A stretch of DNA of 46,108 nucleotides from a virus, in the IMG/VR virus record IMGVR_UViG_3300005580_000007, positions 1 through 46,108 of that record, one strand, 5' to 3'. The notes beneath the pieces were generated by a model that saw nothing but the letters and a program-made list of their open reading frames with translations, did no database searches and was not told where the DNA came from. Numbering within the stretch: the stretch's first letter is position 1; every line of letters begins with the position of its first letter. This document shows positions 1-46,108 of the stretch, one piece after another. Both the position numbers and the translations under genes were made by a program.

Positions 1-3000
1 TGTTACTGCAACTTGAATTTTTTTCTTTCCGTCGCCCGAAGAAAAGCGCATATAGCTTGCCTTAAGCCCAGTAGGGACTGGTCCAACCTTTAATGGTTTA
101 GATGTATCTCCTGGTGGAGAATAAGGCATTCCAGTTACACCAGCAAATACATTTACTGCTGCAATAAATTTATCTACAGCTGTGTCAAAAACACCTTCCT
201 TGTTGGCAGTTTTATCTGCTAAATCTTTTGCAAGTTTTACGGCTGGGCTCATTGAAACCCTTGGCTTCCCGTCAACTAACTCTGGAAGTCCCGAGGTTCC
301 TTTATAAGGGGCAAGCATTTCTTCGGCGGCTTTGGCTATTTCGCCACCAGCGCTTTTCATTTCTTCAAATATCGCCATTAATATTTTTTGATCTGACCCA
401 CCTATTTTGCCATCAGGATTTCTAGTTACAACATCATTTATTCTATTTCTATAATCTTGAATTGCAGCTAAATTTGCAGTTTTAGTCGCCGCATTTTTAG
501 CAGATGAAGCTACTCCGTCTGATAACAAATCTGCTTTCTTTTGTAGATCTTCTATTTCTTTATTTTTTGCATCAATCTGTTTTTGATATGTATCATTAAT
601 TGATGTTCTTGTTAATTCACGCTGTCTGTCTTCTTGTATTTTTTTAATAGAAAGTTGTGCTTGTGCGGCAGAGGCCATATCCCCCATTGCTAAAGCTTCT
701 TGGTATTTTATTTGTTCATCTCTAAGAGATTTATTAAAATCGGATTCTTGTTGCTGAATGTCGAGCATCTTCAGCTTTAAATCTCTTTCTTTTTCTAATT
801 CTCTAATTACATCTTGAATTGCTTTTATTTTATTATTGTAATATTTTGCATCAAAGTTTGCAGATGCCTCGGAAGCTTTTGTTGCTGCTTCTGCTGCTAC
901 CTTTGCGCTGTTATATAGTTTTGCAAGTGCCGAAAGTGGGTTATTGTTTTCAGTTGAAGAGGTAATGTCGTTTAATGTGTCTTGATACACCGCAAGGTTT
1001 CTTGCAAATTCAACAGCTTGTTTACCTGACATTGCAGCAATGTTTAATTTTTCTGCTAGCCCCGCTGCGTATATAGCGGTTTTAGCATAAATACTTTGTA
1101 GGCTTTCTCCATTTTTAAGAAGAATTGCATATATAATGTTTTGCTCTTTAAGTTTTTCAACTGCCTCATCGTTTAATTCATTAGATGCACCCTTTATTTT
1201 TCCAATTTCATCTAGCGTTTGCTTTAACGCATCTGCTTCTGTCAATTCTGTTTTACCATCGGTGCCACCCTTTGTACCGACAAGTGAGTCCTGGTAGGAA
1301 GATAGAGAATTAATCATTTGCTCAATTCCAGTATTAATTTCTTCAATAAAGCCCTTGCTTGTATTTTTACCCATTTGAGCCAGGGCGGTTGATACTAATT
1401 TTACAGAAGCGGCTGCGGCAGTAGATCTATCAATTATTTCTTTAAATGAAGCTGAGGAAATTGCGGCAACTGCCTGACCAGATTTATTTGATGCAGCTAT
1501 AAGTGAATAGATTGAGTTTGTTGCTTTTTCTACAGACATACCCATAGATACATATTGTGCTTTAAGGGATGTTGCTAATTGATTTACTTTGCTTGAATCT
1601 ATCTTATTAAATGCCGCTAAAGTCTCTGGCATTTCTTTTTTAACACGAGCAGTTTCTTCTCTTAATTGTTTAATTGTTAAAGTTAATCCACGAACTCCTG
1701 TTTTTGTATTTGCGTCATATGATGCGCTTGCTTTTGCACGCTGTAGATCTAACTGGTCATTTATATCTTTTAATCTTGTAGCAAGTGTTTTGTATTTGCC
1801 AGCAAGACCTGCTTCTCCAAGTGTGGCTTCACTTCCTCCAAAAGCTAGTCTGTTTGCTTTTCCAACATCTTCTGCTTTTTTCTTTAGGTCTAATAAATAT
1901 TTTCCAAGAGCAAGTGCGCTTGCAATTAAAGCACCATATCCAGTAAGCTTAATTATTTTTGATAAAGTTAGAGCACCCTTTATTGCAAGTGGGAGCATAG
2001 GAAGAAATTGTCCTAGAATTCCTCCAACCATCATTCCTGGCATTCCTGCAACAGAGCTGCCAATCATAGAGCCTCCAACAGATCCAGCCATTCCTAACAC
2101 TTGGCCCTTCATGCTATAAGGACTCATTGGCGAACTTGGCGTGTCTTGTAAACTTTGTGTTGGAGTTAATCCCATTTGCTCTGCTAGCGGAACGTCTCCT
2201 AATCCATATCCAGTTCTATTTTTAACAATATCTCCGCCTGGTATTATTCCGCCAGAGTTTTTAGGTACAAATACTTCTGGGCCATCTTCTCCAACTAGGT
2301 ATGGCCTATTTGCATTAACTGGACCTCCCTTGGCACGGGCACCATCAACAACTGTCTCTAATTGCAATTTTCCATTTTCTGCATTAACAATTCTAAACTT
2401 GCCGCCAAATATTGCTTCCTGCTCTGACCTTGAGTTATGTCCAGCTACTTTTTGTCCGAAGGGGGCTGAGAATTTTGCTTGTGGAAAAATTTCTGAGGAT
2501 GGGACAACATTTCTATTTTTTACTAATGCTTCTAATAAAATAGCCTTCTCGCCTGCAATGCCTGGAGCAGCATGACCAGGAGCAAATAAACTTGCTATCC
2601 CGCTATCTTTACTCCAAGATGATCGACGCATTATAAATTGTTTTCCAATTAAAGGAGAATAGTCTCCAGTTAATTTTGCCTGAGATATTAAATCTAATAT
2701 ATCTGCTGGAAGCGGATTTGATTTATTGTTCTTTAAATATATTCCTCTGTATAGCTTTCCGCTAAACTTCTTTGATAAAGTTTTTATTGCTTCTGTAGCA
2801 CCTGGAGTACTTAATATTCCATAATTGCCTGCCATATATTGGCGCAATATGTACTTTCCACGATCTTCTAATGTTCCAACTGGGAATCCTGGAACATGCG
2901 CCATACGTGCAAATTGTGGATCGTTATAAGAAATTTCTCTGGTTCTTGCAAACGGGTCTGTTTCAAATGGGTCAGGTTGTGATTTTGATCCAACATGCAT

Positions 3001-6000
3001 TGCTCTACCAATTTGTAATGGACCATGTAATGGGTCTTGGTTTCCTAATGTATATTGCATTCCTTGTGGATAAAATTGTTTTTTAGGTTTCCATTTTGCT
3101 GTTAACCTAGCTAGTGCTGAAGATGGAAGAGATGAAATGCCGTATGAATTTCTATTATAAGAAACGTCACCTCCAGCAATATCTCCACCCATATTTTTTC
3201 TTCTTGCAATTGCACTCAATAGCCCAGGCATTCCATAATATTTACCCAGCATGAGATCTCTTTGTGATGCTGCTTTACGAGAAAGAGGAAGTCTATCTTC
3301 TACAACACCTCTTGACCTAACTCTTTGTCTATTTGTTGCAGAATTATGTGATTCTGAACCTGCTATTCCAGTAAACAAATTTCCATCTCCGTGAATGTCA
3401 AACTCGTTCATTGGGTTTGGGTGCTCTGTTACAAATGCAACTCTTCCCCTTCTAGATTTTCCAGTTTTTGGATCAATATCAATAACTCTAGATATTTCAC
3501 CTATTACGTCATTAAGAATAGATTGGCTAAAGTCCCCACCCCTTGCACGCATAGCCATGATTAATTGAGCTGTTGGAACTACGGCAGACGTACTAAACTT
3601 TCTTCCTACTCCAGTTCCAGTAAACGTTGGATTTTTTGGAGCTAAAATAGATTTTCCAGTTCTTGCTTTTATTAACTCATCTGCTCTTAAAATTTGTTCT
3701 TGTCTTATCTCTTTCCATAAATCTGGATTAATATCTTGCATTGATGGATCATAAGCACGTCTTCTTGCTTCACGCAAATATTTATCGGCCATGTCAATTG
3801 CTTCATCTGGAGACATGTATTTAGAAAGAATTGCAGCATCATGTAAAACTGTTCTAATTCTAAAATCTTCATCATAATCAGAAACATTTAATCTTTTGGC
3901 AATTGCAAATAAATCGTTTTCTTCTATTGTTCCAGATTGTGGTGCAACTGCTCCATAATTATTTTTTTGTCTCATAATGTTTCCGCCAAATGCGTAGCCA
4001 TTATTAGCTGCATTTACTGCTGAATACAGTTCTGGATTTTTATGTATTCCTGGACCAAAAACTGTTTCTTTTGGAGTCAAAAGAGCCTTCATTGATGGGC
4101 CGCTATTACCAAATGTTGTGCTTGCCATATCAACTAAATCTTTATTTTTTGGATTTAGGGAAGCTCTTTGATTTAATACATATCCCCCTAAAGGAATTAC
4201 GCCCATTCTATCATCATGTTTAATTGATGAAGGACCAGAAACAATTGTCTTGTTTGGTCCAAATCCCTCAATGTCTCCGCCCGTGGCAAATCTTTTTGGC
4301 CTTGTTGTTTCTATGCTATAAGAGGCTCCATATGTTTTTACTCCTAGTACCTTAGCAATAGAATTAAATAGATCTCTAGTTCTGCCTGGGCGAGTTAATT
4401 CTTTCATGTTTGCTTTGCCGCTCACTGGGTCAAAGGCTGGTTGATTTACAATTGGCAGCTGTGTTAAATTAACTGTTCTTCCTTGTGCTGTTGCAACTTG
4501 TGTGGCAGCTTGTCCCATCATTGCTTCAATTTGTTGATTTAATGCAATAACTCTTGCTCTTGCCTGATCTACGGTTATTTTTGATGCCTGTAGCTGTGCA
4601 ACAATTTCTGCAGACTCGCTTGCAGCTAGTGTTGTTATTCTAGACATTTGTGGAAGAAGTGCTTGATATGAATCTGATAATGATGTTGTTATTAATCCAG
4701 TTGCTGATACTTCACGCTTTAAAAGCTCAATCTCTGCTTTAGATTGCATTGCAAGTGCGCCAGTCATGGCATGCCACTTTGCTGCTTCTCCTGCAACTAT
4801 TCCAGTTGAGACGTCCTTAATTGCAGATACACCAGAAACCTTTGGAAGGTCCGACCCCATATACATTTGTGGGTTATTGCTAATTTTTTGATTTACCTTA
4901 GTTGCTCCTGGAACAATTCCAAATATTGTCTGTGCATCTTTTTCTGCCTGTGACATTCTTGAAACTGGATTTGGGTGAGAGTAAGCTCTTGTGTCTTTAG
5001 CAGAAACATATTTACTTAATGGATCAACTTCTCTCTGTGCCGTTCCTGTCATTAAAACTTGTCCGCCAACTGTAGAGATTGTTGGAGCAGCACTTACTCC
5101 TGAACTTGCATTTAGTTTTAGTCTTGCAAATTCTTCGTTTAAATTATGTAGTGCAGTAGATAATATTGAAGCTGCTTTAGCATCACTATAAAAAGTTGTT
5201 TCTAATAAATTACCCGCTTTTTGTGCCGCAAGAATTTCTGGAGTTAATAGTCTCCATCCCTCTGCTCCTTTAAATAAAGCTCTAAAGTGTGCAGCTCCCT
5301 TAACTATATATCCTAAGAAGTTGGCAAGGACACCAGTTAGCATAATGATTGGGCCAGTCAGCGCTGTAAATCCAGCAGCAAATGTCAAAAGCTTTTTAAT
5401 TGGGTCTGGAAGTTTATTTGCAAACTGAACTACTTTATCAATTACTCCAATAAAGAATGTTCCAATATTTAAGAACTGTTCTCCTACTCCAGCTAAACTT
5501 GCTTTAAGTGATTCTAGTGCTCTTTTGTACCTTCCAGAGGCTGACTCTGTGATTGCAGTTAATTCTCGGTCAGCAATACCTGCTAGATCCTGTGTACTAG
5601 TTTTCATTAAATCTAATACTTGAAGAGTTTGACTACCTTCTTTGCCTAGGTTTTCAAATAAAGCTGACATTCTTGCAAATTGGAATTTTCCAAATAGCTG
5701 TTCAATTGCTCTTGATTTAGATAGTGGGTCTAGCTTATCTAGTGCGCTTTGTATTTCCACCATCATTCCAGTTAGGTTTCCTGCATTAGAATTAACTATA
5801 TTTTCAAGATTTATTCCGAACCCCTGGAACATTTCTTTAGCAACTTTTGTAGGGTTAATAAGAGATGCTAATGAAGATTTAATTGCATTTGCACCTTCTG
5901 ATGCATTGACTCCGCCCTCTTTCATTGCTGTAAGATAAAGAGCTAGGTCTTGAACAGAGCCTCCTAAGCTTTGAATAACTGGACCAGCTTTTGGAATTGC

Positions 6001-7002
6001 TTCTACTAGGTCTGCTAGAGATGTTGAGGTTTGGTTTTCAACTGCGTTTAAAAAGTTAATCGATTCAGAAAGCTCTGTAGTGTTTTGCTTAAATGCTGTT
6101 TGAATTGCTAGAGTTGCTTTCATTGCTTCTTGTCTATCAACTTCACCTAGTATTGATAGTCTGGTTGTTTCTCTAGTAGATTTAAGAAGTTCATCACCCT
6201 GCTTTCCAGTTGCCGCAATGTCTGCCGCAAGTGCGATAGTTTCTTTATAAGATGCGCCGTATGCAGACGCTAATTCTCTTGCTGTTGCAGAAACTTCTTT
6301 TCTTACTTTAGAAAGCTCTATAGCTGAAGTTTGTGCAACACCACCATAAACTTTTGTTAATCTAACTAGCTGTTCGTCTGCTTCTCTAAATGCTTTTGAT
6401 GCCGCTAGGCCGAAAGCTGCGATTGGAACTGTCAATCCAACTGTTAGCTGTCGTCCAGCCCACTGAGTATTTTTACCCCAGTTAATTAATTGAACTCCGC
6501 CGTCTTGAATTACTTTATTGAATATCTGCATCTCTTGTTTTAAAAGAGCTGTTTTATTTTTTGTAAGATCTAAGCCTCTTGGTATTTGTACGTTAAACTG
6601 CATTAGCCCTTCGGCATTTCTGCCTAATGGTTGTAGTATTGCATTTTGCAACTGGACCTGTTGTCTTGCTAGGTCTCTTATTAATCCGCCAGAAGATCTA
6701 GTATGATCTTGGAATGTTCTGTAGTAATCCTTAAGCTTTAGCTTTCCTTGATCTAAATTTTTACCAAACTTATCTACGTCTGAAGCTAGGCTTACGAAGT
6801 GAGTTGAGAACTGTCCAGTGCTTCTTAATGTAGAAGCAAACCCTTGCTGGATTTTTGCTGCATCCATTGCAAGTGCTTTGTTAGTTGTTGACAGTGCACC
6901 TTTTAATTGAGCTAGCTCTGCTGTGGCCCTTTGCACGTTTGCAATAAGACTTGAGAAATTAGCATTAGCTACTATATTCGTAACTATTGTCTCATTGGCC
7001 AT
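1..7002 (-). CDS. Tail tape measure protein with embedded ADP-ribosyltransferase-like domain (C-terminus cut by window edge)
   Basis: A single reading frame stays open from ATG at 7002 to the left edge, at least 2334 residues. Residues about 1-110 are coiled-coil-like. About 230-420 match the conserved region of TP901-type tape measures (a LYLTAMKEGGV stretch, then GKFQFARM). A hydrophobic stretch lies near 535-570 (GFTALTGPIIMLTGVLANF) and another near 1620-1700. GG/VGEDGPEVFVP-type modules typical of actinophage tape measures occur near 910-960 and 1555-1590. An ART-like domain fills about 1375-1550. The C-terminal part is helical. It sets tail length and is probably ejected ahead of DNA. 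It follows the tail assembly chaperone, the canonical order. The start follows the chaperone stop by about 10 nt, with a weak AGTGGGG ribosome site. Confidence 0.95.
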   Translation of the reverse strand, partial: MANETIVTNIVANANFSSLIANVQRATAELAQLKGALSTTNKALAMDAAKIQQGFASTLRSTGQFSTHFVSLASDVDKFGKNLDQGKLKLKDYYRTFQDHTRSSGGLIRDLARQQVQLQNAILQPLGRNAEGLMQFNVQIPRGLDLTKNKTALLKQEMQIFNKVIQDGGVQLINWGKNTQWAGRQLTVGLTVPIAAFGLAASKAFREADEQLVRLTKVYGGVAQTSAIELSKVRKEVSATARELASAYGASYKETIALAADIAATGKQGDELLKSTRETTRLSILGEVDRQEAMKATLAIQTAFKQNTTELSESINFLNAVENQTSTSLADLVEAIPKAGPVIQSLGGSVQDLALYLTAMKEGGVNASEGANAIKSSLASLINPTKVAKEMFQGFGINLENIVNSNAGNLTGMMVEIQSALDKLDPLSKSRAIEQLFGKFQFARMSALFENLGKEGSQTLQVLDLMKTSTQDLAGIADRELTAITESASGRYKRALESLKASLAGVGEQFLNIGTFFIGVIDKVVQFANKLPDPIKKLLTFAAGFTALTGPIIMLTGVLANFLGYIVKGAAHFRALFKGAEGWRLLTPEILAAQKAGNLLETTFYSDAKAASILSTALHNLNEEFARLKLNASSGVSAAPTISTVGGQVLMTGTAQREVDPLSKYVSAKDTRAYSHPNPVSRMSQAEKDAQTIFGIVPGATKVNQKISNNPQMYMGSDLPKVSGVSAIKDVSTGIVAGEAAKWHAMTGALAMQSKAEIELLKREVSATGLITTSLSDSYQALLPQMSRITTLAASESAEIVAQLQASKITVDQARARVIALNQQIEAMMGQAATQVATAQGRTVNLTQLPIVNQPAFDPVSGKANMKELTRPGRTRDLFNSIAKVLGVKTYGASYSIETTRPKRFATGGDIEGFGPNKTIVSGPSSIKHDDRMGVIPLGGYVLNQRASLNPKNKDLVDMASTTFGNSGPSMKALLTPKETVFGPGIHKNPELYSAVNAANNGYAFGGNIMRQKNNYGAVAPQSGTIEENDLFAIAKRLNVSDYDEDFRIRTVLHDAAILSKYMSPDEAIDMADKYLREARRRAYDPSMQDINPDLWKEIRQEQILRADELIKARTGKSILAPKNPTFTGTGVGRKFSTSAVVPTAQLIMAMRARGGDFSQSILNDVIGEISRVIDIDPKTGKSRRGRVAFVTEHPNPMNEFDIHGDGNLFTGIAGSESHNSATNRQRVRSRGVVEDRLPLSRKAASQRDLMLGKYYGMPGLLSAIARRKNMGGDIAGGDVSYNRNSYGISSLPSSALARLTAKWKPKKQFYPQGMQYTLGNQDPLHGPLQIGRAMHVGSKSQPDPFETDPFARTREISYNDPQFARMAHVPGFPVGTLEDRGKYILRQYMAGNYGILSTPGATEAIKTLSKKFSGKLYRGIYLKNNKSNPLPADILDLISQAKLTGDYSPLIGKQFIMRRSSWSKDSGIASLFAPGHAAPGIAGEKAILLEALVKNRNVVPSSEIFPQAKFSAPFGQKVAGHNSRSEQEAIFGGKFRIVNAENGKLQLETVVDGARAKGGPVNANRPYLVGEDGPEVFVPKNSGGIIPGGDIVKNRTGYGLGDVPLAEQMGLTPTQSLQDTPSSPMSPYSMKGQVLGMAGSVGGSMIGSSVAGMPGMMVGGILGQFLPMLPLAIKGALTLSKIIKLTGYGALIASALALGKYLLDLKKKAEDVGKANRLAFGGSEATLGEAGLAGKYKTLATRLKDINDQLDLQRAKASASYDANTKTGVRGLTLTIKQLREETARVKKEMPETLAAFNKIDSSKVNQLATSLKAQYVSMGMSVEKATNSIYSLIAASNKSGQAVAAISSASFKEIIDRSTAAAASVKLVSTALAQMGKNTSKGFIEEINTGIEQMINSLSSYQDSLVGTKGGTDGKTELTEADALKQTLDEIGKIKGASNELNDEAVEKLKEQNIIYAILLKNGESLQSIYAKTAIYAAGLAEKLNIAAMSGKQAVEFARNLAVYQDTLNDITSSTENNNPLSALAKLYNSAKVAAEAATKASEASANFDAKYYNNKIKAIQDVIRELEKERDLKLKMLDIQQQESDFNKSLRDEQIKYQEALAMGDMASAAQAQLSIKKIQEDRQRELTRTSINDTYQKQIDAKNKEIEDLQKKADLLSDGVASSAKNAATKTANLAAIQDYRNRINDVVTRNPDGKIGGSDQKILMAIFEEMKSAGGEIAKAAEEMLAPYKGTSGLPELVDGKPRVSMSPAVKLAKDLADKTANKEGVFDTAVDKFIAAVNVFAGVTGMPYSPPGDTSKPLKVGPVPTGLKASYMRFSSGDGKKKIQVAVT
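2355..2880 (-). other. ADP-ribosyltransferase-like (R-S-E) domain inside the tape measure
   Basis: Tape measure residues about 1375-1550 carry the three landmarks of R-S-E mono-ADP-ribosyltransferases in the right order. They are LYRG with R1419, the SSWS core at 1461-1464 followed by an IASLFA helix, and the ExE motif EQE at 1527-1529. The ExE is followed by AIFGGKFRIVNAENGKLQLE, which resembles the usual end of the fold (bulky residue, FRV strand, acidic strand). The STS motif is SSWS here, a variant seen in some phage MuF-type ARTs. Family membership is inferred from the motifs; activity and target are unknown. Confidence 0.72.
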
Positions 7003-7012
7003 ATGTTATATG

Positions 7013-7671
7013 TTACCCCACTTCATATCCTAAGCCTGCATTAATTCCGAATCCAGTTTCTGTAGCAATTGCTCCTTGTAATGACACAACGTCATCACCA
7101 CTTGCAGTTATTCCCAGAGCCCTTCTTCGAATATCTTCAAAGCTTGGACCTTCTTTTTCTTCGGTTGAATCAAGGTTAACACCCTGAAGCCCCGCTAGAA
7201 ATTTTCTTTCTTTTTCTTCTCGCTTGTTCATTGACTGTAAAGTTTGAATAAGCTCTGGCATCGAAAGATTTTCTTCTAAATCTGAATAATTTTTCCAGTG
7301 TCCTAAAAGAAAAACATCGCCAAGTAAAGCGGCTAAATCTAGTTCTGACCAGCCAGAACCGCTGCCGCTAGAAGGTTTGGGTCGTCCATCTTAATCCCAC
7401 CACATACTTCAAGTATGCGATTAATTGTGGGAACATCCAGTGCGTCTTCTAATGCATCTCTATCTGCTACCAACTCTGGTAACTGCTTTTCTAATGCTAC
7501 TGCACATGCGTCAATAAGAATATCTAGTGTCTCATCTTCTGATGTTGTATTTGCTGTCTTTTGAATAGCGATCATAAATTTACGAAGCTCTTTAATTGTT
7601 AAAGGCTTAAGCTTTACGGTTGCGCCATTTTGTAGTTGAATTTCTTCTACGTCATAGATTGTAGTTGCCAA
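7013..7671 (-). CDS. Tail assembly chaperone long form made by -1 ribosomal frameshift (gpGT-like)
   Basis: The frame that ends at 7013 has no start of its own near the expected place. It is open upstream to about 7391 and overlaps the end of the 7339-7671 gene. The overlap contains the canonical slippery heptamer CCCAAAC. Slippage there joins residue N99 of the short form to 120 further residues beginning PSSGSGSGWSELDLAALLGD, giving about 219 residues. Two products of this kind, encoded just before the tape measure, are the hallmark of siphovirus tail chaperones (lambda G/GT). An internal ATG at 7261 (MPELIQTL) is the alternative start, but it would discard the conserved GSGWSELDLA segment. 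Confidence 0.85.
7339..7671 (-). CDS. Tail assembly chaperone short form (gpG-like)
   Basis: 110 residues, starting at TTG 7671 seven nt after an AGGAGG ribosome site; no ATG fits as well. The N-terminus (a beta-rich VEEIQLQNGATVKLKPLTIKE stretch followed by helices) is typical of small actinophage tail assembly chaperones, which coat the tape measure during tail assembly. It is the zero-frame product; the longer product uses the frameshift near its 3' end. It lies between the major tail protein and the tape measure, and has its own extended -10 promoter just upstream. Confidence 0.88.
   Translation of the reverse strand: MATTIYDVEEIQLQNGATVKLKPLTIKELRKFMIAIQKTANTTSEDETLDILIDACAVALEKQLPELVADRDALEDALDVPTINRILEVCGGIKMDDPNLLAAAVLAGQN
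7375..7381 (-). promoter_or_regulatory. Programmed -1 frameshift slippery site CCCAAAC
   Basis: Read on the minus strand as C-CCA-AAC in the zero frame, a perfect X-XXY-YYZ heptamer. It lies 12 codons before the short-form stop codon, inside the window where the -1 frame is open. The -1 continuation (CCC AAA CCT TCT AGC) enters the long C-terminal frame. Confidence 0.85.
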
Positions 7672-7697
7672 TTTATCCTCCTAGGATTGTCTTAATT

Positions 7698-7726
7698 ATT
7701 ATAACAAATCAGGCTTACTAATACAA
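7698..7726 (-). promoter_or_regulatory. Extended -10 promoter for tail chaperone and tape measure
   Basis: On the minus strand TGTTATAAT at 7706-7698 is a perfect extended -10. TTGTAT (7726-7721) sits 17 nt upstream as a -35. The predicted start leaves a leader of about 20 nt carrying AGGAGG. The promoter lies between a hairpin after the major tail gene and the chaperone start. Confidence 0.6.
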
Positions 7727-7728
7727 GC

Positions 7729-7756
7729 AGAAGGCCCCCATTTCTGGAGGCCTTCT
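7729..7756 (-). terminator. Hairpin after major tail protein gene
   Basis: AGAAGGCC at 7729-7736 pairs with GGCCTTCT at 7749-7756, and CC/GG pairs extend the stem inside. It begins just past the stop codon of the major tail gene. The U-tract on the minus strand is poor, so it may be a weak terminator or an mRNA-stabilising hairpin. Confidence 0.5.
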
Positions 7757-7777
7757 ATTTAATTTAAATTAATTAAA

Positions 7778-8467
7778 TTATGCTGTAACTGATAAAACAC
7801 GGTCAATAATCTTACCGTATTCTTGTCCAGCGTATGCTGAATCTCCTGAAGGAAGAAGACGGAAAGTTACTGGGAATGTTGTTGCTGCGTTACGAGCAAG
7901 TGAGAATTGTGACTGCTGTACTGAAAGTACGCGACGTGCATAATATACACGCTCCGCAGAAACTACATTAGTTGCTGAAGTAGGAGCTTGTCCTACCGCA
8001 ATTAGTTGACGCTCTGTTGGAGCAACTCCTAATGCACCAGCTTCAAGACCGAGGGTCTGTGTTGCTGTGTTTCCTGATCCAGCTGAAGTTAATGTGGACG
8101 CACCCTGACCAAATACTGCTAGAGTGTTCTCTAGTGTACCTTCAGCCATTTCTGTTGCGATCATTACTTCCATTGACTCCTTGAACAGCTTTGCTGTATC
8201 TAGAAGCTGATCTACTGTTACTGAACCGTATGATGGGTTATATGTAATCTGAAGACCGTTATTTGTAAAACCTACGTTGCGGAATTTTAAACCGTCTGTA
8301 GCATTTAAAGTATTTGCATACGGTGTAGCTAGTACGGGTGTAACTCCTGATGCTGCACCTGGTTCCATGTTTTCTACGTATGTACCTTGTGTTGAATCTT
8401 TTGCTGAAAGAAATAGTGGTGAAGCACCAACTAAAATATTTTTAGCATTACCAATGTTCTGTGGCAT
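7778..8467 (-). CDS. Major tail (tube) protein
   Basis: 229 residues preceded by a strong AGGAGG site. The small, beta-rich, Ala/Thr/Val-rich sequence lies directly before the tail chaperone pair. The central part (TLENTLAVFGQGAST) and the C-terminal part (ERVYYARRVLSVQQSQF) look like actinophage major tail proteins. It should form the tail tube by hexamer stacking. A hairpin follows the gene, as expected for a highly expressed structural gene. Assignment rests on position and sequence character. Confidence 0.85.
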   Translation of the reverse strand: MPQNIGNAKNILVGASPLFLSAKDSTQGTYVENMEPGAASGVTPVLATPYANTLNATDGLKFRNVGFTNNGLQITYNPSYGSVTVDQLLDTAKLFKESMEVMIATEMAEGTLENTLAVFGQGASTLTSAGSGNTATQTLGLEAGALGVAPTERQLIAVGQAPTSATNVVSAERVYYARRVLSVQQSQFSLARNAATTFPVTFRLLPSGDSAYAGQEYGKIIDRVLSVTA

Positions 8468-8573
8468 TTTAAACCTCCTGTTTATAATATAATATTAAAT
8501 TGTAAATCATCTTTGGCTGGCTAGGCCAATTCCTCTATATCCAATTTTAGTGTATAATGCCCCCAAAGGCAAA

Positions 8574-9086
8574 CTAAATGAATCTACCAGAATTGTCTAA
8601 TATTCTGGAATACTTAATTTCTAAGACTACGTCCGCCGACAAGAATCCCTGTAATTCTTCAGAAGGGGAAGTGGGGGATATATCGGCGACATATATACTA
8701 AAGAATTTAATCTTATCTGATACTAGTCCAGATAGCCTGACGTCCTTGGCGGAATCATCCATTCTTCTAAATTCATCAGTCATAAAGTTTCTTATCTCAT
8801 TTATGTCTGTTACGTCTACCGAATATATTGTAAATAGTATTTGTTCGCAGCAAACTGCCCAGTTGTCTTCATAGGACATTCCTATCTTATCGTAGACTAT
8901 ATGTTTCTTGCCGCTCAAAAATTGATTCATTTCTGCAGACTGCTGTACTGGCAATATAGGAATTATTTCTTTTCCTAGGTTGTCTGAGTAGTATTCTTCT
9001 GGATCAAATATAGAATATTCTTTTAATTGATTCCAAAGGAACTTTCTTAGCTCCGTCATTGCATCTATTTTATAATTTGCTGTCAT
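8574..9086 (-). CDS. Tail terminator / tail completion-like protein
   Basis: 170 residues in the slot between the gp10-like protein and the major tail protein, where siphoviruses encode the tail terminator. The N-terminus is helical (AMTELRKFLWNQLKEYSIF); the rest is alpha/beta. The ATG overlaps the end of the upstream gene by 4 nt, indicating translational coupling. The function is inferred from order and size, without a diagnostic motif. Confidence 0.55.
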   Translation of the reverse strand: MTANYKIDAMTELRKFLWNQLKEYSIFDPEEYYSDNLGKEIIPILPVQQSAEMNQFLSGKKHIVYDKIGMSYEDNWAVCCEQILFTIYSVDVTDINEIRNFMTDEFRRMDDSAKDVRLSGLVSDKIKFFSIYVADISPTSPSEELQGFLSADVVLEIKYSRILDNSGRFI

Positions 9087-9871
9087 AGCATTACACCTCC
9101 AAATGCTGAAGTAAGTGCTACATTCGCCTGGCCTCTAACTGCGTTAGGAGAAAATGAATATTGCACCTTTCTAATATTTACTGGAATACTTAAAGACTTT
9201 GCCATTGCGCCATTAAATATGTTTTGAAATCCAGATTTTTTAATTGATAAATTAACTAAATTCCCTTTAAAGAAATGTTGATATGCCATCTTAAAGGAAG
9301 AAGTTGTAGCGGTCCCTCCAGGCCTTCTGACGACCACTGAAGCCCCTTTGGGCATGAATACGGTATAACCATTAACCTCAAATACAAGTCTCTTAGAAGC
9401 CTTAGGAGAGATTGTTATGGGCTTTCCATCTTCCATAATAAAAGCTTTATTTGCAAACACATAAGAGTTCTTTGATTTTTTATCTTTAGGCACTTTTGAT
9501 TTAGATAATTTAAAATCATAACCTATTTGAAATGATAAACCGTCTTTACTTAATTTGCTTAACTTAAATAACCTAGCTGATTCTTGTCCTGTTTGTTTCC
9601 ATTCATAAACATGGTGTAAAGACTTAGGCTTCATTCTTGCCTGTGCATCAATATACTCTCCAAAATCTTTATCTATCTGATCATAGATCATACTTTGAAA
9701 TTTATTTTTAAATCCTTGATTTTTCATCAATTTAGCAATGACATTGGATTGATAATATAAGGCTGCAGATATTTGAGCTACGGTTGTATCTTGTAGGTGT
9801 GTGCCTTTGCTTCCCGCCATTAATTTTTCTAGGCCGCTTGACGCTTGAAGTAGTGCAACACTAGATTCCAA
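9083..9871 (-). CDS. HK97 gp10-like head-tail / neck protein
   Basis: 262 residues, basic and Lys-rich. It lies between the stopper-like and terminator-like genes, the usual place of HK97 gp10-like proteins, and overlaps the upstream gene by 11 nt. Helical N-terminal third (YYQSNVIAKLMKNQGFKNKF), beta-rich centre, and a C-terminal stretch ending AFGGVML. It is longer than most gp10-like proteins (about 110-170 residues). Identification is positional. Confidence 0.5.
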   Translation of the reverse strand: MESSVALLQASSGLEKLMAGSKGTHLQDTTVAQISAALYYQSNVIAKLMKNQGFKNKFQSMIYDQIDKDFGEYIDAQARMKPKSLHHVYEWKQTGQESARLFKLSKLSKDGLSFQIGYDFKLSKSKVPKDKKSKNSYVFANKAFIMEDGKPITISPKASKRLVFEVNGYTVFMPKGASVVVRRPGGTATTSSFKMAYQHFFKGNLVNLSIKKSGFQNIFNGAMAKSLSIPVNIRKVQYSFSPNAVRGQANVALTSAFGGVML

Positions 9872-10289
9872 TTATCTGATTCTCCGATCTTCTGACCATA
9901 GAGTTATAGCCAAGTATCTGACCAAACGGATCTGTTATAGGGGTTGTACCAAAAACTTCAAAAACTGTTGGGGTTTCTGATGGAAAATCAATCTCAGTCC
10001 AAATGCAGTTATTGTGCTGATCACGTATATTTGTAATTTTTTCTCTAAGTGTTATTTTGCCCTGAGTTCTAATTTGTAATGATTGCTCGTTTGAATATCT
10101 ATTATTAAAGGTTTGAATGTCCCCAGACCTGCTGGTTGTAGAGTTAGATATTATTCCTTTTGCATGACATGGAATTGTTTTATAAAAATGCCATTCTTTT
10201 TTAATTGCCCCAGTATTTGGATCTTGAGTATCAAACTGTCTGTAAACATCTGCTGTCATTGAAAGAATAGAATCAACTAACCCTAACAT
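9861..10289 (-). CDS. Head-tail stopper-like connector protein
   Basis: 142 residues directly after the head-tail adaptor. The beta-rich sequence fits the small head-closure/stopper class: it opens with DVYRQFDTQDPNTGAIKKEW and later has a VFEVFGTTPITDPFGQILGY segment. It overlaps the next gene and starts 2 nt after the previous stop, so it is part of a coupled connector operon. No catalytic motif. Confidence 0.55.
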   Translation of the reverse strand: MLGLVDSILSMTADVYRQFDTQDPNTGAIKKEWHFYKTIPCHAKGIISNSTTSRSGDIQTFNNRYSNEQSLQIRTQGKITLREKITNIRDQHNNCIWTEIDFPSETPTVFEVFGTTPITDPFGQILGYNSMVRRSENQIIGI

Positions 10290-10291
10290 TC

Positions 10292-11278
10292 TTAAATCAC
10301 TACCATTCCATTCACAACATACGGCTGAAGAAGTTGGTCTGCGTGGGCATTACCAGTGCCCTTGTATGTGTCTGCTGTATATTCAAACTGCCAGTCAAAG
10401 GTCTTTACTCCCTTAACATATTTTTGTCTCCAAACAGAATCTTTTTCAAAGTAGTCTCCGATAAGCTGTATGCATGCTTGCTCAACATTGTCAGGAACTG
10501 ATTCCCAACCAAACTTTCCAGCAACTCTATATCTTACATTCTTTTTAAATGCTCCGCCGTATCCTATATCGTTTACAGTTGGAGGAACCATCCCATTTGC
10601 AATATACACTGTATTGTCAACTAAGTTTTGAGTATCAACTCTAATTCCAAATCCTGTTTCTGATACTATAGGAACAGTATTCCAGTTGTTAATATTATTA
10701 ATGTTATCAATCAAAAGATAGTCCCCAGCATATAGTTCATGCAATTGAGACAACTTAAATGGCAGAGGCAATATGTCTGATCCATTTCCATATGCTACCT
10801 GAACATCACTGTAAAGATGAAAGGACTGATTGCAATAATTTTCAATAAGTTTTCTTGCATACTTTTCTGCCATCTGTAGTTGGTGGTAGGTTTTATGCAT
10901 TGGGTCAGACTGATCTGTACCAAATCCAAGATCCTCTATTACTTCTGCAAAATTAGCATACGGAGTTACAACATCTGTGTAGGATACATGATAAGAGGTT
11001 GATCCACTTACTTGATATCTCCATACTAATTTAAACTTTTTGTTTCTATTAGAATAAGAAATAGGCAAAACAATTTGGTATGTTCCAAAATCATTTTCTA
11101 GCTTTGTGGCAGTCATTGTTAATAATAATGTGGTCGGATTAATAGAAGGATTAATTGATGGGTCTTCTGTTATATCATAAATATCTACAGATACATTACC
11201 ATCGGCATCTACAAGTTCGCCTGCCCAAAATATCTTGGTCTTTATTGGTGCATTACTATTTACGTAAATCTCTGCCAT
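10292..11278 (-). CDS. Head-tail connector (adaptor) with N-terminal beta-sandwich extension
   Basis: 328 residues. Residues 1-110 look like an Ig/BppU-type beta sandwich (APIKTKIFWAGELVDADGNV, then a TYQIVLPISYSNRNKKF segment). Residues about 125-180 (HKTYHQLQMAEKYARKLIENYCNQSF) and the C-terminus (VEQACIQLIGDYFEKDSVWR) resemble the helical head-tail adaptor that docks on the portal ring. The fused N-terminal domain is common in actinophages but makes the protein about twice the size of HK97 gp6. Confidence 0.65.
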   Translation of the reverse strand: MAEIYVNSNAPIKTKIFWAGELVDADGNVSVDIYDITEDPSINPSINPTTLLLTMTATKLENDFGTYQIVLPISYSNRNKKFKLVWRYQVSGSTSYHVSYTDVVTPYANFAEVIEDLGFGTDQSDPMHKTYHQLQMAEKYARKLIENYCNQSFHLYSDVQVAYGNGSDILPLPFKLSQLHELYAGDYLLIDNINNINNWNTVPIVSETGFGIRVDTQNLVDNTVYIANGMVPPTVNDIGYGGAFKKNVRYRVAGKFGWESVPDNVEQACIQLIGDYFEKDSVWRQKYVKGVKTFDWQFEYTADTYKGTGNAHADQLLQPYVVNGMVVI

Positions 11279-11290
11279 TTTTAAGTGGTT

Positions 11291-11686
11291 TTAGTTGTAG
11301 TACTCCTGTACTTCCTTAGGCGTAGCTAATCTAAAACCTTCCTCCCTATCAAAAATTAATTGTGCTGTCTCTTCTTCCATAGCAACAAAGGGGTGTTCCT
11401 TTGTAAACGTATGTCCAGCGATGTCGTATCTGAAGTTTGCTCTGGTCATACGGACCAAGACATTGTCTTCATCAATTTTCTTTTTTGAATCAAATTTTGG
11501 AAGAATTTCTATTTCGTCCGCATCCTCTTCAATATCTTTAATTGTCTTTTGGTAAACCGACCATGTAACGCCTTCTTCTGTAAAAGCTGCAATTATATCG
11601 TTTTTATTTTTTAAGCCTTCTGTATCAACGCCGAAATCTTCTGCGATTTTCTTTAACTCAGATACCTTTAGTGTATCAAATGACAT
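11291..11686 (-). CDS. Small protein with N-terminal SAP/Rho-N-like helix-extended-helix
   Basis: 131 residues, start supported by AAGGAG 5 nt upstream. Residues 1-36 (LKVSELKKIAEDFGVDTEGLKNKNDIIAAF) have the LxVxELKxxA-xxxGV-xG-xxKxxLI pattern of SAP/Rho-N helix-extended-helix domains, often nucleic-acid binding. An acidic linker follows, then a C-terminal part ending FRLATPKEVQEYYN. Located between capsid and connector genes, where phages often carry a head-associated protein of this type. Function unknown. Confidence 0.6.
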   Translation of the reverse strand: MSFDTLKVSELKKIAEDFGVDTEGLKNKNDIIAAFTEEGVTWSVYQKTIKDIEEDADEIEILPKFDSKKKIDEDNVLVRMTRANFRYDIAGHTFTKEHPFVAMEEETAQLIFDREEGFRLATPKEVQEYYN

Positions 11687-11712
11687 AAAATCTCCTTAGT
11701 CTAAGTTATTTA

Positions 11713-11721
11713 ATTATAGCA
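11713..11721 (-). promoter_or_regulatory. Extended -10 promoter for the connector operon
   Basis: TGCTATAAT on the minus strand, about 25 nt upstream of the 11686 start and just after the capsid terminator. A recognisable -35 is lacking (TTTTCA at 17 nt), which an extended -10 can tolerate. It would restart transcription after the capsid gene. Confidence 0.55.
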
Positions 11722-11736
11722 TTAGTCGATTATAAT

Positions 11737-11764
11737 GAAAAGCCCCTAAAATTAATTAGGGGCC
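11737..11764 (-). terminator. Rho-independent terminator after major capsid gene
   Basis: On the minus strand GCCCCTAA (11763-11756) pairs with TTAGGGGC (11749-11742), followed directly by TTTT. It lies 30 nt after the capsid stop codon. Confidence 0.8.
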
Positions 11765-11793
11765 TTTCTTATAAGTCTTCTTAATAAATTAAA

Positions 11794-12843
11794 TTATGAA
11801 GCGACTTTAACGTTCTTGACAACTACCCAAGCATCTGCCTGTTCGATTTGAACACCAACACGAGTATACATTGTGTACTCAATTGAGTCCTTACGTGGCC
11901 AGAAGAATCGGTAAACAGTTACATCACGCTTAACACCAATAACTACGTTATTTGGGAATGTTAAGTGGACGTCTCCGTGTGAACCTGCTGCACCTGAATA
12001 TGTGCCTGTCTGTGTCTCTGGAAGCAATGGAACTTCAACGATTGGAATACCAAATGCGTATGGGGCTACATAACCTGCTGGACCTCCAAGAACAGGAACA
12101 TCACCACGGATAATGCCAGAGGCAATATCTTGTGGGGTAGTGTTCTGAATGTTCTGTGAGTTAGAGAACAAGTAATCCTGAATTAGGTTTGAACCTGATA
12201 GGAAGCGAAGATCTGTTCTGCGCTGCTTGTACTTACGTGGCATTGCCTTAAGAGCTGAGTTAAATACGCTACGTGTAATTGCGGCACCTGCTGCATCTAC
12301 TACGTGTGCGCTTGTCTTAGCCTTCTTTACAACTCCATCAAATGCCTTGTATAGGTTATCTGTGGATAGTGATGTATCTCCGTTTAGGACTACATCTTCA
12401 ATGTCATTACCTGCCTGTGTTGCCATCATGCGTGCAATGTGATCTTCTAGATCTGGTCCTTCAATATTGTCTTCAAGAGACTCTGTTGAAAGTTCCCAGT
12501 CTAGGCGAAGCTTCTTTGTTGTAAGAGAGATCTTTGAGAATGTGACAGCAGCGTTTGCACCTGTGTAATCACCTTCTGTAGCGAGCTTCATAAGCTTCTC
12601 GCCAACTGACATACGATCAATCTCGGTTGTATCTGATTTCATTCTTACAGTACGTGCGACTTTACCAATTACGGTTGCGTCGAACATATAGTCAAGAAAG
12701 CGAGCTGATTGCTCTGGATTTAGTAAACCACCGTTACCATTTTCTGATGCTTCGTGGATACCTGTTCCGCCTGTAGCGGATGCAAATGTGCCTGTGGCAG
12801 TTGTGCCTGTAGCAATTGCTTTTTCTAACATTTCGTTACTCAT
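11794..12843 (-). CDS. Major capsid protein (HK97 fold)
   Basis: 349 residues. It directly follows the protease/scaffold gene and is followed by a strong terminator. Recognisable actinophage capsid features include LLNPEQSARFLDYMFDATVI near residue 40, KKLRLDWELSTESLEDNIEG near 110 (the E-loop/spine region), and IGVKRDVTVYRFFWPRKDSI near the C-terminus. The N-terminal 35 residues are Gly/Thr-rich. No separate delta domain is visible, consistent with scaffolding being supplied by the upstream fusion. Start supported by GGTAGGTGAAAA. Confidence 0.93.
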   Translation of the reverse strand: MSNEMLEKAIATGTTATGTFASATGGTGIHEASENGNGGLLNPEQSARFLDYMFDATVIGKVARTVRMKSDTTEIDRMSVGEKLMKLATEGDYTGANAAVTFSKISLTTKKLRLDWELSTESLEDNIEGPDLEDHIARMMATQAGNDIEDVVLNGDTSLSTDNLYKAFDGVVKKAKTSAHVVDAAGAAITRSVFNSALKAMPRKYKQRRTDLRFLSGSNLIQDYLFSNSQNIQNTTPQDIASGIIRGDVPVLGGPAGYVAPYAFGIPIVEVPLLPETQTGTYSGAAGSHGDVHLTFPNNVVIGVKRDVTVYRFFWPRKDSIEYTMYTRVGVQIEQADAWVVVKNVKVAS

Positions 12844-12862
12844 TATATTTTCACCTACCCTA

Positions 12863-14167
12863 TTATCGAATTAAATCTGATACGGTACCGAGGAAAGAAC
12901 CGTTCCATTTAGATTTTGTTATATTTACTTCCTGAGATCCGCCAAGATCTGAGGACTTCTTAATTGCAGTCTCTGATTCTACTGCATCGACACGCTTTGT
13001 AACACCATCAATTGTGTTTTTGATATCTGAAACAGCATTGCTTAATGCTGTGTGTTGTTCTGCCAACTCTGTGATTCTAACTTCGACAGCCTTGCTAAAG
13101 CTTTCAACAGTTGACTTAATTTCTGTCACCTGTGCTGCGTTAGATTCTGTAGCCTTAGTAAGAGTTTCTGAGAAAAAGCCTTTTAGATCGCCCATCATCT
13201 TTGCAAAATCAGGTTCATCAACCTCAACTTCTGATACATCGGCTGCTTTTTCGAGAGAATCGGCAGAAGCGTCTGCTGCGGGAGCAACATCTACATCAGC
13301 AGGTGCTACTTCAGCAACTACTAATGTTTCTTCGGCAATAGCTTCTGGAGCTATCACGCTTTTTTGTACATCTGACACTTCATTACCTCCTTCTACGTTT
13401 GCCTGTTTTGCAATTTTTTGTGAATCAGGCAACGGTAATCTTGACTTCTTAAATGAATCAAGAATCTTATCTATTTCGTTTGACTTGTTTACATCTGAAC
13501 TTTCTACCCAGCCAATTAATGTTGCTGGTTTTCCAGATACTGGTGAATCAAAAGTTTTTTCTGTAGACATAAATACAGAGTCACTTTCTTCACAATAAAA
13601 AATATTTTCTGTTACTACTTCTGCTGCCATGCCTTTAAACACTAGCTGGCCATTCATCTTAGATATTGAAAGAACATTACATAATTCATTTGCTGGTGAA
13701 TCTACTATTGATAATTCCATCAAATCGTAGCCTTTAATAAATCTTACTGTCTGCCCTGTTGACTTGTTAACTTCATCATCTGACTCTGTAATTTTCCCGC
13801 CAATTGAAAATCCTGTAAGAGTGCCATCTAAACATTTTTCCCATGTATCATTTGCACCTTTTGATACATATACATCTACATATATTCCGTTAAAAAATTC
13901 TTTTGTAATTGAATCGTAATATGTTTCTGGCTTAAAAGAAAGCATTTTGCCAACTGCAAGCGGTGTGTGCATTTCACGAATGTTTCCACGAAAACTTTCA
14001 AACGCTTTCATGCTTGCATCGGATGTGACAACGTCACCAGTTTGATCAACATTGTCTAAAGTTGCAAATCCTGAGACTGTTCGCTTCTCACGGTTTACCT
14101 TTGTGAAAGGAACCGATAACTGTATATTTTCACCATTGGCAGACCAATGTGACTTTTCAATATTCAT
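12863..14167 (-). CDS. Capsid maturation protease fused to scaffold
   Basis: 434 residues from ATG 14167; an in-frame TTG at 14203 would add 12. Residues about 1-200 are an HK97-type prohead protease (S78-like): REMHTP near 85, LTGFSIGGK near 120, and LMELSIVDSPAN near 155, the last carrying the catalytic-serine-type segment. The C-terminal half is Ala/Glu/Asp-rich with coiled-coil heptads (about 300-410), typical of an internal scaffold that is digested during maturation. It sits between portal and capsid, the canonical order. Neither candidate start has a clear ribosome site. Confidence 0.88.
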   Translation of the reverse strand: MNIEKSHWSANGENIQLSVPFTKVNREKRTVSGFATLDNVDQTGDVVTSDASMKAFESFRGNIREMHTPLAVGKMLSFKPETYYDSITKEFFNGIYVDVYVSKGANDTWEKCLDGTLTGFSIGGKITESDDEVNKSTGQTVRFIKGYDLMELSIVDSPANELCNVLSISKMNGQLVFKGMAAEVVTENIFYCEESDSVFMSTEKTFDSPVSGKPATLIGWVESSDVNKSNEIDKILDSFKKSRLPLPDSQKIAKQANVEGGNEVSDVQKSVIAPEAIAEETLVVAEVAPADVDVAPAADASADSLEKAADVSEVEVDEPDFAKMMGDLKGFFSETLTKATESNAAQVTEIKSTVESFSKAVEVRITELAEQHTALSNAVSDIKNTIDGVTKRVDAVESETAIKKSSDLGGSQEVNITKSKWNGSFLGTVSDLIR

Positions 14168-14220
14168 ATGCTTAATTTTATACTTGTACGCATCAAAAGG
14201 CAAATAGTGGTTGAGTAGAC

Positions 14221-15801
14221 TTAGTCGACTTGTCTGCCGTCGCCCTTTGCATTTCTTCCTTCACCAGATTTATCTGGGGAAACAGCACTTCTGTCTTGAG
14301 TTCTCTGTCTGCTATTTGTGGCTTGAGCGGTAATTTCAGCGGCTTCCTGAGCTTTTAAATCTACCATTTCGTCTCCACCGTCAACTGGAACCATACCCTT
14401 TCTAATTCTTACTTCATTAGGGGTAATTACTTTCATCCTTAAATAACGCTCATCAATTTTAGATTGAGTATCTTCATCTGTAAGAGTAAGCTGATTAAAT
14501 TTAATTAATAAAGCGTCTGTTTTTTCTTCAATTATTTTATTTAATATTTTTTCCAAAATCATCTGGGCTGGCGCACAGACTTGCTCTCTAAATGTTTTAT
14601 CGGCATCACGAGCAACCGCTAAATTAACACCCTCTGGGGTTCCCAATTTATTTATTGGAACACGATGGGCAAGCAGGATTTCGTCTCTATTTGCCTGACG
14701 GTATTTATTAAATGATGACTCTTGAGTGCTTGCCTCAATAGGCTCCATTTTAAATTCAACTTTTGAGTCTGGGGTATCTGCTGGAAGTGGTACATAAAGA
14801 GATCTATGATTTTTGCCCTTTAGTCCAACCTGGAAAAACTCAAGTAATTTTCTTTCTGCTTCTGGAGAAAGCTTTGCGCCTTTTACTGTAATAATATATC
14901 TTGGCACAGCTTTATTTTCAAAATAATCTAAATTATATTTAGCGGCAAACTCATTACCAGCTAGTGCATTTGTTGCTGCAACAATATCTGGTATTCCATA
15001 ATAATTATTTGTAGGCGTGTACTTCTTTAAATGAATAACTTCATTTGGTCGATCTTCTACTCCTGCAATTGGGTTCTCTGTTTCTTTGTCCCCAAAATTT
15101 CTAAAGTAAACAGCCTTGCCATAAAGTAGCTGAACAAATCCATCACGGAGTCTACGTACTCTCATTGTCTTTGCTGGAATGTGTCCAATATATCCAATGT
15201 TTCCGCTAGTGGTTCTTCCAATTTCAATGTATCCGTTTCCAGTTACTTCATAGTCTGTGTATGCCTTTTTAAGAGTTTCAATAAAGAGCTCTTCCTCGTT
15301 TGTTTCGTCTAGCCATACATTTAAATCTTGTCTTAATTTATTTAGCTTCTTACGAGCTCGCTCTAATTGCTTGTCATCTGTTATTGAATCAAACGCCTCA
15401 TTTGTTTTTCTTGTTTCTACAAAGTCGTAGCCTAAACCAACTATGTTGGCAACCTTTGCATTTACTGCAGAATAGTTGTATGTTGAAAGTTCATATACTC
15501 TTGATAAGTAATCTAGGTTATATGGCGGCTCGATTAAATCGAACATTGCGTAACCAGTAATTGCTTGAGCTAGAAGGTTTTGCTGTGTTCCCGTTCCGCC
15601 TTGTCCAGTAAATCTTTTTGTAAATTCTCTGTTCATCTTTCTTTTAAACGATGTGCTTAAGCCGCCAACCTTTTTTAATCCCTCTACGTCTATTGTAAAT
15701 GGATCATTGTTTGTAACAACCTCTTTATTTAAAAGAGCCCAATCCATGGCATTAGATATATTAATATCATTACTAGATGATTCATCGTTTATAAATTCCA
15801 T
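14221..15801 (-). CDS. Portal protein
   Basis: 526 residues. Portal-type landmarks: SAVNAKVANIVGLGYDF near 110, VTGNGYIEIGR near 190, HLKKYTPTNNYYGIPDIVAA near 260 with a NLDYFENKAVPRYIITVKG strand after it, and the RQANRDEILLAHRVP segment near 365. The C-terminus is Gln/Arg/Asp-rich and disordered. Forms the dodecameric ring at the packaging vertex. No terminase lies upstream, so the packaging genes must be outside the window. Confidence 0.92.
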   Translation of the reverse strand: MEFINDESSSNDINISNAMDWALLNKEVVTNNDPFTIDVEGLKKVGGLSTSFKRKMNREFTKRFTGQGGTGTQQNLLAQAITGYAMFDLIEPPYNLDYLSRVYELSTYNYSAVNAKVANIVGLGYDFVETRKTNEAFDSITDDKQLERARKKLNKLRQDLNVWLDETNEEELFIETLKKAYTDYEVTGNGYIEIGRTTSGNIGYIGHIPAKTMRVRRLRDGFVQLLYGKAVYFRNFGDKETENPIAGVEDRPNEVIHLKKYTPTNNYYGIPDIVAATNALAGNEFAAKYNLDYFENKAVPRYIITVKGAKLSPEAERKLLEFFQVGLKGKNHRSLYVPLPADTPDSKVEFKMEPIEASTQESSFNKYRQANRDEILLAHRVPINKLGTPEGVNLAVARDADKTFREQVCAPAQMILEKILNKIIEEKTDALLIKFNQLTLTDEDTQSKIDERYLRMKVITPNEVRIRKGMVPVDGGDEMVDLKAQEAAEITAQATNSRQRTQDRSAVSPDKSGEGRNAKGDGRQVD

Positions 15802-16143
15802 TTACTTTAAACCCCTAAGCTTTTTCATTTCATCTTTATGGTTACCAATATCCAGCGGGTCTGGTATTAATCCCCAGTCAAGTCTTTTCTTTTGATATTC
15901 AAATTCTTCGTCATCGATTTTTCTGCGCCCTGATAGGAATTTAGGCTGACCCTCATGAATACCATATGAGCGAACTTCTCTAGCAAGGGCGTCCATCTTT
16001 GATCTATTTCCCTTTTTTGCGGTAATAGAAAGGAAGTTTCCGTCGTCGTCACCAATCCATCGTCCATCAGGCATCTCCCAAACATATATGCCTAGAGTTG
16101 TTTCCTCTTCTAGCATTTTTGTGTTTATTGTTTTAATATCCAT
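15802..16143 (-). CDS. Conserved small phage protein upstream of portal
   Basis: 113 residues, its stop abutting the portal start. It opens with an acidic stretch, then GIYVWEMPDGRWIGDDDGNFLSI, a short beta hairpin, and ends with a basic helix (EFEYQKKRLDWGLIPDPLDIGNHKDEMKKLRG). Proteins of this appearance are common just before portal genes in actinophages. I do not know the function; a packaging or portal-assembly accessory is possible. Confidence 0.7.
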   Translation of the reverse strand: MDIKTINTKMLEEETTLGIYVWEMPDGRWIGDDDGNFLSITAKKGNRSKMDALAREVRSYGIHEGQPKFLSGRRKIDDEEFEYQKKRLDWGLIPDPLDIGNHKDEMKKLRGLK

Positions 16144-16206
16144 AGTATTTTATTTTACCATTCTTTGAAACATAAGTCCAGCTTTTTGTCACACCATTGT
16201 ACCAAA

Positions 16207-17964
16207 TTAAACGTTTTTTACCACAATCCAGTCATAATCATGTACTTTATAGGCATCTTCTGTTATCGACATTGACGTATCTTCTGATAAAGTAGCTGGC
16301 CTTTGAGTATAAAGCCCATAATGGGATATGGCCAGATTTGAAGTAAATGCTGTAGGATAGATAGCTATATTCTTATACAAGTTTCTTGGTCCAGAATTTG
16401 ACCATGTTCCTCCAGTTACTTTAACATTGAACCATATTTGGCTAGTTGCTGCTGCCGATAAAACAATAACAATATGATATATTTCATCTGGGCTCATAAA
16501 GGAATTTACATTAGTAGAAGATGCTCTGTCTACCCCGTTTACATATATAGCAGATATACCAGTTTTTGAAACAACACCCGATGCATTCCATGAATACTGT
16601 GACGAGCTGTTGTATAATAAATAATTTGCAGAAAGGGCTATGGGTGTAAAGAACATCTCTATAGTCCGAACATTCATTAGTGTATTAACTGGGAATCCAG
16701 ATCCATATGGCCTAATGCCATTATTCTTATTTCTTAAAAGAATTGGATAGTCATCTGAGGATAGGTCATAGTCCCACAAAGATAGGTTAGACTCTTCTGG
16801 CTCTATATCTTCTCCGTGGTTATCTGCAAATAGTGTCTTACTTGAATAAAAGTTAAAAGAAAGAGAATACAGTTTTGGTAAAAACTTTGATATGTCTGAG
16901 CTATCTAAAGTTATTTTAACATAAATAACTCTCTCTGATGAAAAGGAATTATTGCCATATAGATATCCTGGAATTGCCTCTCCATTAACACATTGACTAT
17001 AATTAATTCCATCTGTACCTATTGCTACTGATACGCCCTTGGTTCCGCTCCACTCAACCTTTGAAGACATTAAAGATATTGCACTTGGTATTGAAAAGAT
17101 GTCGTATATAATAACTTCATTTAAATCAGTATTAACTGTTATATAGTCTTCAGTATTTTCATAGTATAGCCCATCAGATTGAAACTGATTCCATTTCTTA
17201 TTATAAGGATAAGAATATGAAAATGTTTTTTTAATACTTTTATCAGATAAGCTAAATAATATTCCGCCGTCTGGCCCAACAATTTGTATTGGGCTAATCC
17301 CGTTAAATAAATCAAAGTGTGATCTAATTTTTTCTTGAGGTAAAGCGTATCTGTATACTGCTGGTGCATCGATTATAAATGAATCTGTAATGTTTGCTGT
17401 TGGTCCTATTTTAGGCAAAAAGGTTGATGAAGCAAATCTGTATTTTTCATAAAATATAGAACCCGCTCTTTCTCCATTTACAAATAAGCTCATTGATGTT
17501 GGAGTGTAGGTTGCACATATATGAAGTGCTTGATCTATTGAAGGCAATCTAAAATCAAGCCTTTTATTTTCTACTCTAAATACCAAGTTGCCGTCTTCAT
17601 AATAAATTCCGACCTTGCTTGTGTCATCCGCAAAAACTGGAGTTAGTGAGGTAGATAGTATTTTTGAATAAACCCAGCACTCTAATGTAAAATCATTATC
17701 TGAAAAATATTTAGTTGCTAGTCCGCCAAATGCGGCGTCGCCATTGTAATCATATGCAATTGGAAGACTAACGTAATTTAAAGTATTAATTAAAGATCCA
17801 GAAACTCCGCCTGAAACTAGAGGTAAAATATTTGTGGTAAGGGATCCGCTATATGTTCCATTGTTGCCAGATCCAGATACATCAATTGCGGTTGTGCCCG
17901 AAATTTCATCCAAAGGCCAAAAGGCAATCGGGTTATCTTTTATAACCTGTAACTGATAAGACAT
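16207..17964 (-). CDS. Minor tail protein with LamG/concanavalin-like lectin domain
   Basis: 585 residues. The N-terminus (DNPIAFWPLDEISGTTAIDV, then SGSGNNGTY) is the typical opening of LamG-type concanavalin A-like domains; the jelly roll continues to about residue 220 (DFTLECWVYSK, ICATYTPTSMSLFVNGERAG). The C-terminal half repeats a similar beta-rich layout (IEMFFTPIALSANYLLYNSS, HIVIVLSAAATSQIWFNV), suggesting a second LamG-like domain. Likely a glycan-binding adhesin on the tail. It closes the oxygenase cluster and precedes the head genes. Confidence 0.8.
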   Translation of the reverse strand: MSYQLQVIKDNPIAFWPLDEISGTTAIDVSGSGNNGTYSGSLTTNILPLVSGGVSGSLINTLNYVSLPIAYDYNGDAAFGGLATKYFSDNDFTLECWVYSKILSTSLTPVFADDTSKVGIYYEDGNLVFRVENKRLDFRLPSIDQALHICATYTPTSMSLFVNGERAGSIFYEKYRFASSTFLPKIGPTANITDSFIIDAPAVYRYALPQEKIRSHFDLFNGISPIQIVGPDGGILFSLSDKSIKKTFSYSYPYNKKWNQFQSDGLYYENTEDYITVNTDLNEVIIYDIFSIPSAISLMSSKVEWSGTKGVSVAIGTDGINYSQCVNGEAIPGYLYGNNSFSSERVIYVKITLDSSDISKFLPKLYSLSFNFYSSKTLFADNHGEDIEPEESNLSLWDYDLSSDDYPILLRNKNNGIRPYGSGFPVNTLMNVRTIEMFFTPIALSANYLLYNSSSQYSWNASGVVSKTGISAIYVNGVDRASSTNVNSFMSPDEIYHIVIVLSAAATSQIWFNVKVTGGTWSNSGPRNLYKNIAIYPTAFTSNLAISHYGLYTQRPATLSEDTSMSITEDAYKVHDYDWIVVKNV

Positions 17965-17971
17965 ATATTTA

Positions 17972-18583
17972 TTATACCTTATTGTTAAACCAAAACAAGG
18001 GTATCATATACTTGGTTCCAGATGTTACTGGCTTTGGATCGTGATAATATGGCTTATTGGATGGGAAAACTATTAAGCTACCAGCTTCTGGTTTAAATGA
18101 AACCCCTTGCTTTGGGAATTCAATCACGCCTCCTTCGTAGTTATCGTTTAAATAAAAAACCATGGAAACTGAAGGGATTAATGTAGTCCTTCCTTCACCT
18201 TCATAATCAACATGCGGCCCCATATAGACATCAGTAAGATATTTACTAATAGTGTAGTAGTCTGGCAAGAAGTCTGGGTTAATCCCAGTTTTTTCTTTAT
18301 AGTCTTTTGCACACTTTTCAACAATACTTTTTATTTTTAAAGATATTAATACTTCTTCGCTATCATTCATATTCCTGCTAGCAGTATTGCTAAATGATCC
18401 GCTTTTGACTGATCCATAAATATTATCAGAATTGCTTGCATACCAAATTTTCCATTTTGAAATTGGTGAGTTTTCTAAACATTCATTGTCTAGTCTCTCT
18501 ATGGTATCTATAAAATTTTTTGGGTCTTCTAATAGACCTGTATAATAAATTATATTATCTGCTATTTTTTTTGAATTCATCAT
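17972..18583 (-). CDS. Fe(II)/2-oxoglutarate-dependent oxygenase (prolyl-4-hydroxylase-like), late copy A
   Basis: 203 residues from ATG 18583; an in-frame TTG at 18604 would add 7 and overlap the upstream gene by 50 nt. Double-stranded beta-helix core with iron ligands H124-x-D126 and H181, and K191 in the 2OG-carboxylate position ten residues later. The YLNDNYEGGVIEFPKQG strand pair and KPEAGSLIVFPS are diagnostic of phage P4H-like enzymes. The substrate is not evident from sequence. It is the last of six oxygenases in this operon. Confidence 0.88.
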   Translation of the reverse strand: MMNSKKIADNIIYYTGLLEDPKNFIDTIERLDNECLENSPISKWKIWYASNSDNIYGSVKSGSFSNTASRNMNDSEEVLISLKIKSIVEKCAKDYKEKTGINPDFLPDYYTISKYLTDVYMGPHVDYEGEGRTTLIPSVSMVFYLNDNYEGGVIEFPKQGVSFKPEAGSLIVFPSNKPYYHDPKPVTSGTKYMIPLFWFNNKV

Positions 18584-19367
18584 AACTAACTGGTTTATTA
18601 TCAATCATATAAAGCATTCCGTATGGAGCTTCTTTATCTAATCTTTCTTTTTCCATTTCAGCCCATTTTAATGCGCCATAATACTTTTGTTTTGTTAGCC
18701 AATCTTTAGATCCGTCTGCTTCATACACAATAAAGTTTCTAATAAAATATTTCTGGCCATTTTTAATTGTTTTTACTCCATGAAAATAAGGAAGACTTGA
18801 AGGGAAAACTAATATGTCTCCTGCTTTTGGCTTATGGTTTATAAATTTGCCATTAACAAAGAACTCGATGTCTCCTCCATCATAATCATCATTTATATAT
18901 GTTGTACATGTAAGAAAGAATTTTTTACCAGGCATGTCTCTTTCTGATAATACGAAGTCGGTGTGATACTGCATTGCTAAATTGTTTTCTAATACGTCTA
19001 AATCTTTTTTATATTTAGAAAAAGAAGAACTCATTAACTCTGCTCCTGTAGGCAACTCTATGTCGTGCCTAGTTAAGTAATCATTAATTGCTAAATTGTA
19101 AGCTTCATAAACTCTATCTGATAAATATTTTTCTTTATCGTATTTTTCTCCGAGCTCTCTTGGTTCGTTTGGATCGTGTTTTTGCTGTGAATATGTTCCA
19201 AAGTGGGACCACTGTGTCCAGGGCCTTAAGTAGTATCTTCCTTCAGCTGACTCTTCAGACTCTTTCATTATTTGATATAGCTCTTCAGCGTCTGGAAGTA
19301 AACCTCTGTATACATCGACATTTGGATATAGCTCTTCATAGTGCATATTGATTTCCATTTTATTCAT
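18555..19367 (-). CDS. Fe(II)/2-oxoglutarate-dependent oxygenase, late copy B
   Basis: 270 residues. Ligands H135-x-D137 and H186 with K196 at the 2OG site, plus the INDDYDGGDIEFF and KAGDILVFPSSLPYFHGV signatures. The C-terminal extension of about 55 residues (DWLTKQKYYGALKWAEMEKERL) is absent from its neighbours. The start ATG overlaps the upstream stop by 8 nt, so translation is coupled. ATG 19358 is an alternative start. Confidence 0.88.
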   Translation of the reverse strand: MNKMEINMHYEELYPNVDVYRGLLPDAEELYQIMKESEESAEGRYYLRPWTQWSHFGTYSQQKHDPNEPRELGEKYDKEKYLSDRVYEAYNLAINDYLTRHDIELPTGAELMSSSFSKYKKDLDVLENNLAMQYHTDFVLSERDMPGKKFFLTCTTYINDDYDGGDIEFFVNGKFINHKPKAGDILVFPSSLPYFHGVKTIKNGQKYFIRNFIVYEADGSKDWLTKQKYYGALKWAEMEKERLDKEAPYGMLYMIDNKPVSYDEFKKNSR

Positions 19368-20070
19368 CTACCTTACCCTTGTATGTTAGTGTTATTCCAC
19401 GTTCACGATCTTCTCGCCATTCTTTGTATAGTATTTCTTGATCTGCCCTTACTCCCTTAAGTTCGTCTGCCCAGGCCTGCTCTTGTTCTGGTGTATAAAC
19501 TGCATCTGCTCTATCCCAGAAAGATCCTACTGTGTATCTTGTTCCTCCATGTACTGTAGCAACTTCATGTTCGTTTCCAAAACCTCCGTCAAACACGGCA
19601 ATCATTCCTACTTCTGGTTTTATGCTAATGTCATAATTTTTCCAGTTAAGCCTACCGCCTGTAAAATCATCATTTAAATACATAAATGCCGCAAATTTAC
19701 TTCTTACAAACGCTGTTGGATTGCCATGCTCATCAGAATTATCTGAATGAAAACCAGCAAAGGCTCCGTCTATCCATTTTTGTGCGTGATAACTAATTTC
19801 TTTTAAATCTGTACCTAAAAGCTCTTCACACAATAATTTAATTTTACTTTTTAATTTATTAAAATAGTCTGCAGGCAAATCAAATTTTAATAAATCTGGA
19901 TCTGATTCCCAGAACCCCATAGCATAGGACTCATAAAAAGAAATCTGATTCCATTTTAATTTATTTGATTCTACTAAAAATTCAAAATACTTTATAATTT
20001 TGTCGCACTCTTCTTTATTTAAAAAATTTTTAACTGCAAAGGTGTCGTCTTTATATTTAATTATTTCCAT
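19360..20070 (-). CDS. Fe(II)/2-oxoglutarate-dependent oxygenase, late copy C
   Basis: 236 residues. Ligands H108-x-D110 and H168, R178 for 2OG. A segment FMYLNDDFTGGRLNWKNYDI gives the core strands. The FGNEHEVATVHGGTRYTVGSFW segment is typical of prolyl-hydroxylase-like folds. The C-terminal helix is highly charged. Overlaps both neighbours by 8-14 nt. Confidence 0.88.
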   Translation of the reverse strand: MEIIKYKDDTFAVKNFLNKEECDKIIKYFEFLVESNKLKWNQISFYESYAMGFWESDPDLLKFDLPADYFNKLKSKIKLLCEELLGTDLKEISYHAQKWIDGAFAGFHSDNSDEHGNPTAFVRSKFAAFMYLNDDFTGGRLNWKNYDISIKPEVGMIAVFDGGFGNEHEVATVHGGTRYTVGSFWDRADAVYTPEQEQAWADELKGVRADQEILYKEWREDRERGITLTYKGKVDE

Positions 20071-20752
20071 TAGTTTCTTCCTTTTCTAATTTTGTTACGG
20101 TCCAGAAAAATGGGCAGGTATATCTTGTTCCTTCTGTTACTACATTTACTCCGTGTATGTAATTCATATCTCCAGGGAAAAAATATGCCCCTCTAGCTTT
20201 TGTTTTAAATGTCACGTTCTGTTTTGGGAAATATAGCTCTCCTCCAACATAGTCCTCGTTTAAATAAAAAACCGTTCCTATATCATACCAGGGGAACTCG
20301 TTTGCAGTTCCAGCATCTGGGCCTTCATGAAGCTCTTTATCTGCGTGAGGGAATTGCATTGCTCCTACTGGCCATCTTACAATTGCTGGATGAGTTGGCC
20401 AAGCCTCCACATTAAAAAAGGATTCAATTTGATCTTTTAATCTTAGTATAACTTTGTTTAATATTTCAATAACTTCTGGATCAACTTTTTCTAAAGTTTT
20501 TAAAGTAGCGACTCTATTTTCCCAAACTCTATGGTCATATATTATATTTCCATTTTCGTTCCATTGTGATTCTGTTATGTCCCAGTGCTTATTGTTTTTT
20601 GCAAAATTTAGTAGGTAGGACTGTTCTTCCTCTGTTAAAAAATTTTCTAATTCTACTATGTTCTCTTTAGAATCCCCAAAGTAGCCAGACGGAGTAATTG
20701 ATTTTCTAGAGTACCTTACTCTTTCTCCAATGTCATTATTTAAATTTTGCAC
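20057..20752 (-). CDS. Fe(II)/2-oxoglutarate-dependent oxygenase, late copy D
   Basis: 231 residues. Ligands H136-x-D138 and H200, R210 for 2OG, with VFYLNEDYVGGELYFPKQNV and FFPGDMNYIHGVNVVTEGTR. The long N-terminal part (IVELENFLTEEEQSYLLNFA) is the usual helical support of the barrel. Lies 8 nt after the upstream DUF6065-like gene. Confidence 0.9.
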   Translation of the reverse strand: MQNLNNDIGERVRYSRKSITPSGYFGDSKENIVELENFLTEEEQSYLLNFAKNNKHWDITESQWNENGNIIYDHRVWENRVATLKTLEKVDPEVIEILNKVILRLKDQIESFFNVEAWPTHPAIVRWPVGAMQFPHADKELHEGPDAGTANEFPWYDIGTVFYLNEDYVGGELYFPKQNVTFKTKARGAYFFPGDMNYIHGVNVVTEGTRYTCPFFWTVTKLEKEETNGNN

Positions 20753-20760
20753 ATTTTCTC

Positions 20761-21486
20761 CTATTCGTACTTCTTTTTAAACCAGGTATGTTTTTTATAC
20801 TCTCCGCCATCTTTGGTTCTGTATAAATTAGCCTGATTATTATGTCTTTCCAATATTTCAGTATAGCTGTAAAACTTTAAATCCATTTTCCAATCTTCTC
20901 TTTTAAATGGAATTATTTGAAGGTATGGAGTACCAGACGGGATAACTCCTTCAAAATCTTTTCTTAAAAAAAATGGTATTAATCCTGGCGTATTCATCTT
21001 GTCATTATCAATTATACCAGCAGTAGTTATAAATGGTAAATCAAATCTATTTATTGGACTTAAGTATATTGCACTGTATCCATCTGGAACCTCTGGGGCC
21101 CAATTTGGATACCAATGAAAATGATTTTCTGAATACCCTTCTGGAACAAAAAAATTAGGCATTGGTTGTCTTGAATCACAAAAATCTTCAAACCCCTGCT
21201 CTGTTTTAACTACAGTTATTCCTTCTCCATTTTTATAAAATGTTAAATCGCATGGAGTTGTATAAATATATCCAGAAGTAAATATGTCTAAAAGAGCTGG
21301 GCATGCTTTAAAGCTTAGCATTTTTCCACCCTCATTATTTAAATAGTATTCTCCATTGGATAAATTTTTTTCATATCTATCAGCAGAAGAATACCACTTA
21401 GGAACTAATGTTTTTGCTAAAGATGGGTGATATTTATCTGAAACCTTATTGTAAAGCCTGTTGGCATGAAAAGTTATCTTATTCAT
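20761..21486 (-). CDS. DUF6065-like protein, second copy
   Basis: 241 residues. The pattern SGYIYTTPCDLTFY near 75, HWYPNWAPEVPDGYSAIYLSP near 125, and SGTPYLQIIPFKREDW near 200 fits my recollection of the DUF6065 layout (a beta sandwich with PxGTPxxQxIPFxR near the end). No HxD...H iron triad is present, so it is probably not an oxygenase. It overlaps the upstream gene by 8 nt and sits between oxygenases, so it may act on the same target or process. Function unknown. Confidence 0.6.
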   Translation of the reverse strand: MNKITFHANRLYNKVSDKYHPSLAKTLVPKWYSSADRYEKNLSNGEYYLNNEGGKMLSFKACPALLDIFTSGYIYTTPCDLTFYKNGEGITVVKTEQGFEDFCDSRQPMPNFFVPEGYSENHFHWYPNWAPEVPDGYSAIYLSPINRFDLPFITTAGIIDNDKMNTPGLIPFFLRKDFEGVIPSGTPYLQIIPFKREDWKMDLKFYSYTEILERHNNQANLYRTKDGGEYKKHTWFKKKYE

Positions 21487-22183
21487 TTTCTCTATTTACT
21501 TTAAGCCTTATTGTTTTTAATGGATGCTTTCCAACTGAGTTGCCTAAATGATCTACCGCATTTCTATAAAAATCAGTCCAATTGTTGCTTAAAATTATCT
21601 CTCTTTGTTTTTTAATATAATCTTCCCCTTTATATGGAAGAGCTGCCATTTTGCTAGGATGTTCAAAATTAATTTCTGAATTGTTTAAAGAATTTAGATC
21701 TATTGGAATTATTGAAAATATTTGAGTATTGGCTTTAATTGTAATTGGGACAAAGGGCTTTGTTACTTTTACAACGCATGGCAGTTCGCCAGAATAAAAT
21801 GAAGTGCTTATAATACTTGAAAATCCATACATTCCATCTATAAATTGATTAGGAGCTGGTGTTTGTAACATAGAGATAGACTCATCTGTTTTAAAAGTTA
21901 TTCCTGTATGAAAACTAACTGTTGCGTTCCCTCTATCTGGATATGCATATTTTTCTCCAGCTAATATTTTTATGTGGTGTGGGTCGGCATTGTTTACTCC
22001 ATCCCAAACAAATGTTATGTCTTCTGGAAAAGATATTCCCCAACCCATTGTGTTGGTAATGCTTACTGGGAAACATCTGTATGCGTGCCTATTTGCTGTT
22101 TGCTCCATCCAATCTCTTTTCGTAGAAAGCTGCTCTAAATTGCATGGGTGCTCTGATGTGGTGTAAGCAGTAATATTAAACAT
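21479..22183 (-). CDS. DUF6065-like protein, first copy
   Basis: 234 residues from ATG 22183; GTG 22213 would add 10 residues. Features: RDWMEQTANRHAYRCFPVSI followed by a GWGISFPEDITFVWDG segment, TVSFHTGITFKTDE, then PNQFIDGMYGFSSII. These match the DUF6065 layout as I recall it (AYRC-P--I-N--GW opening, F-T-G--T mid segment). The downstream neighbour appears to be a diverged relative. The start overlaps the upstream oxygenase stop by 8 nt. Biochemical role unknown. Confidence 0.62.
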   Translation of the reverse strand: MFNITAYTTSEHPCNLEQLSTKRDWMEQTANRHAYRCFPVSITNTMGWGISFPEDITFVWDGVNNADPHHIKILAGEKYAYPDRGNATVSFHTGITFKTDESISMLQTPAPNQFIDGMYGFSSIISTSFYSGELPCVVKVTKPFVPITIKANTQIFSIIPIDLNSLNNSEINFEHPSKMAALPYKGEDYIKKQREIILSNNWTDFYRNAVDHLGNSVGKHPLKTIRLKVNRENE

Positions 22184-22841
22184 AGTTTTGTGTATATCTT
22201 TTTTCAATTTCACGGTAATCAGGCGTATGCGGTGCTTCTAAATAATCAAGCATAGTAACTATTGAGTATTTTATTCCGCTTGTAACTGGCAAAGCTGCGT
22301 GTGAGTAAATATATGAAGATGGGAATAAGTAAAGGTCGCCAGCTTTTGGCTTAATCTTTAGGTTAATTTTATCAAAGAAAAGCTCGCCACCTTCGTAGTC
22401 ATCGTTTATGTATCCAACTGAAGATAGTACGCATATGTAAGAATACCCATGATCTGAATGAACGTCGAAATGCTGATCTGCTCCATATTTAACAAAATTA
22501 AAGGATTCCCAGTAATTTAAAGGTGCCAGACCAAACATGTTTCTATAGTTTTCAACTGGTGCTAACTGTGCTTGCTTTGCATCTTCCCAGATAGATTCTA
22601 ATTTTAAAGTAGCATTACTTTTGCCTTTTGGGTCATCAGTATTTTTTTTAATTTTAAAATCATAACAATCTCTATATTTTTTATCTAGGTCTCCATAGCC
22701 TGTCATTGCCTGCTTCCATTTGAGCTCTGAAGCATTTTCTGCTAATGTTCCTTCAAGTCTGTCTATTAGGTTCATTTCTTTTTTAAATACATCTCGATAA
22801 ACTATTACTCCTGGATATAAGTATTCAGCATTTGATAACAT
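22176..22841 (-). CDS. Fe(II)/2-oxoglutarate-dependent oxygenase, late copy E
   Basis: 221 residues, with a strong GGAGG site before ATG 22841. Ligands H128-x-D130 and H181, K191 for 2OG. It is a close paralogue of the next gene upstream: both have KYRDCYDFK or its equivalent, FNFVKYG, QHF-HSDHG-SY, GGELFF, LFPSSYIYSH and KYSIVTMLDY-type segments at the same residue numbers. The pair looks like a tandem duplication. Confidence 0.9.
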   Translation of the reverse strand: MLSNAEYLYPGVIVYRDVFKKEMNLIDRLEGTLAENASELKWKQAMTGYGDLDKKYRDCYDFKIKKNTDDPKGKSNATLKLESIWEDAKQAQLAPVENYRNMFGLAPLNYWESFNFVKYGADQHFDVHSDHGYSYICVLSSVGYINDDYEGGELFFDKINLKIKPKAGDLYLFPSSYIYSHAALPVTSGIKYSIVTMLDYLEAPHTPDYREIEKRYTQNYV

Positions 22842-23468
22842 TTAAGATCCTCCGTGATATTTATTATTATAATCTAGCATTGTTACTAAAGAATATTTTG
22901 TTCCGTCTTTTACTGGCATTGCTTTATGTGAATAAATGTATGAAGAAGGGAAAAGAATTAAAGATCCAGGCTTTGGTTTAATAAATAAATTAAAATGTGG
23001 AAAAAACAATTCTCCCCCAGTATAATTATTATTTAGATATCCTACAGCAGAAAGAGTAGAGACATAAGACTCTCCATGATCTGAATGCTCAGAAAAATGT
23101 TGTCCTTCTCCATACTTAACAAAATTAAAGGCCTCTATGTAATTTAATTTAATCTTAAATTTATTACAATATTCTTCTATTGCTGGCTGCATTGAATCCA
23201 TGCAGTCATCCCAAACTTTATCCATCTTTAGCCAGTGTTCATTTTTATTAAAAGAAACTATTTCTTTTTTAAATTTAAAATCATAGCAGTCTCTATAGCT
23301 TAAAAGCAAATCTCTATAACTTTCTGATGCAGCAGCTTGCTTCCAAATATACGAGTTATTTTTATCTTTTAATATTTCTTCTAGGCGATTAACTATACCC
23401 AAGGCTTCTGGAAAAATATTTTCATATTCCCATATACCTTGGGCTAGCTGTTTAAAGTTTGTTTTCAT
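22842..23468 (-). CDS. Fe(II)/2-oxoglutarate-dependent oxygenase, late copy F
   Basis: 208 residues from ATG 23468; an upstream in-frame TTG at 23492 is less likely because a -10 element predicts transcription starting near it. Ligands H128-x-D130 and H181, K191 for 2OG. First oxygenase after the FFxPPx tail gene and paralogous to the 22176-22841 product, which begins immediately after its stop. It may therefore modify the adjacent tail protein, but that is inference. Confidence 0.9.
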   Translation of the reverse strand: MKTNFKQLAQGIWEYENIFPEALGIVNRLEEILKDKNNSYIWKQAAASESYRDLLLSYRDCYDFKFKKEIVSFNKNEHWLKMDKVWDDCMDSMQPAIEEYCNKFKIKLNYIEAFNFVKYGEGQHFSEHSDHGESYVSTLSAVGYLNNNYTGGELFFPHFNLFIKPKPGSLILFPSSYIYSHKAMPVKDGTKYSLVTMLDYNNKYHGGS

Positions 23469-23496
23469 TATTTCCGTTCTTTTTAAATACAATACT

Positions 23497-23502
23497 ATTA
23501 TA
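23497..23502 (-). promoter_or_regulatory. -10 element for the oxygenase operon
   Basis: TATAAT on the minus strand (context GATACTATAATAG) 28 nt upstream of ATG 23468. A start 6-8 nt downstream gives a leader of roughly 20 nt. There is no convincing -35. It would allow the oxygenases to be expressed separately from the tail fibre genes. Confidence 0.45.
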
Positions 23503-23530
23503 GTATCATATTTTTATAAAGAATACAATA

Positions 23531-24856
23531 TTAAATTGTATTGTCGAAAGATAAAGTTTTTTCTGTAAAGTAGAATGGATAAGGGGTTAGTTCTAAGCTA
23601 TATACATAAAACAAGCCTTTCTTTTCCGCAATTGTTTCTACTGGAACAAACGACTTTGATTCTTGTGAATATATCATGTCAGAAGAAATTATTTCTTCGG
23701 CATTTAATATTAAAACATTGTCATTTCTTTTTACTACCATAGAGTGAGATTTTGTTAAAAATTCATTATTAATAACAATTGCTTCTTCTTTTTGGTGAAT
23801 AGTTATATTTTTAATTGTAGATACAACAATATTTGAATCATTAATATCTTCTTCTGAAACAATCATTTCTGAAGGGTTCATGGTGTAGTTTGGATCATTA
23901 AATTTTTCTGTAATTGAATTAATATTTAATGAAATAACTTCATTTCCAGCTACTAGATTTTCTGCTCTAACTAATCCGTCTACTGTTTTTACAAGGGTCT
24001 CAGGACCGACAGAGAATGGAGGTGGGAAGAAGAATCTTGGAGGCGAAAAGAATCTTGGAGGCGAAAAGAATCCTGGAGGGCCAAAGAATCTTGGTGGTGC
24101 AAAGAATCCTGGAGGCGCAAAGAATCTTGGTGGTGCAAAGAATCCTGGAGGGCCAAAGAATCTTGGTGGTGCAAAGAATCCTGGGGGGCCAAAGAATGCT
24201 GGTGGTGAAAAGAATGCTGGTGGTGAAAAGAATGCTGGTGGACCAAAGAATACTGGTGGCGCAAAGAATGTTGTTATCGGTCCAAAGGTAGCAGATAGGC
24301 CTTCACCATTAGCATTTGTTAAGAAAACTGAGTAACTTTGTGCTGTACCAGGCTCTTGTGTAATTGTGAGTGGGCTTGCTCCAGTACCAGATTTAGAATC
24401 TGTTGACGTATATCTACGAGAAGTAATTGATTTACCTCCAGTTTGGCCTTCTGCCCAAGTTAGAACATCCTGGCCATTCACTGATGATGTAACTGATCCA
24501 GAAGTTGGTGCACCTGGTACAGTTGTAACAGTTACTGCAGCAGATGCGGTTGAAGCTGGTGATATTCCTGCTGCATTTGTTGCTCTTACTGTAAATGTTG
24601 GTGTAGCTCCAGAAGCAAATCCCGTTACAACAATTGGAGAAGATGATCCAGTTACCGCTGTTCCTGAGCTTGGTGTTACCGTAAAAGATGTAGCAGCGGG
24701 AGAAAGAGCTGGTAAAGAAAATGCTACGGAAACTGCACCATCTACATACGATCTATTTGTTCCAACATCTGTGCCAACAACGTTTATTGGTGCTAGTGGC
24801 TCTAGAAAGTCATTGGATGCCGCTGACCTTCCACCTATATTTTTATTTACTGCCAT
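23531..24856 (-). CDS. Tail protein with two Fn3-like domains, FFxPPx repeats and a C-terminal Hint domain
   Basis: 441 residues. About 20-110 and 112-195 are Fn3/Ig-like (ATPTFTVRATNAAGISPAST, then a GQDVLTWAEGQTGGKSIT segment). Residues 197-280 are 14 tandem six-residue units FFxPPx with G/A/S before the prolines and A/G/R after. Residues 281-441 look like a Hint (hedgehog/intein) fold: GPETLVKTVDGLVRAENLVA with a GNEV continuation, a block B-like TKSH (TxxH), and a C-terminal FYFTEKTLSFDN ending 2 residues after the Asn. The nucleophile position appears to be Ser or absent rather than Cys. The adjacent oxygenases suggest the proline repeats may be hydroxylated. Confidence 0.8.
   Translation of the reverse strand: MAVNKNIGGRSAASNDFLEPLAPINVVGTDVGTNRSYVDGAVSVAFSLPALSPAATSFTVTPSSGTAVTGSSSPIVVTGFASGATPTFTVRATNAAGISPASTASAAVTVTTVPGAPTSGSVTSSVNGQDVLTWAEGQTGGKSITSRRYTSTDSKSGTGASPLTITQEPGTAQSYSVFLTNANGEGLSATFGPITTFFAPPVFFGPPAFFSPPAFFSPPAFFGPPGFFAPPRFFGPPGFFAPPRFFAPPGFFAPPRFFGPPGFFSPPRFFSPPRFFFPPPFSVGPETLVKTVDGLVRAENLVAGNEVISLNINSITEKFNDPNYTMNPSEMIVSEEDINDSNIVVSTIKNITIHQKEEAIVINNEFLTKSHSMVVKRNDNVLILNAEEIISSDMIYSQESKSFVPVETIAEKKGLFYVYSLELTPYPFYFTEKTLSFDNTI
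24017..24268 (-). repeat. 14 x 18-bp tandem repeat encoding FFxPPx
   Basis: Fourteen 18-bp units of the type CCTGGAGGGCCAAAGAAT (plus-strand view) within the tail gene. Minus-strand translation gives FF(A/G/S/F)PP(V/A/G/R/P). A sub-pattern FFGPPG-FFAPPR alternates, so pairs of units probably expanded together. The repeat creates long artefactual open frames on the other strand. Confidence 0.93.
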
Positions 24857-24883
24857 TTATTTTCTCCTTTTCATATTAAATGT

Positions 24884-27292
24884 TTATGCTGTTAAGTCGC
24901 CGTAAACAACCCATGTATCTGTTGCTCTCTTGAAAAGAGTAACTCCAGACCATTGTGTACGTAACTTCAAACCTGGTGTTCCATTAACTGTTACTCCTCC
25001 AGCACCTGCAATTGTAACCTGCCCTGCGCCTGTCTGTAGAATATCAATTGATGTTCCTACTGGCCAAGCAACCGTTGCATTTGTTGGAACTGTTAAAGTG
25101 AGTGCTGATGCTGATCCCATTTCAATCATGGAATCTCTTTCTGTTAGAGCTGAAAGTGTGTATGAAGCAGTTTTTTGAATAATGGGTGTCCGTGACTGAA
25201 CGCCTTCCTTTGTTTGTGTTCCGTCTGTAAATGCTACACCTGAAGCAGAGGCTGTAATTAATCCTGATGCTGTAAGTGCTGCTACGTTATTTGTACCAGT
25301 AAATGTTGGTGATGCAAGTGGAGCAAATCCTGAAATGCTTGCACCTGCAGGAATTGTTACTGTTCCAGTAAATGTAGGTGAAGCAATTGGGGCTTTTAGT
25401 GCAATTGAAGTTGTTAGTGTTGTAGATAAGTTTGCATCATTTCCAAGAGCAGTTGCAATTTCTCCAAGAGTATCAAGAGTTGCTCCTGCACTATTTACAA
25501 GTGCTGCAACTTCTCCACGAACATAAGCAGTTGTTGCAACCTGTGTTGTATTAGTTGCTGCTGCTGCTGTTGGAGCAGTTGGTACACCAGTAAGTGCTGG
25601 TGAATCAAGTGGTGCCTTAAGAGCAACATTTGCTACTGTTTCTTTAAGGTCAAGTGCTGTCTGTGCAGCAGTTGAAACTGGTTTATTTGCATCTGAAGTA
25701 TTATCAACATTTGCAAGTCCTACTGAAGACTTTGTAAGTGCTGCTACTGCAGTTGAAACCTTTGTATCTGCTGCTGTTCCAGCAGCTGCAATTGCTTCTG
25801 ATTTTGCTGTTGCAACTGTTGTCGCTGTGGCAAGAACTGAGGTGTCTGCAATTCCGTGAACTGCAGTTGTATCAGCAGAGTGTGTGCCAATTGCTGTGTT
25901 TCTATCATTAACCTCTGTGCCAATTGCTGTTGAAATTGCTGTATTTCTATCTGTTACTTCAGTACCAATTGCTGTTGAAATTTTTGTGTCTACTGCAGTA
26001 GATGTAATCAATGCAGCTGTATCTACAATTCCATGTACGTTTGTTGTGTCTAGATTGTGAGTATTAATGTCTGCCTGATAAGCTATAAGTGAAGTGTCTG
26101 CAATTCCGTGAACTGCTGTTGTATCTAGCCTGTGTGCCTCAATAGCATCACCTGCAGCTACGCCTGCAGTTGAAATTGCTGCGGCTTCTGCTGCATCTGC
26201 CATTTCAATTGCTTTATCAGTTGCATAAGTTTCATATGCTGTTGTTAATGTAGTTGCACTAGAAGTAATTTGTCCATCTACGTATGATTTGCTTGTAGCA
26301 TCTCCGACATTTGTTGGTGTTGGTAGATTTGTAACTTTGTTAGTTCCACCCATGCTTAGGTTTCCCGACATTGTTCCGCCTGCTAGTGGAAGCTTTGTTG
26401 CGATTGAATTAGTTATTGTTGTTGAAAATGCTGCATCATCTCCTAGGGCAGCGGCTAACTCATTTAAAGTATTTAATGTTGCTGGAGCTGCTTCTACCAA
26501 ATCAGATATTGCTGTATCTACATAAGATTTTGTAGCTGCATCTAGATTTCCTGTAGGAGTTGCTAATCCAACAATTTTAAATCCATTTGCTGATAAATCT
26601 GTTCCTAATGTTTTATTTGATACGGTTGATGCTGATGTTGTTGTTAAAAGCAAAGCTGTATCTGCAATTCCATGTACATCTGTTTGATCAGCGCTGTGTG
26701 TTGAAACTGCTGTATCTGCATATGTCTTAGTTGCAACTGTTGAATCAATGTCAATGGTTATTGTTCCATTTGCATCATCGTATGTCTTGTCTAAACCTGT
26801 TCCAGCTAACAATGCTGCTTCTACTGTATCTACTACAGCTTCTGAACCTACTAGTGCCTGCCAGTTTCCATTTACTGTTGCTGGTGATGTGGCAAGTACA
26901 TACGACTGTCCGCTGTCTGTTTGGATAGCAATGTCTCCAACCTGAGCAGTTAAGGCAAGTCTTGCTGCCTGGTTTGCTGCTGAAGCAACTGTTACTTTTG
27001 AAAGTGGTGGTAATTGAGATACATTTAATAATCCACTTGAATCAAGTGTAGCAACACCTGAAGGTGTTCCAAATTGTGATAAGGGAATGTAGTCTCCCAA
27101 TGAAGACTCTAGAATGTATGGAAGGTTACCAAACTTAGCTGAACCATTTCCTACTTTAAATGTATTTTCGTCTGTTACAAAACCGACTTCTCCTGCTGCT
27201 AGGATTACACCAGCGCCAATTGCGTCTGCTGTAGCCCATTCTGTTGATGTACCTCTTCTAAGCTGAATTCTTACTGTTGACATTTTTGCCAC
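24884..27292 (-). CDS. Long tail fibre with Mtd-like N-terminal domain
   Basis: 802 residues. The N-terminus (VRIQLRRGTSTEWATADAI, then GEVGFVTDENTFKVGNGSAKFG) matches the N-terminal domain of major-tropism-determinant-type fibres. The rest is repetitive: several THSADTTAVHGIADT-like units, SYVDTAISDLVEAAPATLNT plus NELAAALGDDA units, and a SPTFTGT-type segment. These are typical of trimeric beta-helical and coiled-coil shafts. The C-terminus (about 720-802) is a small beta domain (TLTVPTNATVAWPVGTSIDI). Likely host-receptor fibre. Driven by its own promoter. Confidence 0.85.
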   Translation of the reverse strand: MAKMSTVRIQLRRGTSTEWATADAIGAGVILAAGEVGFVTDENTFKVGNGSAKFGNLPYILESSLGDYIPLSQFGTPSGVATLDSSGLLNVSQLPPLSKVTVASAANQAARLALTAQVGDIAIQTDSGQSYVLATSPATVNGNWQALVGSEAVVDTVEAALLAGTGLDKTYDDANGTITIDIDSTVATKTYADTAVSTHSADQTDVHGIADTALLLTTTSASTVSNKTLGTDLSANGFKIVGLATPTGNLDAATKSYVDTAISDLVEAAPATLNTLNELAAALGDDAAFSTTITNSIATKLPLAGGTMSGNLSMGGTNKVTNLPTPTNVGDATSKSYVDGQITSSATTLTTAYETYATDKAIEMADAAEAAAISTAGVAAGDAIEAHRLDTTAVHGIADTSLIAYQADINTHNLDTTNVHGIVDTAALITSTAVDTKISTAIGTEVTDRNTAISTAIGTEVNDRNTAIGTHSADTTAVHGIADTSVLATATTVATAKSEAIAAAGTAADTKVSTAVAALTKSSVGLANVDNTSDANKPVSTAAQTALDLKETVANVALKAPLDSPALTGVPTAPTAAAATNTTQVATTAYVRGEVAALVNSAGATLDTLGEIATALGNDANLSTTLTTSIALKAPIASPTFTGTVTIPAGASISGFAPLASPTFTGTNNVAALTASGLITASASGVAFTDGTQTKEGVQSRTPIIQKTASYTLSALTERDSMIEMGSASALTLTVPTNATVAWPVGTSIDILQTGAGQVTIAGAGGVTVNGTPGLKLRTQWSGVTLFKRATDTWVVYGDLTA

Positions 27293-27315
27293 CCCTTATT
27301 TATTTTATATTTGCT

Positions 27316-27338
27316 ATTATAGCATTATTAACTTGCAA
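27316..27338 (-). promoter_or_regulatory. Extended -10 promoter for the long tail fibre gene
   Basis: TGCTATAAT on the minus strand at 27324-27316. TTGGTT lies 17 nt upstream as a -35. The leader of about 25 nt contains AAGGGGTGG before ATG 27292. Confidence 0.6.
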
Positions 27339-27344
27339 AACCAA

Positions 27345-27701
27345 TTAAATCTCACCTGAGTCAAAGTACATGTCCCATGAAGTTGACGTTGGTGATCCTC
27401 CATCAGCATATTTACTTGATCCAGATGGAGTAACTCCATTAGCTTGAATAATATATGTTGGTTGACCGTCATAGTCAATTGCCAAGCCAATATCCATAAA
27501 GCTAATTGCTTGAGTTGTATCTGGGATCTCAGAATTAAATGCAATTGGAACCCAAGTGCCATTTAATTCAAGTTGTAGTTTATTTGTTACTGTATCAAAT
27601 CTAAGGGGTGTCGTTCCCAAAACAACGTTGGAACTAAATGTTGCTGGTCCAGCTACATTTAATCCATTTTTTACTCTAAAGTTTTTATCTACTGTTGCCA
27701 T
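27345..27701 (-). CDS. Small tail fibre-associated protein
   Basis: 118 residues. The opening ATVDKNFRVKNGLNVAGPAT is shared with the next upstream fibre protein (ATVNKNFRIKQGLIVEGATG), so the two likely dock in the same way on the tail. The C-terminus (DMYFDSGEI) resembles that of the 30202-30573 protein (LFDGGEI). These shared ends suggest a paralogous set of fibre proteins. No enzymatic motif. Confidence 0.7.
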   Translation of the reverse strand: MATVDKNFRVKNGLNVAGPATFSSNVVLGTTPLRFDTVTNKLQLELNGTWVPIAFNSEIPDTTQAISFMDIGLAIDYDGQPTYIIQANGVTPSGSSKYADGGSPTSTSWDMYFDSGEI

Positions 27702-27730
27702 TTAAGTTCACATATCCCCTAATTTTTTGT

Positions 27731-27753
27731 GGGGGATTTTTAAGGAATCCCCC
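27731..27753. terminator. GC-rich hairpin between fibre genes
   Basis: GGGGGATT (27731-27738) pairs with AATCCCCC (27746-27753), loop of 7 nt. It lies 15 nt after the stop of the 27769 gene. Neither side has a clean U-tract, so it could be an attenuator or an mRNA-end stabiliser rather than a full terminator. Confidence 0.45.
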
Positions 27754-27768
27754 TAAACCTTTATTTAA

Positions 27769-29568
27769 CTATTTAATTAATGTTCCAACAACAATAACTT
27801 CAGTGTTACCATTTGCTGGCGTTACTCTAATTCTTACATCTGATCCAGAATAATCTGCTGTTACTGCAGCTAGCTCTGTTCCGTTTGAATATGTAATTCC
27901 ATATTCAGAAACTGCTACGTTGTTTGAAGTATCAAGCGTTACAACTAGGTCTGAAACCTGAGTGTGTACGCCATTCTTTACTTTAACTACAAACTTAGCG
28001 CTTCTATAGTCTGCTGCTACCCATGATATGGCTGTTGTTGCTGCTGCAGTTACAATATTTCCAGTTGTTGCTGCAACTTGCTTAGCAACTGAGTTGTAAT
28101 TAATTGCCGTGAATGATGTAGTTCCATTTTGCTGTGCTGTATTTGCTGCTGCTGCTGTTGCTTCTGCTGCTGCCTGGGCTGCGTCTGCCTTTGTAGTAGC
28201 ATCTGATGCTGCTGCAGATATTGCTTCTGATTTAGCGGTTGCTACATTTGCTGTAGTTGCAAGAAGGGCGGTGTTTGCAATTCCATGAACGTTTGTTGTA
28301 TCTGATTCATGTGAAGAAAGTGCTGCTGCTGCTGTTGCTTCTGCTGCTGCCTGGGCTGCGTTAGCCTTTGTAGTAGCATCTGTTGCGGCTGCTGACTGTG
28401 CTGCGTTAGCCTTAGTTGTAGCATCTGTTGCGGCTGCTGACTGAGCTGCGTTAGCCTTAGTTGTAGCATCTGATGCTGCAGTTGCTTCTGCGGCTGTTTG
28501 AGCTGCGTCTGCCTCAGCCTTGGCAAATGCTGTAGTTGCAATCTGAGTTGTATCAGTATTTGCTGCTGCAGTAGGTGCTGTTGGTACGCCAGTAAGTGCT
28601 GGTGAAGCTAAAGGAGCTTTTGTTCCAAGAGCTGTTGTAATAGTTGTTGCATAGTTTTCATCGTCTGCAATTGCTGCTGCAATTTCATTTAATGTATTAA
28701 GAAGTGATGGAGCTCCATCTACTACTGCTGAAACTGCACTTGATATTGCTGTATTACGATTTGAAACTTCTGTTGATATTGCTGCAGAAATTGCTGATGT
28801 TGAAGCTGTTGCTGCATCTGCAATTGCTTCTGACTTAGCAGTTGCTACGTTTGCAGTAGTTGCTAGAAGTGAAGTATCTGCAATACCATGAATGCTTGTT
28901 GTGTCAGCGCTATGTGTTGAAAGAGCTGATGCTGCGGTTGCTTCTGCTGCTGCCTGGGCTGCGTTAGCCTTTGTAGTAGCATCTGTTGCGGCTGCTGACT
29001 GTGCTGCGTTAGCCTTAGTTGTAGCATCTGTTGCGGCTGCTGACTGTGCTGCGTTAGCCTTAGTTGTAGCATCTGTTGCTGCTGCTGAAATTGCTGCTGC
29101 TTGTGCTGCATTAGCCTTTGTAGTAGCATCTGTTGCTGCAGTTGAAACTGACGCTGCATCACCTGAAACTCTAAGTGATGCTTCTGCTGCTACTTTACTT
29201 GTAGCATCTGATGCTGCGGTTGCTTCTGCTGCTGACTGAGCTGCGTTAGCCTTTGTAGTAGCATCTGTTGCTGCTGCTGCTTGTGCTGCGTTAGCCTTTG
29301 TAGTAGCATCTGTTGCTGCTGCTGACTGAGCTGCTGCTGCTGCACCTGATGCATCAAATACGCCAGACTTTACAGATAATTTTCCAGCACCACTAACTTC
29401 AAGTTGTGTTGCTTCTACGGATTTTACAAGAGTGGCGCCGCCAACAAGGTTGAGTATATAAGCATCCCCGCCTGTTTCTGTAAGTATATTTTGACCATTG
29501 ATTGTGCCTGTAGCACCCTCAACAATAAGTCCTTGTTTAATTCTAAAATTCTTATTTACTGTTGCCAT
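27769..29568 (-). CDS. Tail fibre shaft with 14-residue Ala-rich coiled-coil repeats
   Basis: 599 residues. N-terminal docking segment of the ATVNKNFRIKQGL type. The shaft contains ten units of ATDATTKANAAQ(S/A)A (nine exact in the core, one with KADAAQ) in two blocks, at about residues 85-200 and 385-495. The 14-residue period equals two heptads, which suits a trimeric coiled coil. Between the blocks are SADTTSIHGIADTS and VDGAPSLLNTLNEIAAAI units shared with the 24884-27292 fibre. The C-terminal 110 residues form a beta-rich tip. Confidence 0.8.
   Translation of the reverse strand: MATVNKNFRIKQGLIVEGATGTINGQNILTETGGDAYILNLVGGATLVKSVEATQLEVSGAGKLSVKSGVFDASGAAAAAQSAAATDATTKANAAQAAAATDATTKANAAQSAAEATAASDATSKVAAEASLRVSGDAASVSTAATDATTKANAAQAAAISAAATDATTKANAAQSAAATDATTKANAAQSAAATDATTKANAAQAAAEATAASALSTHSADTTSIHGIADTSLLATTANVATAKSEAIADAATASTSAISAAISTEVSNRNTAISSAVSAVVDGAPSLLNTLNEIAAAIADDENYATTITTALGTKAPLASPALTGVPTAPTAAANTDTTQIATTAFAKAEADAAQTAAEATAASDATTKANAAQSAAATDATTKANAAQSAAATDATTKANAAQAAAEATAAAALSSHESDTTNVHGIANTALLATTANVATAKSEAISAAASDATTKADAAQAAAEATAAAANTAQQNGTTSFTAINYNSVAKQVAATTGNIVTAAATTAISWVAADYRSAKFVVKVKNGVHTQVSDLVVTLDTSNNVAVSEYGITYSNGTELAAVTADYSGSDVRIRVTPANGNTEVIVVGTLIK
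28130..29345 (-). repeat. Two blocks of 42-bp direct repeats in fibre gene
   Basis: Near-identical 42-bp units encode the 14-residue coiled-coil repeat, clustered at about 28140-28500 and 28930-29340. The nucleotide identity is high enough (GCGTTAGCCTTTGTAGTAGC-type core) to permit slippage or recombination, so unit number may vary between related phages. Confidence 0.8.
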
Positions 29569-29589
29569 TGATATGACTCCTCTTATTGC

Positions 29590-30153
29590 TTATTTTTTAA
29601 TTGCTGTTCTGTAATATCTAGCTGTTACCGCAGTAGTTACAGGCCTAATCTTAAAACTAATTATACCTGAACTTTCTTCAAATGTATAAGTAAACAAGTT
29701 ACTATCTGTATTTGAGATGATATTGGACTCAGCAACGCTTATGTTGGTTCCGTCGTTTAGCACCATTAGCTCTGAAGAGTATACAGAAGACCCTCTTGTT
29801 ATTTGAATTGTGTATTTTACTGTCCCGTATACAGTTTTTGTAAATGTATCTAGTACTGTTGAGTTTTCTATATCACAAACTGTTGCAGAAACATCATTGT
29901 TTCCGTCTAGTCCAAGAATCTCTGTGGTGGCTGCACTACTTGAGCTTAGGCTAGCAATTTGATCTTCTACTGAAGAAACTTTGTAGTCTAATGAATTTGG
30001 GTCTGCTGATCCATCTTTTCCAACTTTGGTCTGCAAAGCTTCAATAGAATCATTTGCATTTGCATGTTGCTGCGAATGAGATGGTGATGATAGTGTGCTT
30101 GTAGATGTAGGGTTTGTTAATACATCTAGATTTGCTGGGAATGATGTTGCCAT
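29590..30153 (-). CDS. Tail fibre/adaptor protein
   Basis: 187 residues. The N-terminus contains LDVLTNPTSTSTLSSPSHSQ followed by QHANANDSIEALQTKVG, a module often seen at the start of phage fibre proteins that join a coiled coil to the baseplate. Residues 75-187 are beta-rich (KTVYGTVKYTIQITRGSSVY) and resemble a small tip domain. CTGGAGG precedes the ATG. It shares the fibre operon with its neighbours. Confidence 0.7.
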   Translation of the reverse strand: MATSFPANLDVLTNPTSTSTLSSPSHSQQHANANDSIEALQTKVGKDGSADPNSLDYKVSSVEDQIASLSSSSAATTEILGLDGNNDVSATVCDIENSTVLDTFTKTVYGTVKYTIQITRGSSVYSSELMVLNDGTNISVAESNIISNTDSNLFTYTFEESSGIISFKIRPVTTAVTARYYRTAIKK

Positions 30154-30184
30154 TTTGCCTCCAGGCAGTGTTGCATGTTATCTA

Positions 30185-30190
30185 ATTATA
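30185..30190 (-). promoter_or_regulatory. -10 element upstream of the fibre adaptor gene
   Basis: TATAAT on the minus strand in the context GCGGTATAATTAGATA, about 32 nt before ATG 30153. The GGTATAATTA core also occurs at the leaderless promoters near 37431 and 38999. Confidence 0.45.
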
Positions 30191-30201
30191 CCGCATTTTA
30201 T

Positions 30202-30573
30202 TTATATTTCGCCGCCATCAAATAAAGTTAATTCAAATAATGTAGGCGTTGCATCTTGTGCTGAAGAGGGTGTTCCACCTTCAATAGAATTAATTATTGG
30301 AAGCTCTTCAATTACTGTAGCAGGATTTTCATTATTAATTTCTTTAAATGTTATTGGGTTTTGTATATCAATTGTATGAACTTCTCCATCGTATGTATGA
30401 GTGTGCATGTAAAATGGAGTTGGATCTGTATTGGATGCTATTGTTACCCAAACAGTGCCATTGTGAATTTTTAAGGCTTTGTCTGTTGTATTAAAGAACA
30501 CATCACCTGCCGACCCAGAAGGGTCGGCGGTAAGTGTAGTTAAATTAAGTAAAGACTTAAATTTTCTTGACAT
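30202..30573 (-). CDS. Small tail/baseplate protein
   Basis: 123 residues. The opening SLLNLTTLTADPSGSAGDVF plus FNTTDKALKIHNGTVW is the ADPxxxxxGDxxFNTxxxxLxxxNGTxW motif common in phage tail fibre and baseplate accessory proteins. The C-terminal LFELTLFDGGEI resembles the 27345-27701 product. Probable trimeric fibre subunit; no enzymatic features. Confidence 0.65.
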   Translation of the reverse strand: MSRKFKSLLNLTTLTADPSGSAGDVFFNTTDKALKIHNGTVWVTIASNTDPTPFYMHTHTYDGEVHTIDIQNPITFKEINNENPATVIEELPIINSIEGGTPSSAQDATPTLFELTLFDGGEI

Positions 30574-30574
30574 T

Positions 30575-31858
30575 TTATCCTACAATAACAACTCTGTATT
30601 CACCAGCTGTTGGAGCTGATGCAAATTTAACAGTTACTACTGAATCAGATGTATGTTGTACATCTGCTTCTATTTGATTATAATCTGCATTAGTTTCAAA
30701 TATTTGTACTGTAAGATCTTTTGTTCCTAGATTGTGTGTTACTGTATATGATATTGCATATCCATCACCAATTGTTGTTGCATACTTTCTTGCAATATTA
30801 TGATAATTACCACCAACCTGGCCAATCTGCCATACGTCAGACGTCTCATTCCAAAGAATTTCAGCATCTGCTTCGTTGCCACGCTCTACAAGAATTCCAG
30901 CATCTGCTGTTGGAGTTCCTGTTGCATTGCTATTAAGCTTAACCTTATTATCTTCAATGTTAATCTGTGTAGTATTTACAGAGTTTACTGTTCCTATTAC
31001 ATTAAGGTTTCCACCTACCTGCAAATTTCCAGTAATTTCAACATTGTTTGGTAATCCAATTGTGACTGCTGATGTTTCTGAGCCTGAGCCAGTAACTTCA
31101 ATTTCATTTGCTGTTCCAGCAATTGTTGCTACATAATTTCCAGTTGTATCTGTTCCTAATTCAACAGAGTTTGGCTGTACTGTAGTTGTAATTGTTACAT
31201 CGCCAAGATTTGTCATTGTTGCAGAACCAGTTACATCCCCTGAAAGAGTGATTACTGGGTCTTTATTAAGAGATACAGCGCCTGCTGTAACTGTAAAGTC
31301 GGTTGAGCTAAATGAAGCAACACCCTTGTTTGTGTATGTTGCATCTTCTGCAGAAACTGTAATTGTATTATTTGTTACGGCTACATCAATTCCTTCTCCT
31401 CCAGATACGGTTAGTGTATCTGAAAGTAGGTCTACTGTATCTGTTCCAGTATCACCAGCTATTGAAAGATTTGTTGCTACGTCTACTGTTCCTGCTGCAG
31501 TTATACGACCTTGAGCATCAACTGTAAATGTAGGAATTGCTGTTGTCGATCCGTATGATCCAGGTGTTACTGCTGTGTTATCTAAATCTATTGTTGTTGT
31601 ACCTGCTGCATCACTATATGTTGCTGTAAGTCCTGTGCCACCTAATACAGATGAACCAATTAGGTCTTGAATTACTTCTGTAGATCCAGATGCTGGAATC
31701 CAGTCTGTTCCATTATAGAAATACAAAACGTTTGCAACGTTATTGTAGTAAATTTGACCAGAGACTGGACTTGATGGTGCTGATCCTAAATTTTGAATTC
31801 TTGCATTTAGCAGCTCATTCTTATTAAGGTCTAAGCTGACCGCATATTTTCTTGCCAT
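30575..31858 (-). CDS. Tail fibre protein with ADP..GxxYYN opening and repetitive beta shaft
   Basis: 427 residues. The N-terminus (LGSAPSSPVSGQIYYNNVAN, then a short FYNGTDW segment) matches the phage fibre module that reads AP-SPV-GQ-YYN. The middle is a Thr/Val/Gly-rich repetitive beta shaft (TGSATMTNLGDVTITTTVQPN). The C-terminal domain ends TVKFASAPTAGEYRVVIVG after an IARKYATTIGDG start. It lacks the intramolecular chaperone features of self-cleaving fibres. Confidence 0.75.
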   Translation of the reverse strand: MARKYAVSLDLNKNELLNARIQNLGSAPSSPVSGQIYYNNVANVLYFYNGTDWIPASGSTEVIQDLIGSSVLGGTGLTATYSDAAGTTTIDLDNTAVTPGSYGSTTAIPTFTVDAQGRITAAGTVDVATNLSIAGDTGTDTVDLLSDTLTVSGGEGIDVAVTNNTITVSAEDATYTNKGVASFSSTDFTVTAGAVSLNKDPVITLSGDVTGSATMTNLGDVTITTTVQPNSVELGTDTTGNYVATIAGTANEIEVTGSGSETSAVTIGLPNNVEITGNLQVGGNLNVIGTVNSVNTTQINIEDNKVKLNSNATGTPTADAGILVERGNEADAEILWNETSDVWQIGQVGGNYHNIARKYATTIGDGYAISYTVTHNLGTKDLTVQIFETNADYNQIEADVQHTSDSVVTVKFASAPTAGEYRVVIVG

Positions 31859-31873
31859 TTCTTCTTCTCCCTT

Positions 31874-32326
31874 TTAAGACAGATGTGCTGTCCCTGAAAA
31901 TGGTTGAGCCATTGTCAGTGTTATTTGATTTATATTATTGTAGTCTATACCAGTTTCTAGTATATCCCCTGCGCTTGTTTTTACTGTTACGTTTGGATAA
32001 AACCCTAAATTGTGTAATACTATTACGCTATACGTATTATTGATAGGGCCTGTAACTTGTGATAGTTCCCACGAGTATCTAAATGAGTAATCTGTAGGTG
32101 GGTTATTTAAAAGATAGTTTTGTGCACCAGCCCAAGTTTCATCACTTGGTTTTGGTCCATAAAATCTTGTTGTAAGAACATCATAATAAAAATCTCCAAT
32201 TAACCCAAGGTTATTTGAAGGAAGTCCTGAGCCATTTAAAATGGTTCTTCCTCTTGGTCCTTGTGGACCAGGAGATGAAATTATTACTTTATTTTTGGTT
32301 TCTTTTACTATTACTTTTTCAGCCAT
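31874..32326 (-). CDS. Tail protein with short collagen-like stretch
   Basis: 150 residues. Residues 17-27 contain GPQGPRG, a short collagen-like stretch. Next comes LGLIGDFYYDVLTTRFYGPK, the GxxGDFYYD-TxxxYGPK motif of phage fibre modules. The C-terminal domain (SVIVLHNLGFYPNVTVKTSA) is the HNLGxxP-VTV type found also in the 30575-31858 product (HNLGTKDLTVQIFE), so both carry the same small tip domain. Start overlaps the previous stop by 1 nt. Confidence 0.7.
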   Translation of the reverse strand: MAEKVIVKETKNKVIISSPGPQGPRGRTILNGSGLPSNNLGLIGDFYYDVLTTRFYGPKPSDETWAGAQNYLLNNPPTDYSFRYSWELSQVTGPINNTYSVIVLHNLGFYPNVTVKTSAGDILETGIDYNNINQITLTMAQPFSGTAHLS

Positions 32327-32676
32327 CAGATGGTAACCGATCTACTGAGCGTCATAAAACCCTCAAGGAGTTTTATTTTATTCCCATTAGAATCGATTAT
32401 CATAATGTCATAAGAAGATTTTGGATAGAACAGTTTATTTGTTTGGGTTGGTGTCATTTTTACAGATAACTTTCCCTGAGGACCATTTATTGTAATCCCG
32501 CCGCTTGGTGAAGTTAATGTAAAAGCTAACTTCGATCCACCTTGGGTGTCACGAACCTGCATCTTTGCAGATGCACCAGTAATATCAATAGGCGTTACTT
32601 CATCTTCTAAAGTGTATTGAACTTCAAAAATGAATGTAGCATTTTGATCTACTTCAAAGTTTTTTGATACTGCCAT
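32326..32676 (-). CDS. BppU-like N-terminal baseplate domain protein
   Basis: 116 residues, all beta. The sequence DVxxxxTFxFxVxYTLEDEVTPIDITGASAKMQVRD is typical of the small Ig-like domain of BppU-type baseplate proteins, ending LLEGFMTLSRSVTI. It likely links fibres to the baseplate. First gene of the fibre block, after the holin terminator, with AGGAG ahead of the start. Confidence 0.7.
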   Translation of the reverse strand: MAVSKNFEVDQNATFIFEVQYTLEDEVTPIDITGASAKMQVRDTQGGSKLAFTLTSPSGGITINGPQGKLSVKMTPTQTNKLFYPKSSYDIMIIDSNGNKIKLLEGFMTLSRSVTI

Positions 32677-32698
32677 TTGCCATAGTCTCCTAAATAGG

Positions 32699-32732
32699 AA
32701 TACTCCTGTACCAATTTTAGCACAGGAGTATT
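32699..32732. terminator. Terminator-like hairpin after holin gene
   Basis: AATACTCCTGT (32699-32709) pairs perfectly with ACAGGAGTATT (32722-32732), an 11-bp stem with a 12-nt loop. It lies just past the holin stop codon. Only modest U-richness follows on the minus strand. Confidence 0.6.
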
Positions 32733-32745
32733 TCTAATTGACTAA

Positions 32746-32988
32746 TTACTTAGCTTCGTTTGTAAAACCAAAATCTTTATTGCTTGGACTTAGAGCCTTT
32801 AGGATGACTGGTGCAACTGCAGCAAATCCGCCCATCAGAAGATCTCTTGGGCTGGTATTTCCAGTCATGTATAAAGCAATAGCTGCTGAAAGAAATGCAC
32901 GTGCATAAGTTCCAAGCGCTGCTAAAATTTGTTCTGTCATTTGTATTTTCCCATCCTTGTTTAAATCCGATTTATTGAATTTAGCCAT
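32746..32988 (-). CDS. Holin-like membrane protein with EF-hand calcium loop
   Basis: 80 residues. Residues 8-19 (DLNKDGKIQMTE) follow the canonical EF-hand loop: D1, N3, D5, G6, I8 and E12. Two hydrophobic segments follow (about 23-43 and 49-67), joined by a short NTSPRD turn, and the tail is polar. This fits a small two-span holin. GGAGATGATAAA precedes the ATG. It lies with the endolysin about 3 kb away on the other strand. The EF-hand could tie timing to Ca2+ or to a partner; this is untested. Confidence 0.65.
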   Translation of the reverse strand: MAKFNKSDLNKDGKIQMTEQILAALGTYARAFLSAAIALYMTGNTSPRDLLMGGFAAVAPVILKALSPSNKDFGFTNEAK

Positions 32989-33004
32989 TTTATCATCTCC
33001 ATTT

Positions 33005-33019
33005 TGGGCAGTATGCCCA
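33005..33019 (-). terminator. Short hairpin after ribonucleotide reductase gene
   Basis: TGGGCA and TGCCCA flank a 3-nt loop; a second TTGGG/CCCAA pair lies beside it. It lies between the reductase stop and the holin ribosome site. Weak terminator candidate with no long U-tract. Confidence 0.4.
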
Positions 33020-33054
33020 GAATTTTGGGTTTCCCCAATCCTATTATTCTACCA

Positions 33055-34989
33055 CTATGCAGATATATCTACAAGCTCGCAGTTTCCATCTGAGCTACAT
33101 GCTAATGTTGCACTTGGTGAAGTTCCATCTTCTGTTTCATAAAAAGATAGATCTTCCCAGCGTATGTTCTTTGGCATTTTTGCAACTAAAGACTCGTATT
33201 CTTCTTTTGAAACTTCTTGATATGGGGCTTGCTTGTAAGAGTGGTCTGAGTGAGGTAGGAATGATATGCCAGACACCTCATCAAAATTCTTATAGACCCA
33301 GGCTCCAACTTCCATCCATTCTTCTTCTTTTACTGAAACTGTAATAGATGGCTTATGCTCGCACCATGCACGTTGATATACTAGCCATATATTTAAATGC
33401 TCAATTGCTGATAAATCATTTCTTACTATTGCGCCGTCTGGTGCTTTTACTGGAAATGAAAAAACATACGTATCATTTGGCTTCATAACATCATCTTCAA
33501 CTGGTATTCCAACTTCTTTTAAAAATGTAGAAATTGGATCACCTTTTGAACCACGAACTGTTCTAATGTAATATGGGGAGTGCCATGGGTGCATGCCAGA
33601 AGACACTCCTACCAATTGAGAAACGGTTCCAGAAGGCTTTACGCAAGTAATAGCGGCGGACTCTGGAATACCAATTTGATCAGCCTCTTCTTTATTTGCT
33701 TCTCTTGCTTTTTCACGAAGAGACATTAAAAATGCTTCTAGGGATATAATATCTTCTTTTCCAGACATAAACTTATGTCCGAATTGTCCAGTTAATGAAA
33801 CACCTAATAATCTTTCTTCTTCTGTGTTGTCTTTCCAAATTTTACGCAAGTATTTAAAATCTGTTAAAGTAGACTGCCATGTACCCAGTATGGTTGCAAG
33901 CTTTACTTTTCTTTCAATATCTTTTTTTGTATCATTTTCACGTATTACAACTTCTGATAGATTACAGAATTGATAAGGACGCAAAATGATCTCTGAACAT
34001 GGATTAGTTCCGTAATGTATGTCTGAATCTCGTCTGCCAAATTTTGCTGCCTGCGCTTGAGCTGCCGCAACATTATAAATGCCACGCTCTCCAGATTTTG
34101 AATCGTAAAGAGATTTCCATTCTGCAATAAATTGTTCCATTTGTGGTTTTCTAGAATATGCAACGGAATTGTTTGATAAGGCACGCTGTGGGCTCTGTTC
34201 CCACCAATTACCTGATTTTGCTTGTGCCATTTCAATATCATTAATATTAGACAATGATATCATTGCTGATCTTCGGACTCCTCCAACAACTACAACTTCG
34301 CCAATCTTGCACATTATGTCATGACACTCTATTGGCTTAAGATTTCTTCCTGCTGCACTCTTAAATTTTGCAATAGTAAAATCAAAAAGATTTATGAGTG
34401 GTTGTGGACCAGATGACCTTCCTCCCATGGTTTTAAGCCTTGCGCCTGAGGGTCTAACTTTTGAAACATCAATTGCTGGTATATGTCCAGTCCAAAGCAA
34501 TGCAAGAAGTTCACGGTACGCCTTTGCCCAGCCTTGTTTTGAATCTTCAACAACAATAACAGTATCTGATTTTTCAAGTTTTTCTGGTACGGCTGGAAGT
34601 TTATTAATATACTTATATTCAACTGAAAAACCAACACCAGTTCCACACATTAAGACATACATTGTTTCATCAAAGCTGCGTGGCGAGTCAACTGGAAGGA
34701 AAGCGCAGTTGTATCCAGCAACGTTGTCTCTTTCTAAAGCTGCTCCAGAAGTCATTACAGATCTCATAGATGGCATTACATTTCGTTCAAAAACAAACTC
34801 TTTTAATTCCGCAACAAGCTTTTCATTTGGAATGTAATTATAATTTTCTTTTAAATGATTAGTCATAAAGCTAAAATATCTATCTACTGTTTCTCCCCAA
34901 GTTTCTCTACGACCTTCTGCTTCTACCCATTTTGCATATCTAGATAAAGCAATAAAGTTTTCATAGGGATTTGCAATAGTTTGTAACAT
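33055..34989 (-). CDS. nrdJ: Adenosylcobalamin-dependent (class II) ribonucleotide reductase, monomeric type
   Basis: 644 residues. Reduces ribonucleotides to deoxyribonucleotides using a B12-derived radical. Visible: C95 in NCAFLPVD, CGTGVGFSVE, GGVRRSAMISL, then NPCSEI with C331 and a second Cys at C342, the same 11-residue spacing as C408/C419 of the Lactobacillus leichmannii enzyme. The C-terminal redox pair is C631/C637. About 95 residues shorter than that enzyme, so an allosteric insertion may be missing. Read after the glycosyltransferase. Gives the phage DNA precursors under aerobic or anaerobic conditions, provided cobalamin is available. Confidence 0.92.
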   Translation of the reverse strand: MLQTIANPYENFIALSRYAKWVEAEGRRETWGETVDRYFSFMTNHLKENYNYIPNEKLVAELKEFVFERNVMPSMRSVMTSGAALERDNVAGYNCAFLPVDSPRSFDETMYVLMCGTGVGFSVEYKYINKLPAVPEKLEKSDTVIVVEDSKQGWAKAYRELLALLWTGHIPAIDVSKVRPSGARLKTMGGRSSGPQPLINLFDFTIAKFKSAAGRNLKPIECHDIMCKIGEVVVVGGVRRSAMISLSNINDIEMAQAKSGNWWEQSPQRALSNNSVAYSRKPQMEQFIAEWKSLYDSKSGERGIYNVAAAQAQAAKFGRRDSDIHYGTNPCSEIILRPYQFCNLSEVVIRENDTKKDIERKVKLATILGTWQSTLTDFKYLRKIWKDNTEEERLLGVSLTGQFGHKFMSGKEDIISLEAFLMSLREKAREANKEEADQIGIPESAAITCVKPSGTVSQLVGVSSGMHPWHSPYYIRTVRGSKGDPISTFLKEVGIPVEDDVMKPNDTYVFSFPVKAPDGAIVRNDLSAIEHLNIWLVYQRAWCEHKPSITVSVKEEEWMEVGAWVYKNFDEVSGISFLPHSDHSYKQAPYQEVSKEEYESLVAKMPKNIRWEDLSFYETEDGTSPSATLACSSDGNCELVDISA

Positions 34990-35058
34990 TTGTTATACGA
35001 CCTTTTCTCCGCCTTGCGGTTTAAATTTTATATGAAATCCTAGTGTATCAAACTTTTT

Positions 35059-36063
35059 TTAAAGGGGGAAGGGATTAGAAAATTTTTTAAAAATTGGTTC
35101 AAAGGCATTAGCAGTCAACTGATTCCATCTATACTCTTCATGTATCTTAGTTGCTTGAGAGTAGTAATAACCAGAGTAAGCATTAAAGTTTAAAGACACT
35201 TCTCTCATAAGCTCAAGTAGATGTTGACGGTTTGGCTCAAACACTTTGCCTTCATGTGGAAATGGCCAGGGGGAATCTATTAGTTCAGATTTTAATTTTA
35301 ATGGACCTAAATATTTTTTATAATGTGCCCAAGAAGATGTACAAATTGTTGGCATTCCTGTTGCTAGTGCTTGAAGAGGAATAAATCCAAATCCTTCTCC
35401 ATAACTAGGATAAACTAAAACATCGTGATTGTGATAAAGATTAATTAGTTCTTCTTCATTTAAATTATCAGTTACAACATTTACATTGCTATACATATTT
35501 TGAGGAAGCCCTATTATATTTTTATCCATATAGTTATTATAGACTCTAGTGGTATTTGCTCCGTAAGCCTTTATAGTTAAAGAATATTTAGGATCATTTC
35601 CAAACAATGATAGGAATGCATCTAATACCATCTGCCCAGCTTTTCTTGGAGCGGGCTCTCCAATATGCAAAAATTTAATTACACCGTCATCAATTCTTTT
35701 TTTAGGAGACCAAGCAGCAGAAACACCATGTGGAAAAACTTTAATATCAGAATATCCATTTGATTCAAAAACATTTGCACACCAGTCTGAGGTTGTCCAT
35801 ATTTCATCTACAAGATCTAAATTTGATTTCCATGAAGAAGGAATTACAGTTGACTCCCATGGGGTATATGATATTTGATATTGTTTTCTATGCATTTTAA
35901 AATGATCTGGTTGAGAAAAATTTAGCTGTACTGGTGCTTTTGAATTTTGAAAAGGAACTGTATGTCCTAGGTTAGTTAATGATTTAACTATGTTTAATCC
36001 AGCATAACCGTAGCCATTATTATTTTTCATATTAATAGTTGGCGTCGAAAACGATATTTGCAT
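35059..36063 (-). CDS. Glycosyltransferase, GT4-like (GT-B fold)
   Basis: 334 residues. N-terminal acceptor domain with GYGYAGLNIVKSL near 17, then FPHGV at 110-114. Donor domain: IKFLHIGEPAPRKAGQMVLD near 129, VLVYPSYGEGFGFIPLQALA with ATGMPTI following. In the family EX7E motif the first Glu is E223, but the second is Q231. Start from ATG 36063 with AGGAAGGAT before it. Could glycosylate tail proteins, phage DNA or host polysaccharide; sequence does not decide. Confidence 0.85.
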   Translation of the reverse strand: MQISFSTPTINMKNNNGYGYAGLNIVKSLTNLGHTVPFQNSKAPVQLNFSQPDHFKMHRKQYQISYTPWESTVIPSSWKSNLDLVDEIWTTSDWCANVFESNGYSDIKVFPHGVSAAWSPKKRIDDGVIKFLHIGEPAPRKAGQMVLDAFLSLFGNDPKYSLTIKAYGANTTRVYNNYMDKNIIGLPQNMYSNVNVVTDNLNEEELINLYHNHDVLVYPSYGEGFGFIPLQALATGMPTICTSSWAHYKKYLGPLKLKSELIDSPWPFPHEGKVFEPNRQHLLELMREVSLNFNAYSGYYYSQATKIHEEYRWNQLTANAFEPIFKKFSNPFPL

Positions 36064-36076
36064 AAATCCTTCCTAG

Positions 36077-36121
36077 TTGACTGGCTTGACACTACTTACT
36101 AGTAGATGTTATTATTATAGT
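36077..36121. promoter_or_regulatory. Divergent promoter region: endolysin (+) and glycosyltransferase/reductase (-)
   Basis: Plus strand: TTGACA at 36086-36091, 18-nt spacer, TATTAT at 36110-36115, upstream of the endolysin. Minus strand: TATAAT at 36119-36114 in AACTATAAT. The two overlap. A second TTGACT at 36077-36082 lies in CTAGTTGACTG, an 11-mer that recurs at 40868 and, slightly varied and inverted, at 43550. Confidence 0.55.
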
Positions 36122-36150
36122 TCGTTATCTCTCTAAAGGAGGAAATGCCA

Positions 36151-36702
36151 ATGGAGAATATAAAACAAAAGATGAGCGATTTTGCTCATAGTATGACTGT
36201 AATAGTAATGATAACATTATTTCTATTTACAAACAATACTGTGATCCCCGCTCAAGCTTTAAAAGTACAACCAAAGACAGAAGTACAACTTAAGAAAGAA
36301 ACCTTAGAAAAGTACAGCAATACTGTTTACAAGCCTTCGGAAAAGCTTTCAGACATTGAATTGAAAGAACTACTGGCAGCAGTAGGTTTTGAAGGAGAAG
36401 CCCTTAGAACGGCTTGGGCCATTGCTAATAGGGAGTCCAGCGGACGCCCACTAGCATACAATGGCAACAGGAATACTGGAGACAGTTCCTATGGAATTTT
36501 TCAGATCAACATGTTGGGAAACCTTGGTGTTGCTCGTAAAGAAAAATTTAACCTGAGATCAAATGTACTATTATTTGATCCAGTAATAAATGCAGAGATA
36601 ACGTATTATATGACCAAGGGCGGTACTGATTGGTCAGCTTGGAAGGGTTTAACCCCAAGAGCAAAGGAATTTTATTTGAAGTTCCCAACTACACAGAAGT
36701 AG
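36151..36702 (+). CDS. Exported lysozyme-like (transglycosylase-fold) endolysin
   Basis: 183 residues from ATG 36151, 8 nt after AAAGGAGGA; ATG 36145 is too close to it. Residues about 14-36 are a signal or signal-anchor segment (MTVIVMITLFLFTNN) ending in a possible AQA cleavage site. The catalytic domain carries AWAIANRESSGRP with catalytic-type E95, then NTGDSSYGIFQINM and INAEITYYMTKGGTDWSAW. This is the lysozyme-like fold of SLT and resuscitation-factor type enzymes. Cuts peptidoglycan. The signal suggests export without a holin, though a holin is encoded nearby. Confidence 0.85.
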   Translation: MENIKQKMSDFAHSMTVIVMITLFLFTNNTVIPAQALKVQPKTEVQLKKETLEKYSNTVYKPSEKLSDIELKELLAAVGFEGEALRTAWAIANRESSGRPLAYNGNRNTGDSSYGIFQINMLGNLGVARKEKFNLRSNVLLFDPVINAEITYYMTKGGTDWSAWKGLTPRAKEFYLKFPTTQK

Positions 36703-36708
36703 GAGAAA

Positions 36709-36921
36709 ATGCGTAGGATACAGTATGTATCTAAATACATAGCACTTTCTGAAGAAGGCCTTGTACCTAGACTGGAATGCCCACTAGATCAAGGTCTTCT
36801 TCTTTCTAATCAAACGGATTTAGATGAAGTATATGTATATTGCCTTTCTTGCGAATATAAAAAATTCATAGGCTTTGGCTTTTACGATGAAATAATTAAG
36901 GCGGTAAAAAAATATGGATAG
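36709..36921 (+). CDS. Small Cys-containing protein
   Basis: 70 residues, 3 nt after the endolysin stop with GGAGAAA before ATG. It has ECPLDQG and, near residue 47, CLSC, so three Cys in C-x22-C-x2-C order, a partial zinc-ribbon arrangement (a fourth ligand is not obvious). The C-terminus is basic. Coupled to the next gene by 8-nt overlap. Function unknown. Confidence 0.65.
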   Translation: MRRIQYVSKYIALSEEGLVPRLECPLDQGLLLSNQTDLDEVYVYCLSCEYKKFIGFGFYDEIIKAVKKYG

Positions 36922-37120
36922 CAAAGATGAACAATCAATAGAAGATAACCTACCAATGGTTAACTATATAATGCTTCATAGAATATACGATATGCTTACT
37001 GTTATTGCTAATAAATTAGTTGGTGGCGATGAAATTAATAAAATGGTAGAATATCATGAAGCAGGATATCTTTTAGGCCCAGCACCTTCTTACAATGCTG
37101 GATTAGATGAAAAGGAATAA
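36914..37120 (+). CDS. Small protein of unknown function
   Basis: 68 residues, beginning inside the stop of the preceding gene. Central helix MVNYIMLHRIYDMLTVIANKLV is amphipathic rather than membrane-spanning. The tail is acidic with YHEAGYLLGPAPSYNAG. Not recognised. Confidence 0.6.
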   Translation: MDSKDEQSIEDNLPMVNYIMLHRIYDMLTVIANKLVGGDEINKMVEYHEAGYLLGPAPSYNAGLDEKE

Positions 37121-37122
37121 AA

Positions 37123-37311
37123 ATGGATAAAGAAAAAATTGTACTTGCATTACTAGAAAAAATGAATAATGATACTAGATCTGCTGGATTGCAAAATGGA
37201 ATAGACCTTATGCAAATAGAGCAGCAAATTATTGCAAATGCTGACGGCTTGCATTATCTTTTGGGAAGTCTTTACGATTTTATTGTAGAGAAAGAATTTT
37301 TTAAAGGCTAG
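37123..37311 (+). CDS. Small helical protein of unknown function
   Basis: 62 residues, starting 2 nt after the previous stop. Helix-rich with EKMNNDTRSAGLQNGIDLMQ; ends FIVEKEFFKG. Last gene of this plus-strand group; stem-loops and a terminator follow. Not recognised. Confidence 0.6.
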   Translation: MDKEKIVLALLEKMNNDTRSAGLQNGIDLMQIEQQIIANADGLHYLLGSLYDFIVEKEFFKG

Positions 37312-37319
37312 ATATAAAG

Positions 37320-37415
37320 TAAAATTGTGTTAGTTGAAGTATTTATTGCTCCTAACACATTGCACTATTTTTAGTGCATAACCCCAATTGGATCCGCCTC
37401 CAATTGGGGTTTTTA
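37320..37415 (+). ncRNA. Three consecutive stem-loops ending in a terminator
   Basis: SL1: TGTGTTAG (37326-37333) with CTAACACA (37352-37359). SL2: TGCACTA (37361-37367) with TAGTGCA (37372-37378), loop TTTT. SL3: CCCCAATTGG (37382-37391) with CCAATTGGGG (37400-37409), followed by TTTTT. All three stems are perfect. This may be a tandem terminator or the 3' part of a small structured RNA. No known RNA family recognised. Confidence 0.4.
37382..37415 (+). terminator. Strong Rho-independent terminator
   Basis: A 10-bp perfect stem with an 8-nt loop followed by five T, ending the endolysin gene group. Confidence 0.88.
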
Positions 37416-37427
37416 TATTTAAAATGG

Positions 37428-37436
37428 TGGTATAAT
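37428..37436 (+). promoter_or_regulatory. Extended -10 promoter for a leaderless mRNA (site 1)
   Basis: TGGTATAAT with exactly 6 nt to ATG 37443. Transcription is expected to start at or next to the A of the ATG, and no ribosome binding site is visible. Sits just after the strong terminator. Confidence 0.65.
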
Positions 37437-37442
37437 TATTAC

Positions 37443-37589
37443 ATGGGTGGAGCACATCATTTTGCAAAGACAATGCGTAGTCCTTATTTTACAATGGATG
37501 AGTACCAGGATAGCTGCCCCTGTAATAAAATTGTTTGTAGACTTGAAAGATTTTTAAAGTCTTTTTTATCATCTAAAAAGAAAAAATAA
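37443..37589 (+). CDS. Small Cys/Lys-rich protein
   Basis: 48 residues from ATG 37443, chosen because a -10 element lies 6 nt upstream; a longer in-frame ATG at 37374 lies within the terminator region and is unlikely. Sequence has MGGAHHFAKTM, SCPCNKIVC, and a lysine tail. HH and C-x-C-x4-C could bind a metal. Unknown function. Confidence 0.55.
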   Translation: MGGAHHFAKTMRSPYFTMDEYQDSCPCNKIVCRLERFLKSFLSSKKKK

Positions 37590-37590
37590 A

Positions 37591-38256
37591 ATGAAACATA
37601 CTGGCACAATTAATATAATTGAAAATTTTATATCACCACAAACATGTAAATATTTAATAGAAAGCTATAAAAATTCTTTTTTTGAAAATGAAAATACAAA
37701 TGACAATGTTTTAGCAGGACCCAGCTTAGGCTTAGAACATGCATGGACGGTAAGTCCAACCAACACTTTTCCATTTACAGATAAAAAAGACAAAGAAAAA
37801 ACAATATCTTCTGATATATTTACTCACGTTTTGCAAAGTATGAAATACTATGTTTCGAAAGAGTCTGGTAACGAGGTTGACCTTAGAACTGTTTTTCTAA
37901 GCAAAATGGTTACTGGAGCAAAATTGCAAGAGCATTATGATAATTATGATCCAGATGGGACACCATTTTATCCTTACGGGACAAACGCAGATGTTTTAAA
38001 CAAAATAGGGTTCAAATCAGATTTTTCAGCTTTGCTTTATTTAAACGATGATTATACTGGTGGAGAAATTGAATTTACACAGCACAGTTTAAAGTTAAAA
38101 CCTAAGCCAGGAACATTTATTTTTTTTAGAGGTGATATGGATGCGAAACATCTAGTACATAAAGTTGAATCTGGAGAAAGAATTAACTTAGTAACATTTT
38201 TTTGGGAAACAGAATACAGAAAAAAATATTTTGAAGAATTGCAGAAACAAAATTAA
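37591..38256 (+). CDS. Fe(II)/2-oxoglutarate-dependent oxygenase, plus-strand copy G
   Basis: 221 residues, starting 1 nt after the previous stop. Ligands H115-x-D117 and H187, R197 for 2OG; YLNDDYTGGEIEFTQHSLKL and KPGTFIFFRGDMDAKHLV are the family's signature strands. Overlaps the sulfotransferase-like gene by 26 nt, suggesting their products act together. Confidence 0.9.
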   Translation: MKHTGTINIIENFISPQTCKYLIESYKNSFFENENTNDNVLAGPSLGLEHAWTVSPTNTFPFTDKKDKEKTISSDIFTHVLQSMKYYVSKESGNEVDLRTVFLSKMVTGAKLQEHYDNYDPDGTPFYPYGTNADVLNKIGFKSDFSALLYLNDDYTGGEIEFTQHSLKLKPKPGTFIFFRGDMDAKHLVHKVESGERINLVTFFWETEYRKKYFEELQKQN

Positions 38257-38971
38257 ATTTAATTCTTTTTACTATTTGCATATTCCAAAAACTGGAGGAA
38301 GATGGCTTACCTCAAAAATGGAAGACGTATTTGATTATTTTGATTATAATAAAATTAAAATTATTAACAATAAAAACGAATATAAAAATAACTCCTTTGG
38401 CGAAAGAAATGGTGCCGATGCAACAAAATATTATGAGCACCAGGGCTGGCATTCAGAAATAGACAAAGATACATTTATACTTACGGTTTTTAGAGATCCA
38501 ATTAAACAACTATGTAGCTTGTGGACCAACTCAAACGAAAACTTTATCTATGAAAATGGATTAAAAAAGGAAATATTTCTAAAAGACATGTCAAGCAAGT
38601 CACCGTATTTAAACAATCAATCTGTAAGTTTGTCTAATTCTACAAAACTTAAAAATTTTGGTATAGGTTTTAAAACTTTAGATATAGATTTTTTAATAAA
38701 TAGAATTGATAGAATAAATAAAATAATTTTACTTCAAGAAAATGAAATAGATTACAATAAAGAAATTAAAAATTTATTAAGCTTAATGCAGATTGATTTA
38801 CCTACTAAAATAGAAAAATGGCAGAATAATGTTGCCAGCTATAAAAATAAAAATCCTATGTCTAAAAGCCTTTTTAATTCTTTATCCGACGAGGAAAAAC
38901 AATATCTAGGCGAATTACAGTATCTTGACATGGCCCTATATAATAGAATTATTGAAAAAGGGTTAAAATAA
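38231..38971 (+). CDS. Sulfotransferase-like protein
   Basis: 246 residues. HIPKTGGRW at residues 17-25 is the 5'-phosphosulfate-binding loop of the carbohydrate sulfotransferase superfamily, and VFRDPIKQLCSLW with R88 and S96 is the 3'-phosphate-binding motif. PAPS-dependent transfer of sulfate to a glycan or protein is predicted. The C-terminal half is helical and Lys/Asn-rich. The start overlaps the oxygenase end. It could act on tail glycans or host surface sugars. Confidence 0.78.
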   Translation: MKNCRNKIKFNSFYYLHIPKTGGRWLTSKMEDVFDYFDYNKIKIINNKNEYKNNSFGERNGADATKYYEHQGWHSEIDKDTFILTVFRDPIKQLCSLWTNSNENFIYENGLKKEIFLKDMSSKSPYLNNQSVSLSNSTKLKNFGIGFKTLDIDFLINRIDRINKIILLQENEIDYNKEIKNLLSLMQIDLPTKIEKWQNNVASYKNKNPMSKSLFNSLSDEEKQYLGELQYLDMALYNRIIEKGLK

Positions 38972-38995
38972 ATTTGGTCTATATGAAAGCAAAGG

Positions 38996-39004
38996 TGGTA
39001 TAAT
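38996..39004 (+). promoter_or_regulatory. Extended -10 promoter for a leaderless mRNA (site 2)
   Basis: TGGTATAAT with exactly 6 nt to ATG 39011. The 11-mer GGTGGTATAAT is the same as at 37426-37436. No ribosome binding site precedes the gene. Confidence 0.68.
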
Positions 39005-39010
39005 TAACAT

Positions 39011-39769
39011 ATGTTCTACGACAACCCAAATATTGAAAAAGTGGCTCCTAAGATTTTTGTATACAGAAATTTTGTACCCAAAGAAATGGTTGATGCCGTT
39101 AATGAAGAAATGTCTAAGTATGGACTTGAAGATTTTATTCTAGATGACCATGCTATTGATTGGTATGCGGATAAAACTGGACCCAACGTTCTTGCCCTAT
39201 ACCCAGTATGGGATTTAATATCTGATCTTTTACAGCCTGAATTTTGTGTCCACCCAAACCTATCCATGCAGGTTATGAAGCCTGGAGACACAATGTTTGT
39301 TCATTCTGATTCTCCTGGAAGAGATATGGAAGAAGATTTAACTCAACAGGATCGATGGAATACTTGCTGCATTATCGAGTATGGTGTTTGTGTTTATTTT
39401 GGAGAATTTACTGGCGGAGAAGTTTTTTATCCAGTAAAAGGACTAGAAGTTGCAGTAAATCCAGGAGATTTGGTAATTCACGGAACTCTTGCAGAATACG
39501 AGCATGGAGTACGAGAAGTAAAATCAGGACTAAGATATTGTTACTCTAATTTTTCATTGTACACAAATGAAAACCCTGGAACTTTTCCTGTTAGAGGATC
39601 TGAAGAGGAGTTATCTAGAAGATCGACTCCTATGACTTGGATGACCCCACTTGGAGACATTAACCCTATTACTGGTGTTGCTTTAACTAGTGAAAAATAT
39701 AAATCTTTATATGGTGAAGATGCACCTAAAAAAATAGACACTAATTGGAAAAAAGAAACCTCTAATTAA
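39011..39769 (+). CDS. Fe(II)/2-oxoglutarate-dependent oxygenase, plus-strand copy H
   Basis: 252 residues. Ligands H98-x-D100 and H165, R175 for 2OG; FTGGEVFYPVKGLEVAVNPG and AEYEHGVREVKSGLRY give the barrel. The C-terminal 60 residues (SRRSTPMTWMTPLGDINPIT) are beyond the barrel. Own leaderless-type promoter, so regulated apart from the late oxygenases. Confidence 0.88.
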   Translation: MFYDNPNIEKVAPKIFVYRNFVPKEMVDAVNEEMSKYGLEDFILDDHAIDWYADKTGPNVLALYPVWDLISDLLQPEFCVHPNLSMQVMKPGDTMFVHSDSPGRDMEEDLTQQDRWNTCCIIEYGVCVYFGEFTGGEVFYPVKGLEVAVNPGDLVIHGTLAEYEHGVREVKSGLRYCYSNFSLYTNENPGTFPVRGSEEELSRRSTPMTWMTPLGDINPITGVALTSEKYKSLYGEDAPKKIDTNWKKETSN

Positions 39770-39856
39770 TTTTATAATCTAATTAATATTGTTTATATTC
39801 ATCATTATATTCCTAGTGAAGTGAAAAAAGTGCGGCGGCGGTAGAAGAGCCCATAT

Positions 39857-40147
39857 TTAGAAATCAATAACCCTTTTGCCATATACTTTATTATATTTCT
39901 CATCCTGTGTAAATTCGTACAGAATATCCATTAACATTTTACAGCTAGAATGGCTTTCTAAGTACCATATGTCACAATACCCCTCAGATGCATTCAAACA
40001 TTTGCCTAAATAGCCTTCTAGCCGTTCTACGGCCCATTCTAGGGCGGCGGTGGCAAGCAAGGTATCCGCCATATAGTAGTTACATTCCCTATATCGTCTA
40101 TCTTTAAATGATTTAGCTATATCGTGAACAAGGTTAGAATTGATCAT
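39857..40147 (-). CDS. Small protein of unknown function
   Basis: 96 residues. Helical; contains Cys at C22, C50, C58 and C69 and YYMADTLLATAALEWAVERL. Starts inside the last codons of the small membrane protein gene upstream. Not recognised. Confidence 0.6.
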   Translation of the reverse strand: MINSNLVHDIAKSFKDRRYRECNYYMADTLLATAALEWAVERLEGYLGKCLNASEGYCDIWYLESHSSCKMLMDILYEFTQDEKYNKVYGKRVIDF

Positions 40148-40286
40148 CTTCGTCTATATCTTCAGATAGATCAAAATCAAAGCTATCTCCAAGTCCCGCC
40201 ATTTTTATTAACTCATATAACGCATATCCAGAAGCTATTGCTGTTGCCAGCAATAGTATCCCTGTTGATACTTTATTCTTCATCAT
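40134..40286 (-). CDS. Small single-span membrane protein
   Basis: 50 residues from ATG 40286, overlapping the stop of the JmjC/cupin gene and the start of the 39857-40147 gene. Basic N-terminus, one hydrophobic span (TGILLLATAIASGYALYEL), then a very acidic tail (DLSEDIDEDDQF). Predicted Nin-Cout. Function unknown. Confidence 0.6.
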   Translation of the reverse strand: MMKNKVSTGILLLATAIASGYALYELIKMAGLGDSFDFDLSEDIDEDDQF

Positions 40287-40851
40287 TTCCCCCACTATTT
40301 TCGTTTAGATATTGAAATATATATGTTGCTCGTGGCTCTAGAATTGAAACCTCATGAAAAACACCTGTTGGTATATAAACGACATCTCCTGGGTTTAACA
40401 CATGGATTAAATATGGTTTGGCTTCTTTTGATTCAGAAAATCTATATTCTACTTTTCCAAGCACCTGCCATGAAATTACATCATGATCATCTGCATGCAT
40501 CCAATAATCTGCTTCGTTAGATACTAGATTTAATAATACTTTACCACCAACGGCTTCTTTTCCAATTATTGAATTTAATGTTTCAACTAAATAATCTGAC
40601 TCTGGTATTAGCCCATTGTGGTCATAATGTATAGTTCCGTCTTTAGATACAACAGATGCCAAAGCATTAAAGCATATTAAATCCATTTGATTATATATCG
40701 ATATACTTTTTTTATTATTGTTGTATGTATAATCTATATTTTTTAAAACTCTTTCCCATGATGGGACAGTTGGATAAATATTTTCTAATATTAATGGTTT
40801 ACAGTCTAGTACAGCTTTTGTAAAAAGATCTTTTAACTCTGTTTCATTCAT
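40273..40851 (-). CDS. JmjC/cupin-type Fe(II) oxygenase
   Basis: 192 residues. HADDHDVISWQVLGKVEYRF near 119 and GDVVYIPTGVFHEV near 156 are the two conserved strands of cupin_4/JmjC-like hydroxylases: H119-x-D121 and H166 are the likely iron ligands. Relatives hydroxylate ribosomal proteins, histones or other protein side chains, so it may complement the P4H-like enzymes. Part of a minus-strand operon with the carbamoyltransferase and the SGNH hydrolase, separated by two micro-ORFs. Confidence 0.78.
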   Translation of the reverse strand: MNETELKDLFTKAVLDCKPLILENIYPTVPSWERVLKNIDYTYNNNKKSISIYNQMDLICFNALASVVSKDGTIHYDHNGLIPESDYLVETLNSIIGKEAVGGKVLLNLVSNEADYWMHADDHDVISWQVLGKVEYRFSESKEAKPYLIHVLNPGDVVYIPTGVFHEVSILEPRATYIFQYLNENSGGNDEE

Positions 40852-40867
40852 TCATATGCTCCATATT

Positions 40868-40981
40868 CTAGTTGACTGAGATTAATATTGATAGTACAAC
40901 AAATGCTGCAATCAATGAGATAGAAATAAATTTTACCTTTTTCTTTCTTGGCCATTCGTTTGGCACCTTTACATTATTCAT
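40868..40981 (-). CDS. Micro-ORF membrane peptide
   Basis: 37 residues: MNNVKVPNEWPRKKKVKFIS then a hydrophobic span IAAFVVLSILISVN. AGGAGT sits 6 nt before ATG. One basic-anchored transmembrane helix. Function unknown. Confidence 0.55.
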   Translation of the reverse strand: MNNVKVPNEWPRKKKVKFISISLIAAFVVLSILISVN

Positions 40982-41001
40982 ATTTTACTCCTTTGTATAT
41001 T

Positions 41002-41079
41002 TTAGCCTAATATTTGATACATGATACCAAGGATAAAAGTAATTACTGCTACAACCGCTACGGCATATAAAGTTTTCAT
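41002..41079 (-). CDS. Micro-ORF hydrophobic peptide
   Basis: 25 residues, MKTLYAVAVVAVITFILGIM plus YQILG. GAGAGG precedes ATG, which overlaps nothing but lies 1 nt after the carbamoyltransferase stop. Nearly the whole peptide is a membrane helix, as in phage membrane-targeting micropeptides. Function unknown. Confidence 0.5.
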   Translation of the reverse strand: MKTLYAVAVVAVITFILGIMYQILG

Positions 41080-41080
41080 T

Positions 41081-42505
41081 TTATCCTCTCAAAATTTTAA
41101 AGTTATATTCCTTTTCCCACTTTTCAATATCCAAAGCATCGTTTAATAAAGGTTGACCTTTTATATTTAAACTTGTGTTTAATAATATTGGAACGCCAGT
41201 AATAGTATACCATTTTTCTAAAAGAGAATATAGCCCCTTATGTTGATTTTTATTAACTGTTTGTACTCTGGACGTCCCGTCCTTATGTACAACAGATGGA
41301 ATTTTTTCTGGCTGTAAACACTTAACCGTATATTGCATATATGGACTTTCAAAATTCATATCGAACCATTTGGAGGCATGCTCTTCCATGACTACTGGAG
41401 CAAATGGTCTAAATAGCTCTCTTTGCTTAATTGCATTAACTTTATCTTTAATAGATGGATCTCTTGGGTCTGCTAATATAGATCTATTACCTAAAGCCCT
41501 TGGGCCATATTCCGCTCTTCCTGTTGCTACCGCCGCAATTCCATCTTTTGACAATTTGTTAATAATTGCTTTTACTGGATACTCTCCGCCTAGATCATGG
41601 CCCAGGTATGGGCTTTTCCAATTTATATGGCTTTCGTATAGTGCACAAGCTGCACCCAAAGATGATCCAGCATCTCCTGGGTTGGGCATAATCCACACGC
41701 TATCAAAAATATTCCAGAGCATTGTATTTGCAGAAGAATTAAGAGCACAACCTCCCATAAAGACAAGATTTTTTTTTCCAGTAGTTGAGTATGCCAAGTG
41801 CATAAATTCGTTTAGCCTTTGTTCATATACAAACTGTACTGCTGCAGCTATATCAAACTTGTTTTGTTCTGTTACTTCTATATCCCAATCATATATGCCT
41901 TTATGAAAATTATATTTTTGTTTATCATACTTTGGAAAATATAAATCTACTTTTTTATAATATTTTTTCCAATCTCCATAAGCTGCCATACCCATCATAA
42001 TGTATTCTTCTTGATTTGGTTTTAATCCAATTAATTGAGTAAAAGCTGAATAAAATAATCCAAAACTTACTGGGTAATTTTGTTTATATTTTAATTTAAT
42101 TTTATTTTTTTCTCCGACCCAGATTGTTGAAGTGTTCCATTCCCCAATTGCATCAAGAACAACTACAGCAGCGTCATCATATTTACTGGTGTAGTATCCC
42201 GCCGAAGCATGCGAATAGTGATGTCCAAAATACTTTACTGGTAGATCCATTGGTATATTTGGAAGCCAATCAGATGCACCACCTTTTAACAACAGTCTAC
42301 TTTTTTTAAGTAATGGTTTTTCATAGTACGCTATGTGTGTTGGTGTTCCATAGTTTAGTGCATCTAGATATATGTCTCTGTTGTTGTACCAATCATTTTT
42401 TTTCTTACTGTATCTTTCTGCGTGCCCCGCAAAAAGGATCTCTCCATCTTTTATTAGTGAAATCGAAGCGTCGTGAGATGTTTCGTTAATTCCTAAAATT
42501 ATCAT
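41081..42505 (-). CDS. Carbamoyltransferase (NodU/CmcH/TobZ family)
   Basis: 474 residues. Two domains: Kae1-like half with ILGINETSHDASISLIKDGE at 3-22, FGHHYSHASAGYYTS, VVVLDAIGEWNTSTIW and EEYIMMGMAAYGDW; C-terminal YrdC-like half with AEYGPRALGNRSILADPRDP near 345. Transfers carbamoyl from carbamoyl phosphate (via carbamoyl-AMP) to a sugar hydroxyl in this family. Related to host O-carbamoylation and to phage-borne copies. Coupled to the SGNH hydrolase by a 4-nt overlap. Sugar target unknown. Confidence 0.88.
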   Translation of the reverse strand: MIILGINETSHDASISLIKDGEILFAGHAERYSKKKNDWYNNRDIYLDALNYGTPTHIAYYEKPLLKKSRLLLKGGASDWLPNIPMDLPVKYFGHHYSHASAGYYTSKYDDAAVVVLDAIGEWNTSTIWVGEKNKIKLKYKQNYPVSFGLFYSAFTQLIGLKPNQEEYIMMGMAAYGDWKKYYKKVDLYFPKYDKQKYNFHKGIYDWDIEVTEQNKFDIAAAVQFVYEQRLNEFMHLAYSTTGKKNLVFMGGCALNSSANTMLWNIFDSVWIMPNPGDAGSSLGAACALYESHINWKSPYLGHDLGGEYPVKAIINKLSKDGIAAVATGRAEYGPRALGNRSILADPRDPSIKDKVNAIKQRELFRPFAPVVMEEHASKWFDMNFESPYMQYTVKCLQPEKIPSVVHKDGTSRVQTVNKNQHKGLYSLLEKWYTITGVPILLNTSLNIKGQPLLNDALDIEKWEKEYNFKILRG

Positions 42506-43287
42506 TGGTCTTTTTTAAAAGCATTATACATAAGATCTGCATAAAAATTATGAAATGAAGTTCCTGGATGACAATCATCTGCTGCCCATAAAGATTTTTC
42601 AGGAGTATTTGTAACCTTATCATATTCAAAAACACTATTAAGCATATCTTTTGAAGAATAGTCACGGTATGAACTAAAATTGTTTAAGCTATAAACTTTT
42701 TGCATAGAAGCAGGTAATGGATACCCTTCTGGTATTTTTTGTTTAGGCTCTCCCGATTTTCCTTGCTCAGTCCATAAAGGCCTTAGCATTTTTTTGCCTT
42801 CATAGTTCCAAATATGTCTTACAGGGTTTCCAATTTTTGCATCTATAGATTTTACCCAAGAAAATGAGTAAAGTTTTATATTATTTGATTTGCAGTACTG
42901 CTCTAAATATAGATACATGTTAAATATGTAAGGATACATAAATTTATCGTAAACATGTCGTTGTTCTCTGTGAAATTCTGTTGTAACAAAAAATACAAGA
43001 TCTGGATTTCCGTAATTATGGCAATATTTAAAAAATTGATCAATCGATTCTGTTGTTGAGCTTCCAGAAATGCCTACGTTAAAATACCCACTAGTTGGCT
43101 CTTCTTGAGATATCCTTGAATATAGCTTATAACACCAAGTGTCTTTTTTATCCAGCCCGTCGCCTGCCGCAAATGAGTCACCTATAAAAAGTATGTGCTT
43201 ACCCTGATGATTTTCTTTAAATGGATCGCACCTGTAGTCAAACTCGTTGTCAGAGTCTCTTAAGCCAAAAGTAGGATTTGTATCCAT
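42502..43287 (-). CDS. SGNH/GDSL hydrolase-like protein
   Basis: 261 residues. GDS at 36-38 within ILFIGDSFAAGDGLDKKDTW provides the nucleophile serine S38; NVGISGSSTTE is block II; DDCHPG with D237 and H240 ends the fold. Alpha/beta hydrolase of the SGNH class, able to remove or transfer acyl groups on sugars. Next to carbamoyltransferase, so it probably tunes the same glycan. No signal peptide, so it acts in the cytoplasm. Confidence 0.8.
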   Translation of the reverse strand: MDTNPTFGLRDSDNEFDYRCDPFKENHQGKHILFIGDSFAAGDGLDKKDTWCYKLYSRISQEEPTSGYFNVGISGSSTTESIDQFFKYCHNYGNPDLVFFVTTEFHREQRHVYDKFMYPYIFNMYLYLEQYCKSNNIKLYSFSWVKSIDAKIGNPVRHIWNYEGKKMLRPLWTEQGKSGEPKQKIPEGYPLPASMQKVYSLNNFSSYRDYSSKDMLNSVFEYDKVTNTPEKSLWAADDCHPGTSFHNFYADLMYNAFKKDQ

Positions 43288-43356
43288 TAATAATTGAATT
43301 TTCTTTTCTGAAAAGCCTTTTTGTTTTTTCTAGTCCAGAGATACAGCTTAATTTTA

Positions 43357-43527
43357 TTAATTAGCTTCATTTAACCCGCCTTTAATTGTTACATCTTGAC
43401 TACAAAAACTAATTCCAAAAGTTTTTTGTTTTGCAATTTCCATACATCTTGTGCAATATGCTTCAAGTACACCTTTAGAGTTTAATCTTTCGATGTATTT
43501 TTCTTTTTCGCAAAATTTGCATTTCAT
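43357..43527 (-). CDS. Cys-rich miniprotein (zinc ribbon-like)
   Basis: 56 residues. C3-x2-C6 and C25-x2-C28 form a plausible zinc ribbon, with a further Cys at 42. A -10 element lies exactly 6 nt upstream of ATG 43527, so it is likely leaderless. First gene of the minus-strand carbamoyltransferase group. Confidence 0.65.
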   Translation of the reverse strand: MKCKFCEKEKYIERLNSKGVLEAYCTRCMEIAKQKTFGISFCSQDVTIKGGLNEAN

Positions 43528-43533
43528 ATAATT

Positions 43534-43556
43534 ATTATACCGTATATTCTAGTCAA
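43534..43556 (-). promoter_or_regulatory. -10 promoter for a leaderless mRNA (site 3)
   Basis: On the minus strand CGGTATAAT with exactly 6 nt to ATG 43527. TTGACT is 11 nt upstream, a short spacing similar to the N10 elements of the early genes. Confidence 0.6.
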
Positions 43557-43865
43557 CTGCTTTATCTGTATGTATTTTATCTTTATAACTTTCAACTTGG
43601 AAATTAGATTTTAGCAAACCCCCCCTACCCCCCAAATTTTAACTTTTTGGAAAGTAGGAGAAGTTACTAGATCATATCTCCAAGTAATAACTTGGCATAT
43701 TGAGTCTTAGTGTAACCCCCGAAACCTTTCCAATTGTAACATGAGACATTTTTGTAGGTCAAGCTTTTTCAGATTTCTAAAAATGTTAATATGTATTTTT
43801 CTTGTATGATACACACTATTTAGCATGTCCGAATTGTCCGATAGTGCGACCATAATAGTCTTATT

Positions 43866-43881
43866 TGTGACCCTTATCACA
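43866..43881. promoter_or_regulatory. CRP/GlxR-type palindrome 1
   Basis: TGTGACCCTTATCACA is a perfect TGTGA-N6-TCACA operator. It starts 64 nt before the TGTCAG element at 43930. Confidence 0.7.
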
Positions 43882-43929
43882 TAACTATTTTTAGAATTGT
43901 CCCTAATGTCCGAATTGCGACTAGAAATT

Positions 43930-43951
43930 TGTCAGACCCCCGTGATAGTCT
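43930..43951 (+). promoter_or_regulatory. TGTCAG-N10-TAGTCT promoter-like element (early, copy 1)
   Basis: TGTCAG followed by 10 nt and TAGTCT, the most divergent -10 of the set. Same spacing from its palindrome as copy 3. Confidence 0.45.
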
Positions 43952-43996
43952 TAAGACATAAGTTAATCAAGGTGATTAACAGAAAGGAGTTACATA

Positions 43997-44143
43997 ATGA
44001 GTAACTCAATGTTTGAAAGAGCGAGAGGGTTCGCTACTGTATCCGATTACCCTAAAGGTCTAATGAACCTGTGTCCATGCGGTCAGGTAGTCTTAGCACC
44101 AGCCCTATACCATGAAAGGTGTGAGGCAACTCACACCGCATAG
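43997..44143 (+). CDS. Small early protein with CPC and Cys/His residues
   Basis: 48 residues, AAAGGAG 7 nt upstream of ATG. Contains LCPCGQVV and later YHERCEATH, so C-x-C plus H/C could form a small zinc site. Its 3' end contains palindrome 2, so coding and regulatory sequence overlap. Unknown function. Confidence 0.55.
   Translation: MSNSMFERARGFATVSDYPKGLMNLCPCGQVVLAPALYHERCEATHTA
44120..44135. promoter_or_regulatory. CRP/GlxR-type palindrome 2
   Basis: TGTGAGGCAACTCACA; the flanks extend it to GGTGTGA-N6-TCACACC, a 7-bp perfect half-site. It starts 54 nt before the TGTCAG element at 44174 and lies within the end of the upstream coding sequence. Confidence 0.68.
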
Positions 44144-44173
44144 GCCACACGCTACGGCGTGTCGGCTTGATAA

Positions 44174-44195
44174 TGTCAGCCAACTAGGCTACAAT
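44174..44195 (+). promoter_or_regulatory. TGTCAG-N10-TACAAT promoter-like element (early, copy 2)
   Basis: TGTCAG, 10 nt, TACAATTCCA; a weak -35 TTGATA also lies 17 nt before TACAAT. The leader AACCAACTAACGAAAG follows and is shared with copy 4. Confidence 0.65.
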
Positions 44196-44231
44196 TCCAA
44201 CTATAACCAACTAACGAAAGAAGAACAGACA

Positions 44232-44384
44232 ATGACAATCACATACTCACTATGGGACGGCGCTCAACTACTAGGCGCAGGCTTCACCGCTAATAGCGCT
44301 GACGAAATGAATAAGGTAGTAGCAGACCTACAAAAGGTTTCTAAAAATGTTGTAGCACACATGCGAAAGGTAGAACAAAACTAA
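44232..44384 (+). CDS. Small early protein
   Basis: 50 residues from ATG 44232 (an upstream in-frame ATG lies in the promoter region and is rejected). Begins MTITYSLWDGAQLLGAGFTA, ending VAHMRKVEQN. Alpha/beta, no motif. TAATG overlap with the next gene. Preceded by GAAAGAAGA. Confidence 0.65.
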   Translation: MTITYSLWDGAQLLGAGFTANSADEMNKVVADLQKVSKNVVAHMRKVEQN

Positions 44385-44563
44385 TGACTAAATGGGACAC
44401 GATACAGGCAGACGTAGCAGACCAATACGCATACCTTGATGAGGTAGATGATGAGCAAGATGATGAGCAAGATGATTTCTTTGGCTTTGCTAAGTCTATT
44501 GAGACCGACCACTTAACAGATGAGCAAGTAGATGAAATCTTTAACATGTTCGGAGATAAGTAA
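44384..44563 (+). CDS. Small acidic early protein
   Basis: 59 residues, highly Asp/Glu-rich, with a DEQDDEQDDFF repeat around residue 23-33. Coupled to the previous gene by TAATG overlap. Acidic small phage proteins often mimic DNA or bind basic partners; nothing here proves it. Confidence 0.6.
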   Translation: MTKWDTIQADVADQYAYLDEVDDEQDDEQDDFFGFAKSIETDHLTDEQVDEIFNMFGDK

Positions 44564-44704
44564 ATGACTATCGAACTAAATGACTACGGCTTTATGTTTG
44601 ACATGGGTGACTTTATCTATGTCTCTCTATCATGGGCTTTTATTATCTTGACCGCCTTATCTATAACCGCCTATAAGATTTATAAGAGAAAGAAGAATAA
44701 GTAA
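44564..44704 (+). CDS. Small early membrane protein
   Basis: 46 residues: MTIELNDYGFMFDMG, a hydrophobic span FIYVSLSWAFIILTALSITA, then a basic tail YKIYKRKKNK. Single helix with the basic end likely cytoplasmic. Ends in TAATG overlap with the next gene. Confidence 0.6.
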   Translation: MTIELNDYGFMFDMGDFIYVSLSWAFIILTALSITAYKIYKRKKNK

Positions 44705-44817
44705 TGACTAGAGCACTAACTACACTAGTACAATTAGCCCTTGCAGTACCCGCCCTATACATGGGGCGCATAGTATGGCATGAGTTTGTTATCGAGATGA
44801 AGGAGTTATTTAATTGA
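44704..44817 (+). CDS. Small early hydrophobic protein
   Basis: 37 residues, MTRALTTLVQLALAVPALYM then a polar end. One membrane or signal-like helix. Its TGA overlaps the TTG start of the next gene. Confidence 0.5.
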   Translation: MTRALTTLVQLALAVPALYMGRIVWHEFVIEMKELFN

Positions 44818-45026
44818 GTATGACACAATTCGAAAGAGACCTAACTATAAAAGAGAGCTTTATAGATTTACTTAATGAGATTTATCCCGAGGTAAAGATT
44901 GGCTACTCTACCTTTACTCCCGCCGAGATCTTGGAGTGTTGCGACCCTATCGCCTTTAGTATAGGCGTTATAGAGCATGAGGACTACATGCTAGAGCGTG
45001 GCGAGCTAGATGATGAAGAGATGTAA
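44814..45026 (+). CDS. Small early protein
   Basis: 70 residues from TTG 44814, 8 nt after GGAG; ATG 44820 is an alternative but too far from that site. Acidic, with FTPAEILECCDPIAFSIGVI. Unknown function; last gene before the DnaA-box region. Confidence 0.6.
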   Translation: MSMTQFERDLTIKESFIDLLNEIYPEVKIGYSTFTPAEILECCDPIAFSIGVIEHEDYMLERGELDDEEM

Positions 45027-45053
45027 ATCACACTAGCCTAGCGGCGTGTCGCC

Positions 45054-45082
45054 TTGACAGGGGCGGCATCTGCCCCTATCTG
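45054..45082 (+). promoter_or_regulatory. TTGACA -35 with palindromic 17-nt spacer
   Basis: TTGACA (45054-45059), a 17-nt spacer and TATCTG (45077-45082). AGGGGC (45059-45064) and GCCCCT (45072-45077) make the spacer a hairpin/operator. The -10 is poor. Confidence 0.35.
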
Positions 45083-45166
45083 TGTGGGGGCTGTGGATAA
45101 CTTACGACAGGCTGTGGATAACCCTGAAAATTTGTGGACAGCCTGTGTACGACACGCCCGAGATCT

Positions 45167-45182
45167 TGTGACTTTTATCACA
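45167..45182. promoter_or_regulatory. CRP/GlxR-type palindrome 3
   Basis: TGTGACTTTTATCACA, perfect TGTGA-N6-TCACA, differing from palindrome 1 at two positions only. It starts exactly 64 nt before the TGTCAG element at 45231. Confidence 0.7.
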
Positions 45183-45230
45183 CGGCTTGAGCGTCTCAGT
45201 ATTTGGAATTACTGGCTAGTAATTAGTTTA

Positions 45231-45252
45231 TGTCAGTCCGTTCGTGTATAAT
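45231..45252 (+). promoter_or_regulatory. TGTCAG-N10-TATAAT promoter-like element (early, copy 3)
   Basis: TGTCAG, 10 nt, TATAATTCCA; the leader then reads AACCAAACGAAAGG. Confidence 0.7.
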
Positions 45253-45283
45253 TCCATACATAACCAAACGAAAGGCGGACACC

Positions 45284-45478
45284 ATGTCAGCAAATGTCTA
45301 TACAATCGAAAGCCTACTTGTAGGAAAACTCTATCGCTCAAAAACTTTAACGGGCGAGATTATCTCAGCAGAAAAACACCCTGCACCAGTATGGTACGAA
45401 AACGCAGAGGCGTATTTAGTCGAGGTGCGTAATCATAACGGTGGCTATGCTCACCGAACCGTTGCCGTCAATAACTAA
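45284..45478 (+). CDS. Small early protein
   Basis: 64 residues from ATG 45284 (earlier in-frame ATG/GTG lies in the promoter). Beta-rich: SLLVGKLYRSKTLTGEIISA, ending GGYAHRTVAVNN; ribosome site CGAAAGGCGG. No motif recognised. Confidence 0.65.
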   Translation: MSANVYTIESLLVGKLYRSKTLTGEIISAEKHPAPVWYENAEAYLVEVRNHNGGYAHRTVAVNN

Positions 45479-45480
45479 TT

Positions 45481-45502
45481 TGTCAGTGGCACCTGATACA
45501 AT
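45481..45502 (+). promoter_or_regulatory. TGTCAG-N10-TACAAT promoter-like element (early, copy 4)
   Basis: TGTCAG, 10 nt, TACAATTCCA, then leader AACCAACTAACGAAAG. It has no perfect TGTGA-N6-TCACA palindrome upstream. Confidence 0.65.
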
Positions 45503-45532
45503 TCCATTAACCAACTAACGAAAGGTCATAAA

Positions 45533-45628
45533 ATGACACTTGATGAATACAAAGAAATGGTAACTGCTCAGCGTGAAGCGAGCAAGGCCGAAGCCCTAAC
45601 AATTTTAACACGAAAGGAAAACTCATAA
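45533..45628 (+). CDS. Micro-ORF, helical peptide
   Basis: 31 residues, MTLDEYKEMVTAQREASKAE then ALTILTRKENS. Good AACGAAAGG site and TAATG overlap with the next gene support translation. Function unknown. Confidence 0.55.
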   Translation: MTLDEYKEMVTAQREASKAEALTILTRKENS

Positions 45629-45771
45629 TGGGAAACATTCTAGATGAATTAACTAACATTCTCGCAATAGATTGTGATGAATGTGGCGGTGCAGGATTTT
45701 TATTTTTCGGTAACGAAAACAATTTTGATGTAGAGCCTTGCGATTGCGTAACAGATGAGGAGTTAATTTAA
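45628..45771 (+). CDS. Small Cys-rich protein (DnaJ-type zinc finger-like)
   Basis: 47 residues. C-x2-C in CDECGGAGFLF and C-x-C in EPCDCV. CDECGGAG resembles half of a DnaJ CxxCxGxG zinc repeat. Coupled to both neighbours by TAATG overlaps. Confidence 0.6.
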   Translation: MGNILDELTNILAIDCDECGGAGFLFFGNENNFDVEPCDCVTDEELI

Positions 45772-45977
45772 TGTATAAAATTACTTGCGCTTATGATAGC
45801 GAACCAATTCATTATATTAGAGAATACGAAAACGAATTCGGTGCATGGGAAAACTTTTTCTTATTTACTGACTGGGGATTTGCAGATGAATACTCAACTG
45901 TTAATCTTTACACGCCAACAGGCAAATGCCATACAAAAGTTTTTTATCGTGAAGGTAGAAGGGTCGTAGTAAAATGA
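45771..45977 (+). CDS. Small early protein
   Basis: 68 residues. Aromatic-rich, FGAWENFFLFTDWGFADEYS, then TGKCHTKVFYREGRRVVVK. Not recognised. The stop overlaps the next start. Confidence 0.6.
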   Translation: MYKITCAYDSEPIHYIREYENEFGAWENFFLFTDWGFADEYSTVNLYTPTGKCHTKVFYREGRRVVVK

Positions 45978-46108
45978 TGACACGCAAAGACTATGTAGCA
46001 ACTGCAGAAATTCTAAAGTTTGCTAGCGATAAAACGCACCCTGCTTTATTTTCTAAAATCGTAAATGATTTTGCGGAAATGTTTGCGGTTGATAATCCAC
46101 GATTTGAT
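45974..46108 (+). CDS. MTRKDY-type small actinophage protein (truncated by window edge)
   Basis: 45 residues visible, no stop before the right edge. MMTRKDYVATAEILKFASDK, then FAEMFAVDNPRFD, matches in style a small protein widely carried by actinophages and actinobacterial plasmids (MTRKDF/Y-x2-A...ENPRFD). Function unknown. The match is from memory of the family. It overlaps the previous gene by 4 nt. Confidence 0.65.
   Translation, partial: MMTRKDYVATAEILKFASDKTHPALFSKIVNDFAEMFAVDNPRFD

What the first reader, a model, noticed from the sequence alone, without database searches (positions are those of the whole stretch)
2355..2880. ADP-ribosyltransferase-like domain inside a tape measure protein
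The R-S-E landmarks LYRG, SSWS and EQE lie in order with plausible spacing, and the tail after EQE matches the fold's end strands. Tape measures leave the virion with the DNA, so an ART here could be delivered into the host at the first moment of infection, analogous to but structurally unlike the head-borne T4 Alt. I know of ARTs in MuF-type capsid proteins but have not seen this arrangement described for sure.
Basis: partly seen in the sequence, partly recalled or inferred. Interest (0 to 1): 0.82.

Follow-up and report, generated by a model that had tools for sequence, protein, structure and literature searches.

The report
ADP-ribosyltransferase cassette in phage tape-measure protein
A phage's tail-length ruler protein carries a swappable enzyme domain predicted to attach ADP-ribose to proteins, which could reach the bacterium as the phage DNA enters.

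Summary
Window 7002..1 (-) is a tape measure protein (TMP; 2334 aa, cut by the window edge). Residues 1376-1552 form an R-S-E ADP-ribosyltransferase (ART) domain. R1419, S1462, E1527 and E1529 are invariant in 44 of 44 distinct homologues. AlphaFold2 gives pLDDT 80.7; the first 15 Foldseek rows in the PDB are all ARTs, as are all 50 VIA-align rows shown. Sequence profiles hardly see it (PF03496: 3 of 44 members, best E 0.05).

Around it: the ART is a cassette in a variable cargo region. Of 52 complete related TMPs, 14 carry it and 38 do not. Two phages 93-96% identical around the gene differ there; one lacks the ART segment, between Gly-Gly linkers. ART and scaffold trees conflict (AU p 1e-5). 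dN/dS of 0.13-0.33 argues for function.

Best reading: a virion cargo enzyme entering the host with the DNA and modifying host proteins, probably on arginine. Activity, target and entry are inferred. Nine searches of an open paper library showed no paper describing an ART in a TMP.

The parts
1..7002 (-). Tape measure protein gene, 2334 codons, 3' end beyond the window edge
   Evidence: Open frame; PhageMin_Tail E 3e-27; PHROG tape measure E 5e-122
4243..7002 (-). Conserved scaffold part, residues 1-920
   Evidence: 53-91% identical in the relatives matched, 38-40% in L084/L085
5302..5391 (-). Hydrophobic stretch, residues 538-567
   Evidence: Charge-free stretch, hydropathy scan
3193..3945 (-). 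Cargo slot A, residues about 1020-1270: variable module of unknown fold
   Evidence: Seven clusters among the relatives' segments; no Pfam match in the window's own
3007..3042 (-). NxDPxHGxLxIG motif (residues 1321-1332) in front of the ART
   Evidence: In 44 of 47 ART-bearing frames; in 1 of 54 without ART match, itself cut just behind the motif
2347..2877 (-). ADP-ribosyltransferase domain, residues 1376-1552
   Evidence: AF2 pLDDT 80.7; PDB and BFVD fold matches
2746..2748 (-). R1419, first-strand arginine (LYRG)
   Evidence: Invariant 44 of 44
2617..2619 (-). S1462 of S-W-[ST], equivalent of the STS motif
   Evidence: Invariant 44 of 44
2416..2424 (-). E1527-x-E1529, the ExE motif
   Evidence: Invariant 44 of 44
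2233..2328 (-). Gly-Gly linker behind the ART (residues 1559-1590)
   Evidence: Similar stretch in tape measures of Vibrio, Serratia, Klebsiella and Roseobacter phages; the two of them that were read show no ART
1981..2106 (-). Charge-free GxxxG-rich segment (residues 1633-1674), putative membrane-active glycine zipper
   Evidence: Richest GxxxG region of the protein lies here
7778..8467 (-). Ig-domain protein, probable major tail protein by synteny
   Evidence: phrog_2175 E 3e-28; gene order as in Streptomyces phage Angela

Best explanation
A real, selected R-S-E/ExE ADP-ribosyltransferase domain is built into the tape measure protein as an interchangeable cargo cassette. Shown by computation: it is in frame in the TMP, is predicted to have the ART fold, keeps its catalytic residues, is under purifying selection, and is gained, lost and swapped between otherwise closely related TMPs. 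Inferred: it is packed with the TMP in the tail, leaves with the TMP ahead of or with the DNA, is brought into the cytoplasm next to the membrane-active segment, folds there, uses host NAD and mono-ADP-ribosylates one or more host proteins, probably on arginine (ExE), so helping take-over or blocking a defence in the first minutes.
For: Fold. Catalytic residues invariant in 44 of 44 distinct sequences. dN/dS 0.13-0.33 in all 45 pairs of 10 relatives. In the same frame as the TMP N-part in 49 of 53 loci; of the other 4, L079 and L080 have the N-part upstream in another frame, L054 and L083 are cut by the contig end. Natural with/without pair L100/L098. ART and scaffold trees conflict, p-AU 1e-5; the window's ART is 82% identical to that of L103 but 69% to that of L042, while the scaffold is 79% and 91%. 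In L084/L085 the same domain sits near the C-terminal end of the TMP instead. The ART shortly precedes a GxxxG-rich segment. The TMP of lambda reaches inner-membrane proteins during injection (PMC13190303, passages).
Against: No activity, virion or infection data. Only 3 of 183 PDB Foldseek matches have E <= 0.001 and query TM-scores of the ART rows are 0.34-0.43; VIA Z 9.6 is only a little above the usual background of 7-8 that the tool states. Sequence profiles do not find the family in the window's own protein, nor an ART among PDB chain sequences. The middle of STS is W, not T. A 20-kDa globular domain, in several copies if TMPs are oligomers as recalled, must pass a narrow tail tube, so it would have to be carried unfolded or at the tip. 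38 of 52 complete relatives do without it, so it is not essential.
Confidence: 0.62

Rival explanations
1. The ART acts in the producing cell, late, or on phage proteins (its own TMP, tail or capsid parts), rather than being delivered to the next host.
For: The TMP is made in the infected cell, where NAD is plentiful, so an active ART could work before assembly; no call speaks for it directly. The with/without pair L100/L098 shows no obvious immunity gene that would travel with a toxin.
Against: A late enzyme has no need to be inside the tape measure; swapping in a virion cargo region near a membrane segment fits delivery better.
Confidence: 0.15
2. The domain has an ART fold but is used structurally (tail-tip plug, spacer, ligand binding) without transfer.
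For: It is embedded in a structural protein; the STS motif reads S-W-[ST].
Against: R, S and both E of ExE are invariant in 44 of 44 sequences down to 32% identity; related TMPs exist without it.
Confidence: 0.12
3. It acts outside the cytoplasm, on the envelope during penetration, like the CHAP and LysM domains of related tape measures.
For: CHAP and LysM domains occur in the same proteins of relatives (L107, L058 above Pfam cut-offs).
Against: ARTs need NAD, which is cytoplasmic (established knowledge).
Confidence: 0.06
4. Chance resemblance; no ART fold.
For: Weak sequence-profile signal.
Against: Models from a 6-row and from a 44-row alignment (overlapping sets) both put ARTs first in the PDB; BFVD agrees.
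Confidence: 0.03

Closest known systems
MuF-ART (VIP2-like) fusion minor capsid proteins of phages, e.g. Microbacterium clusters EH/EJ, Stenotrophomonas phage AXL1 gp16
   Same: ART fused to a virion protein and present or absent among close relatives (PMC7302621 and PMC9206674, passages); AXL1 gp16 was found in virions by mass spectrometry
   Different: Carrier is the head protein MuF with the ART at its C-terminus; here the carrier is the tail tape measure, the ART is internal, and no MuF domain is found
T4 Alt
   Same: Virion-borne ART acting at the start of infection (recalled; also told in PMC9206674, passage)
   Different: Alt is a free head-packaged protein; its sequence was not compared here
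TMP-related contractile-injection-system effectors Sle1 and Tme of Streptomyces
   Same: Tape-measure-like scaffold with exchangeable functional domain (PMC13277306, abstract and passages)
   Different: Those belong to bacterial contractile particles; that paper has 0 occurrences of 'adp-ribos'; here it is a phage with capsid genes
Tape measures with muramidase or peptidase domains (e.g. staphylococcal phage phiIPLA35, cited in PMC6145125, passages)
   Same: Enzyme domain inside a TMP
   Different: Those act on the cell wall; an ART needs NAD in the cytoplasm
Vis, CDTa, ExoS, HopU1, Certhrax and other R-S-E ARTs of known structure
   Same: Fold; R-S-E order (recalled for them)
   Different: 12-18% identity over the Foldseek alignments; secreted or injected bacterial or animal proteins, not phage structural proteins

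Membership tests
R-S-E ADP-ribosyltransferase superfamily | ART fold | tested here: met
   AF2 pLDDT 80.7, pTM 0.74; PDB rows 1-15 all ARTs; VIA rows 1-50 all ARTs, Z 9.6-7.8. Predicted, not solved.
R-S-E ADP-ribosyltransferase superfamily | Arginine on the first core strand | tested here: met
   R80 of the model in strand 72-83, invariant 44 of 44
R-S-E ADP-ribosyltransferase superfamily | S-T-S motif | tested here: inconclusive
   First serine invariant, third position S or T, but the middle residue is W
R-S-E ADP-ribosyltransferase superfamily | E-x-E (arginine-specific type) at the start of a late strand | tested here: met
   E188-x-E190 invariant 44 of 44, strand 190-203
R-S-E ADP-ribosyltransferase superfamily | NAD binding and transfer | not testable with these tools
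   Needs biochemistry
Pfam PF03496 ADPrib_exo_Tox | Match above the gathering score | tested here: not met
   Window protein: no match; 3 of 44 members match, best E 0.05
Tape measure proteins of tailed phages | TMP profile match and position behind the major tail and chaperone-like genes | tested here: met
   gene order as in Streptomyces phages Angela and StarPlatinum
MuF polymorphic toxins | MuF domain as carrier | tested here: not met
   Only PhageMin_Tail in the carrier
Sle1/Tme contractile-injection-system effectors | Part of a bacterial contractile particle without capsid | tested here: not met
   Portal, protease and major capsid genes in the same cluster

The most novel reading that the evidence does not exclude
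The tape measure proteins of this phage lineage are polymorphic effector carriers: a conserved scaffold part, a cargo region bounded by Gly-Gly linkers in which ART and other modules are swapped like the tips of polymorphic toxins, then a membrane segment. The tail, not only the head, would then be a general syringe for phage take-over enzymes.
Probability: 0.45. Interest if true: 0.86.

Novelty: new variant of a known kind. Interest (0 to 1): 0.74.

Why it matters
Phage ARTs carried in virions were known on head proteins. Placing one in the tape measure gives the tail a cytoplasmic effector and offers a test of where the tape measure goes during injection: an ART can only work if its domain reaches NAD. 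The natural with/without pair makes the effect separable from the rest of the phage. It also suggests that tape measures, mostly annotated only by length, hide enzyme cargo that profile searches miss.

Tried and rejected
Pfam, PHROG and NCBIfam scans of the domain gave no assignment for the window's own sequence. Profile search of PDB sequences found only a beta-galactosidase at E 1.6-1.7, taken as chance. tblastn matches in named phages (97 records): 38 of the 40 rows shown begin at query residue 249 or later, i.e. in the Gly-Gly linker; the other two (Serratia BUCT805, Roseobacter CRP-406) were read and show no ART. Four more family members searched against named phages: three had no match, one only a Dhakavirus protein at E 0.5 that by eye lacks R-S-E. 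TMPs of Streptomyces phages Angela and StarPlatinum have no convincing match (Angela 3.9 bits). Bacterial genomes: no relative of the ART or of the TMP scaffold, so no host was read from prophages. Profile comparison with a protein of Gordonia phage GMA2, taken by its length (243 aa) to be the BFVD hit A0A0K0N738, aligned only the last strand, probability 1.5: uninformative. Extra effector-like modules in relatives got no profile support. An immunity gene linked to the ART: outside the TMP gene the pair L100/L098 differs in one 200-codon frame beside the capsid gene of L100, by eye like a homing endonuclease; the window has no frame of 80 codons or more there.

Rows dropped: A5 leaves out L079 (cut by its contig end before the E motif) and 9 identical sequences of the 53 loci. 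The tree uses 73 of 101 unique reading frames plus the window (N-part from its start, at least 1700 aa; quick method). The trees use 18 chosen relatives plus the window; the clade tested there was taken from the scaffold tree. The A6 scan kept 80 of at least 514 relatives. One search's first clustering joined all 77 segments through shared linkers; one search repeated it without the first 110 residues. One search's last tally used wrong columns and was redone.

Full report
What was checked. The window is a virus record of 46,108 bases. The reading frame 7002..1 (-) starts with ATG and is open to the window edge, 2334 residues. It is a tape measure protein: Pfam PhageMin_Tail at residues 239-438, E 3e-27; PHROG tape measure families to E 5e-122. 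Upstream lie, in order of transcription, portal, maturation protease, major capsid, head-tail adaptor and an Ig-domain (probable major tail) protein, the order also seen in the Streptomyces phages Angela and StarPlatinum. Streptomyces phage TMPs fill the 20 best rows of 361 named records that match the N-terminal part (32-36% identity), so an actinobacterial host is likely (inference).

Is it an ART. Homologues of the domain came from viral contigs in four scans: 6 loci, 8, 22 and 53, overlapping sets. The final alignment A5 holds 44 distinct sequences (43 relatives 32-82% identical to the window); invariant columns include R1419, G1420, S1462, W1463, E1527 and E1529. AlphaFold2 on 6 sequences gave pLDDT 62.5, one model of five standing out, and on 44 sequences 80.7, pTM 0.74, all five models 77.6-80.7. 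Foldseek against the PDB: rows 1-15 are all ARTs (Vis, HopU1, CDTa, ExoS, Certhrax, ART2.2); row 16 is unrelated with probability 0.13. Only 3 of 183 matches are at E <= 0.001, and query TM-scores of the ART rows are low, 0.34-0.43 over long gapped alignments. VIA-align: all 50 rows shown are ARTs, Z 9.6 to 7.8, 121-149 residues aligned; the tool warns that a best Z of 7-8 is common. BFVD: of 29 rows with E <= 0.001, 7 are named ADP-ribosyl- or VIP2 proteins, 4 portal, minor capsid or head morphogenesis proteins, 18 uncharacterised or unnamed. The strand order (R on 72-83, S on 116-125, ExE at the start of 190-203) is that of ARTs (recalled). Sequence profiles hardly see it: PF03496 in 3 of 44 members at best E 0.05, none in the window's own.

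Is it maintained. dN/dS among 10 domain sequences is 0.13-0.33 in all 45 pairs. Of the 53 loci, R and S are present in all 53 and E-x-E in 52, the other one being cut by its contig end. 49 of 53 have the TMP N-part in the same frame; L079 and L080 have it upstream in another frame; L054 and L083 are cut.

It is a cassette. A scan with the conserved scaffold (A6) kept 80 TMP loci. Of 52 complete TMPs, 14 have the ART and 38 do not. On a tree of 74 scaffold sequences (43 with ART) presence needs at least 7 changes, 4 forced by starred branches. L098 and L100 are neighbours on that tree, 95% identical over 955 residues. Their DNA aligns at 93-96% up to the cargo region and in the last 4.8 kb, and at 86% just behind the cargo. 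Slot A differs between the two. Behind it L100 runs ..NMGGMVQ-GYIRGGGIP [ART] GGIIPG-YQDGGAVGAF.. where L098 has ..NMGGMVQ-EYQDGGAVGAF... So the ART segment is present or absent between Gly-Gly linkers. Outside the TMP gene the pair differs in one more place: a 200-codon frame beside the capsid gene of L100, by eye like a homing endonuclease, absent from L098; a third unaligned stretch lies inside the TMP gene. The window has no comparable frame of 80 codons or more behind its capsid gene. Scaffold and ART histories conflict: the window's scaffold is 91% identical to L042 but its ART 69%; scaffold 79% to L103 but ART 82%. Holding the window's scaffold clade together on the ART data is rejected, p-AU 9.7e-6. 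In L084 and L085 the ART sits at residues 1801-2040 and 1877-2116, near the C-terminal end of a more distant TMP. In front of the mid-protein ART lies a motif NxDPxHGxLxIG in 44 of 47 ART-bearing frames and in 1 of 54 others, itself cut just behind the motif. The neighbouring slot A falls into seven clusters among the relatives' segments; none of the 8 modules scanned has a convincing Pfam match.

How it most likely works. Established: TMPs fill the tail tube and leave with the DNA (recalled); in lambda the TMP is found next to inner-membrane proteins during injection (PMC13190303, passages). Behind the ART comes the GxxxG-richest part, with a charge-free stretch at residues 1633-1674; glycine zippers in TMPs and in the T6SS effector Tde1 have been linked to membrane passage (PMC10240207, passages). 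Inference: the TMP carries the ART across with it; the domain folds in the cytoplasm and uses NAD. ExE suggests arginine (general knowledge of ARTs). The target is unknown; RNA polymerase or translation factors are guesses from T4. The domain must be narrow or unfolded in the tube; that a TMP-like effector domain may adapt to the lumen before ejection has been proposed (PMC13277306, passage). If it were inactive, invariance of all catalytic residues in a dispensable cassette would be hard to explain.

What is known. ARTs on phage head proteins are in print (PMC7302621, PMC9206674; passages). TMP-related effectors with exchangeable domains are known for bacterial contractile particles (PMC13277306, abstract and passages). 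TMP mosaicism was suspected from sequence, but no recent genuine case could be confirmed there (PMC10684548, passages). Passages of PMC7824862, PMC6145125 and PMC12487901 were also read and describe no ART in a TMP. Nine searches of the open library listed no paper that, by title, abstract start or the passages read, describes an ART in a tape measure; the other listed papers were not opened, and most subscription papers are not held. So I file it as a new variant: known enzyme class, known idea of virion-borne ARTs, new carrier, with evidence for cassette exchange.

Noticed in passing
L107, L058, L049, L077 (C-terminal parts of 3.2-4.2 kaa tape measures): CHAP (L107, L058) and LysM (L107, L049, L077, L058) domains above Pfam cut-offs; the window's closest long relative L091 matches the same short patterns, so the missing end of the window's gene may have them.
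   Followed up: partly
L107 aa 3180-3480, L049 aa 3213-3513: By eye a kinase-like DAHGGN...DFG stretch near the end of the tape measure; the L107 copy has no Pfam, PHROG or PDB sequence support.
   Followed up: partly
L107 aa 3568, L049 aa 3601, L111 aa 2816 and 3204, L121 aa 3422; L049 aa 2996: By eye PARP-like H-Y stretches (FHGS...GMGFYGTSS) and a second R-S-E-like stretch (YRGL...SIT...HEGL) in relatives' tape measures; no profile support for those scanned.
   Followed up: partly
L072 aa 2613; also L058, L077, L078: HExxH zinc-protease-like motifs in the C-terminal parts; weak Peptidase_M10 match in L072, E 0.12.
   Followed up: partly
window:3007-3042 (-): NxDPxHGxLxIG motif, strongly conserved in front of the ART, of unknown role.
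   Followed up: partly
L100:4173-4775 (+): 200-codon frame beside the capsid gene, by eye like a homing endonuclease, absent from the near-identical L098.
   Followed up: no
window:33055-36063 and 41081-42505 (-): Ribonucleotide reductase (E 3e-189), a glycosyltransferase and a Nol-like carbamoyltransferase gene.
   Followed up: no

Follow-up and report, generated by a model that had tools for sequence, protein, structure and literature searches.

The right end of the DNA analysed here (the window, a 46,108-base fragment of virus record IMGVR_UViG_3300005580_000007) carries a real and conserved family of two-part promoters, in which perfect TGTGA-N6-TCACA palindromes lie in helical register upstream of a PafBC-type promoter. 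The explanation that we favour, with a probability of roughly 0.6, is that these are composite promoters of an early arm, at which host PafBC and RNA polymerase would be helped by a class-I-like coactivator, host CRP/GlxR, sitting at the upstream site. The sequences thus organised suggest that two host control systems are read at once by the virus.

The window has its structural genes on the minus strand; small open reading frames (ORFs) form an arm that starts near position 43,990 and continues past the window's right end. On sequence grounds, we assign this small-gene arm to an actinobacteriophage with relatives in the Stanwilliamsviridae. Elsewhere the window encodes a protein with an Mtd N-terminal domain (24884–27292), a possible tropism determinant, and a cargo region (36145–43287) of sulfotransferase, 2OG oxygenase, cupin, carbamoyltransferase and GDSL-type genes. 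The annotated features of the arm are:

43866–43881, plus strand: palindrome 1, CRP/GlxR-type, TGTGACCCTTATCACA, with TGTCAG 64 nt on.
43930–43951, plus strand: promoter 1, PafBC-type, TGTCAGACCCCCGTGATAGTCT (−26 element and −10), with the motif as in PMC8151990.
43997–44143, plus strand: ORF of 48 aa behind promoter 1, with a CPC...H...C...H pattern and no PHROGs match.
44120–44135, plus strand: palindrome 2, TGTGAGGCAACTCACA, within the 3′ end of the ORF at 43997–44143, with TGTCAG 54 nt on.
44174–44195, plus strand: promoter 2, PafBC-type, TGTCAGCCAACTAGGCTACAAT.
44232–44384, plus strand: ORF of 50 aa behind promoter 2, which opens a run of small ORFs.
45167–45182, plus strand: palindrome 3, TGTGACTTTTATCACA, with TGTCAG 64 nt on and an orthologous site at 63–65 nt in most relatives.
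45231–45252, plus strand: promoter 3, PafBC-type, TGTCAGTCCGTTCGTGTATAAT.
45284–45478, plus strand: MSANVYT ORF of 64 aa (MSANVYTIESLL...), behind promoter 3 and conserved in the family.
45481–45502, plus strand: promoter 4, PafBC-type with an extended −10, TGTCAGTGGCACCTGATACAAT.
45533–45628, plus strand: ORF of 31 aa behind promoter 4.

The first-pass annotation had reported three perfect palindromes at 43866, 44120 and 45167, placed 64, 54 and 64 nt before TGTCAG elements that start at 43930, 44174 and 45231. All three were recovered as exact matches at these distances, and an exact-match scan of all 46,108 bases found no further perfect TGTGAN6TCACA; the annotation had noticed none in the structural region. 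Over 300 first-order Markov shuffles of the window, which keep its dinucleotide frequencies, the palindrome occurred 0.05 times on average and once at most. The motif TGTCAG-N10-TAnnnT has five copies between 43930 and 45481, all on the plus strand (shuffle mean 0.58, maximum 3). One of these, at 45285–45306, overlaps the first codons of the MSANVYT ORF and is found in relatives 116–121 nt past the palindrome; it is probably a coding coincidence or a product of coding conservation. Palindrome 2 falls within the last codons (CEATH) of the upstream ORF, so that operator and coding constraint overlap there. Promoter 4 has no palindrome, the best candidate matching 7 of 10 letters and lying out of register. 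We also observed the 11-mer TGTCCGAATTG twice around palindrome 1 (43826–43836 and 43907–43917), and stretches of the similar form aatgtccgattt come after palindromes at 50 nt in relatives; the 11-mer could be another operator.

TGTCAG had been described at first pass as a promoter-like element; that it is no generic promoter part and belongs to a published PafBC motif had been missed. The logo from 195 distinct copies reads WWWTGTCAGTSS, followed by TGn before TAtaaT, and contains neither TTGACA nor a −35 box. In 139 of these 195 copies TGTCAG lies exactly 10 nt before TAnnnT, with an extended −10. In Mycobacterium tuberculosis the reported PafBC motif consists of TGTCGG, TGTCAG or TGTCAC, then 10 nt, TA, 3 nt and T (PMC8151990), which the phage TGTCAG-N10-TAnnnT matches letter for letter. 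The WYL domains of PafBC are its binding sites for single-stranded DNA, and by inserting between sigma domain 4 and DNA it lets sigma-A polymerase use promoters with the −26 motif (PMC11804915). Since TGTCAG corresponds to the PafBC −26 element, the second input to these promoters is probably DNA damage or single-stranded DNA. WhiA (GACAC) was a candidate reader of TGTCAG until the exact match to the PafBC motif displaced it, and T4 MotA was also considered, the sequence of its box being different.

No known phage gave a megablast match to half of the window, and relatives were therefore sought through an arm ORF of 68 aa (45771–45977). This ORF has 80 relatives, on viral contigs of up to 117 kb. 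A scan for palindrome plus promoter returned at least 120 stretches, some of which are on the same contigs, and the arrangement recurs across a full set of 201 sequences that are related or alike in layout. The capsids of phages that have it range from 88% down to 43% identity to that of the window, and WhiB-like genes, which are expected in actinophages, occur in 13 of 15 phage records. The nearest named phages are the Stanwilliamsviridae of Streptomyces (ribonucleotide reductase, RNR, 65% and capsid 57–63% identical), which on this evidence we regard as relatives of the window phage; we do not file it among them. One sequence with the arrangement, CAINGU010000031.1 (L109; 109,918 bases), comes from a bin labelled uncultured cyanobacterium. 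A single strand of its 8-kb locus bears six promoters along with three palindromes, its genome record contains a capsid homologue that is 60% identical, and it appears to belong to the window's phage family, that is, to be a misbinned phage.

In long records the palindromes and promoters are confined to one arm of roughly 12 kb. Most of the records are linear fragments. Each of 23 records of 43–117 kb contains four to eight palindromes, the same number as the arm locus alone. In one 117-kb record all 16 TGTCAG-N10-TAnnnT promoters are on one strand within about 12 kb (21.3–32.7 kb), and in a 116-kb record 17 of 18 are on one strand (94.7–105.4 kb); a few divergent lineages have head-to-head promoter pairs on both strands. 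A start codon with a ribosome-binding site follows TGTCAG by 44–69 nt at nearly every promoter. About half of the promoters carry a palindrome; in the two long records the share is roughly 60%, with some 40% of promoters lacking any site. Every gene or short operon of the arm would be provided with a promoter of its own, and from the gene arrangement we infer that these promoters are early.

The spacing between the two parts is phased and conserved. In a first set of 74 non-redundant palindromes, TGTCAG follows 57 of them on the same strand, and the mirror arrangement never occurs. A joint set, drawn from the matches listed, retained 192 palindromes after sequences at least 60% alike had been dropped; a promoter lies at most 90 nt away from 125 of these. 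Among those 125 listed matches, 103 are in register, with peaks at 34, 44, 54, 64 and 75 nt, and a best period of about 10.25 nt; under a uniform-spacing null, p = 3.5e-28. Chance was modelled by this null and by Markov shuffles, and some pseudo-replication is left after the similarity filter. Fixed helical placement, as claimed at first pass, would be contradicted by random positions in relatives; the check found phased spacing there. At the orthologous promoter of the MSANVYT gene a distance of 63–65 nt is kept in L033, L036 and L070 despite wholly different spacers. Promoters without a perfect palindrome often have one of 8–9 of the 10 letters, with pile-ups at 34, 44, 54–55 and 64 nt, and near-matches to the real half-site at palindrome-less promoters number 108, compared with 20 for a scrambled half-site control. 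The palindromes are bimodal, being either present with 8–10 letters, mostly in register, or absent. About 10% lie at 49 or 50 nt, half a turn out of register, and we count these against the composite-promoter explanation. Palindromes at 49 nt are seen in L004, L017, L021 and L042, and several of those at 50 nt are in tandem with an in-register site at 75 or 76 nt in L149, L158, L161 and L173.

The first-pass assignment of the half-site to the CRP/GlxR type agrees with what we found, the palindromes matching the consensus TGTGANNTANNTCACA. Between the half-sites NNTANN is preferred (T at 0.63 in the centre, followed by A at 0.50 or T at 0.38), and TGTGANNTANNTCACA with central TA is what we take to be the GlxR consensus. 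The cyclic-nucleotide-binding domain PF00027 is present in 341 of 346 genomes of the inferred host class, which is that of a distant actinomycete, and the CRP recognition helix SRETVNK is identical in all 16 CRPs read from a sample of this class. The acting CRP and PafBC are deduced from this class. CRP-type control of early genes, as proposed at first pass, is partly supported, in so far as phased CRP/GlxR-type operators occur throughout the family; its further parts, control by host carbon or cAMP state or by a phage regulator with CRP-like specificity, did not fare as well, and the PafBC core had gone unnoticed. A search of 23 small actinomycete genomes, which may not be the hosts, yielded no class III adenylate cyclase (PF00211), so that control by carbon or cAMP state is not supported. 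These 23 genomes contain three perfect palindromes, which is the chance level. Together with the lack of PF00211 in them, this makes it uncertain which ligand their CRP naturally takes and how it uses operators, a point that we count against our explanation.

These chance-level counts also bear on the possibility that PafBC reads TGTCAG and that the palindromes are operators of a phage regulator, activator or repressor, that has the specificity of a CRP but lacks a CRP domain that can be detected. Operators that are nearly private to the phages would be accounted for in this way, and many small phage proteins have no family match. We nevertheless consider such a regulator unlikely. The consensus, including its central TA, is presumably that of GlxR, and a GlxR-type CRP is nearly always present in the host class. 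PF00027 occurs in 0 of 23 phage records, which makes a phage-encoded CRP improbable, and searches of the phage records for the Crp-type helix-turn-helix (PF13545) gave hits of 13 bits only, at chance level and partly broken by stops.

If TAnnnT represents −12 to −7, the palindrome centres would fall near −64.5, −74.5 and −84.5, a class-I-like position as predicted at first pass; with transcription taken to begin 12 nt past the opening T of TAnnnT, the full series of predicted centres is near −54.5, −64.5, −74.5, −84.5 and −95.5. Class I CRP sites are centred at −61.5, −71.5, −82.5 and −92.5. With the start placement assumed, the phage centres are about 3 nt off the canonical class I CRP site of E. 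coli at −61.5 (PMC5957442), which we count against our explanation. We favour activation over repression, since the sites precede the core promoter and stay in helical register with it. Host CRP/GlxR might instead bind as a repressor, an insulator or a roadblock between packed genes, or the sites might be a sponge that titrates it. In favour of this, the phage sites are closer to consensus than host sites, and cAMP-CRP represses promoters of coliphage T1 (PMC6737242). Against this, every in-register site is upstream of the core promoter and none overlaps −35 to +1, a roadblock or sponge needs no helical phasing with a promoter, and in the two long records about 40% of the promoters have no site at all. 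We judge this set of roles to be slightly less probable than a phage regulator.

A host PafBC as the reader of TGTCAG is consistent with what is found in small actinomycete genomes (1.3–1.5 Mb). Extended −10 promoters of the PafBC type precede recA (L281–L283) and carD (L280 and L284), genes that we take to be such from their translations, and adjacent WYL genes of PafB and PafC size are present in 10 of 10 of these genomes, which may not be those of the hosts. The PafBC-like promoters could be read instead by a phage mimic of PafBC or by another sigma adaptor, with DNA damage being irrelevant. The phages do carry WhiB-like proteins, and proteins of this kind act at sigma region 4. Early genes, moreover, usually have to work in cells free of damage, but PafBC requires single-stranded DNA (PMC11804915). 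That recA and carD of small actinomycetes are preceded by the same motif and extended −10 argues for a host factor, however, as does the WYL domain count of 0 in 30 phages, and no phage analogue is reported in the literature searched; of the alternatives that leave the sites a function, this one seems to us the least probable. Chance, or conserved repeats without function, is already contradicted: while shared ancestry means that the counts are not independent, perfect palindromes exceed the shuffles (3 versus 0.05), phasing persists among sequences less than 60% identical, distances are kept across replaced spacers and the arrangement is kept in lineages with capsids 43% identical.

Our preferred model of composite promoters would work as follows. 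The core promoter resembles the host's DNA-damage promoters in its build: TGTCAG as the −26 element, 10 nt, and TAnnnT. The −10 is often extended by TGn, and there is no −35 box. Single-stranded DNA would activate host PafBC, which would adapt the host sigma-A polymerase to the arm promoters ('sigma adaptation'). A host GlxR-type CRP would bind the TGTGANNTANNTCACA operator on one face of the DNA, whole turns upstream, and would recruit or hold the PafBC-polymerase, either through the alpha-CTD as in class I or through PafBC itself. The arm would in this way be coupled to two host regulators, neither of which the phage encodes. GlxR-type CRP and PafB/PafC-type proteins are present in the host class, and both domains are absent from the phages searched. 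A search for the composite in bacterial genomes totalling 257 Gb gave 41 hits, which are scattered apart from those in phage contig L109, the only contig where it is repeated; we thus found no host precedent for CRP plus PafBC, and we count this against the model. More tentatively, and at somewhat less than even odds, we propose that most of the arm in this widespread family is under host PafBC and CRP/GlxR acting jointly on one polymerase, gated by host DNA damage and CRP state, an activation by both together of which we found no example among the hosts themselves.

PafBC promoters and CRP sites are each known singly. In the literature searched, which covered few subscription journals, we found no report of phage use of PafBC promoters and none of CRP and PafBC on one promoter. 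If the model is true, the small genes of the arm are switched on once single-stranded DNA is sensed by PafBC, whether it stems, for instance, from phage DNA during entry or replication or from damage to the host's DNA, and the family offers dozens of natural spacing variants for the study of an upstream activator combined with sigma adaptation. A long list of small unknown phage genes would then become a coherent, testable regulon.

The Stanwilliamsviridae (Faust, Mildred21 and Paradiddles) share with the window the order glycosyltransferase-RNR-...-portal-protease-capsid and an arm of small genes, but the Streptomyces phage arms that we read have no palindrome-promoter composite. The operators resemble those of GlxR in Corynebacterium and of CRP in other actinobacteria in their sequence, TGTGANNTANNTCACA, and the host class has a GlxR-type CRP with the helix SRETVNK; many of the phage sites are perfect, whereas in small actinomycete genomes perfect sites occur only at the chance level. 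E. coli class I CRP promoters of the lac type likewise have a single upstream CRP-type site moving in steps of about 10.5 nt, but the phage promoters differ in their other centres, their PafBC-type core and their minor 49/50-nt class, and activation and alpha-CTD contact are here predicted. At T4 middle promoters, a MotA box near −30 replaces the −35 element, about 10–13 nt before a sigma-70 −10. The phage promoters are similar in having an activator box in place of the −35 element, and they differ in the sequence of the box and in the factor, which in T4 is a phage protein and here, on present evidence, would be host PafBC. In coliphage T1 host CRP is also reported to act on phage promoters, as we predict here; T1 presents repression at a lysogeny-lysis switch, whereas the sites described here are phased, lie upstream of a DNA-damage-type promoter and extend over a whole arm (PMC6737242). 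The closest counterparts of the core are the PafBC-dependent (RecA-NDp) mycobacterial promoters such as that of recA, which have TGTCRG-N10-TAnnnT with a sigma-A −10 and no −35, are directional and adjoin a gene start. The phage copies, for which PafBC dependence is predicted, are distinguished from these by their crowding in an arm of small genes of unknown function and by the phased CRP-type operator to which about half of them are joined.

Follow-up and report, generated by a model that had tools for sequence, protein, structure and literature searches.

The DnaA-box cluster of this virus is probably the upstream control region of an early promoter at 45231–45252, with host DnaA and a host CRP-type protein as its predicted readers. 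The window, meaning the whole stretch of DNA that was analysed, is a 46-kb linear virus record, in which the cluster occupies part of a 258-bp non-coding stretch that follows a 70-aa ORF (stop codon at 45026) and precedes an ATG at 45285. The relevant features are listed below in sequence order.

43866–43951, plus strand: third promoter unit, with a CRP palindrome at 43866–43881, TGTCAG at 43930 and a weak -10 (TAGTCT) at 43946; no DnaA box
44120–44195, plus strand: second promoter unit, with a CRP palindrome at 44120–44135, GGCGTGTCG at 44156 and TTGATA-N17-TACAAT; no DnaA box
44814–45026, plus strand: small ORF of 70 aa from the ORF list, stop 16 bp before the module; no match in a Pfam search
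45043–45091, plus strand: left arm, comprising hairpin 1 (GGCGTGTCG-CC-TTGACA) and GC-rich hairpin 2, with stem co-variation
45043–45051, plus strand: left copy of the inverted repeat, GGCGTGTCG, 9 bp
45092–45100, plus strand: DnaA box 1, exact TGTGGATAA; 78.5 bp from the CRP centre, against about 46 bp for the family slot
45113–45121, plus strand: DnaA box 2, exact TGTGGATAA; 57.5 bp from the CRP centre, against about 25 bp for the family slot
45133–45141, plus strand: DnaA box 3, degenerate TGTGGACAG with two mismatches
45150–45158, plus strand: right copy of the inverted repeat, CGACACGCC, 9 bp
45167–45182, no strand assigned: CRP/GlxR-type palindrome TGTGACTTTTATCACA (TGTGA-N6-TCACA), centre 72.5 bp before the -10 hexamer
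45231–45252, plus strand: early promoter TGTCAG-N10-TATAAT; similar layout at 43930, 44174 and 45481 and in relatives
45285–45478, plus strand: opening gene of the downstream unit, encoding 64 aa; its product has 240 relatives among viral contigs

The first-pass annotation had described three boxes, two perfect and one near match, bracketed by a 9-bp inverted repeat beside a CRP-type palindrome in a GC-rich setting, and all of these elements were recovered. The box starts lie 21 and 20 bp apart, the repeat copies flank them, the palindrome adjoins them, and the GC content of 45043–45158 is 0.578 compared with 0.366 window-wide. The third box (45133) is supported by homology, since the close relatives L232 and L235 carry an exact TGTGGATAA at that position. 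The cluster is above chance. In comparison with 300 dinucleotide shuffles, the window holds three exact boxes where 0.53 are expected, and an exact pair no more than 50 bp apart arose in none of the shuffles (analytic estimate about 3e-4). TGTGA-N6-TCACA (43866, 44120, 45167) and GGCGTGTCG on either strand (44156, 45043, 45150) each occur three times against an expectation of 0.04. Boxes with one mismatch allowed show no whole-window excess (16 versus 14.5 expected), so what stands out is that exact sites cluster.

The TGTCAG-N10-TAYAAT early promoter is repeated on the plus strand at 44174, 45231 and 45481, with a leader of the AACGAAAG type after it. At two of these three promoters, TGTCAG, which is similar to an inverted TTGACA, takes the place of a clear -35. 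A simple sigma-70 scan returned promoter-like sites no more numerous than in shuffles. Between the ribonucleotide reductase (RNR) gene and the early region, positions 35059–43287 carry glycosyltransferase-like, carbamoyltransferase (Pfam PF02543/PF16861), GDSL-lipase-like and lysozyme-like genes.

Dozens of IMG/VR contigs from relatives of this phage carry the same composite, at one to three early promoters per genome, among loci gathered by two pattern scans and a protein search. Its conserved order runs from the GGCGTGTCG-NN-TTGACA hairpin through a GC-rich hairpin, a box, TTACG, a second box and CCCTGAAATT to TGTGA-N6-TCACA, CGACACGCC, the TGTCAG-N10-TATAAT promoter and a leader with a terminal AACGAAAGG. 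Genomes with two or three copies also occur, the copies being separated by approximately 1.1–2.5 kb. GGCGTGTCG itself occurs one to nine times per related genome, nearly always inside one segment of a few kilobases; the outliers are one copy each in G001 and G018. Across 20 related records, with this early segment delimited by GGCGTGTCG and not by boxes, exact boxes are 12-fold denser inside it (66 in 170 kb) than elsewhere (63 in 2011 kb).

Within this conserved layout, the boxes are optional among relatives. Upstream of homologues of the downstream gene, 53 of 65 distinct regions contain the palindrome but only 19 contain an exact box, and left arms not picked by boxes have an exact box downstream in 33 of 80 clusters. 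In 11 of these 80 clusters, a second GGCGTGTCG occupies the first box slot. The 21-bp box pair is found, in one or two copies each, in 8 of 20 long related records. Because most early promoters lack boxes, DnaA is not essential to the TGTCAG-N10-TATAAT promoter type. Mini forms in L352, L260 and L258, consisting of only GGCGTGTCG and CGACACGCC about 5–14 bp apart around TTGACA, suggest that the long module grew from a simple hairpin. A mobile element, with the repeat as its terminal inverted repeat and multiple copies, was also considered and is disfavoured, as the copies stay between a stop codon and a promoter. Among cultured phages, direct similarity searches gave no match for the right end of the window, the downstream protein (45285–45478) or a canonical element. 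The element itself yielded only three 36-bp Lactococcus phage matches (E 0.1), which were taken as chance.

Spacing within the module follows definite rules. The TGTGA-N6-TCACA site lies upstream of the promoter on a preferred helical face: the distance from palindrome centre to -10 peaks at 42.5, 52.5, 62.5 and 72.5 bp, the last being that of the window copy, with a Rayleigh p of about 1e-16 over 89 clusters that share ancestry. One group of sites, at 57.5 bp, is off this 10-bp series. DnaA boxes also occur at a reproducible distance from the promoter elements. Among 180 CRP-site-plus-promoter units, loci chosen without reference to boxes, 69 have an exact box within 150 bp upstream, compared with none for the reversed 9-mer. 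Box offsets from the CRP centre are mostly near 16, 25 and 46 bp and end before 92 bp. The two exact boxes of the window are 78.5 and 57.5 bp away and the degenerate one 37.5 bp, a CRP–box distance about 32 bp beyond the commonest slots and close to three helical turns. Boxes at the same slots occur as RR, FF or RF. Such free orientation favours a protein that binds double-stranded DNA and speaks against the boxes acting as RNA. Of the alternative proposal of the first-pass annotation, a DnaA titration/regulatory locus, the regulatory part fits these results, the module occurring one to three times per genome directly upstream of early promoters with box positions fixed relative to the CRP site and promoter.

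The left arm probably acts as RNA. In a comparison of 27 distinct left arms, the partner of GTGTCG-NN-TT in the first stem varies, and many of the pairs are G-U. As the MAFFT alignment of the left arms was not structure-aware, an arm-swap test was adopted: an arm folds with its own 3' arm at -15.1 kcal/mol versus -10.5 kcal/mol with a swapped one, a cost of about 4.7 kcal/mol, and none of 2000 permutations was as good. For the window element as a whole, folding is likewise better than in its shuffles (z -2.8), and left arms commonly begin directly 3' of stop codons. The left arm thus probably forms an RNA structure at the 3' end of the upstream mRNA, and its hairpins may possibly form a terminator lacking a U run; a terminator scan found none with a T run at the element. 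Searches of known RNA families returned nothing relevant, with one far sub-threshold microRNA match, and a tRNA search returned none. The co-varying stems rich in G-U pairs and their placement just after stop codons would also suit a module that is mainly an RNA element at mRNA 3' ends, with incidental boxes. We regard this as highly improbable, given that the boxes lie outside the hairpins, flip orientation and hold their distance to the CRP site and promoter.

Several features point to the phage's relatives and host. The portal protein is 60% identical to those of Stanwilliamsviridae Streptomyces phages, and gene order around the portal, RNR, glycosyltransferase and early small genes resembles that of StarPlatinum and LukeCage. 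However, StarPlatinum has neither TGTGA-N6-TCACA nor GGCGTGTCG in its first 50 kb, which holds one repeated-early-gene copy. Since the viral contigs with the 240 relatives of the downstream protein reach about 120 kb, the complete genome is probably 105–120 kb long and the window one part of it. WhiB is encoded in 20 of 21 phage records and, together with the Streptomyces-phage portal and StarPlatinum-like gene order, indicates that the host is very probably an actinobacterium. A portal search of bacterial genomes gave a weak result of only two MAG contigs, one Cytophagaceae-binned (81%) and one Actinomycetota-binned, with a 53% portal relative. The latter led to a putative host order of actinobacteria with streamlined genomes of 1.2–2.2 Mb. 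All 31 genomes of this putative order encode DnaA, and 30 of them have a Crp-type HTH above the cut-off. At the dnaA loci of the order, TTATCCACA makes up 74 of the 105 sites that fit T[TG]NTCCACA, and the phage boxes equal this dnaA-locus consensus. The box form in high-GC actinobacteria, TTGTCCACA, differs from this TTATCCACA. Neither a phage-coded DnaA domain IV (PF08299) nor a phage-coded Crp-type HTH (PF13545) was recognisable in the 21 phage records, some of which may be incomplete.

The first-pass annotation had called the arrangement typical of DnaA-dependent origins and named an origin using host DnaA as one possibility. At such an origin, host DnaA would bind the boxes, open the DNA and load a DnaB-type helicase. 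This reading agrees with the match between the exact boxes and the consensus of the likely host's dnaA region, with the location of the cluster in the early region, and with the genes for a DnaB-like helicase, primase, SSB and DnaE, and no annotated initiator, in the distant relative StarPlatinum. The fit is nevertheless poor, and we consider an origin here unlikely. The 21-bp pair is missing from 12 of the 20 long relatives and sometimes occurs twice in others, behaviour not expected of an indispensable origin, and boxes of this kind are mostly directly upstream of promoters. No AT-rich unwinding region adjoins the module, the local minimum 50-mer having 32% GC, a value equalled or beaten by a third of the window. 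GC skew, proposed as a check, placed the module at no extremum in the near-complete relatives G007, G008 and G017, the extrema lying elsewhere, but skew in these genomes follows gene orientation and is thus uninformative about an origin. The view that such a cluster would be unusual for a lytic siphovirus is also doubtful, as tandem exact boxes 15–29 bp apart occur in at least 120 viral DNA stretches; the reversed-9-mer control, a finished scan, gave 82. Environmental viral contigs commonly contain tandem exact boxes, whose spacing peaks at 21–22 bp among the matches listed, and several unrelated families seem to be represented.

A box pair spaced by 12 bp, outside the window and present in about nine of the 20 related records, looks more origin-like and would be the better origin candidate. 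Where mapped, it is intergenic at the convergent end of the early operon, with an AT-rich setting in several cases; it is also terminator-like in G006, G007, G008 and G017. One such locus, at 74353–74373 of G008 (L321; record coordinates), has exact boxes 11–12 bp apart in a partly AT-rich intergenic position. Similar loci occur in G001, G003, G006, G007, G009, G012, G013, G017 and G018, in several genomes beside CTCCACTT repeats.

Two further explanations concern what the boxes bind. As decoys, repeated boxes on a multiplying phage genome would draw DnaA off the host origin. In accord with this, records have 2–13 exact boxes each, concentrated in the early segment. Boxes are few per genome, however, and titration needs no fixed spacing to a CRP site and promoter, making a decoy role rather improbable. 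It is also unlikely, though slightly less so, that the box-like 9-mers are read by another protein, e.g., a phage regulator that also recognises GGCGTGTCG. This repeat adjoins many early promoters, and its presence in the first box slot of many relatives, including modules not selected by boxes, suggests that box and repeat may be two interchangeable sites for something else. On the other side, the 9-mer is identical to the consensus DnaA box of the dnaA locus in the putative host and is found in either orientation, and no such regulator was identified.

Known systems share parts of the probable control region. In E. coli, class I promoters have their CRP-type sites at 10-bp steps. The module resembles class I sites of E. 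coli CRP and actinobacterial GlxR/CRP in having TGTGA-N6-TCACA in steps of about 10 bp upstream of the promoter; it differs in residing on a phage, often with DnaA boxes, in that activation is predicted only, and in absolute positions shifted by about 2–3 bp if the -10 starts at -12. Clustered exact DnaA boxes are also found at datA, other DnaA-box clusters and plasmid origins, but the module has no unwinding region and no adjoining iteron or replication gene, and it exists in several promoter-tied copies. Host DnaA acts at the replication-region promoters of phage lambda (pR, pO/ori-lambda) (PMC3985674). Both cases place host DnaA at a phage promoter region, its role in the module being predicted from the boxes. 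Lambda promoters serve ori-lambda and have their sites downstream, whereas the module has exact boxes upstream, at fixed offsets from a CRP-type site, and is found at several early promoters.

As a control region, the module would operate in three layers. The GGCGTGTCG-NN-TTGACA sequence would open a double RNA hairpin at the 3' end of the preceding gene, probably ending or protecting the upstream transcript. Two or three DnaA boxes would be bindable by host DnaA, and a host CRP/GlxR-type regulator would bind TGTGA-N6-TCACA, which sits on a defined helix face with respect to the promoter. With both host proteins, DnaA and CRP, at fixed spacing, early transcription would then probably be activated or tuned according to host state; their binding and the sign of this regulation are predictions. 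A more specific version, in which this large lineage of freshwater actinobacterial phages wires its early promoters to DnaA as a measure of replication state and to a CRP-type protein as a measure of metabolic state through a stereospecific complex, is put forward tentatively as a possibility.

In the literature on DnaA, CRP/GlxR and this phage family, we found no description of such a module on a phage, and none of early-gene control in phages of abundant, hard-to-grow freshwater actinobacteria. Reading the cluster as a control region accounts for its DnaA boxes without an origin, and a module with exact spacing and host-type sites offers a testable link between phage early expression and the replication and metabolic state of the host. 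If the two-sensor wiring is true, early gene expression in these freshwater actinobacterial phages would be a combined readout of host condition.
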